This document shows positions 1 to 64,000 of a stretch of 64,000 bases of DNA, piece by piece. This stretch comes from Chrysopilus asiliformis. Taxonomy: Eukaryota; Arthropoda; Insecta; Diptera; Rhagionidae. The translations under genes were made by a program, and so were the position numbers. The stretch is taken from the NCBI GenBank assembly GCA_964034945.1, contig OZ035960.1:83638148-83702147 (forward strand), in the 5' to 3' direction. The notes below the pieces were generated by a model that saw only the letters and a program-made list of their open reading frames with translations, was not told where the DNA came from and searched no databases. The first letter of the stretch is position 1, and the number at the start of each line of letters is the position of its first letter.

Positions 1-100
1 TCGATACGGTCGACCATATCATGACTCATCAGTCAAAAACTGTTCATTGCCAGTGAGGGTTAAGCACAGAGGCCGAATTTTAGCTGGTAAACGAACTTTT

Positions 101-132
101 AATGGTTTTTTTTTTTTTTTTTTTTTTTTTTT
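101..132. repeat. Poly-T tract
   Basis: An almost pure run of about 30 T. It could be the A-tail of a retroposed sequence on the minus strand, but I see no recognisable body or target duplication beside it. The rest of 1-350 shows no gene. Confidence 0.8.
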
Positions 133-354
133 ATAGATCCAGCCAGAGCTTAGGGGAAGACCCTTTAATGCCGAAGCACAGCTCGGGATGGTTAAATGGT
201 TTGGAATATTTTGATTTCTGTCTTAGTTTTTTATATTATTAAATATAACTTTGCCGATAATGTAAGTTAATGAAGCTATAATTAATAATATCCTTTGGTT
301 TTATTACAATCCTTAACTATATTTTTGTGTGTGGTTAATAATTCAAAAAAAGTA

Positions 355-738
355 GTGTCGGGGCTAAAATTAACAAATCCATGGGGCAGGAATTAACAAT
401 ATAATGTCATAGACATAGAGTAAGAATTCTCATACTATGTTTTTATAGATACAAATTATGTACAAAAAAGCTTCCCTGAGACCTTTTTTTAGATAATAAT
501 AATTGTTTTTGTTTTTTAAAACGACTTAATTTTTTTTGTCAATTTATGTTCCTTGAAAAGGATATTTTTTTGGTTCATTTTATTAGTTTTTGTGATAATT
601 AATATATTTGAATTTAAAAGGATATATATTTTGTTTATTTTATAATTTTTGTGAAAAAAAAATCTTTTCTTTTAATTATTTCCATGTTAAAACTTATGTT
701 AATACTTACCCCACCGTTGTTAAAACTAGCCCCGTGAC
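355..738. mobile_element. Inverted-repeat element, MITE-like, with a terminal hairpin
   Basis: The left end GTGTCGGGGCTAAAATTAAC is matched in inverse orientation at the right end, and a second block (CCATGGGGCAGGAATTAAC) also has an inverted partner near 695-715. A tight hairpin with stem GTTAAAACTAGCCCC lies at 719-754. There is no coding capacity. The family is not recognised and no target duplication was resolved. Confidence 0.5.
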
Positions 739-942
739 CGGGGTTAGTTTTAACAGATGACATTTTTTCATAAAAATGATTTTTTTCATATAGTGACTAC
801 CTGGTTGAAACTTTTTTTATTTCTTATGATACCTGAAGACCTACAGTATGACTAGATATAAACACAATATCAAAAATATTACTTGTTAAAAAAATATGAC
901 CCAATTTCCAAATTTTGTTAATACAGGTCCCGGCTTCCCCTA

Positions 943-1140
943 CAGGAAAAAAAGCCTTTTCTATTTTTTTTTGGTATATTTGGAAAGAAAATTTCTGGAA
1001 CGACATTTCCCGCCCAAAAAACGACTTTTCCACTTCAATTTTTGTGGACCCATTAGATTCTTAAATTGTAGGACAGATCTGACCTATTACCAAAATTCCG
1101 TGAGTGGATATTTTTTTTTCAGAAAAGACTATTTTTTCTG
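943..1140. mobile_element. TA-flanked MITE, family E, diverged copy
   Basis: The termini read TA-CAGGAAAAAAAG ... TTTTTTCTG-TA, the pattern of pogo/Tc1-type non-autonomous elements (CAG ends, TA target). The interior matches the copy at 9812-10031: both hold a CACTTCAATTTTTGTGGAC-like block followed by a TTAGATC-like block. Apparent open frames across it are not coding. Confidence 0.6.
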
Positions 1141-1374
1141 TACTCTAAACTTTCAGGTGCAAAAAGTGATTCATTTTTCATACTATATTTGAGGCTATCA
1201 GAGCAAGAGTGGCCTAACCCACATGTCGAAATCGTGGGTTTTTTTGTGTTTGAATCACTATCGCGAGTGAGTTTTTAGATAAAATTGTTTGGATGCACAA
1301 AAGAACATTTCAACATTGAGTAATAAAGTCCACAGAATGTTTTTTTTTTCAAAAATTTACAGTCAATAATAGTA

Positions 1375-2308
1375 AAGGGTGGTTAAATTTTAAGGGCCGA
1401 TGTTGAATGTGAACCACACCTAAACGTCAAGTTTTTTTCTGCATTTCATTTGACATTTCTCAATTTCAGACTAACTCAATTTGAACCATGGAAAGATACA
1501 CAATCGAGCAACGCGGTAAAGTTATTCAGGCTTATTATGAAAATGGGCGTTCAAATCAAAATGCATATCGTGCCGATGATGCCGCCAGCCCATAAACCGC
1601 ACCAAACAGTCACTCTTTGTGGGTGCATTGGTTTTTCGACAATCACTCTTGGATTATCATTCGCCCAAATGCGGCTGTTCTGCTTATTGACGAATCCACT
1701 GAGGTGAAAATGTGCCTCATCACTGAAGATGATTTTCTTCGAAAATTGATCATCCACTGTTGCCATTTCTTGCCACCATTCTGACCATTGACGACGCTTG
1801 AAATGGTCAAGAGGCTTTAGTTCTTGAGTCAATTGCACCTTGTAAGCGTGTAAATGCAAGTCTTTATGCATAATGTTCATCAACGACGAGCGTGGGAGGT
1901 GCAATTGTTGGGCACGACGACGAGTTGAGGTTGACGGCTCTTCAGCCACACTATCGCGAACAGCAGCAATATTTTCTGCAGTACGAGCTGTACGAGCATG
2001 CACTGGTGTTTTCACATCTCCTACAGACCCGGTTTGCTCAAATTTTTGCACGATTTTTCCGATTGTACGCACATTTGGACGATTAAATTGACCGAAAAAA
2101 TCACGAAGTGCACGATATGCATTTTGATTTGAACGCCCATTTTCATAATAAGCCTGAATAACTTTAACGCGTTGCTCGATTGTGTATCTTTCCATGGTTC
2201 AAATTGAGTTAGTCTGAAATTGAGAAATGTCAAATGAAATGCAGAAAAAAACTTGACGTTTAGGTGTGGTTCACATTCAACATCGGCCCTTAAAATTTAA
2301 CCACCCTT
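1375..2308 (-). mobile_element. Foldback derivative of a Tc1/mariner element
   Basis: The element has TA on both sides and ends AAGGGTGGTTAAATTTTAAG in inverted orientation. The inverted arms are 199 bp (1375-1573 and 2110-2308), far longer than the terminal repeat alone: each holds the 5' terminus, the leader and the first ~30 codons of the transposase, nearly identical. The element is therefore two 5' ends facing each other, with the 3' half of the transposase and the true 3' terminus replaced. It cannot encode a full enzyme but keeps two usable ends. Confidence 0.88.
1580..2195 (-). pseudogene. Tc1/mariner-superfamily transposase, 3'-truncated
   Basis: About 205 codons stay open from an ATG at 2195 (MERYTIEQR). 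The N-terminal helix-turn-helix region (residues ~1-110) is followed by the start of the DDE domain: FSDEAHF with the first catalytic Asp near residue 160, then GFVNKQNSRIW and VTVWCGLWAGGIIG. The frame breaks exactly there and joins an inverted copy of its own 5' end, so the second and third catalytic acidic residues are missing. Related relics at 29104-29345 and 42923-43525 carry the parts lost here. Encoded product would be inactive as a transposase, though the DNA-binding part could still bind ends. Confidence 0.85.
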
Positions 2309-2376
2309 TACAAAAGTAGAAAAGCTACAAAAACTCGATTATGTGGCTTGGACCACTTTTGCTCTCAACGCCTCAT

Positions 2377-2620
2377 TTATTCTGTGAGAATGTGACTTTT
2401 TTTTTAATATGAAGTACCTCTCCGATTGGTTTTTTATGTTTTGTAGATAACGGATTAAGGAATTTTGGGGAAAAAATGGTAGTGGTACGGAGCCGTTAAG
2501 TTACCGTTAAAAATTTTTTTAAAACAAAAAATATGTTTTTTTTAACGGTCCCTACACATAATTTCTTTTCTATATATTTTTTTTGAAAATCAGGCTTTTC
2601 AACGAACAGATCAAGATTCT
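2377..2620 (+). repeat. Diverged relic of the giant palindrome's arm
   Basis: The blocks GAAGTACCTCTCCGATTG, a short T-rich piece, GGATTAAGGA and CCGTTAAGTTACCGTTA occur in the same order as in the right arm of the palindrome at about 23795-24020. Base differences and indels are many, so this is an old independent copy of the same element's terminal region, without its partner arm or loop. Confidence 0.7.
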
Positions 2621-2734
2621 AAAAATCATTTGCTAGATTTTATGTTATGTAAATAATTCCATAATTATATTAGAAGTTCTCAACAAAATGTTATATTATT
2701 TTTGTGAATCTTTTCACATCTAAAATTCCCCTTG

Positions 2735-3345
2735 TTATACTCTATATGAGAATCATTCAGAAGTATATTAGATTTAGTATATCGTTTGTAACGCATAGAA
2801 CCAATCGTCGGACATAAAAATAAACTACACCAGGGTGTTTGGGATGACAAAATATTTTGATTTCCATTCACTTATCTGTCTGTCCGTCTGGGGTGAAGAC
2901 CCTAGCTTCCGAAAGAATTTTTCTTGAATGGGCAAAATTGAACCATTCCTTCCCCCTCCCCCATACAAACGAAATAGTTTTTTGCAATTTTCTCGTAAAC
3001 GGTGAGACACATTGAAAAATTTATGAAAGTAAAATGTGTATAAAAGAGGATTTTACATAGCTCATCCATATATCAAAATCCAGTTGGACTACTTCCTCCC
3101 CTACACAAATGAAATAGTTTTTTGCAATTTCCCCGAAAACGGTGCATCGTATCAAAAAATTTATGAAGACGAAATGTGCTTAGAATATGATTTTACATAA
3201 CGGTTCAATATATCAAAATCCAATCGGACCCCTCCTTCACCCCTCTCTCATACAAATGAATTTTTTTTTCAAATAAAAATTTTGTCTGTCCTCATGAGTA
3301 CTAGACTATTGGCCCTTGACAATTTCAGCTCTTCTTATGTTTTTT
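2735..3345 (+). mobile_element. DINE-1-like repeat, family B
   Basis: It begins TATACTCTATATGAGAATC, then TTTGTAACGCAT, a TCGGACATAAAAAT block, GGATGACAAAAT and a (GTCT/GTCC) tract, followed by several repeats of CGAAAACGGTG...AAATTTATGAA. This order (short hairpin end, GTTTGTAACGC, GTCCGTCTG tract) is that of DINE-1/INE-1 repeats of Drosophila, which are treated as non-autonomous Helitron/helentron elements. Other B copies lie at 8905, 28330, 30670 and 51690. Coding frames across it are chance. Confidence 0.7.
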
Positions 3346-4648
3346 AATCAGAACATCAACATTTTTTTACCTGCATGACTCTTTTTTTTGCTATTGTTCT
3401 AAACTGAAAAGTTTGTAAACCTTTTGTAATTGGTTCCTTTTTTTTGAAAGTTTACGCGCAAGGAAAAAAAGTAAATTTGACCATTTTAAAATCGGGAATC
3501 AGCAATACAGCCGAAATTGTTAATTTAACCACAAAATGGTAAATTTATACATATGTTAGTAAGAAAGAATAGTCCAAAAGTTTGTTCTCCCATTCAATGG
3601 GTTCTTTTTTTGTGTAAGCAAAAAATCTTGACAACATTTTTATTGTACAGTTTATTTCAAACATATAAAATCAAAATAATATCGATGCTGGCCACAACTT
3701 CGCTTATCCAATTTTCGACGAGATTCTTTTGTATGATGCACTTTAGCTTCTGAATTGTTTTAGCTTACTGACTGAGTTTTGGTATAATCTTATAGAAAAA
3801 AGGCTAAAGTTCTCAAATCATGTGATCTTGGCGATCAATCATTAATTTAGCGAAATAAGTTAAGTTCACAACTATTTCGCTAAACTAAGTATTCAGCAGA
3901 TAAAGTATTGGAAAAACTAATTTTGGTGATTTATTTCAGCTCACAAAAAATCGGTTATCATCACATCCCCCATAACTTCGTCCTAGCTATTGACTGATCT
4001 TCGCCGCCTTCGAGAATCCATAGTCCACGATTACTTATGAATTATCACTTAGTATTTATATCTCGAATATTTCTAAAACTGAAGAATTATTTTAAGATGA
4101 TAGAATCTAAAACTGAACATCTCATTTGGACAACCCTTTTTAAGTCTTGCTACTATTGGTCCCAAAATACCATTTATTTCTAGTTATCAAGTGAGTTCAA
4201 CATAAGTTTTTCACCTGCTCATTAAAAATGTTTTTTTAGAAGAACCACGCGCATACTTGTTATATCTAAGGTAAATCCTCAGCTGTTATATGCGAGCAGC
4301 TCCAAAATTAGATAATCTCTCCTAACAAGTCCTTAACTCTTTTGTGCATTCTCTACAATCTTTCTGTTGATTTCATGTTATGATAGTTCCCAAAGGTAGC
4401 CCCGAATCATAACGCTAAAAGTGAAATAAAAAAGTTATAATGGATTCATCCAAGTGAGGAAAAACAGCAGATGGCACACGACAGGAATCAGAAATTTTTC
4501 ATGCTTGATTCTTTGTTCCATCAATTCATAGTTTGAAAAAGAACACACTGCTCACTTTTGTTGGGACTGTACTAAGGGGTTTTATAGCAGCAATAGGAAA
4601 AAGGCAATTTGGTTGTAGGTTGGTTAAGAATTAGAATCTTTTTATACC
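3346..4648. other. No recognisable gene or element
   Basis: AT-rich sequence with poly-T/A runs. I found no convincing coding frame, splice-linked exons, terminal repeats or tandem array. Short open frames use ordinary intergenic composition. Confidence 0.5.
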
Positions 4649-5085
4649 CGTATGGTGAAACCAAAGGGTATATTAACTTTGCCTTACCGTTTGTAACGCC
4701 AAGATCCCGTCATCACACACAAAAATGAATTACACCAATGTGTTAAGAATGATAAAAATAATTAATTTCTGCATGTCCGTCCGTCTGTCCGTCTGTCCGT
4801 CTGTGACGCAGATTGCGCGCGCACGAATTGAGCTAGAGACTTGAAATTTTACGCAGATTCGTTTTTCGTAATATGCAAGGCTAAGTTGCAAGAACAAAAG
4901 TTATTTAGGATATGATTGTACATAAAACTCCCATACATCAAAATCCGATTGGAATAAATTTTATTGAAAAGTTTGACTTCAAAGTGGAATTTTGATACAA
5001 CTGTCCGCCGTTCACTTAAACTTCGAACAATGCCATATCACCATACGGATTTTCAATAATTGCCAGATTGGCAATTATAGATCTT
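4649..5085 (+). mobile_element. DINE-1-like repeat, family A
   Basis: The 5' end reads TTTATACCCGTATGGTGAAA followed by AAAGGGTATATTA, which folds into a hairpin (TATACCC/GGGTATA). Then come TTTGTAACGCC, a (GTCCGTCT) tract at about 4776-4802 and TGACGCAGATTGCGC. The 3' part ends CCATACGGATTTTC and the hairpin TTGCCAGATTGGCAA, then TTATAG. The same layout is inverted at 29634-30120 and 54268-54765. The 5' half is strongly like Drosophila DINE-1. Confidence 0.78.
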
Positions 5086-6429
5086 ATTATGTTTTAATTT
5101 CAAATTTTATTCAAATTTGATTCATTGAAAAAGGAAAGAATTAAAAAAACAGTAATTTTTTAAAACCTCCGTTTTTTAATACTTCTTTTTGCCCTATATC
5201 CTTGGACGATAATTATTCGCACGGAAAAATTAAAAAAATATTGAAAAATAATACAAATTTTATTAAAAATGTCGAACTTTCGAACTGGTATTAAAAGTTA
5301 GCCCCATAATTCTAACTGTGTGTGGTTACCCAGTTAAGCCTTTTGTTTAAATCAAGGGTTGTTTCGCCTTTTGTTTGCTTTTTTCATCTAATTGCGTTTC
5401 AATAACTTCAACTAGGTAGGAAAATATGGAAAAAAGCATTTTTTGTAAAGTCAGGATTAGGCTTTTTGCCATCATAAATGGCTGCCTAAAAATGACTTGC
5501 ATTTGCCCTTGTTTAAGTTTTCTTATGGCCACTGGAGCCACTGTTAACTTGTTGCATTATTTGCTTGATATTACCGTTGTTAACATAAATGCTTTTAAGG
5601 GTTTTAAGTGGTTTTTATTGTTTTGTATTAAGTTGGAAAGTGCACTTCGATGCTTATTGTTAAATAAGTGCAATTGTTGAAAATAATTTTTAATGACTAA
5701 TGGTGTTAAGAACTTGTACACTGAAGAGTAGCAAAAGAAATAAAAATAACAATCTTTTTTAATGTTTTTTTTAAATGTCCCAGTCATGAAAAGTTGAATT
5801 CAACTTAGGCGGAAAGTTTTCTAGTGTAAAATGTTGCTGTAAATTCGCTGTGAAAAAACTGCTGAGTCTTTAAGTACGCTAAAGGCACTTTTATAAAAAA
5901 TTTTAGTGTTAGTTTTTGTTCTATTGCCCATAATTGCAGATTTCTAATAGTTAATAATCTGTAATGACACTTCAATTATCAACTTTTAATGCATTCCTGT
6001 AAATGTATCATTAGATAAATAATTATAGATGCTACGAAAATTTAACCAGGAAATGCGTAAAAAAAATATTTTTTGGCAATTAATTCTTTTCATGGGAAAA
6101 ATTTCAAATGTTTGTTTGTTTCAAATATGCAGTAAGAAAGCGTCCGGGGAGACATCGTTAAACAGAACTTAGTCAAAAAAGGACAAAAATGAATAAAAAC
6201 ACTGTAAAATGTGATTATACTGATATGTTTTGTCACTATGCAATAAATTTATATACTTTTTTGGAGTTTTAATATTATCGGTATTCATGAAACCATATAA
6301 AATTACCGATCGCCTATTTTCCTATTTGTTTTGTGTTTGAGGAACCCAATATTTTATGAGGTGGTAAATTTGCACGGTTTACGAGCTTTCATGAATACCC
6401 ATATTATTTTTTAATCAGGCACTGTCTTG
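5086..6429. other. No recognisable gene or element
   Basis: AT-rich DNA with no family match, terminal repeat or tandem array that I could identify. The best open frames (around 5347-5787, both strands) have no domain and no splice partners. Confidence 0.5.
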
Positions 6430-6599
6430 TCAGTGTAAAAAATATACCTAATGTACAAAAGTGATTAGTAAATTCACCTACAATTTAGGCAGCTACAAAA
6501 AAAAAATAGATGAAAAATAGATTAGTAGCTAACTGTCTACTTTTGTCGATAGTTCATCTATTTTTTTGTATCTGGCTGAAAATCAACGTGAATTTACTA

Positions 6600-7525
6600 G
6601 AGCATTCAATCCCGGGTACCCGAAACCCGGGTACCCGGGAATCCCGGCCATTTTCTGGAACCGAAAACCGGGTTTGAATTGGGTAAAATTACCCGGTTTT
6701 CGGTGCTGAAAGCAAGCAATTTCTTACATGCTAAAATATCAAAATACTGTTCGTTCGCTGCTGAATATATACGAAATACATATTTGTAAGTACATATTTC
6801 TGTTAATAATAACTGTAAATTAACAGATTAATGCAAAATTAAGCCATCCGATTACATTTTCTTTACAAAGTCTCTTTAAAACAACGACAATATAATAGAT
6901 TTATATGCGCTCACAGAAAGTATTAAATTTCCTGTAAAGTTAAAATGGTTTTTTTTAGGCAGGGAACAACTATTATAATAGAATGGAAAATAAGACCTTT
7001 CCTCATTAACTTCCACTAGAGTAAGCACTACACTATAGAAATTGGTTTTGTTGTCTTACTTCCTCTTTCTGCTGTCATACCATAGTTTAACTAGTTTAAC
7101 TAGTTACAATCTTCCGCTGTCTTCCGCTGTCGGAAGATTGCATGTGTTGGTGGTGTATGAAAATGTGGCTAGGTTTTACATGTGTTGTGTTTTGTTGGTA
7201 ATTTACGCATAGAAAAGAAAGAAAAACCGCGTCCACGAGTATATCGGTTATCTTTACTCCAACGTAGGTACACGGAAAAATCCCTAGGTTTCCTAACTAG
7301 TTAAACTATGGTCATACACTCGATGAAAAAAAATCAAATATGATGTTTTCTTCTAATGCCACAGAGTTATTCAAAAAGTGAATTTTTTAACTGTAATTTC
7401 TTATTGGTAATTTCTTATTTTTTATGTACATTTTCAGCACCGGTTCCAGAACCGGGTACCCGGTTCTCGAAGATTCTAGCACCGAAACCCGGTTCCTTAA
7501 AATTGTCTCGGTGCTGAATGCTATA
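6600..7525. mobile_element. hAT-like non-autonomous element with an inner insertion
   Basis: The ends are inverted: GAGCATTCAATCCCGGG at the left, and GTGCTGAATGCTATA at the right. Both flanks carry GAATTTACTA (6590-6599 and 7526-7535), a direct repeat of ten bases that would include the usual 8-bp hAT duplication. Subterminal sequence is rich in short ACCCGG(G/T) repeats at both ends, typical of transposase-binding sites. Coding capacity is nil. The flanks themselves belong to an older inverted-repeat element (about 6430-7560), since GTGATTAGTAAATTC on the left is mirrored by GAATTTACTAATCAC on the right. Confidence 0.72.
7081..7311. mobile_element. Small MITE nested in the hAT element
   Basis: Termini CATAGTTTAACTAGTT and AACTAGTTAAACTATGG are inverted. 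TCATAC flanks both sides (7075-7080 and 7312-7317) as the apparent target duplication. Near the left end the motif CTTCCGCTGT is doubled and pairs with CGGAAGATTG. Family not identified. Confidence 0.72.
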
Positions 7526-7561
7526 GAATTTACTAATCACTTTTTTTTGTGTACCTATGTT

Positions 7562-8904
7562 TAACTTAATTTTTTGCAATTTCCTGCAATTTGATTGGTT
7601 TAATACCAATACGTACGTTTAACAAATAACTGAATATATTTATATTAAGCGAAATCTGTTTATAGTGAAATCAATTCAAAGTATTAGATTGAAATCTCAT
7701 TTGAGATTTGAATATTAAAGGGAATGCTCCAGGCAAGGGTGTAAAAGACATTTTTCTTTTCTTGCATAAGACATATGGCCATGAACTTTAGCAGACGAAT
7801 TTAACAAATTCCCAACCAAAGAATTGGATTTTCACATAAAATAAACTCTTGAATAGCATCAACTAACAAAACTATTTCCTTTTAAAGAGTATTCAAAAAT
7901 AATTCGAAAACAACATGAAAAGCAAGTTAAGTTGTTTAGGGACAAGAGCCAAAAATACTTCAGCATAGCATAAAAAAATATACTGAGTCCATTGCTACTG
8001 TAAAGATGTTTTATGAGATTTCAAGAAGTGCATCTCATATGCCTTTGGATTCTGTGCGAAACTGAGATGCAAGTACAGACGAGTTTTCGATTCAATGTTT
8101 AACATGCGTTTCTATCGTGAGTTCTCTTTCGGCGCATATGCTTGTTTATTTTCCTCTGTTATAGAGGGAAAGTATGGTATTCTTGACAAAAAACCGACTC
8201 GAGAACGTGGCCAGATCAGTTGATCAAAACGAAATCCGTTTCAGGCACTCGATCTGTCCATTTTACGTATCTTAAATAACTCGAGAACGTGTTGAGCCAC
8301 GACTTGAAATTTTTTGTAAACAAATTTAACAATAATCATAGTTTTCTATCAACTTGTAGAAAAGTAGAATACTTTTTTTTTTTAAATAGTTTTTGAAAGT
8401 TTGTTGAAAATTTTGCGCATTTGGGAAAAAATGAATATAACAAAACTTAAAGGATATAAAGTTTTCTGTATTTTTTCCTTTAACAGTTTTTACGTATCTT
8501 TCATGGTTTGGAAACTAGACACTTTTGAGAAAAAAAGCTTAGAACCAAATTCAATGAAAGTAAAATTTCCTAAATATGTATCTTTAAAAGTTTTTGAGAT
8601 ATTTGAAAAATTATTATCTTTTACCAATTTTTTGCGAAATTAAATATTGCAGAGGAAAGTTTTGCGTTGATCACAACTGATAATTTAATGTTGTCTAAGT
8701 GTTGCCATATTATTGAATTTGTAACGACATTGGAATTTTAATGGCAGAAAAGGGAACAACACCGATCAACATCACATTCTGATCGTTATTATTCTTGTAA
8801 GAATTGTACAGGTGATAAGTTGAATAGATTGATAGGTGCCCCAAAAGAGAGGGATGCGATTGGCTGCAGAGTAACAGATAGCTGAATCACGCTTACATAT
8901 GTTT
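7562..8904. other. No recognisable gene or element
   Basis: AT-rich sequence. An 80-codon open frame at 8401-8643 has low-complexity composition and no recognisable domain, so I do not call a gene. Confidence 0.45.
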
Positions 8905-9340
8905 ATACTCTATATGAGGATCATATGGTCGGACATAAAAATCGTCGGACATAAAAATGAATTACACTAGGGTCCGTCTGTCCATCCTTCCGTGAACGCC
9001 ATAACTTTCCAAAGGATTGAGCTGGAGACTTGAAATGTTGTACAGTTGCGTTTCTCGGAAATTGAAAGGCTAAGGTCTTGAACAGGTACAATCGGATTTT
9101 TTATACAATCGGATTTTAAATGAAATAGGTTTTTTTCGCGATTTTCTCGAAAACGGTATATCTTATCGACAAATTTATGAAGATGAAATGTGTTTAGAAT
9201 ATGAATTTACATAATCGTCGGTCAACAAAATTGAATCGGACTGCTCTTCCCCCCTCTTCGATACAAATAGATTTTTTAAATTAAATTTATTTTTCTGTCA
9301 AATACTCTATTATTGACGATTGGCAGTTGTATTTTTTCGT
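8905..9340 (+). mobile_element. DINE-1-like repeat, family B
   Basis: It starts ATACTCTATATGAGGATCAT and includes the GTCGGACATAAAAAT block (doubled here), GAATTACACTAGGG, a GTCCGTCTG tract, then CGAAAACGGTATATC and AAATTTATGAAGATG. It ends near TACTCTATTATTGACGATTGG, the same 3' region as the other B copies. Confidence 0.68.
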
Positions 9341-9389
9341 ATGTTTCATACTATTGTAATTGGAACTGAAATTGCTTGACTTTTCTTAA

Positions 9390-9600
9390 CCCTTAATTTA
9401 TGAGGTGAAAATCATATGCGTAAATGATGAGGCGGTTTCCAATGGACTTGTTCTAATCACATACCAAATCCGTGCTTTTAACTCGGCATGCAACACCATA
9501 CTGTATGAAGGTACTGAAGATTTTCAGCACAGTAAACATGAGAGATAGAAACGAGAGAAAAGTCAATGTGGGTCCACTGAACCCACCTCATCAATTAAAG
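9390..9600. mobile_element. TTAA-flanked MITE (piggyBac-like)
   Basis: TTAA sits on each side (9386-9389 and 9601-9604). The ends CCCTTAATTTATGAGGTG and CACCTCATCAATTAAAG are inverted with a few mismatches. An internal hairpin GTGGGT...ACCCAC lies near the right end. TTAA duplication is the hallmark of piggyBac-superfamily integration. No coding sequence. Confidence 0.75.
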
Positions 9601-9811
9601 TTAATTTGGTTGCATGTAGAAAATTTAGTTAACTTTTTTGGAGACTCCTAAATCCTTATAACAAATACTTTGAGCCGCAAGATTTCCAGGTACCTAGTTA
9701 CGGTACTGGATATATCATACCGAAATTTACCGTCGACCGGTTGTTAATTATCACGGTTTAAATATTAAAAAAAAACACTCTCCCGCAAAAGTAATTACTC
9801 GCTTTCTAGTA

Positions 9812-10031
9812 CAGAAAAAATTGTCCAAAAAGGCGTTTTAAAAAAAAATCCTCCCCACACGAAATTTTGGTTCGAGAGTCGTTTAGTACCTTGTTTTGTA
9901 ATTTGTTTTAATCGAGTTAAAACCACTTTCCGCCACTCCAATTTTTATGGACTCTTTAGATCAAATGTAACCTCTAAACTAAATTTCGTGTGTGGAGGAT
10001 TTTTTGTTTAGGAAAACACCTATTTTTCCTG
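9812..10031. mobile_element. TA-flanked MITE, family E
   Basis: Ends TA-CAGAAAAAATTG and TTTTTCCTG-TA. Inner inverted blocks CCTCCCCACACGAAATTT and AAATTTCGTGTGTGGAGG strengthen the pairing. Related to the older copy at 943-1140. Confidence 0.72.
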
Positions 10032-10166
10032 TACTATTCCTGTACTAGTTTTTTCTGTCCGACCAAAAGAACTAGTCAGTTTGTTATTAAATAAACAGAA
10101 CTGGTCCTGTTTGTTGATTATGTTTATTTAGACGTTTAAATTTTTTCCATTATGTTGGGGAGATAA

Positions 10167-10661
10167 TCAGCCCTATTCCCGTAACCGGCGGGTCGTGTAC
10201 GCCGCGGGATTTGGCGGTTCCCGCAGAAAATTTGCATTCTGCTAAATGCAATTGTCCCGGCGTGTGCCGTGGTGCTGAAAACGTTTTACTTTCGGTATTA
10301 CACTAAACGCACCCGCGAATGTTTTGACTTTTCCATACATTTATTTCCCGGGAGTAAATCGTTGCGGGACCAATCAATTAAATAGAAAGTTTGAATAAAA
10401 ATGTGAATTTTATTTATACATTCAATGAATTTTAACTAAATATAAGTGTTGAAGGTCAGGAAAAACTAACTAGACGCAGTACAATCATTTAATTGAACAA
10501 ATAAAACTTCATGCGTATCAAATCAGAAAAACTGTCAAAATAGTCAGCGCGGGGCTGAATAAAATGCGTTTCTACGTCTACTAGAATAAGAAAATTTCAT
10601 TCGATCGAGATAAAACTTGCGTGGCGTATACACGTCCCGCCGGTTAAGGGAATAGGGCTGA
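10167..10661. mobile_element. Inverted-repeat MITE, family F
   Basis: The ends TCAGCCCTATTCCCGTAACC and GGTTAAGGGAATAGGGCTGA are inverted, and the match continues inward through CGGCGGG. Length is 495 bp with no coding capacity. No clean target duplication, so the superfamily is unassigned. Confidence 0.7.
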
Positions 10662-10669
10662 ATATCAGT

Positions 10670-11735
10670 CAAGTGGCCTCCACCAGAGTTGATACTTATT
10701 CAGGCTCGTTTCACTGCATTTTCCATCAACATCTGGCGATAAATTCTCCGCTTCTAGTCGGATTTTCTCCTTCGGGACCGTACAGGTTTGTGGCTCGTCA
10801 GTATATACCCGTGACGTCAAAAAACTCAGAAAAAAAGTCAGGAACGGTCAAATTGAGCGATTTTGTGGGCCAATTTAAATCGCCAAAAAGAGAGATTAAG
10901 CAGCTGGGAATCGCTTGCTTCAAAAGGTCCACTGTCGCTGGTGCTGTATGAGATCCATGGTATGGCTATGTGTGTTCTGCTTGTATTTAAATGTCAAAAA
11001 CCTGAATTTATTCTCTCATAAAACTTTGATTTCAATAAATCGATGTAAATTTGGGAACAAATATACGTTGATGATCTTTCTGTATCGGTCACCATTGACT
11101 GTATCGCACCTGCTTAATTTTTAAGGAAATAGGGCTTAATGATGCTACCAGCGTACAACCCATACCATACGATACATCTTTCTGAATGTAATGGTGTTTG
11201 AAGAGTCTCTAACGGATCGTTTTCACTCCAACTACGGCAATTATACTTATTGACGTATCCGTTGGGGCAAAAGTGAGCCTAATTTTACAATTGGTTTGGA
11301 GCCTATTCAGCGCAGGTTCGACGCTTACGATAATCCAACGACTCCAATTCTTACACCAATTGAATCTTGCATGGGATTCGGCCAAGATCCTTTCGCAAAA
11401 TCTTCTAATTTGTGAACGGCGAAATCCCAAGCTTCTATGCACGCCTGCGAACTGATAAATTTGGGTCTTCATTAACACTGGCCTCAACTGCGGCTATATT
11501 TTCTTCGGAACGCACGGATCTCATCCTTGTTATTGGCCTTATTTTATGTAGCATTAAAATTGTGCGAAATCTATCCACAAAATGGCGAATAGCAGGCTCA
11601 GATGGGCGATTATTCGGTCCATAAGATTGACGAAGTGCTCGATAAATGTTTGTAACTGAACATGATTTCGGAAATAATATTCCACGATTTGGTAACGTTA
11701 TTGTGGTGTAAATTTATCCATGATGAATTGTTAGA
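10670..11735 (-). pseudogene. Decayed Tc1/mariner-superfamily transposase
   Basis: Reading the minus strand from an ATG at about 11732 gives a mariner-type protein interrupted by many stops and frameshifts. Recognisable in order are YGPNNRPSEPAIRHFVDRF and VRSEENIAAVEASVNEDP in the N-terminal DNA-binding part (about 11640-11475), a YVNKQN-like remnant near 11250, TAPATVDLLKQ (about 10940) and FGDLNWPTKSLNLTVPDFF (about 10880), which sits where the third catalytic Asp is expected (SPDLTPLDFF in active relatives). The C-terminal tail reaches about 10670. This is a different, older lineage than the copies at 1375 and 42923. Terminal repeats not resolved. Confidence 0.8.
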
Positions 11736-11811
11736 TTTTACTGATACAAAAAAAAATGGTAATTAAAAAAATGACTAGTTCGACAGTAATTTTTATTGGA
11801 AACTCGGCACC

Positions 11812-12480
11812 GTTAGACTTTGCTGGGTGCCCGGGCACAGCCACATATATGGCAATGAGAGAGTTGACGAGCTGGCAAAGCTAGGAAGGGACCGAAATGG
11901 CTATGGGGAGCGCGGACCGCTCGGTCGAAATGCCGATCGAATGCGCAAAAAGTATGTATAATTGATAGGAAAGGGGTGAACAACATAAATATCCGTTGGC
12001 AAACAAGGAGCGATTGTGTAATCACAAGGTCGCTCTGGCCTAGATTTAATAGGAATAGAACCGACACCCTTCTTAGACTCAGCAGGACCTCCGTAAGGCT
12101 ACTCACAGGCTTAATCACGGGGCACTGCCCCCTTGGCGCTATGGCCAGAAGGTGGGGCGCGGCCGCAAATGATTTTTGCCGCAGTTGTGGTGACGAGGAG
12201 GAGCCGGAGACCGTGAAACACTTACTCTGTGAGTGTCCAGCCCTACAAGCACGCCGATATGGGACGCTTGGGCCAGATTTTATAGTAGCTTGACGGAGCT
12301 TGGCAATCACCCACTCGAGGATATGCTGAGCTTCGTCAACAAGTCGGGCTGGTTCAAATAGGATCAGCTAGTTTGATGAAAGGTCTTATGAGTACCGAAG
12401 ACATCACCTGTAGGCCTCCGAGTGTAGCGCTGTGCTCGCGCCTGGGCGCGCGCGGTCTTCTCAACCTAACCTAACCTAAA
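11812..12480 (+). mobile_element. 5'-truncated non-LTR retrotransposon (LINE) insertion
   Basis: A 12-bp direct repeat, AAACTCGGCACC, flanks it at 11800-11811 and 12478-12489, the target duplication of a LINE insertion. Reading + gives the end of an RNase H domain (LDFAGCPGHSHIYGNERVDE, about 11816-11875), a frameshift or two, then TGHCPLGAMARRWG and a Cys/His block FCRSCGDEEEPETVKHLLCE (about 12175-12235), as at the C terminus of Jockey/I-group ORF2 proteins. The 3' end is CAACCTAACCTAACCTAAA, a CCTAA repeat in place of poly-A. The reverse transcriptase is absent because of 5' truncation. Confidence 0.88.
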
Positions 12481-12489
12481 CTCGGCACC

Positions 12490-14900
12490 TCTTTAAAAAA
12501 CGCCTTGTGTATGAAACATGCCATCGCGTATAGACTTTTATTTTTAACTGAAACTAAAAATCTGCATAAAATAATATCGAAAAATGTTACATTAAAAAAA
12601 GGAGACCAATATACATACTTTGGTAACACTATTCATTATCCTGTTCTTTTTCAATCTCTTTTTCTAATATTCTTTTCTCAGCTCTCAGGTTTCTTGAGCA
12701 TACAATACAAACATGATTTTCCTTCGTTGGCGAAAATAAAATCCGAGAGCATCATTTGTTGGCGAAGCATCGTTGAGCGAGGGTCGTGGCGTTGCCGTTT
12801 TGTGTTCGTTCTGCTTTAGGACATACAAATATACTAAAGCACATTCCTGCCAGAAATATTGAACGCTGTATAAAATATAAGTAAAATTTGAAGTGACTAT
12901 CGGTGTGAGTCGGTTATATATTTAAATAAATTTCGCAAGCTAAATGCAATATCTTCATTATTTAGAAAAAAAATTGTGTTCATTTCCATAGTTTTGCTGT
13001 CAAAGTGATTTGTGACATTCAGTGTGAACTCTCGACTGCTAAACGAACAAAAAGGACATCCCTTTCCTATTCCGCTCCTTAGAATGCGTATATGCCGGTC
13101 GTCGTTCGGTTTACTCAGTCGTTCGGTATCGATTTTTGTGCTTCCGCTTTGTTGTAGAAAGGGAGGCGTTCCGTTCATATTATAGTAGCATTGCTAGTCG
13201 GTGGGGATTTCGTGATTGTGTTTGGTTCCCTTTTTGGGGGACCCATTGAATCTCTTCAGTGTTGGGCACCAATGTAGAATTGTGGTAGTGAGATAGTTTT
13301 GGTTTGAATCAAACGTATGGAAATCTGGTGTACGTAATCCATATCTTTTTGCAACTGTACTAAACGATGTTGCTTTTAACGCCGGCTACGTAAAAGATTA
13401 CAGTTAAGGGTTAGTTTTTGTTCTAAAGTGTAGAAGTGCAGCATTCAAATCGTCTATACTCACCTTATGTTGGGGGCGCTCTCTTTAGTGATATACACCT
13501 CACTGTCTTTAGTGAAGCAAGAGAATAAATTCTATGCGATAAGGAAGTATCTATAGTACGAGTATCTTAGGTGAATCTATTGATTGGTGGATATACGTTA
13601 TGTCGGCAGAGTGACGATGCCGTGGTGGTGTTTTGATACACAATGATACAGGTTCGGCTCGCCAAGGCCTTCTAATTGACTAATTAATTAATTTTGATGG
13701 TTAATTTTCAAAAGGATCTCCCGTGCTCATATTTAATAGAGTGGCATCATAAACCGATTGTCGGTTTTTTGTGCTTAAAAAGTTCATTTGTTTGGAAACT
13801 GAGGATTAAAGAAAAAAAATTAGAATAAATACCATTGTGTTTAAGTGCTTTTTTAAAGAATCTATTAAATATTGGATGTACTTGGATTTAATGATTGGTC
13901 TATGATTCCATATGGCACAAATATGAAATTTTATTTGAGCGAATTGAACACATAAAACTTTCCTTCCAAATAAAAAGAATGGATTCTTTACAATGGGATT
14001 AAACATTTTTATACTTTAAGTGGTAAGTAGTGTGTTTGTTATATTAATTAATTCATTCATGAATTTAAGTGCGTAATTTTTAAATAAATAAATGCTGTAA
14101 AAAGATTGTAAAAAAATTTTTTTTTCGTGAAAGGAGAATAAATAAGCTTATTGTATAATTGGCAGGATCAAAAATAGAGCTAACCCCCACCCTGTACCAT
14201 GACTTTTAAGCAATTTCTTAGTAAATCTATGTGTGTACTGGATCTTCAAAGATCATCCATGCAGAATTTTAAACCAATCAGTTGAACAGTTTTAGCTTAA
14301 AATAATAACTGACAGAAATCGGGTCTATATTAGTTTGATTTCATTTTCATGTACAAGTTTTAGAAAAACATTGAACCTTGGTACTGTATAGCAGTGATGT
14401 CCAGTTTATATGAGTTGGATTACCACTGTCCGAGCACACAAAAACAAAATTGAGATAGTGGCGCATTCACGTTCTCAGTGGCAAACGGACGTCATATGTA
14501 CACAGTGGAGCACAAAATTTTGATTTCAAATAGACTTTCGACATTATTATTTTTTAATAATAATGTCATTATTATTTTGTCGCCTCAATTTATTAATTGT
14601 TCTCACGAATACCGAAAGAAAAAAGTCCACTCTGCCAAAGCTCTGAAATAGAAGGGCAAGGATAATGGCAAAGATAAATACTGGCTCTCAAAATGAAATC
14701 CTTATAAAAAAGAGTATTTTATGTTATTCATAATTATAACTATAACAATTTTTTTGTTCTCTCAGTAGCGTATACCACTCGATACTATGTCTCCCTGGTT
14801 TGATATCGGTATACGGTATCGAGGTTTCAATGTATCAAAAAAAACCATCTCCTTAAACTATCACTTCCTTGGAAAATTTCTAGAAAAAATTTGGAATTCC
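12490..14900. other. Mostly single-copy, gene-free stretch
   Basis: About 12640-13330 is less AT-rich than its surroundings and shows none of the repeat families of this window. It holds TTTACTCAGTCGTTCGG and TATCGAT near 13110-13130, resembling an insect initiator and a DREF-like site, so a promoter or 5' untranslated exon is possible but unproven. No convincing coding exon was found; open frames there lack domains. 14190-14200 and the remainder show nothing specific. Confidence 0.4.
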
Positions 14901-15048
14901 AAAGTTGGAATTCCGTTCTAAATTCTCGCGACAGATTTGTGAAGGAGCTGAGCTTCAGTTTTTCTAAGGAAAAATGAGGTATTTGCGTTTTCCTTACAGG
15001 ACTTTTCTTTTCGAATTTTGAAATTCTAACACCAGATTCATGCTCAAC

Positions 15049-15308
15049 CAGTGGCGGCTCGTGTATATTTGAAATGAGGAGGCAACGAATCGCAGGCTAG
15101 CCTCTATGAAGACAATTTGTAGTTTATGTTTTAGAGAACTTGACATTAGAGAATAGGAGTTTCTTTTAAATTATTATTTTCTGAACATACAGATTTTTAT
15201 ACAGTCAATTATGGTATAAAAAATTAAAGGCATACGTTAAAAAAACATTTTTATAAAATGTTATGAGGAGGCAATGCCTCCGTTGCCTCCCCTATAAAGC
15301 CGCCACTG
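15049..15308. mobile_element. hAT MITE
   Basis: Ends CAGTGGCGGC and GCCGCCACTG are inverted, and TGCTCAAC is duplicated exactly on both sides (15041-15048 and 15309-15316): the 8-bp hAT signature. Subterminal GAGGAGGCAA occurs near both ends. Length 260 bp, non-coding. Confidence 0.93.
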
Positions 15309-15764
15309 TGCTCAACGCATCCGAAAACTCCCGAGTAACATGTTTCAGACTCATAGTTTACTCCCTTAGAGCCAGTATACACGACCACCTATATTACTCT
15401 CCTTTTTCCGCTCCTCTTTTTCGTTCGTGTTTACACGCAGATTTTTTAACGAACGTATTTTGGTTCCTTTTGGAATGCGCGAAAATAGAATTCCACGATG
15501 ACATTATCTCCACTGCTAAAACAATTATAATCGGAAAACCAAACAACAATTACAGTTGACAAAATATTTAAAAATAGTAACGAAACGCATAGCAGCGAAA
15601 CACCTTAACAACCAATCAGGCACCGTTCCGCTTTATTTTCTCGGTGGGAATTTTAGTTTTCGTTCGCCTTTTGCTATCGTCATTCCCACAGTACCCCACG
15701 CCATTCAACTTTAACGAAACGAACGAAAACACGTCGCATCTAAACAGACTCTTAGGGTCGAATT

Positions 15765-15875
15765 TCGAAAACCCCCGCCTTAGTGAGCGCCTACGTAATG
15801 ATTGGAACGTGCTGTAAAAATTTGAAATTTTTAGCTCCAGAGTTTTGGGCTGGGCGTTGATGGTTTAGTGGACGA
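15765..15875 (-). mobile_element. Fragment of Helitron family H1
   Basis: On the minus strand this matches the 5' part of the H1 copies at 27650 and 47181: CGCCCAGCCCAAAA, then TAGGCGCTCACTAAGGCGG. It is an uninterrupted version of the site where a Harbinger MITE sits at 27769. Confidence 0.6.
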
Positions 15876-16021
15876 ATTTTTTTCTTAAAGGCTGACCTCT
15901 TTCACAATGAAAACCAAATCCAATAAAAAATATCCCATCCTTTATTCTGCAAATAATTTTACCCATGTGCAAAGTTTCATCGAAATTGGTTGGGCCATTT
16001 TCCCAAGATACCGGAACAAAT

Positions 16022-16440
16022 ATGATTTTTAAAAGCTTTTCTTTAGCTTGCTTTCGTATGGGTTTGTCAAGGTCGAATCTTGTAATCTAGTTTTGAGCCA
16101 CATTCACACACCCGATTGGCTTACGTAACTCTTATGACAATACAATATTTTCGTTAGTTTCCCCTGATAAGGATAACAGAAGGTCCTGTAAGGAAGACGT
16201 GAATATCATTTGCTTCAAATTTTCCAAAAAAAACTCAACCGGGGGTTTGGGGTCGATGAATCCGATGCTGACGTTAAGACGTCTGTAAGGATAACGGAAG
16301 GTCCTGTTAGGATAACGTAATTTTCTTTTTCTCAAATTATCGGGAAGAAATTTGATCTCAGGATTTTCGGGGTCGATAAATTTGATTCTGGAGTCAAAAA
16401 GTCCGTGGGGATAGGGTTAGCATCCTTGTAGACTTTGAAA
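16022..16440 (+). repeat. Family C repeat, partial
   Basis: Starts TTAAAAGCTTTTCTTTAGCTT and GTCAAGGTCGAATCTTGTAA, then carries two ~120-bp modules with AGGTCCTGTAAGGA, a GGGAAAA/CCAAAAAA stretch and GGGGTCGATGAATCC. The same order appears at 19615, 38815 (inverted), 49310 and 56022. Non-coding; class uncertain, Helitron-like in its shared module. Confidence 0.6.
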
Positions 16441-16999
16441 GCAAAATAGTGGGTTTTGGTGTAAAACAAAGTGACTTTTGTACACAAAAAAGTGACACTT
16501 TTTGTATATTAATGAAAAAATTGTAAAAACAGGGATATTGTGTTTTCCCATGACCCATGGAAATCTCTATTATTATCATTTTGTTATACCATGTATCACT
16601 GAAAGTTTGATCTATTAATCGTACTAGATTTGAACTAAGTGCTGGAATACCAGAATAAGTCTAAACTATTACCATGGTTGGGAAGTCGTATTATTATATT
16701 CAATTAAAAACCTGAAAACAAATGAAGCTGTTGGGTAAAATGCTCTAAGTTCGATCCAGGGAAAAAGTGACTTAAGTAAAAAAAGAAAGAATAAGAAAGA
16801 ACTGCTCGGAAAAAATGACTATTGTCACATTTAAAGTTACGTCTGGTCATTCTACATAAGGATATCTCAAAGGCAAGGATATATTCAAAGATTTCAAAGT
16901 ATACATAAGCGTGGTGAAAGATGGACGTCATTTTGGATTTTACTAATCAAACACAAATGACTAAAAAGGATGAATTAAAAAAGATTGGAAAAAGCTTTT

Positions 17000-17110
17000 A
17001 TTTTGAATGCTGGAAAAAAAAATTTTTTTGGGCGTTGTGTAGCAGAAGTAAAAACATGCTAAAGGCATAAAAAATAAAATAAATATTTATCTCGCTTTTA
17101 TTTTATTTTT
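17000..17110. repeat. Family C terminal hairpin
   Basis: TTTTTTTGGGCGTTGTGTAG, CAGAAGTAAAAA and, after a short loop, AAATATTTATCTCGCTTTTA. Equivalent structures occur at 39275-39345 and 49975-50070, where the two sides pair more fully. Confidence 0.5.
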
Positions 17111-18550
17111 TTAATTTCGCTGCAGCATATTGAGATTTGTTCAATTGAGCTTTTTTCATTTGCGAGAGGCTCATGAAACTGATCATGGATTGAACATCCT
17201 GACCAGCAAAAAAAAACTTCCCGTTCCTTAAAATATTTATTCAAGTTCAAACGTTTCATTATTTTTACAATGTACTTTTTCAAGCCAATAACACTTAACG
17301 AGAGATTGACGTCGAATGAACTCAGCAAAACAAAACAATAGACGACTCACACACATGTTGCTTCTGTGTTAAATGAATGCCTGCGCGAGTATAGACTTAC
17401 ACGTACAGTATAAGCTGCGTGCTAAAATCCACACAGCTTTATATGTATTTTATGTATTATGTACAGTTTGTTATGTATTTCACACAGTTTCGTTTGTATT
17501 GGTTCAAAAGTGTGGAATATCGGCTCTTTGCCCACGTCTGGTTTATCTGTTCAACATTGGGCGGCGTTGCCATTCGATATTTTTTTGAAGTGTACTACAA
17601 GAAACGTTCTTCAAAGCTTTCTTCATTAAAAGAAACTTTGAAAGTTCACTGAAGCAAAAAGTAGCCACTTTTCTTCATTAGACTTGCGATATCTTAGTGT
17701 TTTATCTATGCTAAAACTCAATTTTGTTAAACTTGGCACGTTACCAAGTTTAATTGGAAAATCAATTCGTGATGTATTTTTCATGAACATTGCTTCCGTC
17801 CCTAGGTGAGTGCTGGCAGTTATAATAATTTCATTCTGGACTTCTTGTTCACATATTATAGTTTTAGTCTGGTAGCGTTATTTGATTGTGGTGCCAAGGT
17901 CTACGTGTTTTGTTTTTACAGCGATAACTAATCCTCGTAATGTCAAGGCCACTGCCAAACCTCTAATCCTTTGCTTTCACTCCAATAGCATTTCAAATCA
18001 TCAACCCACATCGTTGGCTAGAATTCGGTGAATTTTCCAAGCAGGTGAATGAGTATAAAATTACACTAGTATAAGCAGAAGCAGTTCGTGAATGGGAAAC
18101 AAAAGTATCAATATGCCTACTTAATCCTATCCAGGGCATAAAATCGATCACGTACAGGGGATAGAGACGATTTTCGGTTTCTTGTTTTTACGCGGAATTG
18201 CTTAATAACATGCAAAGTAGAAAATCCAATAATCGTGTGTGACAGTTGTGTATTTAAACTACTTAAAGGGACTACTCTTAAACATAACAGATATGTACTA
18301 TTTTTACCACAGCATTAATCTATTTTCTTAATTAAATATTTCAAAAAATTTCTGCTGAAATTAGAATCTTTGAATCTTAAATTTTTTTTTTCTTTTCTTA
18401 CTTTGTTAGATTTTTTCGTTGTATGCATCAGGAGTATGTGTTTGTGTGCTTTTGATCGGTTTTTTGACAAGATTTTTTGTTCGGTCAAACAGTCAGATCT
18501 GACCGGATTTATATTTTTCTATTGGCAACACTGGTTATAGGTTTCCAGTG
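17111..18550. other. No gene identified
   Basis: AT-rich sequence. A 76-codon minus-strand frame at 17098-17328 has no ATG at its start and no known domain. A few short inverted repeats (for example GAAACTTTGAAAG near 17630) are present, but no element boundary is supported. Confidence 0.4.
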
Positions 18551-18555
18551 CTTAA

Positions 18556-18802
18556 CCTCCTGCGTTTTAGTAAACTAAAAAAATTGTGGCGTAGACCAAT
18601 ATCGGCGCAAACATTTGCCACAGTTAAATTAATACATCATCCACTAGTTTGATCTTTTGCGAAATGCAGTTTTTAAAAAAATGTATTTTACTCAATTTAA
18701 AAAAAAAATCAAATTTTTTTTAATGTAATTTCAGTTCTAACAAACCAACCCTGTTAGTTTCATTAATCTACCATACAAAAAAGGTTACCTGTAGGCAGGA
18801 GG
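18556..18802. mobile_element. TTAA-flanked MITE (piggyBac-like)
   Basis: TTAA at 18552-18555 and 18803-18806; ends CCTCCTGC and GCAGGAGG are perfect inverses. 247 bp, non-coding. Confidence 0.78.
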
Positions 18803-18806
18803 TTAA

Positions 18807-19614
18807 GGGAAATTTGTAACATGAACAATGACCATATAAGAACAAATTTGCTCCTATATACAGAGTTTTTAATCCCAAAAAATATTTTTTGCTAGTCTAC
18901 AAGTAAATATCGATACTTATGTAGGTATATAATAAAACACAAGGCATATTGAATATAATTATTTATATAGATGTAAATTGTTGAAATTTCTTAATATACG
19001 TATATAGATGAATATTTCGAGTATAAAACTGGGGGATACAAAATACATAATTGCGTGTTATACCATATGCCACAAGAAAGAATATTGTGGAATGAGGTTA
19101 CAGGAAACAATATTTGTAATATTTTGCACTGGCACCCGATTTTGGGTGGTTAAAAATTGCTCCGAAATAAAATTAAATTGTAACGTGGGGATTTATATGT
19201 AGGGGTTGTACTCGCATATTCGTTATTCATTCCATTAAACCGAAGATTCTGAATTCTCTGCATCGTTATGGTATTGAATTTTTGTATTCCACCCATAATT
19301 TCCAACCACCATAACAAATATCGTTTAACGCTTAAAGTAATGTCATACACTTTTGAACCGCCTAAGCACTAATTGTGAACAAGCATACTTGCTGGTTATA
19401 ACAAAAGAGACCTAGTAACATTATAGCAATTTATTCTTGTAATTCTCACCAAAAATGCGTTTAAAGAAAATTGTGTGGAAGTAAACAGAGTGAAATAAAG
19501 CTGGGAAGTTTATAAATATAATAAGATGTTGGTTTGCAGTTTCTTGAACTTTTATATTAAATCACTTAGGAGAGTTGCGGTTCACTTTTGTTTTCATATA
19601 AGCATTTAAATATA
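18807..19614. other. No gene identified
   Basis: AT-rich sequence without recognisable coding exons or element ends. Open frames at 19008-19202 (+) and 19150-19350 (-) overlap and have no domain. Confidence 0.4.
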
Positions 19615-20600
19615 TTTTTAAAAGTTTTTTTTTTATTTAGCTTGCCGTCGTGTTTGTCTGTTAGGGTCAATTTTTGTGATCTAATTCTGATACACTTCCA
19701 CTCATCCGATTGATTTGAAATTTTGCATACATACATAAGTCCGATGACAATACACTATTTTCACTACTTTAAGGAAAAGGTTCTGTAAGGATAATGTGAT
19801 TCCTCAAATGTTCTGGGAAAAAATCTCATCTGGGGACTTTTGGGGTCGCGGAATCTGACGTTAAGATTCTGACGTTAAGAAGTCTGTAAGCATAACGAAA
19901 GATCCTCTAAGGGTAGGGCTGCCATGGAACCTATTTGTGAAAAGAGAACCTATGGGTTAAAAAAAGAGATATTGTATAGGAAATTAACCAAATGAAAAAA
20001 GAGAACTAAAAGATAACTTTTTTTGAATGTGAAAATTACAGAACTTAGAATGACTGCACAGAATTATTACAAAAAAGTGTAATTTTTCGTGCCTGTTATT
20101 TTCCGTATCTATCGAAAAAAAATGAAAATGTCAAAACTACAATATCAAATGTCAAAACTGGCTATTTCCTTAACCGCACAATTTTTATTTGTTTTGATTT
20201 TTACAGCAGCTGATCGTGGGAGAAGAAACTGTTCTTGCTGGCGCATACACTAAATAGCTTTACGTTACAATTATAATGTACAGTTTCGCACTACACACAG
20301 AAAATTGTAGAGTAGAGTACTACTATACAATAAATAACGTGATCATTTTAATTCATAATGGAAGTTTCGTGGAAAAATCTGTTTGGTTTTTTACGCATAG
20401 TATGAACCAAGAGTTTTCTGAAAAAAGAGAACTAAAGAGAACTGGCAAGGAAAAAGAAAGAGGAAAAAGAATGGGGTTAAAAAAAGAGATAAGGTTCTCT
20501 TTAAAAGAGATATGATGGCAGCCCTATCTAAGGGTAACGTGGTGGTCTTTTTCCTCAAATGTAGGAAAACGGATGTTATTAATTATTGGGCCTAATTATA
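19615..20600 (+). repeat. Family C repeat interrupted by a hAT MITE
   Basis: The left part (19615-19913) has TTATTTAGCTTGCCGTCGTG, CACTTCCACTCATCCGATTG, GGTTCTGTAAGGATAA and GGGGTCGCGGAATC, and holds GACGTTAAGAAGTCTGTAAG, an intact version of the site carrying a TTAA element at 49543. It continues after the hAT insertion as TCTAAGGGTAACGTG (20527 onward). Confidence 0.65.
19914..20526. mobile_element. hAT non-autonomous element
   Basis: Ends TAGGGCTGCCAT and ATGGCAGCCCTA are exact inverses, and TCTAAGGG is duplicated on both sides (19906-19913 and 20527-20534). Subterminal AAAAAAGAGATA and AGAGAACC motifs recur at both ends. 613 bp. The 79-codon open frame inside (20276-20515) runs through terminal repeat sequence and is not a gene. 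Confidence 0.94.
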
Positions 20601-20639
20601 ATTGTTTGGACTTTTTAGTGTGTGTTGAAAGTGCATAAA

Positions 20640-21728
20640 TGTTTTTTAAATTGTTTTTGTTCTTATAATGTATTACGAAACAAAAACGTCATAACGAAAC
20701 GGAATGTAAAATTTTTCCGACACAAAACGAAATAATGGAACGAAACCAAATTTGAATTTCGGAAAAAACATATAGTAACCGTTCCACCAAAATCGCATGC
20801 TCCAGTCCCCCATATATGGGAAAAAACGGCATAGTGGCCAAATATGGGAGTCATTCCTATAAAGAGTTGTAACAGCTCCCAAATTTTTTAGGACATATTT
20901 CAACATAAAAGTGGTTGTATTCTTTTTTTTGGTGTAACCATTCCCAAAATTATGTCAAAGACTCCAACGTGTTACATGGGAGAGATTACTGTATATGTTA
21001 GAGTGATTACGACAAAAAATAGGGCGACATTCGCTTTTGTAAAGGACAAAAATTCGAGTTATCGAATATACGAAATAGGGAAGTTCAAGGAATTTAAAGA
21101 TATTCGAGAAATCAAACATAAAATGTCCTGTAATTAAAAAAATTTCTCCGACACAAGTGTTAGAGTGTGGTAATAGGCAGGTCCAAATCACGAGTTCGCA
21201 AACTACGTGCGAATTATAATCGAAGACAGAAAATTGGCTTGAATTACCATATTCGCTAAATCCTTTTTAGGAATGAGTCCGTCAACACTTAGGATTCGTT
21301 CCAATTTTTTTTGTTGGGCTGAGTCCTACATAACATTGGAGTCACTTCTAAAAACAATGGGAACGATTCCATACATAATATAGTAATGTTTTCTCCTCAG
21401 ATTAACGTTTCCAATGCAAACTAGGGACGAGTGCTACTGTTGTTTGAATGTGTCCATTCTTTTCTCAGCCCTATTTACATAGTAATGATTCCACCAATAT
21501 TTATGTAAGCCTTTGCTACAAAATCGTGCAATGACTCCTATAATCGCTTTCCCATATTTTATAGGAACGATTACTATGCGGATTTTTTTCCGTGTACATA
21601 ACGAAATGTGTTTTTTTCACTTATGGTCATATAATTTTAAATTTATAATTTTTACATAGTATTCATAGCTAAGGCCAGAGATTTTATTCTACTATTTCTG
21701 TATATAACTTTTTCAAGATGAGTACAAC
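20640..21728. other. No gene identified
   Basis: Includes a stretch with ACGAAAC/ACGAAAT words (20675-20760) reminiscent of, but not alignable with, the hAT interior at 45464-46694. Otherwise nothing supported. Confidence 0.35.
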
Positions 21729-24234
21729 AAAGGCCATAGAGGGATAAGGGAACAAAAAGTGCCCCCCCAGATAGAAGCTTGAAATTTTTTTTGTAAGTTG
21801 CCACCATTACAACAAATAATTTCCCAAAATTTCAGTCCAAAAAAACGAGCAGTTTTGGAGAAAAAAAATAAAATAGGATTTTTTTGAAAAAATTCTAGCT
21901 CCGTAACGGGTTAACCGATTTTGATGAAACTTGTCGCAATTTTTTCGTTGAAAGTCATAGTTTTAAAAAAAAAATCAGAGCAAAAAAATTAAGTGTGAGA
22001 AACCGTTAGGAAAAAATGTTTTTTGTTTTTAAAAAAATATAACGGTAACTTAACGGTTTTGCACCACTTTTATTTTTTTCTCAAATACTCCTTAATCCCT
22101 TACCTACAAAACAAAAAAAAATACAGGGCAATCGGAGAGGTACTTCATATTCAAAAAAACTAAAATGTGAAGGTAGTCACATTATCATATGTGAAAGATG
22201 AATCAATTTGCGAACTAAATAATCCAGGAAAATTAGGATTTAACCTCTTAAAAAATCTTAGTTAACTGGATTTTTGCACAGACCTTTATTTTGACATAAC
22301 AAACAACGTCCCCAAAGTCCATTCCAAAATTGCGCCGGCGTCGTGCGTTATTCAAGGTCAAAGGTCCCGAAAATCAGTTTTTTACGTTTATCTCACTTTG
22401 TACGGGTTATTCGTCTTTTTGAGGTTCAGATGAATTAATCACAATAAAATTCTCTACAAAAAAGGTTAAATACAATTTTCTTGTAGGACAAACAGTTTTC
22501 GAGATACAAGTCGTCAAACTATGCGTCGCACAAAGAAATTGCTATTATTCAAGGTCAAAAGTCAAAAAAATTGTAAATATCTCGCTTTGTATAGCCTGTA
22601 CGCATTTTTTGTGTTCAGAGGAATTACTCCTCCGAAAATTCTCTACAAAAAAGGTTAAATAAAATTTTTTTGTAGGGCGAATAGTTTTCGAGATAGAAGT
22701 TAAGAAACTGTGAACTGTATATTCGTTTCCCCACCGCCATTAAGGTAGAATGCAAGGCACGTTTTTTTAGATGATTTTCCCATTAGGCCTAATCCATATT
22801 TTTCCACCTTCATTCATTTGTTCTCAAAAATGTCCATCCCATTTAACAACAATGTCTTGCAGCCAGTTAGTACATTACTTCCACCAGCACCGAAAGAACT
22901 CCTGAATTCCGTTTTTTGCAACTGCACAAAAGGTTGTGGTTCCAATTGTGGATGCAGAAAAATTGGATTACCGTGCTTCATCGTTTGTAGCTTTTGTCGG
23001 GGTCAATCATGTTTAAATCCTGCTTCTTGTGATATCACTGAATTTAAACGATGTCGATGATTAACTCGATCTTATTGGTGCCTTAACATTAAATGTAAGT
23101 GAAAATGATACCTATATAAGAAAAAGAAAAAGCAGAACGAGAATAAATGAATGAAGGTGGAAAAATATGGATTAGGCCTAATGGGAAAATCATCTAAAAA
23201 AACGTGCCTTGCATTCTACCTTAATGGCGGTGGGAAAACGAATATACAGTTCACAGTTTCTTAACTTCTATCTCGAAAACTATTCGCCCTACAAAAAAAT
23301 TTTATTTAACCTTTTTTGTAGAGAATTTTCGGAGGAGTAATTCCTCTGAACACAAAAAATGCGTACAGGCTATACAAAGCGAGATATTTACAATTTTTTT
23401 GACTTTTGACCTTGAATAATAGCAATTTCTTTGTGCGACGCATAGTTTGACGACTTGTATCTCGAAAACTGTTTGTCCTACAAGAAAATTGTATTTAACC
23501 TTTTTTGTAGAGAATTTTATTGTGATTAATTCATCTGAACCTCAAAAAGACGAATAACCCGTACAAAGTGAGATAAACGTAAAAAACTGATTTTCGGGAC
23601 CTTTGACCTTGAATAACGCACGACGCCGGCGCAATTTTGGAATGGACTTTGGGGACGTTGTTTGTTATGTCAAAATAAAGGTCTGTGCAAAAATCCAGTT
23701 AACTAAGATTTTTTAAGAGGTTAAATCCTAATTTTCCTGGATTATTTAGTTCGCAAATTGATTCATCTTTCACATATGATAATGTGACTACCTTCACATT
23801 TTAGTTTTTTTGAATATGAAGTACCTCTCCGATTGCCCTGTATTTTTTTTTGTTTTGTAGGTAAGGGATTAAGGAGTATTTGAGAAAAAAATAAAAGTGG
23901 TGCAAAACCGTTAAGTTACCGTTATATTTTTTTAAAAACAAAAAACATTTTTTCCTAACGGCTTCTCACACTTAATTTTTTTGCTCTAATTTTTTTTTAA
24001 AACTATGACTTTCAACGAAAAAATTGCGACAAGTTTCATCAAAATCGGTTAATCCGTTACGGAGCTAGAATTTTTTCAAAAAAATCCTATTTTATTTTTT
24101 TTCTCCAAAACTGCTCGTTTTTTTGGACTGAAATTTTGGGAAATTATTTGTTGTAATGGTGGCAACTTACAAAAAAAATTTCAAGCTTCTATCTGGGGGG
24201 GCACTTTTTGTTCCCTTATCCCTCTATGGCCTTT
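21729..24234. mobile_element. 2.5-kb near-perfect palindromic element with coding loop
   Basis: Two ~1097-bp arms (21729-22825 and 23138-24234) are reverse complements with only scattered substitutions and no net length difference; a 312-bp spacer separates them. The outer ends read AAAGGCCATAGAGGGATAAG. Inside each arm are two tandem diverged ~190-bp units, each holding TTCAAGGTCAAA, CTACAAAAAAGGTTAAATA and AGTTTTCGAGATA. An old relic of the same arm lies at 2377-2620, so this is a mobile family rather than a one-off inversion. No target duplication was recognised. It may be a deletion derivative of a larger DNA transposon with ~1.1-kb terminal inverted repeats. Confidence 0.85.
22830..23060 (+). 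CDS. Small cysteine-rich (CXC-like) protein in the palindrome loop
   Basis: Starting from the ATG at 22830 the frame encodes 76 residues ending TGA at 23058. After STLLPPAPKELLNSV comes a cysteine array: C-x-C-x3-C-x3-C-x-C-x6-C-x3-C-x2-C-x4-C (FCNCTKGCGSNCGCRK, then GLPCFIVCSFCRGQSC). This is the spacing of the metal-binding CXC-type (tesmin/TSO1-like) motif. From memory, LLPPAP followed by this array is found at the C terminus of larger, poorly described insect proteins, so this is probably the last part of a transposon gene with the rest deleted. The frame is open a little upstream into the arm. The right arm starts with an AATAAA just downstream of the stop. Expression is unknown. Confidence 0.6.
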   Translation: MSIPFNNNVLQPVSTLLPPAPKELLNSVFCNCTKGCGSNCGCRKIGLPCFIVCSFCRGQSCLNPASCDITEFKRCR

Positions 24235-24239
24235 AAACC

Positions 24240-24360
24240 TGAGTTCTGGGGCGTCATTTTTTTGGGACGGAACTTTAGGCGACATTTTAACACATGTGGA
24301 AATTCAAATTCGGACTTCACAAAGGAGAATACATTCAAATACGCTTCTCTGGCAAAATGT
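24240..24360 (+). repeat. Low-copy repeat shared with 55640-55760
   Basis: Both copies share (G)GCG(T)..TTTTAGG(T/C)(C/G)ACATTTT, TTTGGAA/GTGGAAATTC, CCTCACAAA/CTTCACAAA, CACTTCTCTG/CGCTTCTCTG and GTCAATTT. The order is conserved but substitutions are many. Not assigned to a class; no intact reading frame in common. Confidence 0.45.
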
Positions 24361-24369
24361 TTAGGTCAA

Positions 24370-24460
24370 TTTAAAAGTGTATTTTATTTATTTTATTTAT
24401 TTATTTATTTATTGAACCTTACGAAGGCATAATGCCTTATGTGGTTACATTAGAATTTCA
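24370..24460 (-). mobile_element. Possible LINE 3' tail
   Basis: On the minus strand, CATAAGGCATTATGCCTTCG is followed by a hairpin-like stretch, then TTCAATAAATAAATAAATAA, a (TAAA)n tail. Many insect LINEs end with a short palindrome and such a tail. No coding part is visible. Confidence 0.4.
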
Positions 24461-27400
24461 CTTACTGACTAAATAACAATTTTATATAGAAAGAAAAAAA
24501 AAATTAATTAACCATATTTCATAATAATACATTTCAAATTCCGTTTTAATTAATCTAACAATCATAACATTAATATTCTTGGCCATAAGAGTGCAATTCA
24601 AAATTCATAAAACAAAAAAGCAAGAATAATCATAACAATATAATTCATATTAATTCAATTTACTTAATAAAAATAATTAACTAAAAATAATTCAATCACC
24701 TCGGTATTTGACCTCGGCATCAATTTTTTTTGTTTGTTTCGTAATTTTTGTTGTATACGGAAGAACTAAAATACCCTTTTTATCTTCACAATTAAAAATG
24801 TTGAGGGATGCAATTAAAAATGTTGGAAATGTTTAGAATAGTATGTAAAGTTCTTAGTATGTAAAGTTCAAGTATGAAATGTGTGATCGCAAAATTACAA
24901 AATATTTTCTGTGTTTTTTTGAAATTAGAGAAAAATAATGGAAAAATAAATTTTTGTTGTGAAGTCACAAAACTTATGTGTAAAATTCAGTGCTTCATTG
25001 TAATTTTACAACCCTGATAATACTTAAGTTGAAGAAGTAGAAGGGATCCAAAGTAATATGAATTATTCAACATTTTCTTCATTGTTTCGTTGATTTGATT
25101 TTATTTTGGTTTTCAACTTTTAGAAAATAATAAAGTACGCGGTTTTATTTTGGAAAGAGATGTATAGAGTGACAGCTCGTCTTACCGTCGACAATTCCCT
25201 TAAACTGATAGATCTACGGCTTAATGCAATATTAAAACTGTTCTGATAACAACGACAGTGTTCTGGTAAATTCGATTTTATTGCAAAAGTTGTTCGTTTT
25301 CAATGACTGCCAAACACAAACTAAATGACGCAGCTGACTGAAAACATGACAAAAATCATTTGACCGATAGTGTTTACGAAAAACAACATTGGTGGCGCTA
25401 TTTTTTGGCCTAAGTCGATTACTTTTCGGCCCACCCTCATATAATAGTGTTTAATTAAAACAACATGCCGTTTACATCAAGTTTTCTAAAGGCATGAATG
25501 TATTGAAATTTCAAGTCCGGTATTTATTAAGGGTATATTTGTAATCTGAATCGATTAAATTTGCAAAATAGGAAATGCTCCTTGTAGGGATATTTCTTTG
25601 GTTTTTCAATGACCTGTAAAACCCAAATTGCCTTTGGATGAAGTATTTGGGACCGAGCTTAATTGATTTACTGATAACTAAGTTAGTAAATTGTATTCGC
25701 AAGACTACGAGATTTGGTTTTGGGATTGCAATTTGTTAGTTGTAATGGAGATTTCATCGTATTTGACACCCACTTACAAATTAGAGATAAGATCCCTAAA
25801 CGTTTGTATTTTTAAATAGAAATTTAGACAAGGATGTTAAGCTCTTTTGTGAATATTGCCATTATTGTTTGTTTAAATATCAGCTTTAGTTTTCTTGTAC
25901 GCATAAGGAAGACTGGTGCTGGCAAATTTTTAGGACATGTTGCTATATACCTTTTTCAGTTGGTTTCATTTACCAAACTATATTTAATTACTGCTGGTTC
26001 CGCGATCCTTATTGAATCTTGGTTTATCGGATAAATTTTCTTTAAAGAAATCTATCTAGAGCTACCATTTCCCCAATGGCGGATTCCCGCGGAGGCGTAA
26101 AACGCGTGCACCTGAATTGAGAAAAATATTAGAAACAGACACAAAGCAACAGTTTGTGACGTAATAACTTTAGAATGGGATTCGTAGAGGCTAGTTTCGC
26201 ACTAAATCCCCACTGTTTGGCCAAACTCGAATTTAAATTATTCAATCTAGTGTAAAAGGTTCAAGTTATTTTGATTAAAAACCTGTATTATAAAAGTATT
26301 TTATATCCTAAAATCATTTGTATTTTTGATAGTGTTACATAAATGAAATATGCACACATTTTGAAAGAAAAATGAATTTTTAGGTGAGTAACCCTGGCGA
26401 CTTCCACGAAAAAAGTCGACACTGAATTGATGTTTTTCGAAAGCGTATACTATAATAAATGCTTATATCTAGTAATTAAGACTAATATAAGAAGATCTCA
26501 TGCGGCAAAAACACTTTAATTAGTATCGTATTCAAGATGTGTATTTTAAGACTTTTAGCTCTAGTATCAGAAATCCAATACTATAGATATTTCGGAACGG
26601 TTTCTCAGATATTACCTCATCATAGGTAATGAAAATGTTTTACCATTAATTGACCTAAATTTGAAGTGGCTCGTAGTAGAAAATCCCTTAGGGTTTTTTG
26701 TATTTCGAATGTGTTAAAATCGCTTCCAGTGTTTTCAGTACGCAGAAAGTTTCTGAATTGTACTTAAGTGCATTATTGCTTAGACCGAGAAAAATGTGGA
26801 GAAAATCTAAATCCATTTATTAACCACATGCCACTCATCTAAAGTACTTTTTGAGATTATCTAGACGTTCAGATAGAATAATTGCTATAGATACCAGGTT
26901 ATAATCATAGAAACGTTTGCTAGTGACTACATTGATGATCCAAATTTCGTTATTCCTAAGCCATTCTTATAAATGAAGAAGTTCTGCTAGTACTTGATTT
27001 ATATTTCAAGAAAACAAATCCTACAAGATGGGTCGGCACGTGACTTGAAACGTAAGCAAGAACATAAAACAATGTTTGTCAGAAAAAAAAAATTTCAATC
27101 AGAACTAATAGTAAGAACTGCTACTGACATTTAATCGAATTTTAGACTATTGCCAATGGCACAGATAGAACCAAAGGACAACAGTGTATTGAATACTTTG
27201 AAATATAAAAATTTCACCCCTTCTATATAATAAATAAGATAGTAATATGTGTCTGTGTGTTTATTTCAAAGGCGATGCGTTAAATCGAAAAAAATATAAA
27301 AAAAAGTATTTACAACAATGTTGTATTTTATCACAAAATCTAACTAATTAGAGTAAAAAACGTCATCATGTTAGAAAATACTGAATTAAATAGAAATAAA

Positions 27401-27644
27401 TTTAATACGTTCCTAAGGATTCAGTTATAGGTACACAAGAACGGTACACAGAGACAAATAATTAGGCGAAAACATCCGAAATCATCGTATAGTTTAACCG
27501 ATTTCTTGATAAGGAAAACAACAGCTAAGAAATTTGTTACCCAAGAGTCTTGGTAAAGTCAAATTTCGGCAGAAAATCAATTTGGTTAAATTTTTTTCTT
27601 TTTTATCGAATTCAAAGATGTTTCTTTCATGAAATGCATATAAT
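24461..27644. other. Long AT-rich stretch without recognised genes
   Basis: Apart from a piece of repeat K near 24735-24785 (GTTGTATACGGAAGAACTAA, also at 40910 and around 56390-58210), I see no element ends, tandem arrays or splice-linked coding exons. The frame at 25834-26034 is hydrophobic but unconvincing. The region could hold tincar 5' introns. Confidence 0.4.
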
Positions 27645-28325
27645 TATTAATTATATATTGTATATACATATATAAAATCAGTCAGTCAGATTGATTGACT
27701 CATTAACGCCTAGCCCAAACCTTGAAATGTCCACAGTAAGACCCATTCATCACGTAGGCGCTCACTAACGCCCGTCGCACACTTGAGCTAAGCGAGCTCA
27801 ACTACGTGAGCTAAGTTTCTCGCTGAAATTAAAATCCTTAGCATTTGCATTGGTGACGGCACACTTTAGCGAAACTATGAAACTACGTCGCCTAGTGACG
27901 GGCGACACAGACTAAGCTCGCTCGCGTAGTTCAGACCTCAACTACGCGAACGACTTCGCTGGCATCGCTGACACTCACATATACATACTTTCGGCGATAT
28001 ACAGTGTAGAATCGGTGTTTGAAAAAGTGTAGTTTTTTGTGGTTATAAATGTGTAAGTGCCAATTACATACAACATTTATTTAAATATCGCCGCGTAGTT
28101 TAGCTCAAGTGTGCAACGATAGAGCTAACCCAGCTAAGCTGTGTAACTATAGCTAGCCCCGCTCACATAGCTTAGCTGAAGTGTACGGCGGGCGTAAGGC
28201 GGTGTTTTTCGACATTTTACAGCTCAGGGGGACAAACTGGGGGTAAAGAGGGTTTGGGTGTTTTAAAACCTTGATTTTCGCTATGAATCCTGCTCATAGA
28301 AGGCTGAAAAGTGCCATTCGGAGGT
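27645..28325 (+). mobile_element. Helitron family H1 copy, 3'-truncated, interrupted by a Harbinger MITE
   Basis: The left part has ATATATAAAATCAGTCAGTCAG, CAACGCC/TAACGCCTAGCCCAAACC and GTAGGCGCTCACTAA. After the MITE it resumes TAAGGCGG, then GGGGGTAAAGAGGGTTTGGG, ATGAATCCTGCTCATAG and GAGGTTT. The copy at 47181-47694 runs in the same order without interruption. Confidence 0.72.
27769..28194. mobile_element. PIF/Harbinger-like MITE, family D
   Basis: Ends CGCCCGTCGCACACTTGAGC and GTGTACGGCGGGCG are inverted, and TAA is duplicated on both sides (27766-27768 and 28195-28197), the usual TWA target of PIF/Harbinger. The uninterrupted site CGCTCACTAAGGCGG exists at 47303-47320 and, inverted, at 15770-15795. 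426 bp, rich in GAGCTAAG/CTACGCG words, non-coding. Confidence 0.88.
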
Positions 28326-28329
28326 TTAA

Positions 28330-29095
28330 TCAAGGGTGTTAGGGATGACAAAAGATTTTGATTTCCGCAGGTCCATCTGTCTGTCTATCTCTCTGTCCGT
28401 TAACACCATCACTTTCGAAAAGATTGAGCTAGAAACTTCAAATTTTGTATAGTTACGTTTCTCGTAAATGGCTAGGCCAAGTTCTTGAACGGGCAAAATT
28501 GAATGATCCTTTTCCCCGTCCCTCATACAAACGAAACAGTTTTTTATAATAACTTGAAAAATTGATAAAGGTAAAATGTGTTTAGAATATCATTTTCCAT
28601 AGCTCATCGATAACTTGAAAAATTGATAAAGGTAAAATGTGTTTAGAATATCATTTTCCATAGCTCATCCATACATCAAAATCCAATTGCAACACTGCTT
28701 CCCGCCTCTCCAATACACATGCAATACTTCTTTCCCGTTTTCTTGAAAACTGTACATCTTATGGAAAAATTTATAAAGATGAAATCTGTTTAGAATATGA
28801 TTTTGCATAACTTATCTATACATCACAATCCAGTTGGACGGCTTTTTCCCTTCCCCCATAGAAATTGAATACTTTTTATCTATTTTCTCGAAAACGGTGA
28901 GTCGTATTGAAAAATTTATGAAGGTAAAATCTATTTAGAATATGATTTTACGTAATCGCACTTATATCCAATCGGCCCACTCTTTACCTTCTCTCCTATA
29001 CAAATTAATTTTTTAAAATAAACATTTTGTCTATCATCATACAGAGTATTTGATGATTGGGCCCTGGCAATTGAAGCTTTTCTTTGGTTTTTTAT
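28330..29095 (+). mobile_element. DINE-1-like repeat, family B, 5'-truncated
   Basis: Begins in GTGTTAGGGATGACAAAAGA and runs through CTGTCTATCTCTCTGTCCG, several CGAAAAC...AAATTTATGAAG blocks (one ~65-bp block duplicated in tandem near 28550-28680) and ends GATTGGGCCCTGGCAATTG then AAGCTTTT. Confidence 0.7.
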
Positions 29096-29103
29096 AGAAT
29101 TCT

Positions 29104-29345
29104 TGATTCTTTATTGAATCGGGGCAATTATGTGTGAAAGATAATATCGCTCAAATGTTCGCCAAGGCTTCTGCGGCACACCTCCACTCGATGGTCAAAA
29201 TTTTTGATGACATCTCTCATAATTGCTCCTCGATCCCACGAATATGTCTTATTATCTCATCCTTCAGCTGTTGAATTATTGTTGGCTTATTGGCATAGAC
29301 CTTACTCTTGAATTCCAAAGGAAGAAGGCCAAGGGCGTCAAATCA
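29104..29345 (-). pseudogene. C-terminal scrap of a Tc1/mariner transposase
   Basis: Minus-strand reading starts RSCDLTPLAFF, which contains the third catalytic Asp, then after frameshifts gives KVYANKPTIIQQLKDEIIRH, RGIEEQ, MRDVIKNFDHRVEVCRRS and LGEHLSDII, the C-terminal tail of the mariner group whose N-terminal part lies at 1580-2195. The upstream break at 29345 is abrupt. Pieces come from three frames, so the copy is dead. Confidence 0.85.
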
Positions 29346-29633
29346 CACGATCTTAAACAATAAAATTTTCTACGTCTTTATCGTTTACTAGAACTCCGTA
29401 TCTCAAGCCGTTAACGAGGTATACCGTCAGTTTTTTCGATTATCTCGAAAAATAGCGGATTTTTGGTGGTTTAATATTAAGATGAATTGAACAGAAAAAT
29501 GTTTGCCATAATTTTGTCTTTCACTGTTATTCGCTATCTTTTACCGTTATCGAGATATTATCATTAAAACTTAAAAAATATATTTTTGTGAATTGAATTA
29601 CTTGTTAACTAACGGTTTTTTGAAAATATAACA
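29346..29633. other. No gene identified
   Basis: Contains GAACTCCGTATCTCAAGCCG and ATTATCTCGAAAA words similar in style to the palindrome arms, but not alignable enough to assign. Confidence 0.3.
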
Positions 29634-30120
29634 AAAGCTTTAATTGCCAATTTGGCAATTATTAAAAACTCGTATGGTGATATGGCATTGTTCGAAGTTT
29701 AAGTGAACGGCGAACAGTTGTATCAAAATTCCACTTTGAAGTCAAACTTTTCAATAAAATTTATTCCAATCGGATTTTGATGTATGGGAGTTTTACGTAG
29801 AATCATATCCTAAATAACTTTTGTTCTTGCAACTTAGCCTTGCATTTTACGAAAAACGAATCTGCATAAAATTTCAAGTCGCTAGCTCAATCCGTGCGCC
29901 CGCAATCCGCGCCACAGACGGACAGACAGACGGACAGACGGACAGACGGACAGACGGACAGACGGACAGACGGACAGACGGACGGACATGCAAAATTCAA
30001 TTTTTTTATCATTCTAAACACACTGGTGTCATTCATTTTTGTGTGTGATGACGAGATCTTGGCGTTACAAATGGTAAGGCAAATTTAATATACCCTTTGG
30101 TTTCACCATACGGGTATAAA
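29634..30120 (-). mobile_element. DINE-1-like repeat, family A
   Basis: Inverted copy of the family at 4649. The 3' hairpin TTGCCAATTTGGCAA leads, then CTCGTATGGTGATATGG, GTATCAAAATTCCACTTTG, the expanded GACAGACG tract, TTTGTGTGTGATGACGAG, and the 5' hairpin ends CCATACGGGTATAAAAA. Confidence 0.78.
29918..29988. repeat. 8-bp microsatellite (GACAGACG)n
   Basis: About eight copies of GGACAGAC inside the DINE-like element. The same tract is only two or three units long in other copies, so it expanded here. Open frames through it (repeated TDRRTDGQ) are artefacts. Confidence 0.9.
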
Positions 30121-30665
30121 AACATATTTAAACCCACAATAAACTCGCTTATCTTTTTTGAATTATCGATATATATCTCATCGGATCATTAAAAAATATA
30201 GCTTTTGTATATGAAAGTCATGTGCTGTTCACATCAGATTTTTTTGTTACTACGCTTACATTGAATAACATAGTTCCTAGTGATACAGTGTTGTTGTTCA
30301 AACTGCATTAAAAGGCTTTCTAGCTTTCTTGAAAATATTTTCGAACTTTTTTATTATAATTCTTCCTTTTGACATAATAATATATTTATCCATTAACATA
30401 AAGTCAGACCATTCTCTACGTTTTACGATTCTGCTCACGATTTCTTCCAGAGTATTTGAATTTTTATCAACAGAAAATAAGAAAAATAACATCTCAAAAT
30501 GGAAAAATTCAGGAAAAGGGATTTCATTTGTGATGCTTTCTATTTATTTTTGCTGTTTTCTAAAAACTGGAATTTCGTTTTATTTGCAAAGTTGTCTTTA
30601 TTATCTCTAGCAATTTTCAACCTACATGTTTGTTAGACAAAATGACGTGTGCGGGTTTACTGACT
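30121..30665. other. No gene identified
   Basis: AT-rich. Overlapping open frames on both strands at 30298-30610 have no domain. Confidence 0.35.
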
Positions 30666-30669
30666 GTGG

Positions 30670-30960
30670 TTTTATTATACTCTATATGATATATAATATA
30701 GGAGTATCTTAAATTTAGTATGCAGCATGTCCGTCCGTCTGTCTGTTCGTCTGTCTGTCCGTCCGTCCGCTTGCCCCTGAACACTATAACTTTCAAAAGG
30801 ATTGATCCAGAGATTCGAAATTTTGTATAGTTACGTTTCTCGTACATGGCTAGGTTAAGTTCTTAAACAGGCAATTTTGGACCATTCCTTCCCCCTCAAA
30901 CCAAACAGTTTTTTATAATTTTCTCGAAAACGATGAGTCATATTGAAAAATTCACGCGTT
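30670..30960 (+). mobile_element. DINE-1-like repeat, family B, 3'-truncated
   Basis: TATACTCTATATGATATATA, a TTAAATTTAGTATGCAGC stretch, a (GTCC/GTCT) tract and CAAAAGGATTGATCCAGAGA, cut off after CGAAAACGATGAGTC. Confidence 0.65.
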
Positions 30961-31329
30961 CTTGTAATATACACTTGTATTCACCGATGCACAAAAGATT
31001 GAATACCCTTACTATTATTTTTTTGTGTTTTTTTCTATTTTTTTACGAAATATTAATTTAGTTTCACAAATAATCTATTCTGTAATAGTGAGTCCGAAGC
31101 TTTATTTTTCCTCTGGAGTACTCTTTCGCGGGAAAATTATTTTATTTATTTATTTTATTTTTATTAAACACTTCAGTAGCTTACAATTCATTGAGGAACC
31201 ACAGAAGCTAAGTTTAAATTTGAGTAAACTTCAAAAAATTAAAAATTTAGCAAATATATTTTAAATTAACAAAATAAAAGTAAATATATTTAAAAATTTA
31301 AGGATTGAAAAATAATAATAAAATAAAGT

Positions 31330-31465
31330 TTTGTTAAATATGGCTGTCGTCCTACTTCATCCATGTAAGGACAAGGGAAGGTCCTGTAAGGATACCGTGA
31401 TTATCTTTTCCTCAAATTTTCCGCAAAAAAACCTCATATGGGGGTTGCAGTCGCTGAATCCGATT
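31330..31465 (+). repeat. Family C fragment
   Basis: Contains GGAAGGTCCTGTAAGGATA, TTTTCCTCAAATTTTCCG and TCGCTGAATCCGATTCTG. It is preceded at 31136-31170 by a (TTTA)n stretch that could be a LINE tail. Confidence 0.55.
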
Positions 31466-31564
31466 CTGAAAAAAAGAAGTGTGGAAATATAATTGTTGAT
31501 CGTCAATCATTAGTTTATCTACACGGCATTAGATTGTCGAAAAAATAATGAAAAACACTTTTAA

Positions 31565-31782
31565 CACGTTCGTGACATCGTGTACCACTGGTGGTACATA
31601 TACAGTTTTTTAAAACCGCGCGAGTAAATAGTGCGGTAGTTTTTTTGTGGAAGTAATATAAAGACACGCACCGTGTACCACCGATGGCGCACAACCGCCA
31701 GAAAACAAATCGCTAGTGTACCACCCGTGGTACACGATGTCCAAATGTAAAAAAAGTTGAAAAAGCAAATGTCACGAACGTG
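31565..31782. mobile_element. TTAA-flanked MITE (piggyBac-like)
   Basis: TTAA at 31561-31564 and 31783-31786; perfect 12-bp inverted ends CACGTTCGTGAC. Inside, GTGTACCAC/GTGGTACAC repeats four times in both senses, giving strong secondary structure. 218 bp, non-coding. Confidence 0.85.
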
Positions 31783-32044
31783 TTAAACGTTAATACTCAA
31801 CCATTGACGGTGGATAGAACGTGTACACACGTTAATCACAGATTTTGTTGACGGTTAATGTGTTTTCTAGGCCTTCTTCATATACATATATAATATATGT
31901 AATTTTGTGATTATATAACTCGACTTACGACAATTGTCTCCTATTAATGTCGTAACTAGACTTACCACATATAAGTTGAAAATTGCCATGAAATTTAAAA
32001 CATTGTTTAGTAAATTTAATAATATCCACTTGGTAAATTTCCTC

Positions 32045-32330
32045 CAAATTGTTTCCCTCTCTCTCTCGTGAGCTGTAGTAGTTTTAAGCAGCCGTGCGCG
32101 GATTTCTACATTTAGGTTGTTGTCGGCTGCTATTTTTGACCCTAGGTAGATGAAGCTTCGTGCAACTTCAAAATTGTGATTTCATACCCGTATACTTTGA
32201 CCAATATCCGATGGTTGATTTGACGCTGACGATGGTACGATATATTCGTTTTGCTTTCGTTTATGTACAGCCCCAGATTGTGTCCTGCCCGTTCAATCTG
32301 ATTGAAAGCCAAATTGTTTTTGGAGCTTTA
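32045..32330 (-). pseudogene. Non-LTR reverse transcriptase fragment
   Basis: Minus-strand translation gives AFNQIERAGHNLGLYINESK, then a YEIT region and FIYLGSKIAADNNLNVEI followed by RARLLKTTTAHE, in two frames. This is the end of the palm and thumb of LINE reverse transcriptases, where GL.IN..KT and F.YLGS.....N...EI are conserved. Short, frameshifted and without the YxDD motif, so inactive. It is unrelated to the 3' fragment at 11812. Confidence 0.78.
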
Positions 32331-32549
32331 ATTTATTTGACTTTATAGAATAAAACCTTCAAACCCAATATTTTTCATGTTATGTGAAAAAATAATTAAA
32401 ATCGATTTTTTTTTAAGTCCTGCACGGAGGCGTCGATATATATTACCAAATGTTACTGGGAGCCCAGTTACGATGAAGTACAGTGAATTTTACTACGTTG
32501 AAGTACACCTACGATGGAGTATAGTAAATTTTACAGTTGTCTCCCAGTA

Positions 32550-34219
32550 AGGTAAGTGTACACTATTACGGCCTAGTACATTATTCCGTCCCATTTCATT
32601 AAAAGTCATAAAATAAGAAAACTGATCAACTTTTGAGGAAATCACTTGATAAAACTTGATCAGTAATGTTTACGGTGTCTAAAAATGAAGTGTAGTATAT
32701 ATTATTGTCTATCAATTACAACTAATAATCCTATTTTGATAAGTAATTCTGTGAAAAGTGCTGTGCCAAGTAACCGTGTTGTGTGAATCGTCAAGGAACT
32801 GAAGCAATTTTCTTAAGATCACAAAAAGTAAAAGGTAAGTCATTTCTAACCACATCTTTGTTTTTGTTAAAATTATGCCTTTTTTTAAGTATTTTTATTT
32901 GTACCAAAGTGTTACTCTGTGTTTTTTTTATTAAACAAGCCGTTTTACTGTCGGACGGAATTACGTTCACTAAATAATCTGACGTGTACATTATTCCGTG
33001 CCTAGGACGGAATTGACGAATAATAATTAGTTTTTCTTTGGCTTTTTTTGCAATCAATCATAAAATAAATAATTAGTTATCGGTTTTATTAAATAAAGTA
33101 TACCATAGAGGTGCACTTGAGCAAATTCCGGACCACATTTTTTCTTACTGTTTTTTAGTTATTTGAGATTTTATCAACAACTTTTTTTATATTATAAGAG
33201 AATCTTCTCCATACCACGTTTTTTGTTATTCATTACAATTTGTGTAAAATCCGAGAATTGTGTAACTTTATTATTATAAAATAAAAGAGCAATATTTTTA
33301 CTACAAGTTTTGATTAAAAACACTAAAATTATATTTATATTCTACTATTTTACCTAGCACGGAATTTGGTTCCCGACTTAATCAGACGTGTACAATATTC
33401 CGTGACAAAGACGGAATTCGCAATCGAATTAAAAACAATGACAATGTGCGGAGCCAACTGGCGTTGGCCTGAACACGATGAGGTCCTTTTTATGACGCTA
33501 AAGATGTCTTGAAGAAAATTAACTTTCAAGTGCTTTTAAATAATAGAGGAATTTATTCTATTTAAGACTTTAATTGAGCAAATAATGCAACTGTTTAAGA
33601 AAATATATTTTATATTAACTTCAATGCAATGAATTGTGATTTTTATTTTATTTTTGTATTAAATATAGAAAATATATTTTTTTTATCGAATACATATTCT
33701 ATAATCGAATAAATACATATCTGCATAAATATTGTTTTTCTTATTTAAATATTTGTTGTGTTTTATAGGAAGGAAAATCATATTATGTATACTTAATTGT
33801 TTAAACTTTCAAAACATTCAAATTATTAAATTTAAATTTCTTCATATTGGATATTTCACGATTTACGCCGCTATTGTAGTTGTTTTTATGTTTATTTCAT
33901 AAAACTTAAGCTCTTTCATACTGCTTTGTGTGCAAAACTGCAATCCCCATAGATAGGCCGGAATTAGGTACTTACTAGCACGGAATTAAATACAACGTCA
34001 TTTTTTTAGCACGGAATTACAGACAATTAAGGTGTTAACAAATTTATCAATAAATAATATAAAATATATTTTTACAAGTATGACACATATGATAATCTAC
34101 ACAGAATTGATACTAAATTATGCTAAAAAAGTTTGGCATTGCTGCTTTATCTTGGAAAAGCACAAATTCAACTGAAAGTGGCAGAACCCTTAATGGCACG
34201 GAATATGGTACAGTTACCT
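32550..34219. mobile_element. TA-flanked non-autonomous DNA transposon
   Basis: Ends AGGTAAGTGTAC and GTACAGTTACCT are inverted, each next to TA (32548-32549 and 34220-34221). ATTCCGTG/CACGGAAT words recur about ten times, mostly near the ends, the pattern of transposase-binding repeats. 1670 bp of very AT-rich DNA with no transposase. Confidence 0.7.
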
Positions 34220-34449
34220 TAAGTGAAATTTATTGTTCCTCTCAGTAAATATTGGCTTGTATTCCCAGTAAAATTTTCATACTGGAAAACTGGAATAATA
34301 GTAATTCTTACTGGGAATCTGGGGGAAATTTACCGAGATCGCAGTAAAATCTTAAAACCTCTTACATGCTATTTAAAATTTTTAAAGAATTTGATGGTTT
34401 TGGTAACATTTGTTTTTATTTTCAAATCTAATTATTTTTTTATTTATTA

Positions 34450-34734
34450 CTAGCCTGCACATCCGTCGATGCCGGGTTAAAGTTTCGTGCATAAGTTTTC
34501 TTTTCAACAAAAAACATAGAAATAACTTAAAAACTTACGCCTTTAGGACAGCAATTCGTGACTTTCCGAGAAAAAAATTGGAAAAAAAATACTTGCGTTA
34601 TCCTTACAGGACCTTCCGTTACGATTTTTGTTAGCGACCGCCTTAGAGGTAAGACGAATCTGTGTGCAAAATTTCATGGCATTCTGTTTAGTGGTTTGGG
34701 AGATACTGTAATGACTGTGGCTTATATACATAGA
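34450..34734 (-). mobile_element. Short Helitron, family H1
   Basis: On the minus strand it begins TC (TCTATGTATATAAGCC) and ends CTAG preceded by CCCGGCATCGACGG, inserted between A and T: the standard Helitron signature. Inside is one copy of GGAAGGTCCTGTAAGGATAA. 285 bp. Confidence 0.85.
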
Positions 34735-35688
34735 TATTAAATATTTCAAGATGCTTTTTCAACTTTTGCTGTTTTCCTCACACTTACAAAGATAAAGGTA
34801 TGAAAAAGAGTGCAAGCAAATAGGGAGGAAACCTTAAGTGTGAATAAAATTTGCATCGGTTTACCTTAATAGCAAAAAAATTTTGCGTCGAAAGTTACTA
34901 GTTTTACCAATTTGAAACTAGAAACTTGTTCATTGCCCTTTACAAGTGCATAAGACAAAAAAAAGTAAGTTGAATGACATTTCTCTGCTCTAAAAATTTT
35001 TTTACGCTGATGATTTGTATTTTTATGATATTAAATATACACATTGTAACATTTATGAGTAGGTATTGTACCAGTTTCTCGTCAAATGTAATCCGAGTAA
35101 TTTTTATTCATACGACAAGATGTGATATGGATCTGATATTATAACATTTAGCATTATAAATTCACCGTTTTCCTTGGATTAGAAGCTATTGTAGATGTAT
35201 TGTTTTATTTGTATTGCTATACTCCCAAAGTAATTTAAAACTTTACAACATAAAGCAACATATAATTTTTAAAGATTTATAGTTGAAAAAAAAATCACAT
35301 TTTGGTGCCACACGTTTATATTAAATTGTCCACATTTTAACAGAATTTAGCCAGACATTTCAAAGAAAATTTTGACGATAATTCTCAAAACATAGGCTTT
35401 TGGAAACCTAGATTTTTAGGTATTTATTGTATTAAATATAGAACGTATTTAATACCATATTGATAAAGTTGTATGAATTTTTGACTTCTACCGTAAATAT
35501 GTAGATATGTTTTATATACGAAAGCTTTGTTTTTACACACAAGCCGAATCTCGTTAGCCTCGAAGTCCTTGATAACTCGAAGTTTTTTCTTTCCTCTTTA
35601 AATGGCAGTGTGATCGAGGTTCGACTGTACTTAAATTCAAAATCAAACAATTAGAAAAATATTTTTAATTTGAATAAAAATCCATGCT
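34735..35688. other. No gene identified
   Basis: AT-rich. Around 35545-35635 the words GAATCTCG, ATAACTCGAAG and ATCGAGGTTCGACTGTA look like one end of a pogo/Tigger-type element similar to 56394-56690, but no second end was found. Confidence 0.35.
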
Positions 35689-35696
35689 GTTAAAAG

Positions 35697-36706
35697 CAGT
35701 GTTCAAAACTTTATTATGTTACATATATCGTTCTTTTCGCTCTTAAAAGTTTCGCTCCCAACGACAAGAACGCTTGCTGCGTTTTCCGACTCCCGTTTTC
35801 AAGAACGAAAATGATTTTCAAACGCAATCGTTCTGTAAAGAGAGAAATTTTCAGCTCCGCTGTACTGTTGCTAGGAGTCGGAACGAGCTATGCACATTTT
35901 TCGTTCTCCCTCCCAAGTTAAGCGAGAACTCCAATTGGGCAGAGGCAGCAGCAGAACTTTAGAACACATAGCGTCTTATGTGATGAGCTCCAATAAAGCA
36001 GCAGCAGAGGCAGTGGCAGAAGCAGAAACACATTTTAGCTCTAATCTCTAAATTTCTGCTTTCAATTTAACCTCACAAATCGTTGTTGATATTTTTTGCA
36101 TATTTGGACAGAAGTAAATATTTGTAATACTTGAAATGGAGGAGAAATTAATTGAATACTTAAAAAACAACGAAATATTATACGACAAATCATGCCGCGG
36201 ATCTAAATACGTACAACGTTTTGACAGGTTTCTGCTATTTTCGTCAGAATTCAAATTTCATTGTGGGACAGAAAGCAGATTCTGCTTCTGCCACTGCTAC
36301 TGCTTCTGTCTCTGCTGCTGCCTCTGCTCAATTGGAGTTCTCCCTTTAAGAACGAAATGATTTCTATTTAAGTTTTCGCTCCTTGTTCAAACCGGTTTGT
36401 GGGTCTCGCATAAAAACGAATATAAGCCTCGAGCGATGGCTTTTTGGTATGATGCACACACACATATAAGTATGTATTTTAATAGTGAGAGAACGATATT
36501 TCGCTCCCAGCATTAACGTTCTGTTCTCAAAGAACGTAAAAACAAAACGCAAATGTAAAGATCTTAAGAGCAAGAACGTAAAAACCATAATTTCGTTCTT
36601 GGGAGCGTTTTTCTGAAATACCGAATTTCGTTCTCTAGAGAGTGATTTTTATTTTCCATTGATTTCAATGCCTCCTTGGGAGCGTTTGGGAGCGTTTTGA
36701 ACAATG
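35697..36706. mobile_element. hAT non-autonomous element with inner insert
   Basis: Ends CAGTGTTCAAAAC and GTTTTGAACAATG are inverted; GTTAAAAG is duplicated exactly (35689-35696 and 36707-36714). GTTCTC/GAACG and CTCCCAA words recur through the subterminal regions. An inner inverted-repeat insert (about 35925-36345) has ends with CCAATTGGGCAGAGGCAGC and its inverse, plus CAG-rich simple sequence. Confidence 0.92.
36136..36225 (+). pseudogene. MADF-domain fragment
   Basis: From an ATG at 36136: MEEKLIEYLKNNEILYDKSC, then GSKYVQR, which matches the first helix of the MADF DNA-binding domain (LI..V...ILYD). The match stops after about 30 residues. MADF proteins are often the second ORF of PIF/Harbinger transposons as well as host regulators, so this is probably a remnant carried by the inner insert. 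Confidence 0.6.
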
Positions 36707-36758
36707 GTTAAAAGATTTAGTTGCAACTCAGTCAAAACCAAAACTATTTTATCTTTAA

Positions 36759-37425
36759 CACTCTAACTGTCACCTTTCCAAGGTAAGTTTTGAATAGCTC
36801 TTTGTCAGGTCGAAGTGTCTGACAAAACAATTTTGTATTTTATTTTTGTCAGGCCTTTTTGAATGACAACTAAATATTCGAAAAAAGCTTAACCCCCGTC
36901 GCACACTTCAACTAAGCTATGTGATCGAGGCTAGCTATAGTTACATAGCCTAGCTGGGTTAGCTCACCTCGTTGCACACTTGAGCTAAGCTACGCGGCGA
37001 TATTTTCGGTAAATATATGCATTTTTCCACTTTATCTGCAGCCATTTTTAGATATAAATTATTTAACGCGATTGAAAATATTCCGCAAAAGAATTCAATT
37101 TTCACGTTTTGCTTACACTTTTATGTCCACAAAATACTACACTTTTGCAAACACCGATTCTACACTGTATAACGCCGAAAATATTTATATGTGAGTGTCA
37201 GCGATGCCAGTGAAGTAGTTCGCGTAGTTGAGGTCTGAACTACGGGAGCGAGCTTAGTCCGCGTCGCCCATGACTACGCGATGTAGTTTCATAGTTTCGC
37301 TGAAGTATGCGGTCGCCAATGCAAATGCTAAGGATTTTACTTTCAGCGAGAAACTTAGCTCACGTAGTTGAGCTCGCTTAGCTCAAGTGTGCGACGGGGG
37401 TAAAACTGTCGTGGCAGTTAGAGTG
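36759..37425. mobile_element. TTAA-flanked MITE hosting a Harbinger MITE
   Basis: TTAA at 36755-36758 and 37426-37429; ends CACTCTAACTGTCAC and GTGGCAGTTAGAGTG are inverted. Without the inner element only about 155 bp remain. Confidence 0.85.
36893..37400. mobile_element. PIF/Harbinger-like MITE, family D
   Basis: Ends CCCCCGTCGCACACTT and AAGTGTGCGACGGGGG are exact inverses, with TAA on both sides (36890-36892 and 37401-37403). It is the same family as 27769-28194, in the opposite orientation. Confidence 0.9.
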
Positions 37426-37429
37426 TTAA

Positions 37430-38340
37430 TCAAGTTTTGTCCGAAAAAACGATTTTAAGTTTTTCCATGTGACCAATAAATATAAAAAAGCCTGCATAAG
37501 ATCAAAAATCTTTTTTTGATCTCAACAAAAGTAATAAAACGGATTTGTAAATTATAAATAAAACTTGAATAAAAATAAAAGGATTTCTTTAATAATTTAT
37601 TTAAAACACATTTTTATTTATTTACTTTAAGATCCTGATTGCAAAGGTATACGAAACAAGAAAGTACTTTGGAATTTGGTTTGTTTTTCTTTACCATTTT
37701 TATTTATGTTATTTATGGCAATTTTACGACTTCAAATTGGAAATAACGTCACTCTATCTGGAATACAATAAAACAAACCTATTTGCTTTATACGTTTTTC
37801 TACCGGCGCAAAACACAAAATCATTGAAAATCGCTCTCAAAAAATATTTTGTGTCAATTTTTCCTAACGTTTCCCCCAGTTTTTGTTAAAGCTTGAAAAG
37901 GACATTCAACTTTTTGTATACACAAGCTTTTACTTTTGGCTGTAACTGGAATTTAACTACTTTACTACCCTTCGCGAGCTACGTACAAAACAAACGAATA
38001 AAAGTGAACAAACCAATAAATTCAACCCAGACTGGGCTTCTAATTTTTTTCTTGATTGCTCAATACAAACACGGATACCATTTTCGAAATAATAAAAAAA
38101 ATGGGGTGGACAATCATAATATATACCATGTGGAGAATTGTAGGTAGTTGGCACAGGTGCAGTATGAATTTAATATAAGGGGTGGATGAATGCCCAAACT
38201 TTTTCCTTGTTTTTGAAAAATTAAGTTTTTTATCGATCAGCTATAAGCGATATGTATATCGTTGTAAAGGTTCTTTTATTACTTTTTTTTAATCTCGCAG
38301 AAAGATTAATCACAAAAAAAAATAAACGAGAAATAGTTAT
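37430..38340. other. No gene identified
   Basis: AT-rich, no element ends. The open frame at 37893-38147 has no recognisable domain. Confidence 0.35.
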
Positions 38341-38345
38341 AAGTT

Positions 38346-38700
38346 ATAGTCTCTTTTTACCCCCGGTGGAACGGGGAGGGTATATGCGTTTGGGGTGAGA
38401 TTTTGTTTGTTTGTCCTCCCCTCATAACTTGCGGTGCTTAGTCCATGCTTTTTTTATTTATTGAACCACCGAACCGGTTGGAAACAATATAATGAGGATT
38501 TTAGTATACATGACTTCAACCTACTTCCCCCTAACTAAAAAGCCCCCCCTCCTGGTCTCTTTTGATCCATTGAACCGTTTTCGATTCCGTTTTCAACATT
38601 AGGTTGAAAATATTGAAATGAATGTTTTAGGCATAAAAATTCATCCATGCCGCACTTTATACCCCTTCTACTTGCATCTTAAAGTCAGTTTACGTCGGGG
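38346..38700 (+). repeat. Possible third DINE-like family
   Basis: It opens with TTTTTACCCCCGGTGGAACG and GGGAGGGTATATGCG, a hairpin-type start like the families at 4649 and 2735, followed by TTGTTTGTTTGTCCTCCCC and ATTGAACCACCGAACCGG blocks. A single copy in the window; the far end is not defined. Confidence 0.4.
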
Positions 38701-38814
38701 CAGCCTTGTATTGAAAGACATAGTATAGGCTTTCCCGGTGCACACCAATTTTAAATTTACTCCAACAATTATATCAATCAACGAAAAATCGTTATTCGCT
38801 ATATTTTACCTTTA

Positions 38815-39345
38815 TTGAAATATTTTCGGAGTCAGCGACCCAAAAAACCCTCAGATGAGATTTTTCCTGAAAAATTTGAGCAAAATGATATTCACGTAAT
38901 CCTGACAGAACCTTTCGTTATCCTTACGGACTTATTAATGTCAGAATCGGATTCAGCCACCCCAAAAACCGTAGATGAGATTTTTTACCGGAATATCTGA
39001 GGAAAAAGTTAATCACGTTATCCTAACAGGACGTTTTCTTATCCTTATACATATCTTAATGTCAGAATCGGATTGACCGACCCCAAAAACCTTGAGATGA
39101 GATTTTTTTCCCGAAAATTTGAGGAAAAAGATAATCATGTTATCCTTACAGCACCTTCCCAAATTTCAAGTCAATCGGATGAGTGGAAGTTGGTCAAAAT
39201 TATGTTACAAGTTTTGATCCTGACAGACAGACAAACAGACAGATACGAAGGGAAGCTAAATAAAAGCTTTAAAAAAATTTTTTTTGGGTGTTGTGTATCA
39301 GATATAAAAGCGAGATAAATATTTTAAAAAAATGTTTTGATATTT
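38815..39345 (-). repeat. Family C repeat with three ~117-bp modules
   Basis: Minus orientation. Three successive modules each contain (C)CCCAAAAACC..AGATGAGATTTTT and TTATCC(T)TACAG; then CAATCGGATGAGTGGAAGT, a GACAGACAGACAAACAGAC tract and the terminal GGGTGTTGTGTATCAGATAT with AAAAGCGAGATAAATATTTT. Confidence 0.68.
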
Positions 39346-40240
39346 ATTTTATCCTTTTTAGTAATTTTGTATTTGATTAGTGTGATTATATTTGATTAGT
39401 GTAATTAGTGTGACTAAAAAATGGTAGTTGTGCCTACAGGATGTTACACTTAAATAAAGTTTTGCGAAAAATAATTATTTTTTTCAAAAGTCTTTCTTAA
39501 CCATTGTTTTTAAATATTTAAATCTCATTGGTATCTACAACATATTTTTTTAATTGAAATCGGCAGAGCCCTTTTCGAGTTATTAGACCTCATTCCACCC
39601 CTCCCCTTGTTCGTAATAGAAGAGCTATAGAGCTAAAAATTAATATTTATATTAACGCCAACATTTCAAGGTGATATCTCTTTAGGCATCTTGCCCGTCC
39701 TTATCCCACCATCCCCTTTAACTACAATGTTATGGCTTTTTACCTTTAAGCCACAATTGACTCCCCAAAGTTATAAAATATATTTGAATTCGATCAAAAA
39801 TTATTCAGTAGATTTAATTTTTACTTCACGTAAAATTTTACTCAATTTTCAGTTCATTAATCGATTAGGGTCTACACTCAACCGTAATTGAAAAATGATC
39901 AATGATGAAAATTTTTACTCGATTCAATGTAATATGGAAATACATACCTACATTACCGTAAGATTTTATCTATCCATCTTTCCAAATGTGGGGGAATTCA
40001 AATTACAAAAGAATCATCCAATAATGAGATCGGCTTTTATGAATAAATTTCAATAATTCATATTTCATTAACCCCTTTTGAAATCCTCACAGGAGTGATA
40101 AACAATTTTATCGCTTTACTGATGCGCGAAATAGAAGAGTCCTATTTCCATTCGATTTATTGGGTAAATAATTATATCAATAATAATTCAATTGATACAA
40201 AAAGCTTGCATATTCTACATATTAATGTGGGGTTTGGTAT
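39346..40240. other. No gene identified
   Basis: AT-rich sequence without supported features. Confidence 0.35.
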
Positions 40241-40245
40241 TTCCA

Positions 40246-42000
40246 GTGGCGTATATAAGCGAGGGTTCAACCCACCCTCCCCCACATTAAAATTTCTAAA
40301 AAAAAAAGAAGCGAAGCAAAGGAATAACTGAAAGAGATTCAACAGATGTACAAGCAAAACGAAAATGTGCGGTGATTTTACTGCAATTAAAATATTGAAG
40401 AAATATGAACAAAAACTTGTTCATTTTTTTTCCGCGAGTACACCAGTTTTTGAAAATTTTCGCCACACTTCCCCGTGTCAACATTGTCTGCTGAACATAG
40501 AAATGTCATGGGACAAGATCGTCTAACTGGGCTAGCTCTTGCTAGCATTTCTAGAGACGTTTATATAAAACCCGAAGAGATTATGGACAGGCTAGCGCAG
40601 CGACGGCAATGACTGAAATTAATTTTGTAGTTTATTTATTTTCCCGACTTTGTCCAGACATTGTCCTCTATTTAAGGTGTCCAAGGGAATTTTTTTAATG
40701 TATCTCGGCGCTGCTTTTCTAGGGCTGCATTATGTTGGCTGGAATTTAAAAAAAACCTCAGGACGCCCTTAAATAGAGGGGCAAAAAGATGAGGGGATGG
40801 AAACTCGAATTTGTATTTGACGTTGGTAGTTAAATTTTTTAGCTGCGGCGCAATAATTTTTACCACAATTGATTTTTTAATAAGAATTTTGACTGCGGCG
40901 CATTTTTTGTTGTATACCGAAGAACTAACAAACCTTTTATAACTAGGTATTCACGAACAAAAATTGAGACAAACCTTTTCTCTTTGATTGATCTTTCCAA
41001 ATTTCCAAGCATACACAAAAATGTGTTTTGTCCACTTTTTTTCTGGAAGGGAAGGACGCCAAATACAGTTTTTGCTCTGGGCGCCGCTTTGCCTTGTGCC
41101 GCAGGCCGCAAGTTTAATTAGCGAGGAACACAACAGTTACCGATCACCGAGTACTAACCGTATTAGCCCTTGAGTGGCTGCCAACATGCATTTTAGAATA
41201 GTCTGAACGGAAAAGGACTATAATAGAATAAAAAAATAATGTAGCGTTCAATTTAAAGGTATATATTTATGGCATGTGAGAAACGGTTTTATATAAATTT
41301 TGAGCGGCCCCGGATGGGAGAGGGGTGCGATCAACGGCTAAAAATCCCAATTTTAAAAATGTGACACTTCCACATTTCCCCCATATGTACATCAAATATG
41401 TAGCGTCATCGGGGCTAAACTGAATTTTAGCCCAACAACCCTAAAGAAATGGTTGATTGGTATGGAAGAGGTGTGAATTTAGTGCAATATATCAAAGTTG
41501 TCTTCACCTGGTGAAGGAGGCTTCAAACAGAACCTTCTGTGTCAAAAATGAAGGTTCTATTTCAATTGGACCAAAAAAATTTGAGAAAAAATCAACATTA
41601 CAAGGGATGGGAAAAAGGTCGTTTACCCTATTATTTGACTTTTGTCAGTAAAATGTAAAAACAGGTAAACTTTAGTTTTGATAGGCCTTTTAAAATATGC
41701 AATCAGTTTTTAAGTGCGACAAATATAGGGGATAGCGGGATCAAAAAAGCATGAATATATAAAGGTTCATCTACCCTATGATAGTAATTTTAAATTTTTC
41801 TGTCCGCTACTCCCAAAAAGCAAATTTCTGGTTTTTGTTTCATTTAAATTGGACGACTGGATGCTGAAAGATGGCCAAAAATCGATTTCTCGCTCGATTT
41901 TCGAGGGGGTGGGTATCCGCACCTGAAAAAGGTTCCTTGTTAGTATGTAGATTTGGCTCTTACTCAAAACCCCCCCATGATAAACCTATAGCTACGCTCC
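40246..42000 (+). mobile_element. Remnant hAT element
   Basis: The left end is CCAGTGGCGTATATAAGCGA followed by GGGTTCAACCCACCCTCCC; a candidate right end near 42000 reads AGCTACGCTCCTG preceded by CCCCCCATG. CAGTGGCGTA and CAGGAGCGTAG are typical, alignable hAT ends, but flanking 8-mers do not match, so the two ends may derive from separate insertions. Transposase tail at 40459-40612. Repeat K lies inside (40890-40960). Confidence 0.5.
40459..40612 (+). pseudogene. hAT transposase C-terminal dimerisation region
   Basis: After FATLP and a one-base insertion, the frame reads VSTLSAEHRNVMGQDRLTGL, then ALASISRDVYIKPEEIMDRL and stops at TGA 40610. Active relatives have LP.STA.AERSFS..R..K...R..MGQ.RL..LALL.I.R, so about 20 residues between SAE and RNVMGQ are deleted. 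This block mediates hAT transposase dimerisation. Confidence 0.82.
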
Positions 42001-42004
42001 TGGG

Positions 42005-42920
42005 CACATTTTCTTAGTTTTTCACTTTCCTGTTTTTGTTCTTCCCGGTTTTTTTTTTTTTTTTGAATTTTACCAGTTCTTCCTTCCAAACCTAGCTAAG
42101 GCACACGCATTGTTTTTAAGATATTTGGAAAATGGTTGAATCCTTTTGGAAACCAGCAACATATTTTTCATAAAAGGAAGAAGGACTTCCAACGCTCCTT
42201 ATAGATAGCGTTACTCATATGTTGATCGGGAGAGGCGAAAGACGATGACTCAGTTTTAGATATTGGCATTTTGTATAAGGGAATCATGCATTGAATAAGC
42301 ATTTGTGTATATTGGATTGAAGGAAAATAAACACATGTGAAAAAGTCCTTAAATTCTATCCGCAGGAAAGTAAAATCAATATATCAATGCTTTTTGGGTT
42401 GATTCGAGAACTTGAAAGTTAGATAGCACCGGAAAGATCTTTTAAATTGTAGAAGCATCGAAATTATATTTCGAATTTGTCGAACGTAATTGAGGAGGAT
42501 AGATATGTTTACCAGGGTTTATCCTTTTCCACACTGACGGAGTATTTTTTGTGCGAAGAGAGGATAAAATCGAGGGTGGCTTTTTTTAATAGAATGTGAA
42601 ATTATTATCTTATCAGTGCTTGACATAATTATATACGTATAGTGAAACGAAGGGTAAATAAATGCGGTATTCTATCCAAAGAATCGGATTTTCAACATGT
42701 ACTAATCGCTTGTGGAGATGAAACGAGAAAAAATGTTTACTCAGGTGTAATTAGATTTTTATGTATTTATGAGCATCAAGGGTGAATCTCCTCTTTAGCA
42801 AATACGATGAACTTGCAAATTCTTCAGAAAAATTTTCTCACAAAAAGGGAAATCAGAGCGAGTTTTACAAACATGCTGTAGGGGATATTTCGACCGAATA
42901 TACTAATGCTTTATTTTTTA
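42005..42920. other. No gene identified
   Basis: AT-rich with a poly-T run near 42050. No supported feature. Confidence 0.35.
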
Positions 42921-42922
42921 TA

Positions 42923-43525
42923 AAGGGTGTTTTTTTTAGACGTGTGGTTTTCAATCTGGCACTACTTTTTTCGGAGTTGGTCTTTTTGACAGTTGTCACT
43001 TGATTTATGCTCAGTTTGGTTTGCCATTTCGTCAAACGACCATGAAGCGCGTCGCACGTTCGGTGAATGGGCCCAAAATGAGATGGCCACCGATCCCGAT
43101 TTTCACAAGAAAATTTTGTTCAGCGATGAAACTCACTTTTGGTTGAATGGGTACGTCAATAAGCAAAATTGTCGCATTTGGAGGGATGGTAATCCACAAG
43201 CCATTCTTCAGACGCCGTTACATCCTCAAAAAGTCACTGTTTGGTGTGCTCTATGGGCAGAGGGAATCATTGGTCCATATTTCTTCAAAAATGAAGCCGG
43301 CCATAATGTTACAGTCAATAGGGAACGCTATAGAGCCATGATTAATGACTTTTTCGTGCCTGAATTGGAGGATGTTGATGTGGACGACCTTTGGTTCCAA
43401 CAAGACGGCGCTACATGCCATACAGCCAACGAAACAATCAATTTATTGAAGGAAACTTTTGGTGAGCGCATTATCTCGCGTCGTGGGCCTGTGGCGTGGC
43501 CTCCAAGATCGTGCGATTTAACACC
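42923..43525 (+). pseudogene. Tc1/mariner transposase, both ends truncated
   Basis: TA then AAGGGTGTTTTTTTT marks a left end like that of the 1375 element. After ~95 bp of leader the sequence jumps into the DDE domain: ARRTFGEWAQNEMATDPDFH, FSDETHF (first Asp), WLNGYVNKQNCRIW, VTVWCALWAEGIIGPYFF, RYRAMINDFFVPELE, FQQDGATCHT (second Asp), and PRSCDLTP (third Asp). I count 36 residues between the second and third Asp. All three catalytic residues are present in one open frame, but the N-terminal DNA-binding domain and the C-terminal tail are gone; the frame runs into a poly-C tract at 43533. Confidence 0.9.
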
Positions 43526-45463
43526 GGGGAGCCCCCCCCCCCCTTGAAAAATACACGCACGCCATTGGAAAAACAAAAATCGCTGACATGCAGTTTTTGC
43601 ATTCTGTTTTGAGCCACTTTTGTATTTTGGGGGTCAGTGACAGTGGGGGTCAGTGATTTTTCCACTTTTTCAAATGTTGCAAATGGGTTAATTATTTTCG
43701 CCTCCGGAATGGATTTTTATAAAAATTTCGCCTGTGGTTCACTGATTTCTCTTATATTTTGAAAATAAGTACAAAATTTATAAACATAGTACGGAAAAAT
43801 TCGATTCGCGAATCGAAAATAAAATTCTTTTGCGAACGATTCAAATGTCTCAACTTTTCAATTCGCGAATGAAAAAGAATCGAGAAGAATCATTCTTTTA
43901 ACTGTTTTAACTCAACTTTTCAATTCGCGAATGAAAAAGAATCGAAAAGAATCATTCTTTTTCCGTTTCCTTTTCGTAGAGCTAAATTGGAGTATTCGTT
44001 TATCCGCTTGTCACTTATAGTTTTAATAAATTCCCCCACCCCCGCCCCCATCCCAACCACCAGATCAACAATTTACGCCCCTCTTACCACTCCCTTTTTT
44101 TTAGTGAACATCACTTTAGAAAATTATCTTTCGATCATAAAAGGACACTATTTTATTCAGCTCAATTCGCTGACATCCTCGATGAATGCATGCCAGTATA
44201 ACTATAGATCGCTTATTGACCCAAACAATAGATTGTCATAATAACATAAATTACAATTAGTCACAACTATAATCAAATCATCAAATATAGAGATTTGGGC
44301 AATATTTTATGACAAGTTTGAAGAAGTCGTTTATTCGTATTTTATTATCTATTGGGTAGAATATCTATTTAGTTCGACTTGCGGGTAAATCAAAGTCCGG
44401 ATATATTTATATCGAAATAGAAAGCTTTATTGTATGTCGGAAAGCGATTTTTCTTACTTCAATCGAATTTTCCGATAATAATCAGATCAATTTCTGTATG
44501 CCATAACATATACCCTCAGACGAAAACGTACTTACGCTTGACTAGATATGTGTGAAAAAGGGAAATATGCCATCATTGTAAGTGAATGTAAAAGAATTTG
44601 ACCAGGAAATTCTGTACGCTTTCCTAGTGATGAAAAAACATAACAGACTTGGCTAGTTGAGGTATTTGGAAAAACGAGGGTGTTTCCATAGTAACTGCCA
44701 TCATTTTAAAATATTCCTGTTTTGTGTTCTCCCCTTTTGTCACCATTTGAGAATAGATTCCCAGCCAGTGTAGAATCAGAAACAAATCCGGTATCCATCT
44801 AAAATCGGTGGAACGCGGGCGTTGGACCACATTTTTGTTTAAGAGATTATTAGGGTGGCTTCAAGGTGTTCGGATTAATCGCTGTAAGGGACCATGACAC
44901 TGTAGCTCCTGCCCTGATATGGTTGTTTTAGTTGTTGTTGTTTGAATTGTGGTGAAATATAGGTTTTTATTACTATGAGACAGCATGTGCGACTAAAGTG
45001 TGTACAACCATTAAAGCACACCCTAAACATTGCAAGAAGTCCTTGTTTCGCAATTGAAGATATTACGGAAATTGAACTTCACATAAATATGTTACATACT
45101 CATGTGTATCACTGGAGTGTGATAAACAGAAAACATCAAAAAAATTATATGATATTGTCTGAATGGCAATAACATTGCATCACGTGCACAGTTCCGAATT
45201 TTATGAGACGAAAATATTTTTTTCGTTCAAAACAGTTCGAACTAACCGAAGATGGTAAAATAAAACATGAAAATAGCGATTGGTTTTTCGATGTAGGCAA
45301 CATTTTCTAAATTATGCGAGTTGATATTCTTGAATGTATATTTTATAAGGGTAATAATGATTTGAATGAAGAAATAAAACATTTGAAAATCACAAACAAA
45401 ATCGGTTATCTACTTTGAGGAATTTTCAATTTTAGCAGAATCAGAGAAAATTGTAATAAATAT
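43526..45463. other. Poly-C junction and unassigned sequence
   Basis: GGGGAGCCCCCCC at 43525 begins unrelated DNA. A ~48-bp unit with TTCAATTCGCGAATGAAAAA and AATCATTCTTT is tandemly duplicated at 43855-43965. The frame 44975-45172 and the minus frame 44624-44830 have no known domain. Confidence 0.45.
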
Positions 45464-46694
45464 CAGGGATGGGAAACGTTATCGTAACGTAACGAAATAC
45501 CGAAATGATTTTCGTGCTTTTTCTTCAAAATTACGTTATAACGTTCTAGAAATTCAATTCCTTTACAATAACGAAAAACGTAACGAAAAACGTAACGAAA
45601 AACGTAACGAAAAACGTAACGAAAAACGTAACGAAAAACGTAACGAAAAACGAAACAAAAATTTGCGTTTTGTCGTTATTTATTAATTTTTCCTTGCTTT
45701 GTTCAGTATTATTTTTTTGTGAAATTTTCCAGAAAAGTTCTTCAAGTATATCATCACAGTGCTGTCATATGCATAAAATATCATTAAAAAAAATTGGGGT
45801 AGTCGGACTTTGATTTTTTTTTGTTTTGTATTTTGGATTTTTTTTGGCCAGATTCATTCTATTTCTGAAGATACGAAAAAGAAAATCTTTTAAGCAGCTT
45901 TTTTGGTATCGAAAATATTTTCTTTTTGGTATCTCCAGAAGTAAGTGAATCTGGCGAAAGCAAAGTCCGACTCAGAATCAGCGGCGTCAAAATAGCCTAA
46001 AATTCTATATCTTTGATATTGACACAAAAAATGTCTATCCAATTCTACCTACAAAACTGAAATAGAATTACTTTGTGATAAATAATTTATTACACTGCAC
46101 AACAGGCATTTTGCTGCCAATTTAGGATAATTTGACGTCACTGAATCCGAATCTGAAAGTAGTGTGGCTGAATTCGTTCCAGTTTTTGAGAAGAATTATT
46201 GTTCTTAAGGAAACCTATATTACTAGAAAAAAATCAAATGTCAAAAACTAGAGTTAGTCCAGCCAATCTACTTTCGCATTCAGCAGTATCAAATTATCCT
46301 GAAATGATTAAAATATCCACGGCAATAACAAAAATAAAAACAAAATCTTTTAGTTTACATGGAATTTTTTCTAGAAAAAATAATCTTCTTTTGGACTTTT
46401 CTCAAAAACCAGAACCAATCTGGCCAAACCAATGGCAGATTCGGAATCAACGATGTCAAGTTATCCTAAAATACTGTAAAATCTTTGTGAACACAAAAAA
46501 AAAATATTTTTTTGCCGGATAGTGTCATTAAAGTGCATTTGTTTTTAGTTTTTAGTTTCAATACAATGTGTAACGAAGTAATAACGGTATAACGTAACGA
46601 AAACAAAACGGAATAACGTAACGAAATAAAATTTGAATTTCGTTACATAACGAATAGTATAATGTCACGATTTTTTTTTCGTTTCCCATCCCTG
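45464..46694. mobile_element. hAT non-autonomous element
   Basis: Ends CAGGGATGGGAAACG and CGTTTCCCATCCCTG are exact inverses; flanks ATAAATAT (45456-45463) and ATACATAT (46695-46702) match in 7 of 8. Subterminal regions are built of ACGTAACGAAA words on both ends. 1231 bp; the 107-codon frame at 46199-46522 has no domain. Confidence 0.92.
45577..45660. repeat. 12-bp tandem repeat (CGTAACGAAAAA)n
   Basis: About seven nearly identical copies just inside the left end of the hAT element; the right end holds only dispersed versions of the word. Confidence 0.9.
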
Positions 46695-47180
46695 ATACAT
46701 ATCCATACTCTATGATAATTTATTTTAAAAAAATAATGAAAACTACGATTGTCAGGTAATCGTGAAATATTCTGTATGGCGTAACTTGAAACTTTCAAAT
46801 AAATTCAATTCCATCATAACATTCCGATTAAAATTTTTTAAAGCTGTGCCGATTGAATTTTCATGTATGAAACACGCATTTTCAGCAATTTTGTTTTTAT
46901 AATTTTTTCGATTCGACATATAAGGGGGGAAGGAGTGGTCCGAATTTTTTGCGTTAACCCTTTCAGGGGCACTGTATAAATTAATGAAAAACACTTTTTT
47001 CAGTGTATATTTAATTCATATCATTTATTGAAAAAAAAAATTAAAAAAAAAATTATATCCTTCAAGGATATTCTGTGAGGACATGGTATATACTACACTG
47101 CTTAACTATCTACTTACCAACACAAACAGTTGATTTGATGAAAAAAAGGATGTATCTACCATATAAAAGTGATATATCTA

Positions 47181-47694
47181 TCTATATATATAAAATCGTT
47201 TAACCTGACTAACTGACTGGTGACTGACTGACTCATCAACGCCCAGCCCAAACCCCTGAAGCTAGAAACTTGAAACTTTCACAGTATGTCCCAACCATCA
47301 CATAGGCGCTCACTAAGGCGGGGTTTTCCGAAATCTTACCGCTAAGGGTGTAAACGGGCGGTAAAAGGGGTTTGGGTGTTTTTAAACCATGATTTTCGCC
47401 ATGAATCCTGCTCAATAGGAGGCTTAAGAGTTTCACTTAGAGGTTTTCGGAATTAGAAACGGAACATCCTGTGAGGATAACGCAAATATCCTTTTTCCCA
47501 TTTTTGCCGGGGAAAATGGCATTAGGGGGTTTTCGGGGTCGCTGGTCACGAATCCGGTGTTAGACTAATTCGCAACGGAGAGTCCTGCAAGGAGAAGATT
47601 TTTCTCCAAATTTTTTTAAGTTCTTTCCGGTTTTCTTCGTATTCTAAAACTTATACAAAAAACTTAACCCGGCAACGACGGGTATGCAAGTTAG
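47181..47694 (+). mobile_element. Helitron family H1 copy
   Basis: Begins TCTATATATATAAAATCG and ends CCCGGCAACGACGGGTATGC then AAGTTAG next to T. The 3' hairpin CCCGGCAACGACGGGT (stem CCCG/CGGG) is well formed. Inside are CAACGCCCAGCCCAAACC, GGCGCTCACTAAGGCGG and about two AGGATAACG modules. The terminal motif is TTAG rather than CTAG. Confidence 0.78.
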
Positions 47695-48247
47695 TTTTAA
47701 ATAATTATATTTCAAACACTAAAAAAAATATACATAAAAGTTGTATACATTTAATACCATCGCCCTTGAAAGGGTCAACTAAATCGACCTCCCATTTTAG
47801 GAAAAAAAAAACTGCTGTTCCAAATCTCAATTTTATTTTTATTTTGTTTTCCAGATATACTAATGTGCAGCAGTTTGACATATCAACAACATAATCATAA
47901 AAGCAACTAGACGTAATACTGGCATTTGAGGAATAAAAACAATTGTGATTTAAATAATGGAAATAAGAAAGCAACAAAATAAATATCGAAAATGCAGAAA
48001 TATCGTGATATCTACGCCGATATAAAGCAATATAACAAATTTCAAACTATTTAATAGCGATAACGAGGTCCTTATTAATCGACTTCGTTTAATCGATTAG
48101 AAAATGTTACAACAAAACTTATATGATTTAGTATGAAGTAAAAAAAGTTGTATTAAAATGGTTTAAACATTTCACGAGTAGTTCATTCATTCAAGAAGCT
48201 TTTTGTTACATATTCGAGTAGGTAGTTCAGGCCAATAACTATTCATC

Positions 48248-48662
48248 ATGTCGATAACAGGATCATTAGTGGGCTTCGAGAATAACAATGATGTGAGCAT
48301 AATTAAGAAGACTGTTACAAATCGATCATTGCTCAACATAACAACGACGTCAACGGGCTCAATGGGTAAACCATGCCCAAGCCTAAATTCTAGCATAAGT
48401 AACTCAATTATAACAACAGCCAGTAGTAATATCAATATTAGTGGTAGCCAACACAGACACCAACAGCACGAACTTGCCAAATTTCAAAACAATTCCAATC
48501 GAAAGCATAAGCAACTGCAAATCCAACAGCAATCAAATCAAAAATCAAACAATGATCAACAGTGCAGTTTGCATTTAAATTCCCTATGGTCCATTTGGTA
48601 TGGTGTATTGGTGACACTGTTTCAAGGATATTTAGCCGTTCATGGTGCCTATAGATTTTTAG
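48248..48662 (+). CDS. tinc: tincar, first coding exon
   Basis: Tincar is a multipass membrane protein known from Drosophila cardioblasts and eye. This exon encodes 138 residues plus the first base of a Gly codon. The ATG at 48248 has an in-frame stop four codons upstream, which fixes the start unless an upstream exon exists. Residues 1-105 are polar and low-complexity (Ser/Asn/Gln/His), as expected of a cytoplasmic N terminus. From LNSLWSIWYGVLVTLFQGYL the protein becomes conserved and holds the first membrane segment (~112-135), ending HGAYRFL. The donor G|GTAAT at 48662/48663 joins in phase to the next exon (GGT, Gly). I recognise the stretch after SLW from memory of Drosophila tincar. Confidence 0.88.
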
Positions 48663-48723
48663 GTAATTTTTTTTTGTACCAAATCTAAAAATTGTTTATT
48701 TATAGACTAAACTATTGTTGCAG

Positions 48724-48839
48724 GTTGCTCTTTAATTCAATGGAAAATTGAACCTATAACTGAATTAAATATACAAATTGTGATGTGTGGTTTTGCATTT
48801 ATTTTACTGCCATTATTTTTTGCATCCGCTGTATTTAAG
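48724..48839 (+). CDS. tinc: tincar, second coding exon
   Basis: Acceptor TTGTTGCAG ends at 48723. The exon completes the Gly codon and encodes CSLIQWKIEPITELNIQIVM then CGFAFILLPLFFASAVFK, the second membrane segment. The donor AAG|GTAAGTG at 48839/48840 is canonical and leaves phase 0. The 61-bp intron before it is of typical fly minimum size. The match with tincar (C-S-L-I-x-W-K-I-E-P) is clear. Confidence 0.9.
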
Positions 48840-49309
48840 GTAAGTGTAATTTTATATATTGATCTATTATATTGGATTATATTATTTGAATTTCTCGACC
48901 ATTTGAATTTTTAATATTATTTGATAATTTTCGGGCTATCGGCTTTATTGGAATATTTTTGCTTCTATTTAAGTGCCAGATTTCTCCTGGCCACAATTAA
49001 ATAATATAATGAAATTTAATTTCAATGGAAACAATGAGGAATCTGAAAAGATTTTTTGAAAGGAAACATCAAGTTTCGGTCCCGAGACTCAGGCCCGCTG
49101 TACATTTGATCTAAGCCAGCTCAGCTATGTGAGGATCTGTACGTGATTTTTTGGTCGACAGTTGGTGCCATTTCTTTTCTTCATCAATACTTCTTCCGCT
49201 CTAGCCTTCATCTGGCGACAAATGTTTTATATACAAACAAAACACGGAAGAGTACGGAGCGAAGCTACGGAGCGAAGTCCTATGAAAATACAATATTTTC
49301 AGTACTTCG

Positions 49310-50075
49310 TTTTTATAAGGTTAATGGAAAATCCTGTAAGGATAACGTGATTATTCTTTTCCTAAAATTTTCCGGAAAAATTTCTGTTCTGGGAGTTTTA
49401 GGGGCCGGTGACTTCGATTTTGCCATTAAAATGTCTGTAAGGATCACGGAAGGTCCTGTTGGACAAAGTCCTGTTCCTCTAATTTTCCAGAAAAATCTCT
49501 TCTGGGGGTTTTGGGGTCGCTGAATCCGATTTTAACGTTAACCCATTCGGTATTTTGATGCCATATGGCATCATGCTAAAAAAATTGAATTGGCTTATTA
49601 TTTATTTATTTTCAACACTCTATTCTCATTCAGTGCACCATTAAGTGCATTTTTGACCCAATTTTGATTTTTTGAGTAAAAAGCTGGACCACAGTGGACG
49701 TATTTGAATAAAATTAAAATTTTTAATTTTTTTTTTTGTTTTAAATGAATACTAATAGCTTAAACATCATTAATTTGTATAGAGAGTATTTTTAAAAACC
49801 ATAGAAAAAACATGTACCGAAAGGGTTAAGAAGTCTGTAAGGATGACGGAAGGTCCTGTAAGGATAACATGATTATACCTTTCCTCAAATTTCCCACGAC
49901 AAATCTCATCTGGAGATTTTTAATTCAATTCTGAAAAAAATGAAAAAAAAAATTTTTTTTATAAGGAAAAATTATTTTTTTTGGGCACTGTGTATCAGAA
50001 GTAAAAGGGAGATAAATGCAAAAAAAAAATTAAATAAAACAAATATTTATCTTGCTTTTATTTCTGATTAGTGCA
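49310..50075 (+). repeat. Family C repeat in a tincar intron, split by a TTAA MITE
   Basis: Modules with AAATCCTGTAAGGATAACGTG, GGGGCCGGTGACTTCG, GGAAGGTCCTGTTGG and GGGGTCGCTGAATCCG, then ACGTTAA; after the MITE, GAAGTCTGTAAGGATGACGG. The terminal part TTTTTGGGCACTGTGTATCA and GTAAAAGGGAGATAAAT is paired with ATTTATCTTGCTTTTA at 50045. Confidence 0.68.
49543..49825. mobile_element. TTAA-flanked MITE (piggyBac-like)
   Basis: TTAA at 49539-49542 and 49826-49829; ends CCCATTCGGTA and TACCGAAAGGG are near-perfect inverses. The empty target GACGTTAAGAAGTCTGTAAG is present in the sister family C copy at 19877-19896. Near the left end is the palindrome GATGCCATATGGCATC. Confidence 0.88.
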
Positions 50076-50224
50076 TTTTTTTAAAATAAAAATGTTTTCT
50101 GTCTATGAGGCATAAATAATGAATGGCAAACATCCAACACAAAATATATGAAAACTACATGAAAAAATCTTTTTATTAAATGTACTGAAATTCAACATAT
50201 TTCCTTCGTGTTTAATTAATGTAG

Positions 50225-50456
50225 GTAGGCAACTTAGCTAATGATGGAATAAAGCTAGCCACACCTGGAAGTGGAAGATGTTCATCGTCCCCACATGAAG
50301 GCTTGGAGGAGGAAGCTAAGGGTGGCACAATGAAAGCCATTTGGACACATGGTGGGCCAACAGCGCCATTTATACACATTATTATTGCGCTTTGTTTACT
50401 GATACCAAGGTTACTGCTGGAGGCTAGAATTATCGAAAATGGCATTTTACCAAGAG
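50225..50456 (+). CDS. tinc: tincar, third coding exon
   Basis: Acceptor AATTAATGTAG ends at 50224. It encodes VGNLANDGIKLATPGSGRC, SSSPHEGLEEEAKGGTMKAI, WTHGGPTAPFIHIIIALCLL and IPRLLLEARIIENGILPR, with a third membrane segment (PFIHIIIALCLLIPRLLL). The donor AGAG|GTAAGT at 50456/50457 leaves phase 1. The preceding intron of 1385 bp contains family C and a TTAA MITE. Antisense open frames over this exon are shadows. Later tincar exons were not located with confidence and may lie beyond the window. Confidence 0.9.
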
Positions 50457-50459
50457 GTA

Positions 50460-51689
50460 AGTGCATTTTTATTATTTTTGTTGACATAAAATCCTACATA
50501 TAAATTTATGATTTCATCTATTAGATTAAATGTTGTGTGCATATTACGTAATACCATCTCTGTGATTAATTAGGAATATTTCCTTTTGTATTGAAACTTT
50601 TGTATGGAAGGATTAGTTAAAGCGATCAAAAATTTAAATTGGTAACTTGAATTCCAGGGAAAGAAACTTTTTTTTGCATAGCAATTATTAGAAACGGTTT
50701 CTGTCCTTATTAATTATAAATATTTAGTTTCAAAATATACGAGCGCATAGATCCGATTTCAAAAATTTTAATTGTTTTTTCAGCCTTAAATATTTGACAG
50801 ATCCAATTTAAATGAATTTTGTTTCCAAATATCCTTTTCCCGAAATGAATATTTTAATATTGTTGATGGGATTTTTATTACACTTTTTTATTCATTCTGA
50901 GGCAAGTGATTTTTGTGAAAAACAAATGAAAAACAAATATGAAATGAAAATTGCTATCTTGGATAACCCACATTCTGTTATTATGATACTGTGCCAAATA
51001 ACCATATATGTAAAAGGGTATAGATATAAAGGAAATAAAAGTCAGTGAAAGCATAAACATTTTTTTTATTCCAAAGATACGAAAATGACTGGAATATTCG
51101 GAGCCATTCGAGAAGTGGTGATGGGAAACCCAAGAGAGACATCAATTTCAACTTTAAAGGATACTTTAAATAGTATTCTGTATCCTATGATACGAATCTT
51201 AACTTAACGTTCCATAATATTCATGCATAAGAAACAACTCAAGTGTACCACAATATAAAGGGGTTAAAAGATTTTATTTATGCGGATGGAATATATAAAG
51301 TATACAAGAAGTATATTGCCTTTAAGGGTAAACCGTACCAAAATACATCAAAAGAAAAAGTTTATTTAGTCAAAATATCCTTATCAAAATTTTGAATGTC
51401 AACAAAATGTGAGATCAAAAGTATTTCAAAGTAATTAAAGAAAAACTTTTTCTTCGAAAGGTAATCATCGATTTATTAGGTAGACAATAGGAAACATTTT
51501 TAATTTTAACTTAATGGATAAATTCTGCAAATTGCTCTTTCTCAAGATTTACTGCTTTAAGTTTTTGTAAAATGATATCCTCAACGAAAATTTCTGAATA
51601 AAAGTATAAAATATAATTTGATTTTAAAAATTTAAAACAAACTGTGAATCTTAAGATCCTTTTCATTAAAACCTTGCTTAAAACAAAAT
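50460..51689. other. tincar intron or downstream sequence
   Basis: AT-rich. One frame, 51077-51207, follows a good acceptor (TTTTTTTATTCCAAAG) in the phase the third exon needs and encodes ~44 residues (TKMTGIFGAIREVVMGNPRE...) before a stop; it is a possible exon but I cannot match it to tincar. Other frames lack support. Confidence 0.3.
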
Positions 51690-52169
51690 AAAAGCTACAA
51701 TTCCTAGGGGCCAATCGTCAAATACTCTGTATGATGATAGACAAAATTAAAAAAAAATCCATTTTTCTAGGAGAAGGGGAAAGGAGTGGTCCGATTGAAT
51801 TTTGATGTATGGAACGGTTACGTAAAATCATATTCTAAACATATTTCATCTTTATAAATTTTTCGATACGATGCACAGTTTTATATGGGGGAGGGGGGAA
51901 GGAATGGTCCAATTTTGCCTGTTCAAGAACTTGGCCTGGCGATTTGTGAGAAACGTAACTAAAAAAAATTTCAAGTCTTTACCTCAATTCTTTCAAAAGT
52001 TATGGTGTTCACGGACGGACAGACGGACGGACAGATAGCCGGACGGATATGCGGAGATCAAAATCTTTTGTCATCCCTAACACACTGGTGTCCGATAATT
52101 GGTTCGATGCGTTACAAACGGTATACTAAATCTAATATATTCCTATAAGATATATCATATCATATAGAG
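51690..52169 (-). mobile_element. DINE-1-like repeat, family B, split by a hAT
   Basis: Minus orientation: AAAAGCTACAATTCC starts the 3' end, then TACTCTGTATGATGATAGAC, AAATTTTTCGATACGATGCAC, the (GGACAGAC) tract, TCATCCCTAACACACTGG and TTTGTAACGC (inverse). Its last bases, CATATAGAG, continue at 54929 as TATAATGAG beyond the hAT insertion. Confidence 0.78.
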
Positions 52170-52354
52170 CAGGCCTGGCCAACCCAAATCGTTCCACGGG
52201 CCAATCTGATGATTCATTTTTTTTGGCGGGCCGCACATGAAAAAATAGAATAACCGCCGTTTCTTAGTAAAATTTTCAAATAATATTTTGTTGTTTTTTA
52301 ACAGTCACTTGTTTTAAAAAAAATTTAGAACAAAATGCAAAAAGTTGAGCATAA

Positions 52355-52700
52355 CCCCACGACTCCATTGGGCTTTTAAAAATCATGATTTTTTCTCCTA
52401 CTCCATATTTTGGCGAATAAAGAAATCACCGCGTGGGCATCTTCAGTCATGATTTTTCATATTTATCGTGTCTCCATAGCGTACTTAGAAATGTCAACCA
52501 GGAGGTAATCAAGGCAGCCAACTAGAAATGAGCTAATTTGACTGAACAAATGTCAAAAAAAATCCTACTTTTCAGTAGCCGAAAAAATCATGACAGTAAG
52601 GAGATTTAAATCATGATGCAAGATTTTTTGAGTCTCCATTAGACTTTTTCGTGATTGGATTTAAATCCAATCTGGAAAAGTGTCTAATGGAGTCGTGGGG
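52355..52700. mobile_element. TA-flanked MITE nested in the hAT
   Basis: CCCCACGACTCCATT at the left and AATGGAGTCGTGGGG at the right are exact inverses with TA outside (52352-52353, plus an extra A, and 52701-52702). AATCATGATTTTT words recur inside. Non-coding. Confidence 0.78.
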
Positions 52701-52758
52701 TAAGAAAAAAATATTTGCTAAACAAATATATGTATAAATGGACTTATGTAAATGTAAA

Positions 52759-54233
52759 TCTATATATATAAAAATGGATGTTTGTCTGTCTGTTTGTTTG
52801 AGATTACAAAACTCGAAAACTACTGGACCGATTTTTACGCGGTTTTTAGCAAAATGATCTGTGTTGCCAGGAGCAGGTTTTTAGCTATGTAGATTTTTCA
52901 AAATTTGAAACGGAAGGTCCTGTAAGGATAATGAAAATATCCTTTTTCCCATTTTTCCCCAGAAAAATTTGCATTATAGGGTTTTTGGGGTCGGTGATCA
53001 CGAATCCGGTATTAGATTTTCAAAATTCGAAACGGAAGGTCCTGTAAGGATAACGAAAATATCCTTTTTCCCATTTCTCCCCGGAAAAATTTGCATTATA
53101 GGGTTTTTGGGGTCGTTGATCACGAATTCTGTATTAGATTTTCAAAATTCGAAACCGAAGGTCCTGTAAGGATAATGAAAATATCATTTTTCCCTTTTTT
53201 TCCCGGAAAAATTGGCATTATTGGATTTTTGGGGTCGCTGATTACGAATCCGGTATTAGATTTGCAAAACTGAAGCGGAAGTTCCTGAAAGGATAACGCA
53301 AATATCCTTTTTCCCATTATTCCCCGGAAAAATTGGCATTATGTTTGGGATCGCTGATCACGAATCCGATATTAGATTTTCAAAATTCGAAACGAAAAGT
53401 CCTGTAAGGATAAACATCCTTTTTCCCGTTTTTCGCCGGAAAAATCGGTATAAGGGGGTTTTTGGGGCGCTGATCACGAATTCGGTATTAGATTTTCAAA
53501 ATTCGAAACGGAAGGTCCTGTAAGGATAATGAAAACATCCTTTTTCCCATTTTTCCCCGGAAAAATTGGCATTATGTTTGGGATCGCTGATCACGAATCC
53601 GATATTAGATTTTCAAAATTCGAAACGGAAGGTCCTGTAAGGATAACTCACATATCCTTTTTCCCATTTTTCCCCGGAAAAATTGGCATTATAGGGTTTT
53701 GGGGAAAAATCGGTATAAGGGGGTTTTTGGGGCGCTGATCACGAATCCGATATTAGATTTTCAAAATTCGAGGTGCTGTAAGAATAACGCAAATATCCTT
53801 TTTCCAGTTTTTAGTGGGAAAAATCGTCATTAGGGGGTTTTTGGGGTCGCTGATCACGAATTTCAAAATTCTAACCGAAAACTCCTGCAAGGTTAACGCA
53901 AATGTTCTTTTTCCAATTTTTCTTGAAACAATTGCCACTAAGGGGTTTTCGGGGTCGCTGATCGCGAATCCGGTGTTTGATTTTTCAAATGCTAAACGGA
54001 AGGTCCTGTAAGGATAATGGAAATGTCCTTTTTCCAATTTTTCTTGCAAAAACAGTCTTTGGGAGGTTTTCAGGGTTGCTTATCACGAATCTGGAGTTGG
54101 AATTTCAAAATTCGAAACGGAAGGTCCTGTAAGGATAACATTTTTTTCCCAAAACTTTTTAAGTTATTTATGGTTTTTTGGCATTCTAAAATTTATACAA
54201 AAAACTTTTAGCTGCCAACGAAGGGTCTGCTAG
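52759..54233 (+). mobile_element. Helitron family H1, expanded copy
   Basis: Begins TCTATATATATAAAAATGG, ends GCCAACGAAGGGTCTGCTAG, and lies between A and T: TC...CTAG with A/T insertion. The 5' part reads GTTTGTCTGTCTGTTTGTTT and ACTACTGGACCGATTTTTAC. The body is almost wholly the tandem array described separately. No Rep/helicase coding sequence. Confidence 0.87.
52905..54140. repeat. Eleven-unit ~120-bp tandem array
   Basis: Each unit has CGGAAGGTCCTGTAAGGATA, ATCCTTTTTCCCATTTTTCC, GGAAAAATTGGCATTATAGG, GTTTTTGGGGTCGCTGATCA and CGAATCCGGTATTAGATTTT. Unit starts fall near 52914, 53033, 53155, 53277, 53394, 53509, 53627, 53769, 53877, 53998 and 54117, spaced mostly 115-122 bp. Central units are most alike, outer ones diverged. 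Open frames repeat the same peptide by periodicity and are not genes. Confidence 0.93.
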
Positions 54234-54267
54234 TGTATATATACGAGTAGTACTTATGTAAAATAAA

Positions 54268-54765
54268 ACATAAAAAAGCTATAATTGCCAATCTGGCAAT
54301 TATTGAAAACCCGTATGGTGATTTAAGTGAACAGCGAACAGTTGTATCAAAATTCCACTTTGAAGTCAAACTGTCGAAGATGTTTTAAAACTTATTCCAA
54401 TCGGATTTTGAGGTATGGGAGTTTTATGTAGAATCATATCCTAAATAACTTTTGTTCTTGGACTTTTTAGATAAGAAGCACCGTTTTTGAGATATTCGCA
54501 AAAAACGTTTTCATTTGTTATGGGGGGTACCCCCCCTAATGGTTCATTTTTGCCCTCGCATTTTACGAAAAACGAATCTGCGTAAAATTTCAAGTCTGTA
54601 GCTCCGCGCCACAGACGGACGGACATGCACAAATTAATTTATTTTATCATTCTAAACACATTGGCGCAATCCATTTTTGTGTGTAATGACGGGATCTTGG
54701 CGTTACAAACGATGAGGCAAAGTTAATATACCCTTTGGTTTCACCATACGGGTATAAAAATTAAA
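54268..54765 (-). mobile_element. DINE-1-like repeat, family A
   Basis: AAAGCTATAATTGCCAATCTG with its hairpin, CCCGTATGGTGATTTAAGTG, GTATCAAAATTCCACTTTG, an 80-bp segment at about 54460-54555 absent from the sister copies, CGCCACAGACGGACGGACAT, then CCATACGGGTATAAAAATT. It sits inside the hAT, beyond the Helitron. Confidence 0.78.
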
Positions 54766-55167
54766 TTGTAAAATTGCATATAAACTTTATGAGCAGTTTT
54801 AGTATTTTGTATTTTATTAGTTACATATTTTTTTTTGTAAATTTCAAATCATTTGGCGGGCCGCATTTTCAAACGTCTCGGGCCGCATGCGGCCCGCGGG
54901 CCGCGGGTTGGCCACCGCTGATATAGAGTATAATGAGATGTCAGTTCACTCGGTAGTCACTCACTCGGTAGTCTTTAAAAGTGGAATCTACGTAGTGATA
55001 ATAAAAAAATACACACGAACCGTGATATGGTTGATATTGTATACCAGAACCATGCTGAGGGAAAGGGGGCCGGCAAAAGAGGGTCCCGTCTTGGGCGCCG
55101 CCCTAGGCGGGCGCCAAAATCGCCACTAGCAGGAAGTAAATAGAGGATTACAATAAATTCAAACCTG

Positions 55168-55553
55168 CGACACAAACTAATCATAAGTAGACTAACATTT
55201 TCATTCAATCCATTCTAGAACAAAATTGAATTTCAACTTCCAAAAAATAAATACCCATAGCAGCCACCCCAGCCGTAGCAGCCATGAGCTTTTCCGCCAG
55301 CAGCACAAGACTTCGAAAATAGCAAAAGAAAGATAAAATGCGATCAACAAAACGAACAGATTTATCGGACTTTTACTGCTGGAAAGCTTGCATCACGAAG
55401 TCTTGTGCTGCTGGCGGAAAAGCTCATGGCTGCTACGGCTGGAGTGGCTGCTATGGGTATTTATTTTTTGGAAGTTGAAATTCAATTTTGTTCTAGAATC
55501 GATTGAATGAAAATGTTAGCCTGCTTATGATTAGTTTGTGCCTGCGACTTCAA
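55168..55553. repeat. ~150-bp inverted repeat
   Basis: Arms at 55168-55315 and 55398-55553 match closely, including CCCATAGCAGCCACCCCAGC, AGCAGCCATGAGCTTTTCCG and CCAGCAGCACAAGACTTCG. The right arm has small differences near its outer end. The spacer is ~80 bp. Arms are less AT-rich than the surroundings and could derive from an exon, but no protein family is recognised. Confidence 0.75.
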
Positions 55554-55639
55554 AACGTGATGAAATTTTTTTTACATGAAACTAACTAGTCCTTGTGGCT
55601 GGGTTCTAGCACAGAAGTCGCCCACTTAGGGTGTCATGT

Positions 55640-55900
55640 TTCTGAGGTGGCGTTTTAGGTCACATTTTGAGACATTTGGAAGTTCGCTGCGTCAAATTCG
55701 AACCTCACAAAAGACGAGACATGAAAATACACTTCTCTGAGAACTGTCAGGTCAATTTGAGTGTGTATATGAGCATGGCTCCCAAAAGAGGAAAGCCTAG
55801 CCTCCGGTGGCCAGGCGCGGCGTCTAAAGCAGTTTGGTATGGCGAACTGGATGAGGAAAGCAACCAACAAAGATATCTGTCGGAAATTCAGATCCGAGGC
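55640..55900 (+). repeat. Copy of the low-copy repeat also at 24240, with less AT-rich downstream part
   Basis: The first 120 bp align with 24240-24360. The following GC-richer part (55780-55920) is open in frame (KRGKPSLRWPGAASKAVWYG), which might be a LINE C-terminal scrap, but the resemblance is too weak to call. Confidence 0.35.
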
Positions 55901-56021
55901 CCAAATCCACATCGGGTTGTAGCGCCAATCATAGATACACGATTAAAACATTTTATGTTAAATTTTGGGGAACATCGGCAAATATTTAAAAAAAGATTTC
56001 AAGTTTATTTAAGAATACTTT

Positions 56022-56290
56022 TGAAAAGCTTTTATTTAGCTTGCCTTCGTATCTGTCTGTCTATCTGTTTGTCTGTCTGGATCAAATCTTGCAAACTAAT
56101 TTTGATCCACTTCCATTCATCCAATGTATTTTCACTACATCGTCCTTGCAAGGATAAGGGAAGGTCCTATAAGTATAACGTGATTATACTTTTCCTAAAA
56201 TTTTCCATCTGAGAATTTTTGGGGTCGCTGAATCCGATTCTGGCATTAAGAATTCTGCAATGATAACTCGATTAACCATGTAGATAGATA
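56022..56290 (+). repeat. Family C repeat, partial
   Basis: TTATTTAGCTTGCCTTCGTA, a TCTGTCTGTCTATCTG tract, CCACTTCCATTCATCC, AAGGTCCTATAAGTATAACG and GGGGTCGCTGAATCC. Confidence 0.62.
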
Positions 56291-56393
56291 GTTTAAAACC
56301 ATTTTCGCCTGCGGTGCAGATTTCTTTAAATAATTTCTGCCTATAATACATATTTTTAGTTAAAATTTTACCTGCCGTGTATTTTTGGTTGTA

Positions 56394-56690
56394 CAGTAGA
56401 GATTCGGTAATTCGAATCAATAGAAACCAGACCTAATTCGAACCACGGAGATTTTCGAATTACTGGATACTTTTTTTTATGGTGGACATTTTGTTACGAC
56501 AGTACATACCACCACGCATTTGTTGTATTCAAGCCATTTCCATGCTCGACAAGAAAAGTTCGAATTACAGAGACCTATATATCAACCACAATTCGAATTA
56601 CAAGATACCCAATATAAAAAAAATGGTTGTTCGAATTAGCGTGATATTCGAATTACTGAGTATTCGAATTACCGAGTCTCTACCTTATAT
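56394..56690. mobile_element. pogo/Tigger-type MITE inserted in repeat K
   Basis: TA then CAGTAGAGATTCGGTAATTC at the left; GAATTACCGAGTCTCTACC then TA at the right. ATTCGAATTAC words recur inside. The host repeat K reads GTTGTATACCGAAGAACTAA at 40911, which gives the uninterrupted site. Confidence 0.75.
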
Positions 56691-56713
56691 CGAAGAACTA
56701 AGATACCTTTATA

Positions 56714-58202
56714 GGGTAAAGTCGGGTTAAATGGAACAGAGGGTGAAATGGAACACCCCCACTATTTCGCACTTGTCAAACATAATTGCTATTGCTGTCG
56801 GCAACAGTTTGTTTGGTATATCAGAAAACCTCGACGCGTTAAGGTATTGTCACGTTGCATACGTTTGTTTATTTTTTATAAGCAAAAAACCAAAAAAAAA
56901 TATCGTTTTTGTCGTAAAACTTTTTTTGTGGATTTTTTAGATTTAATTTTTTTGGTAAGTATTTGGCGGAGTGATTGTGTGGGTACATCAAAATGCACAG
57001 TTAGATTCACACTACGTAAATTTATTGATAAAAGCAGCAAGTCGAGACATGTTAGTTTCTGATTTACAGTAATGTCAAATTCAACCAAAAGGGTGAGATG
57101 GAACAGCCAAACGGAGGTGTATTGGAACATATAAATATTGGAGCCTATAAAACAAAAAAAAAAATCTAAAAAATCTAAATCGCGGAAGACAGCTTCCCGA
57201 AAATATGAAGACTCGGAAGAAGAAAGGGACGAAATAATTTATATGAGCGAGTCTGATGGACCTGGGCACTAATTTTGTATTACGACGCGTCTGCATAAAC
57301 GCGTCTCACAACACAAAAGTCGATCATGTAGCTCGACGCGTCGAACAAACTTCGACACAAACCTTACGACGCATTGACTAACGTCGATAAAGACTTTGGT
57401 GTTTACTTCGTTGCAATTAATTTCGTAAGAAGTGGTTTAAAACAATGCCAAAACCAAAGTAAATAACACCAAATTAAATATACATTATATTTTATTATGA
57501 CAACTAAATTATAGGGAACAGACAAACAACCATCAGTTGGCGGCTCTTGTCAAATTTATGGGCGAAAATCCGTCACTTGCCACAGGTTCACTCGAAAAAA
57601 ATGCGATGGGGAAAATCAAGAAAACCAAGAAAAGGATTTTATGGGAAACTTTCACCGATGATTTAAATGCTTTCAGTGCACTTCTAATTAGGCGTAAAAT
57701 GATAGTTTCTTCTTGATTCGAATTATCCAAACCGAGGATATAAATTTCGATTGCACTTATCATTTTGACAGTTCGTGAACATTTTGCCCCAGCAATGTCA
57801 GATATGTTGACAATCAAGATGAAATAATGGAATGTGTGTTTTATGGCATACACAAACTGAACTATTTTGATAACCAAACCCAATGTCCTCTAAATTATTT
57901 CTTTCGACACACATGGCGTCGAGATATACGATTGCAATATTGAGTCGCGTCGATTTCTTCGCGTCGAACGAAAGACACAGACGCGTCGTAATACAAAATT
58001 GATGCCCTGAAGATTTCGGAAAAACAATTATGTAGGATGTGGGGAGGAGTACATGAAAACGCAAAAAAAGACTACTGCCTTCAATGTGTCATATGTAATT
58101 TGTGGTCGCACGAGTCCTGCGCGTCATTTGCAATGACTTGCAATAAATGCGGCAATAAAAATTTGAATAAAAAGTAGTGTTCCATTTCACCCGACTTTAC
58201 CC
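56714..58202 (+). mobile_element. pogo-like transposon relic
   Basis: GGGTAAAGTCGGGTTAAATG and, inverted at the right, CATTTCACCCGACTTTACCC, with TA on both sides (56712-56713 and 58203-58204). GGGTGAAATGGAAC words repeat near both ends. Near the right end is the tail of a transposase with a PHD-like zinc finger: YVGCGEEYMKTQKK, then after a frameshift DYCLQCVICNLWSHESCASF and TCNKCGNKN before a stop. Its acidic linker (SRKYEDSEEERDE) lies at 57180-57240, upstream of the inner insertion. The catalytic domain is deleted. Confidence 0.8.
57266..58010. mobile_element. Inserted element with Harbinger-like ORF scraps
   Basis: Ends GGGCACTAATTTTGTATTAC and, inverted, GTAATACAAAATTGATGCCC; the match runs on through GACGCGTC. 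On the + strand at about 57533-57690, after a possible acceptor, HQLAALVKFMGENPSLATG and ILWETFTDDLNAF resemble the Myb/SANT-like (zeste-type) DNA-binding domain found in the second ORF of many Harbinger transposons. No clean target duplication was seen, so the superfamily is tentative. Confidence 0.6.
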
Positions 58203-58850
58203 TACCTTTTTATATATCACCAGCAAAAATGGAGACAAACCTTCCTGTGATCGGTCTTTCAAAATTTCCAAACACAAAAAAATGCGATTTCATCAATTTT
58301 TTAGACACGAAGGATACAGGTTTTGCTTCGCTTTGTCTTGGCTCGGCCCTCCTGTATTCACTCAATTTTTCTTACTTATGGCATTTTCGACTGGCGTCAG
58401 AGAACAAATAATCTAGAGAATAAACTCTTAGAACAAATTTTTAGAGAAAATTTTTCCACTGTGAGATGAAGCAAGAGGATCCGATGTAACACGGAAAAAA
58501 TTATCCATTCGATTCCTCCGTCTCATTGAATAGATACGACGAAAATGATTAGAAAATGTTCTCTCTGCTTCGTGCTCCCTAGTCTAAAAGTAATTAACTT
58601 TTAGGCCGTAGCTAGTGAATGATAGGGACATTTTTCCCCCCTTCGAAGGGGAAATTTGTCAAAAATTTGTTCGGCAGAGTTTTTTTCTATATATTACTTA
58701 TTCTATGCTGGCGTGCCCTTTTGCTCTACAGTTCCTTGCTCTGAGAACTTGTGTTCGACTGGGATTTTTTTATCGCTCGAAAAGAGTTAAGTATTCGAGT
58801 AACAAACGTACTCAGTTTTTGAGCAATTTTGTGATCTGCCGAACGTAGTC
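58203..58850. other. Remainder of repeat K and unassigned DNA
   Basis: 58205-58345 continues repeat K (GAGACAAACCTT, TTTCCAAACACAAAAA), matching 40960-41030. The remainder contains a GTTCGGCAGA/TCTGCCGAAC inverted pair (58670 and 58835) but no gene. Confidence 0.45.
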
Positions 58851-58851
58851 A

Positions 58852-59574
58852 GGAGTGGTATTCCGTAACTTGATTCAAGCGTTTGTTCGGAGCAGTGTTG
58901 CCGGAGACCTCAAGTCCAAAATCGCTGAAATGAGGAAAAAAAATCTCAAAAGTCTCCGAAATTATAGGCAAAAATCGCTAGTTTTGAGACTTTTTTTTAA
59001 TGCATATTTAAACATATATCTTGTTTTCAAATCGCTTTTATTCTTTGTTTTTAACAATAATAAAATATAATAATAAAAAAAAAACAACTTTGTCTTCTTA
59101 AAAAACACACTGCACCTGCAGCAAAGCAAACAAAATTTAAAATTTGACGTTTACTTAAGTTGAGTGATTCATGTATTTTCTTATAGGGGGATTCTGTGGT
59201 ACTTATTTATATACATTTGGTAGGTTGTTGACCCAATAAGCATAAATGTAAAAAATTGTGAAAAGTATGATATTTATTAGTAAAATGTTCAACAAAGTTT
59301 TTTTTTTCTTAAGAAACTTTTGAAAATCGCTGAAAATCTCCGAAAAGTCCCCAAAAATCTCAAATCTCAACACGTGCTTTTTAAGGCATGAAAGTCGATA
59401 GAAATGAGACAAGTCGCTGAAAACGGCAACAGTGGTTACGAGTTAGAAGAAAAAGTTGTATTTGCTATCTCGGTTTCTCTCTGTCATTTATTTCGGTTGA
59501 AACAGAGACAGCGAATACTTCTTGTTCTCCTAATTCGAAACAAACGCTTGAAACAAGTTACGGAATATCACTCC
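58852..59574. mobile_element. Inverted-repeat element split by a hAT
   Basis: Ends GGAGTGGTATTCCGTAACTT and, inverted, AAGTTACGGAATATCACTCC; the match continues through CAAGCGTTTGTT. Without the inner hAT it is ~180 bp. Target duplication not resolved. Confidence 0.72.
58893..59434. mobile_element. hAT non-autonomous element
   Basis: Ends CAGTGTTGCCG and CGGCAACAGTG; flanks GTTCGGAG (58885-58892) and GTTACGAG (59435-59442) agree in 6 of 8. AAAATCGCTGAAA and TCTCCGAAA words occur at both ends. 542 bp, non-coding. Confidence 0.75.
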
Positions 59575-59838
59575 AGATTTGAATTTCTTTTTCGTGGTTA
59601 AGGTTAAGAAAATCGTATCAAAGTCAAAATTGGAAATATTTTTGTGTTTGATTTCTTGGATTCTTCTTCATCTAGTGAAGAAGAAATTTATTTGATCACA
59701 AATGTATCACGGCAGTGTTGTTTTTTAAGAAATGCTCGAGTCCTAAGTACAGGTGCTCAAAATCTGCTCGAGATTTTATCGCCTCATTTAAAACTAAAGT
59801 ATGACTTATATCAGCAATCTAGATTCTCGACAGTTACG

Positions 59839-60033
59839 CCGGTCGTACACTTAAGCTAAGCGAGCTCAACTACGTGAGCTAAGTTTCTCGCTGAAAGTAA
59901 ACTCCTTAACATTTACATTGGTGACCGCACACTTCAGCGAAACTATGAAACTACATGGTGTAGTCATGGGCGACGGGGACTAAGTTCGCTTGCGTAGTTC
60001 AGACCTCAACTACGCGAACGACTTCGCTGGCAT
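59839..60033 (+). mobile_element. Harbinger MITE, family D, half copy
   Basis: CGGTCGTACACTTAAGCTAA, GCGAGCTCAACTACGTGAGC and GACCTCAACTACGCGAACG follow the order of 27769-28194 up to its middle (CTTCGCTGGCAT), where the copy stops. A shorter scrap of the other half is at 49088-49130. Confidence 0.75.
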
Positions 60034-60150
60034 CCCTACCCTAGTAGATTTGTCATCAGGCGGTCAATGAAACCGTCTTGATGACCGTGCCTGAGACAGT
60101 CACCACAATTCCCAGATGACTTTTGTTCTAGCGAGTGATATCATGTCCTT

Positions 60151-60441
60151 ATGTATTGCTTATATACTTCGCAAACTTTCGATGACTCCAAGGATGACCA
60201 AAGTGGAGAATGTCATCATGACTGTCCTAAAGACTGTCATCATGACTGTCCTAAAGACTGTCATCATGACTGTCCTAAAGACTGTCATCATGACTGTCCT
60301 AAAGACTGTCCTAAAAACTGTCCTAAAGACTGTCATCATGACTGTCCTAAAGACTGTCCTAAAGACTGTCATCATGACTGTCCTAAAGACTGTCATCATG
60401 ACTGTCCTAAAGACTGTCATCTTGACTGTCTGCGAGACTAA
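60151..60441 (+). CDS. Possible Cys-rich repeat protein over a minisatellite
   Basis: An ATG at 60151 opens 96 codons: MYCLYTSQTFDDSKDDQSGE, then units CHHD and CPKD/CPKN in alternating order for about 70 residues, ending CLRD and TAG/TAA-type stop at 60439. It would be a Cys/His-rich repeat with metal-binding look. However the array is a 12-bp minisatellite with no stop in several frames, so an open frame is expected by periodicity. No signal peptide, splice sites or homologue recognised. Confidence 0.25.
   Translation: MYCLYTSQTFDDSKDDQSGECHHDCPKDCHHDCPKDCHHDCPKDCHHDCPKDCPKNCPKDCHHDCPKDCPKDCHHDCPKDCHHDCPKDCHLDCLRD
60211..60432. repeat. 12-bp minisatellite
   Basis: About eighteen units of two types, GACTGTCATCAT and GACTGTCCTAAA, which alternate singly for most of the array and form runs of two or three CCTAAA units in the middle. 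Higher-order 24-bp periodicity is visible. Confidence 0.93.
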
Positions 60442-60816
60442 GGTAACGATATCCTTATTCGAACTGTCGATTTAACTCGGTTTTCCCAAATTACTTATGA
60501 GTTTTTGTTTCTAAACGAAAATATTTTAAAATATCAGAACTGGAATAAAACTATGCAGTCTTTTTTGTCTTCGGTTGATCATTTATTAAAATTCATTCAA
60601 CATTCAAAATAATACTTATTGAAATTAATATAAACTATGAAAAATTAGGAACGACTTCGTCGCAATTATAGAAATAAAATTCAATTAAAAATTAAATTCA
60701 CTTAGACATATTAATATTTCCTTTTACATATCTTATTTGGCTCGTCTTATACAATTGATATCTATATGAAAGTATTCTATTTATTAAATATATAAAAAGA
60801 TAACGATAATGTTTAC

Positions 60817-61915
60817 CTTTTTTCTACAATTGGATCTATTGAATCGATTGTGAGATTTAAGTAGAAGCCGTCGTAACTCTTTTTCATATGAAATTTTGTC
60901 AAATTGTCTAGAGCAATCTATTTTAGGAAACGAAATTGGTAAGTATATGATTGTATATTTTTTAATGACATGAAACTCACCAAAAAGGACTGAATTGAAG
61001 AACATTAATGAATTTAGAGACTTTTTGCCGCATTTTCCGTCCAAATTGAATTCTTCAGCTAAACTCTTAAATGTGTTTTCAAACCCGTTTTGTGATATTT
61101 TATGTTTTAAAAATATTTTCTAAAGAACAAGACAAAAATTGATACTCATAAAATAATAATTATAAAAAAACCTTACTAAACGTAATAAAAAGTCGTTGTC
61201 TGTAATTTTGAATTCTATGTCAGTAATTTCAGCCAAGTGTTTGGCGGGAAAAAGTGATTTTATATCCTCGTCTTCGTTGCTTAATCCTAAGTTCTTTTTA
61301 AATGTTTGTTGTTTTCTTTGGAGAAACATAAAATACTTCTGGTAAGCTGATTATCGGCAAGATGATTGGCATCGTTAATTTGTTTACATATCTTCAATGA
61401 AACATAAAAAAAACTGTCGTCAACACATTAGATTACCCTAATATTTGTAATTTTAGCAATTAATCTTGAGAATTGTTAGAAATTATATTGTCAGAAATAA
61501 TGGAAAACCGTTAAAGCAAGAAATATATTGTAGTTAATTTTTGGCTTTAATTTTTATAATAAGCAAAACTTTCCAGAAACTTATGTAAAGTGTTTTCCAA
61601 GAAAATTGTAACCCCTTAAAGCAAAAAAATATACTTTTAGCAAAGATGGTTTAATATAACGAAATATTTATTTTTTCCCGTTATTGTTTCGTTTAACGGA
61701 AAAGTGCATTCTAGACATGAGAGGAAAACTTCCTAAAGTCTCGTCACGATGTTAATTCTGGATATCTTACTGATATAATAAACCATTTTTGATGTTAGTC
61801 TAGAATCTCTGTTTCCATGTAAAAACCCGCAATTTTTAACCTCTTTTTTCAAATCTTGTTGTTGTTCTATGATAATATCCATTTTTTTGCCGATGGTATT
61901 AAAATAATATGCTAC
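60817..61915 (-). CDS. DUF4806-family gene, four spliced exons
   Basis: Minus-strand exons: up to 61771; 61346-61177; 61119-60981; 60917-60817. Donors are GTAAG, GTAAG, GTGAGT and GTAAAC; acceptors CAG, TAG and TAG; phases 1, 0 and 1 all join in frame. Exon one has FNTIGKKMDIIIEQQQDLKK, a helical lead-in. The domain starts SLFPAKHLAEITDIEFKITD in exon two, continues NDFLLRL, then FLKHKISQNGFENTFKSLAE and FNLDGKCGKKSLNSLMFF in exon three, and FDKISYEKELRRLLLKSHNR in exon four. This order (FP..., DxEF..., NL.G..GKK.., basic helix) is that of DUF4806, a domain of unknown function in insect proteins. The start codon is uncertain: no ATG opens the first frame except MDIII at 61882, and an upstream exon in the palindrome is likely. 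The last exon and stop were not fixed. Confidence 0.75.
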
Positions 61916-61938
61916 GTTTCTTTTTATTTCTGCCAATT

Positions 61939-62708
61939 CATTTAATAAGTGAAAATTTTATCAATTATACTTACTTAATATCGGCCAAAAATTAACTTTT
62001 ACACTTTTCCCACGATTATTCTACCGTCTTCTATCGTCAAATCACTTAATTCAACTGCTCGCACTCTGCCAGAAAACCAAAACAAACAAGAAAAACGTTT
62101 TGTAACGGGAAATCGAGACAGGAAAAACCAACAAAAAAAATAAACCAATGACACCCTCGATGACCTGCCCCCGAAATTGTCATCGAAACCTAGAAGTATA
62201 TAAATTTTGAATGACGCGTCGAATAATTGAGCGTTTCAAGGGGAGAGGGGCTAAATTTGTTGCTTGTTGTATGGGGTTTAAGTGTAAATGTGTTTGAAAA
62301 CCGATGACCAAAATCTACTAGGGTATGTAACTATACCCTAGTAGATTTTGGTCATCGGTTTTCAAACACATTTACACTTAAACCCCATACAACAAGCAAC
62401 AAATTTAGCCCCTCTCCCCTTGAAACGCTCAATTATTCGACGCGTCATTCAAAATTTATATACTTCTAGGTTTCGATGACAATTTCGGGGACAGGTCATC
62501 GAGGGTGTCATTTGTTTATTTTTTTGTTGGTTTTTCCTGTCTCGATTTCCCGTTACAAAACGTTTTTCTTGTTTGTTTTGGTTTCCGGGCAGTTGAATTG
62601 AGTGATTTGACGATAGAAGACGGTAGAATAATCGTGGGAAAAGTGTAAAAGTTAATTTTTGGCCGATATTAAGTAAGTATAATTGATAAAATTTTAACTT
62701 ATTAAATG
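61939..62708. repeat. 0.77-kb inverted duplication at the 5' end of the DUF4806 gene
   Basis: Left arm 61939-62326, right arm 62333-62708, loop of six bases (GTAACT). Arms share ACCCTAGTAGATTTTGGTCA, TTAAACCCCATACAACAAGC, ATACTTCTAGGTTTCGATGA and GACGATAGAAGACGGTAGAA. The right arm lacks nine bases (near GGCAGTTGAATT) and has a few substitutions. Read away from the centre, each arm ends in a strong donor-like ATTAAGTAAGTATAATTG. In the left arm the frame AVELSDLTIEDGRIIVGKV lies just upstream of the gene's first recognised exon and may be its missing coding start. Confidence 0.88.
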
Positions 62709-62763
62709 TAAGAAACATTAAAACACAGAACCAAAAAATTTTTTTTATCTAAATGTGGTTTAA

Positions 62764-62992
62764 CCCTAGACCCGTGTACTATAAAACTTCCATTTATCGT
62801 GTACTTTGGAAATCAGTGCCCAGATGTAATTCTAATAGAAAATGTATGACTGGATTGTTTAAAAATCATAAAAATTGTGGTTTATTCGTTAAACAAGTAA
62901 GAAATACAATGGAAAAATATAATAAAAGCACAAAAATAAAAAAAAATCAAAAATCGTTCAGGGCACTCAGTGCCCAGTACATGTGTCTAGGG
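62764..62992. mobile_element. TTAA-flanked MITE (piggyBac-like)
   Basis: TTAA at 62760-62763 and 62993-62996; ends CCCTAGACCCGTGTACT and AGTACATGTGTCTAGGG are inverted with two mismatches. The CCCTAGA start matches that of the classic piggyBac terminus. Internal GGGCACTCAGTGCCC hairpin. The 103-codon frame across it is not a gene. Confidence 0.88.
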
Positions 62993-63328
62993 TTAAAGGT
63001 TGTGGTTTCGTGCTTAAATGGATTTCAACCGTTAAATGGTACGGTAATTCTACCAGCGCGCTAGAAGAGTACAAAAATATGTGGTACATTATGTGTACCA
63101 CTCACTCTCTAAAGGGTACCTTACACGATACATGTCGTTAGTTAAATGGGTTTTTCCCTTTTTTGATGAGGAAATATTGTATAAAAAAGCGACCTTCAGT
63201 ATCTTGCTAATAACTGCGAAAGCTTAAAAACTAACATTCTAAGTAATTAATATTTTTCTATTTTAAGAAATCTGTAAAGCATCTTATTAACGTTTAGAAA
63301 GGGTTAGGAGTAAAGGAGTAAAAAAAAA

Positions 63329-64000
63329 ATGTCAAAAAAAACGTTTTACAACCAGATGAGTAAAGAGCTCAAACAGTATCGCGAGAGCGTGCGATGTTAT
63401 AGATCTCTAAAGCGTTTTGCCACAGAATCTCACGTACAAACTCCTGAAATGCCATCGTCATCAAAAGAAGTAGTAGAACAGGAAAATGTAGAACAAGAAA
63501 TTCCTTTTGCAACAGAAGATAATCTGTCATGTAGTTCTGAAGAAAGTTGTAACTACAGCATTCAGAGTTGTTACGATAGCGAAGACAGCGAAGATAATGA
63601 TATGATCCATTTGAAACAAGGTGTTGTGAAAAACTTGTGTAACTGGGCACTACGAAATAAAGTGCCTCATTCACAATTGGACCAATTGTTGCATGTACTG
63701 AAAGATTGTAATATAGAAAATTTACCCAGGACTGCCAAAGCGTTACTTAGAACTCCAAATTTTAGTATAGAGTTGAATATGGTTGAACCGGGGGAATACT
63801 TCCATTTCGGTATTCAGAATTATTTATGTTCGCTAAATATAGATGATTTTTGTGGAAAGGACACCATAAGGATAGACATTGGTATTGATGGAATGTCTAT
63901 CTTTAAGAGTTCCAAGAGAGTTCTGTGGCCAATTATTGGTGCATTTTCTGAAGAAAGAGATATGGGACCTTTCCTCATCGGTTGCTACTCCGGTTTACAA
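63329..64000 (+). CDS. Transposon-type protein, N-terminal part, open at window end
   Basis: From the ATG at 63329, 224 codons run without a stop to the window edge. The N terminus is charged and Ser/Glu-rich (MSKKTFYNQMSKELKQYRES); residues ~45-95 are acidic. A conserved-looking part follows: LCNWALRNKVPHSQLDQLLH, ENLPRTAKALLRTP, VEPGEYFHFGIQNYL, then IDIGIDGMSIFKSSKRVLWP and PFLIGCYSG. From memory, an LxxWA..., LP..ARTLL.TP, G.Y.H.G, (I/V)DG...KSS...WPI and F.VG...G series marks large uncharacterised 'transposase domain-containing' proteins that are multi-copy in insects and cnidarians. The D-G-x3-(F)KSS motif may include a catalytic Asp, which is inference. No intron is visible. Upstream 63061-63328 is non-coding. 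Confidence 0.68.
   Translation, partial: MSKKTFYNQMSKELKQYRESVRCYRSLKRFATESHVQTPEMPSSSKEVVEQENVEQEIPFATEDNLSCSSEESCNYSIQSCYDSEDSEDNDMIHLKQGVVKNLCNWALRNKVPHSQLDQLLHVLKDCNIENLPRTAKALLRTPNFSIELNMVEPGEYFHFGIQNYLCSLNIDDFCGKDTIRIDIGIDGMSIFKSSKRVLWPIIGAFSEERDMGPFLIGCYSGLQ

What the first reader, a model, noticed from the sequence alone, without database searches (positions are those of the whole stretch)
21729..24234. Giant near-perfect palindrome with a protein-coding loop
Two 1.1-kb arms, equal in length and almost identical, flank a 312-bp loop holding a complete-looking cysteine-array ORF. Transcription through it would give one of the longest simple hairpin RNAs in such a genome, a potential Dicer substrate, with a small metal-binding protein read from the loop. 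The arms carry tandem ~190-bp units, and a relic at 2377-2620 shows that the arm is mobile. It may be a new foldback-type family or a deletion derivative of a large transposon with huge terminal repeats.
Basis: partly seen in the sequence, partly recalled or inferred. Interest (0 to 1): 0.82.

Follow-up and report, generated by a model that had tools for sequence, protein, structure and literature searches.

The report
Composite fold-back transposon with copied arms
The giant palindrome is one copy of a repeated jumping-gene family in an insect-like genome: the end of one transposon is fused to the end of a second, and the fused end appears on both sides, which suggests that one arm was copied onto the other.

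Summary
The palindrome is real: arms 21729-22825 and 23139-24234 (1097/1096 nt, 5 mismatches, one 1-nt gap) around a 313-nt loop. It is not single-copy: its exact 21-nt terminus occurs 253 times in the 429-Mb genome (control 0). In 28 of 28 sampled copies with both ends the element reads AAA|...|TTT without target-site duplication. Empty sites support insertion at AAATTT, the rule published for Spy transposons. No transposase was found.

Each arm is composite. The outer ~490 nt belong to a long-TIR (terminal inverted repeat) family also seen without the inner part. The inner ~606 nt are an end of a second transposon, whose free copies mostly have 3-bp duplications and carry the last part of a gene whose relatives are XPG/FEN1-like nucleases with a nine-cysteine tail; probably Academ-like. 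The junction lies at the same base in both arms (42 facing pairs genome-wide), so one half was probably copied onto the other (TIR extension, as in Galileo).

The loop ORF is a frameshifted C-terminal relic; its ATG adjoins an inverted 11-nt micro-copy, which looks like a snap-back scar. New variant of a known kind.

The parts
21729..22825 (+). left arm of the palindrome (1097 nt)
   Evidence: 99.45% inverted identity to 23139-24234
23139..24234 (-). right arm of the palindrome (1096 nt)
21729..21731 (.). AAA: left half of the probable AAATTT target (identical in copies, so it could also be read as the first bases of the element)
   Evidence: 28 of 28 copies with both ends start AAAGGCC; empty sites AAA|TTT
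24232..24234 (.). TTT: right half of the probable AAATTT target
   Evidence: 28 of 28 copies end GGCCTTT
21729..22219 (+). outer part of the left arm: end of the AAATTT-targeting, Spy-like long-TIR family
   Evidence: occurs without the inner part in L045, L047, L048, which lack about 23 nt that the composites have just outside the junction
23745..24234 (-). outer part of the right arm
   Evidence: mirror of 21729-22219
22220..22825 (+). inner part of the left arm: B end (TAATCCAGGAAAATTAGG...) of the second, Academ-like transposon
   Evidence: matches ends of free copies L037, L039-L041, L043
23139..23744 (-). inner part of the right arm, B end; begins next to the stop codon of the gene as read in L038
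22348..22700 (+). two diverged tandem units, left arm (22348-22511, 22545-22700)
23264..23616 (-). two diverged tandem units, right arm (23264-23419, 23453-23616)
22826..23138 (+). loop: relic of the 3' coding end of a gene whose relatives are XPG/FEN1-like nucleases
   Evidence: 88% to L038 with 31 gap columns of 352; protein relatives
22830..23060 (+). 76-aa loop ORF: nine-cysteine tail only, frameshifted by an 11-bp deletion
22831..22841 (+). micro-inverted junction TGTCCATCCCA (reverse complement of TGGGGATGGACA, less one C), next to the ORF's ATG
   Evidence: exact in 16 distinct sampled loci and with one base changed in 4 more; normal order in 7 other composite loci
2398..2606 (-). old relic of the outer part of the arm only (78%)
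58398..58707 (+). paralogous empty site for another copy (L033): AAA|TTT without duplication
   Evidence: 96% over 310 nt

Best explanation
A non-autonomous composite fold-back transposon. An outer family with ~560-bp TIRs (Spy-like: inserts at AAATTT without duplication) received, inside one TIR at position ~490, a copy of a second transposon family (Academ-like: 3-bp duplications, XPG-type nuclease plus nine-cysteine tail). The half bearing this insertion was then copied onto the other half (snap-back synthesis or conversion between the inverted arms during repair), replacing the middle. The TIR thus grew from ~0.56 to ~1.1 kb and both arms became near-identical. The composite was afterwards amplified through its outer ends, presumably by a transposase made elsewhere. 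The loop ORF is a passenger relic. Shown here: copy number, composite structure, the same junction on both arms, target rule, micro-inversion, nuclease-like fold of relatives. Inferred: Spy and Academ assignment, the repair mechanism, the order of events, the source of transposase.
For: Copies and termini. Ends AAAGGCC/GGCCTTT in 28 of 28; flanks share no more bases than swapped flanks do (3-bp match in 1 of 28, 0.48 expected; 4 bp or more in 0). Empty sites: L033 exact, in this window; L011 with a 1-nt indel beside AAATTT; L021 AAACTT in 10 of 11 satellite alignments. Outer family without the inner part: L047 and L048, TIR 557-560 bp at 98.0-99.8%, unbroken past position 490 in both arms, and L045. 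Free inner copies have one A and one B end in 5 of 5 with both ends identified, of 7 inner-type loci fetched; duplications TAA, GTC, TAT, TTC, and TGTA in the fifth. Composite junction 52 + 46, control 0: 42 facing pairs, 14 singles; B end on both sides in 29 of 29 composite loci examined. Arm differences (first 1000 nt): median 4.5 within elements, 34 between; own 4, nearest other 30. Micro-inverted junction. Nuclease relatives.
Against: No autonomous copy or transposase of either family was found: 54 PF13359 places compared with the 100 listed termini (of 253), nearest 6.1 kb away. No unmirrored nested progenitor was found; its query did not complete. In 10 of 26 elements the opposite arm is strictly nearer than every other sampled arm; in 16 it is not, 11 of them with another sampled arm within 5 changes of each arm. 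L009's empty sites are not clean AAATTT. The three outer-only copies lack ~23 nt present in the composites, so none is the direct progenitor. The shared micro-inversion and junction may each be one event spread by amplification, so they do not show repeated copying.
Confidence: 0.75

Rival explanations
1. No arm copying: a palindromic second transposon with B ends on both sides inserted once into the exact centre of a loopless palindromic outer element (...GAACTAAA|TTTAGTTC...).
For: It would give the same junction on both sides in one step; the centre would read AAATTT. B ends on both sides are what one search shows.
Against: 5 of 5 free inner copies with both ends identified have one A and one B end; the 3 outer-only copies fetched all have loops; it needs an insertion without the duplication seen at free inner copies; it does not explain the micro-inverted junction. 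The samples are small.
Confidence: 0.12
2. A single natural transposon with ~1.1-kb TIRs (deletion derivative of a large element).
For: Long TIRs; loops of different lengths with different extents of the coding region.
Against: Outer and inner parts each exist without the other, with their own ends and target rules; the inverted arms end at different points in different copies (1005-1097 nt in the uninterrupted ones).
Confidence: 0.08
3. Assembly artefact or isolated segmental inverted duplication.
For: Near-perfect palindromes are a known hazard of assembly (general knowledge).
Against: Dozens of paired copies at unrelated sites with diverged sequences and distinct flanks. No reads were available to check any one locus.
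Confidence: 0.02

Closest known systems
Galileo (P superfamily) copies with two extended or recombinant TIRs, Drosophila mojavensis (PMC3573991; abstract start and passages seen)
   Same: Long internally repetitive TIRs; TIRs of one copy 98-100% identical; TIR extension by recruitment of internal sequence; longest TIRs 1,260 and 1,241 bp; the longest TIRs are in non-autonomous copies
   Different: P-type transposase and 7-bp duplications there; here AAATTT without duplication, and the recruited sequence is the end of a second transposon family
Spy group of PHIS transposons (PMC4482050, PMC11304231; passages seen; the founding paper is not held)
   Same: Insertion at AAATTT without target-site duplication; TIR length varies, 15 to 467 bp in the five elements tested there
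   Different: No Spy transposase found in any copy here; arms 1.1 kb and composite
Academ superfamily (XPG nuclease, Cys8 finger, 3-4 bp duplications: recalled; the AcademH paper is not held)
   Same: Relatives of the gene are XPG/FEN1-like nucleases with a cysteine-rich tail; 3-bp (one 4-bp) duplications in free inner copies
   Different: Only the 3' coding end was seen in copies of this genome; transposase not found; the window holds only the tail relic
Foldback (FB), Tetris and Tm1 long-TIR elements (search listing and abstract starts only; otherwise recalled)
   Same: Fold-back architecture with repeated units inside the arms
   Different: Other target rules as recalled; I saw no composite end in the listing, which is not a search for one

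Membership tests
Spy (PHIS) | insertion at AAATTT without target-site duplication | tested here: met
   28 of 28 copies AAA...TTT (the arm query itself began with AAA, so copies lacking it could have been missed), no duplication beyond chance; empty site exact for L033, near-exact for L011, AAACTT for L021, unclear for L009
Spy (PHIS) | PHIS-type DDE transposase of over 500 aa in autonomous copies | tested here: inconclusive
   PF13359 rings at 150 places or more (150 of 544 candidates scored); 54 of them on the stretch covered by the 100 listed termini, nearest 6.1 kb from one; 153 termini were not listed
Academ (inner part) | XPG-type nuclease with a cysteine-rich finger (that this defines Academ is recalled) | tested here: met
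   for relatives: EXO1 E=0.0064 by profile; 54 fold matches at E up to 0.001, the 50 listed naming FEN1/flap endonuclease, EXO1, XPG/Rad2 or XRN/Rat1, but with TM-scores of 0.17-0.51 by target and rmsd 8-24 A; nine nearly invariant cysteines
Academ (inner part) | 3-4 bp target-site duplication (recalled) | tested here: met
   TAA, GTC, TAT, TTC, and TGTA, in 5 of 5 free copies with both ends
Academ (inner part) | Academ DDE transposase | not tested
   no full-length copy seen; no listed genome match reaches upstream of residue 106 of P0009 (120 of 321 candidates scored)
Galileo / P superfamily | 7-bp target-site duplication | tested here: not met
   0 of 28
Galileo / P superfamily | extended TIRs that recruit internal sequence | tested here: met
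   TIR 557-560 bp in L047 and L048, ~1.1 kb in the composite
hairpin RNA / Dicer substrate | transcription and 21-nt small RNAs from both arms | not testable with these tools
   no expression data

The most novel reading that the evidence does not exclude
Arm regeneration is a regular step in the life of this element: excision or replication leaves half-elements that are restored by snap-back copying of the surviving arm, so any insertion into one arm is automatically doubled. A transposon-encoded flap nuclease of the XPG/FEN1 type, from the second family, could trim the hairpin ends and thereby drive palindrome formation in both families.
Probability: 0.12. Interest if true: 0.65.

Novelty: new variant of a known kind. 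Interest (0 to 1): 0.42.

Why it matters
How long-TIR fold-back transposons arise and keep their arms identical is usually inferred from similarity alone (my general knowledge). Here a foreign transposon end serves as a tag: it sits at the same base in both arms of dozens of copies, with a micro-inverted scar at the loop edge in 20 sampled loci. That makes a copying step readable from sequence. It also ties two different transposon families into one mobile unit, and shows fragments of an animal nuclease-plus-cysteine-tail gene, for which I found no clear Pfam family, being spread by it.

Tried and rejected
The 6.65-kb copy at C1:89396426 looked like an autonomous candidate; it is a composite with further sequence in the middle and no long ORF (longest open frame 148 codons). 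L038 looked like a full gene; it is an element fragment near what I read as DOT1L-like exons. Pfam gave no match for the loop ORF at E up to 1 and no clear family for relatives: scattered matches under the cut-offs where these are shown; over 59 relatives no family matched more than 6, and there were weak matches to NYN_YacP (3 members, best E 0.0037) and XPG_N (1 member, E 0.12). P0002 found no relative in the PDB (best E 0.24, not related); P0009 none. The first structure model (P0009) was too poor and its fold matches meaningless; a deeper alignment gave a better one. PF13359 did not lead to a transposase for these ends. The search for the unmirrored nested progenitor did not complete. Early in the work I took the loop deletion for 13 bp; the alignment shows 11 bp. 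My first reading of L034 and L021 as breaks at the composite junction (note) was wrong: they are other inserts nearby; L022 breaks off at arm position 450.

Full report
OBSERVATION. The palindrome is as described. Arms 21729-22825 and 23139-24234 match over 1097 columns with five mismatches and one 1-nt gap; the loop is 313 nt. Each arm has two diverged units 189-197 nt apart. The relic at 2398-2606 matches only arm positions 216-431, at 78%.

COPIES. The window lies in contig 1 of an unnamed 429-Mb genome. An arm query gave 42 matches at 94-100%, the own two arms included, with 40 of 677 candidates scored. The exact 21-nt terminus occurs 128 times forward and 125 reverse, control 0. Of the 100 places listed, 82 form 41 facing pairs, 928 to 6652 bp long, median 2374, and 18 are unpaired; 14 of the 41 hold the exact composite junction. 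I fetched 28 stretches, which with the own copy gave 29 loci; 28 have both ends and L022 lacks its left end.

TARGET RULE. The 28 read AAAGGCC...GGCCTTT in 28 of 28; the arm query began with AAA, so copies without it could have been missed. The flanks share no more than swapped flanks do: a 3-bp match in 1 of 28 (0.48 expected), none of 4 to 9 bp. I joined flanks and searched the fetched loci and the window for unfilled paralogues; four elements gave alignments across the junction. L033 has an exact one in this very window (58398-58707, 96%): AAA|TTT. L011 has related empty copies in L024, L026 and L028 with AAATTT and a 1-nt indel next to it. L021 sits in a 124-bp satellite whose units read AAACTT in 10 of 11 alignments. 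L009's relatives are old (73-84%) and give no clean answer. Insertion at AAATTT without duplication is the published rule of Spy transposons (PMC4482050 and PMC11304231, passages seen). No transposase was found: 54 PF13359 places on the stretch covered by the listed termini lie 6.1 kb or more from any of them. Spy is therefore a target-rule assignment only.

THE ARM IS COMPOSITE. Several elements match the arm only from about position 491 inward (L037, L039-L041, L043). These are free-standing near-palindromes of 2242-2331 bp whose two ends differ: A = TAATACAGG..., B = TAATCCAGG... Four of five have 3-bp duplications (TAA, GTC, TAT, TTC); the fifth has TGTA on both sides. Two more inner-type loci, L038 and L042, showed one end each. 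Conversely L045, L047 and L048 have the outer part only. In L047 and L048 the TIRs are 557-560 bp at 98.0-99.8%, and the sequence runs on unbroken past position 490 in both arms. These three lack about 23 nt that the composites have just outside the junction, so they are relatives, not the direct progenitor. The window's arm is thus an outer end (21729-22219) joined to a B end (22220-22825), mirrored on the right.

COPYING. The exact composite junction occurs 52 + 46 times, control 0; 84 of the 98 form 42 facing pairs and 14 are single. The own element is not among the 98, as it differs by one base. An ordinary insertion would leave an A end on one side and a B end on the other; in 29 of 29 composite loci examined both junctions have a B end. 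Arm differences (first 1000 nt; L021, L022 and L034 dropped because an arm is interrupted or lacks its end) have median 4.5 within elements (range 0-23, 26 elements), against 34 between elements; the own arms differ by 4, and the nearest other arm by 30. In 10 of 26 elements the opposite arm is strictly the nearest of all sampled arms. In 16 it is not; 11 of these have another sampled arm within 5 changes of each arm, as young subfamilies would. At the loop edge, 16 distinct loci including the own one carry TGTCCATCCCA and 4 more carry it with one base changed, where 7 other composite loci and the free inner copies carry TGGGGATGGACA or one-base variants: an inverted micro-copy, which snap-back synthesis would leave. 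It is probably one event spread by amplification. L019, L020, L035 and L046 lack the motif. Galileo shows the same kind of TIR extension, and its authors propose repair with the opposite TIR as template (PMC3573991, passages seen).

THE LOOP GENE. The 76-aa ORF (22830-23060) is the end of a larger protein. Its ATG adjoins the inverted micro-copy. An 11-bp deletion against L038 shifts the frame. The deletion was matched in 9 distinct sampled loci, own included; 15 other composite loci match the undeleted form, and loops of some copies hold open frames of up to 154 codons. Protein searches gave 4, 16 and 202 relatives (120 of the 202 listed), from ants, wasps, bugs, beetles, moths, spiders, a mussel, a sea spider and a fish among the named ones. 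I found no clear Pfam family for them. A profile of 59 relatives finds Exonuclease 1 (E 0.0064). The model of P0026 (pLDDT 82.9, pTM 0.79) has 54 fold matches at E up to 0.001; the 50 listed name FEN1 or other flap endonucleases, EXO1, XPG/Rad2 and XRN/Rat1, though TM-scores are modest (0.17-0.51 by target) and rmsd large. Nine cysteines are nearly invariant in the tail, and all nine are present in the loop relic. In this genome no listed match reaches further upstream than residue 106 of P0009 (120 of 321 candidates scored). XPG nuclease plus cysteine finger plus 3-4-bp duplications is how I recall the Academ superfamily; the AcademH paper was not held.

VERDICT. A composite fold-back transposon family, non-autonomous in every copy read, probably formed by nesting and arm copying. 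It is a new variant of a known kind.

Noticed in passing
window 61939-62708: A second near-perfect palindrome, 770 bp at 95%, without a loop, ends CATTTAATAAG...CTTATTAAATG; the arm query did not match it.
   Followed up: partly
window 55171-55540: 370-bp palindromic, MITE-like element flanked by cctgcga on both sides, a possible 7-bp duplication.
   Followed up: partly
window 1372-2311: About 940-bp element with 202-bp inverted ends at 99.5% around an ORF on the minus strand (1551-2195); a similar-looking ORF at 42993-43547. I read both as mariner/IS630-type transposase; no family search was made.
   Followed up: no
window 52890-54139: Arrays of ~122-bp tandem units (52890-53704 and 53858-54139), with related units elsewhere in the window.
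   Followed up: no
window 58398-58707: Unfilled paralogue of the insertion site of copy L033.
   Followed up: yes
L038:4491-7999: A fragment of the inner element lies among open frames that read like the DOT1L/grappa histone methyltransferase (recognised from memory).
   Followed up: no
L034:5451-6914: A 1.46-kb insert, ends matching inverted over 29 bp (TCTATTAGG...), within the arm near the composite junction.
   Followed up: partly
genome G000: Many PF13359 (DDE_Tnp_4) matches, at least 150, some with long open frames.
   Followed up: partly
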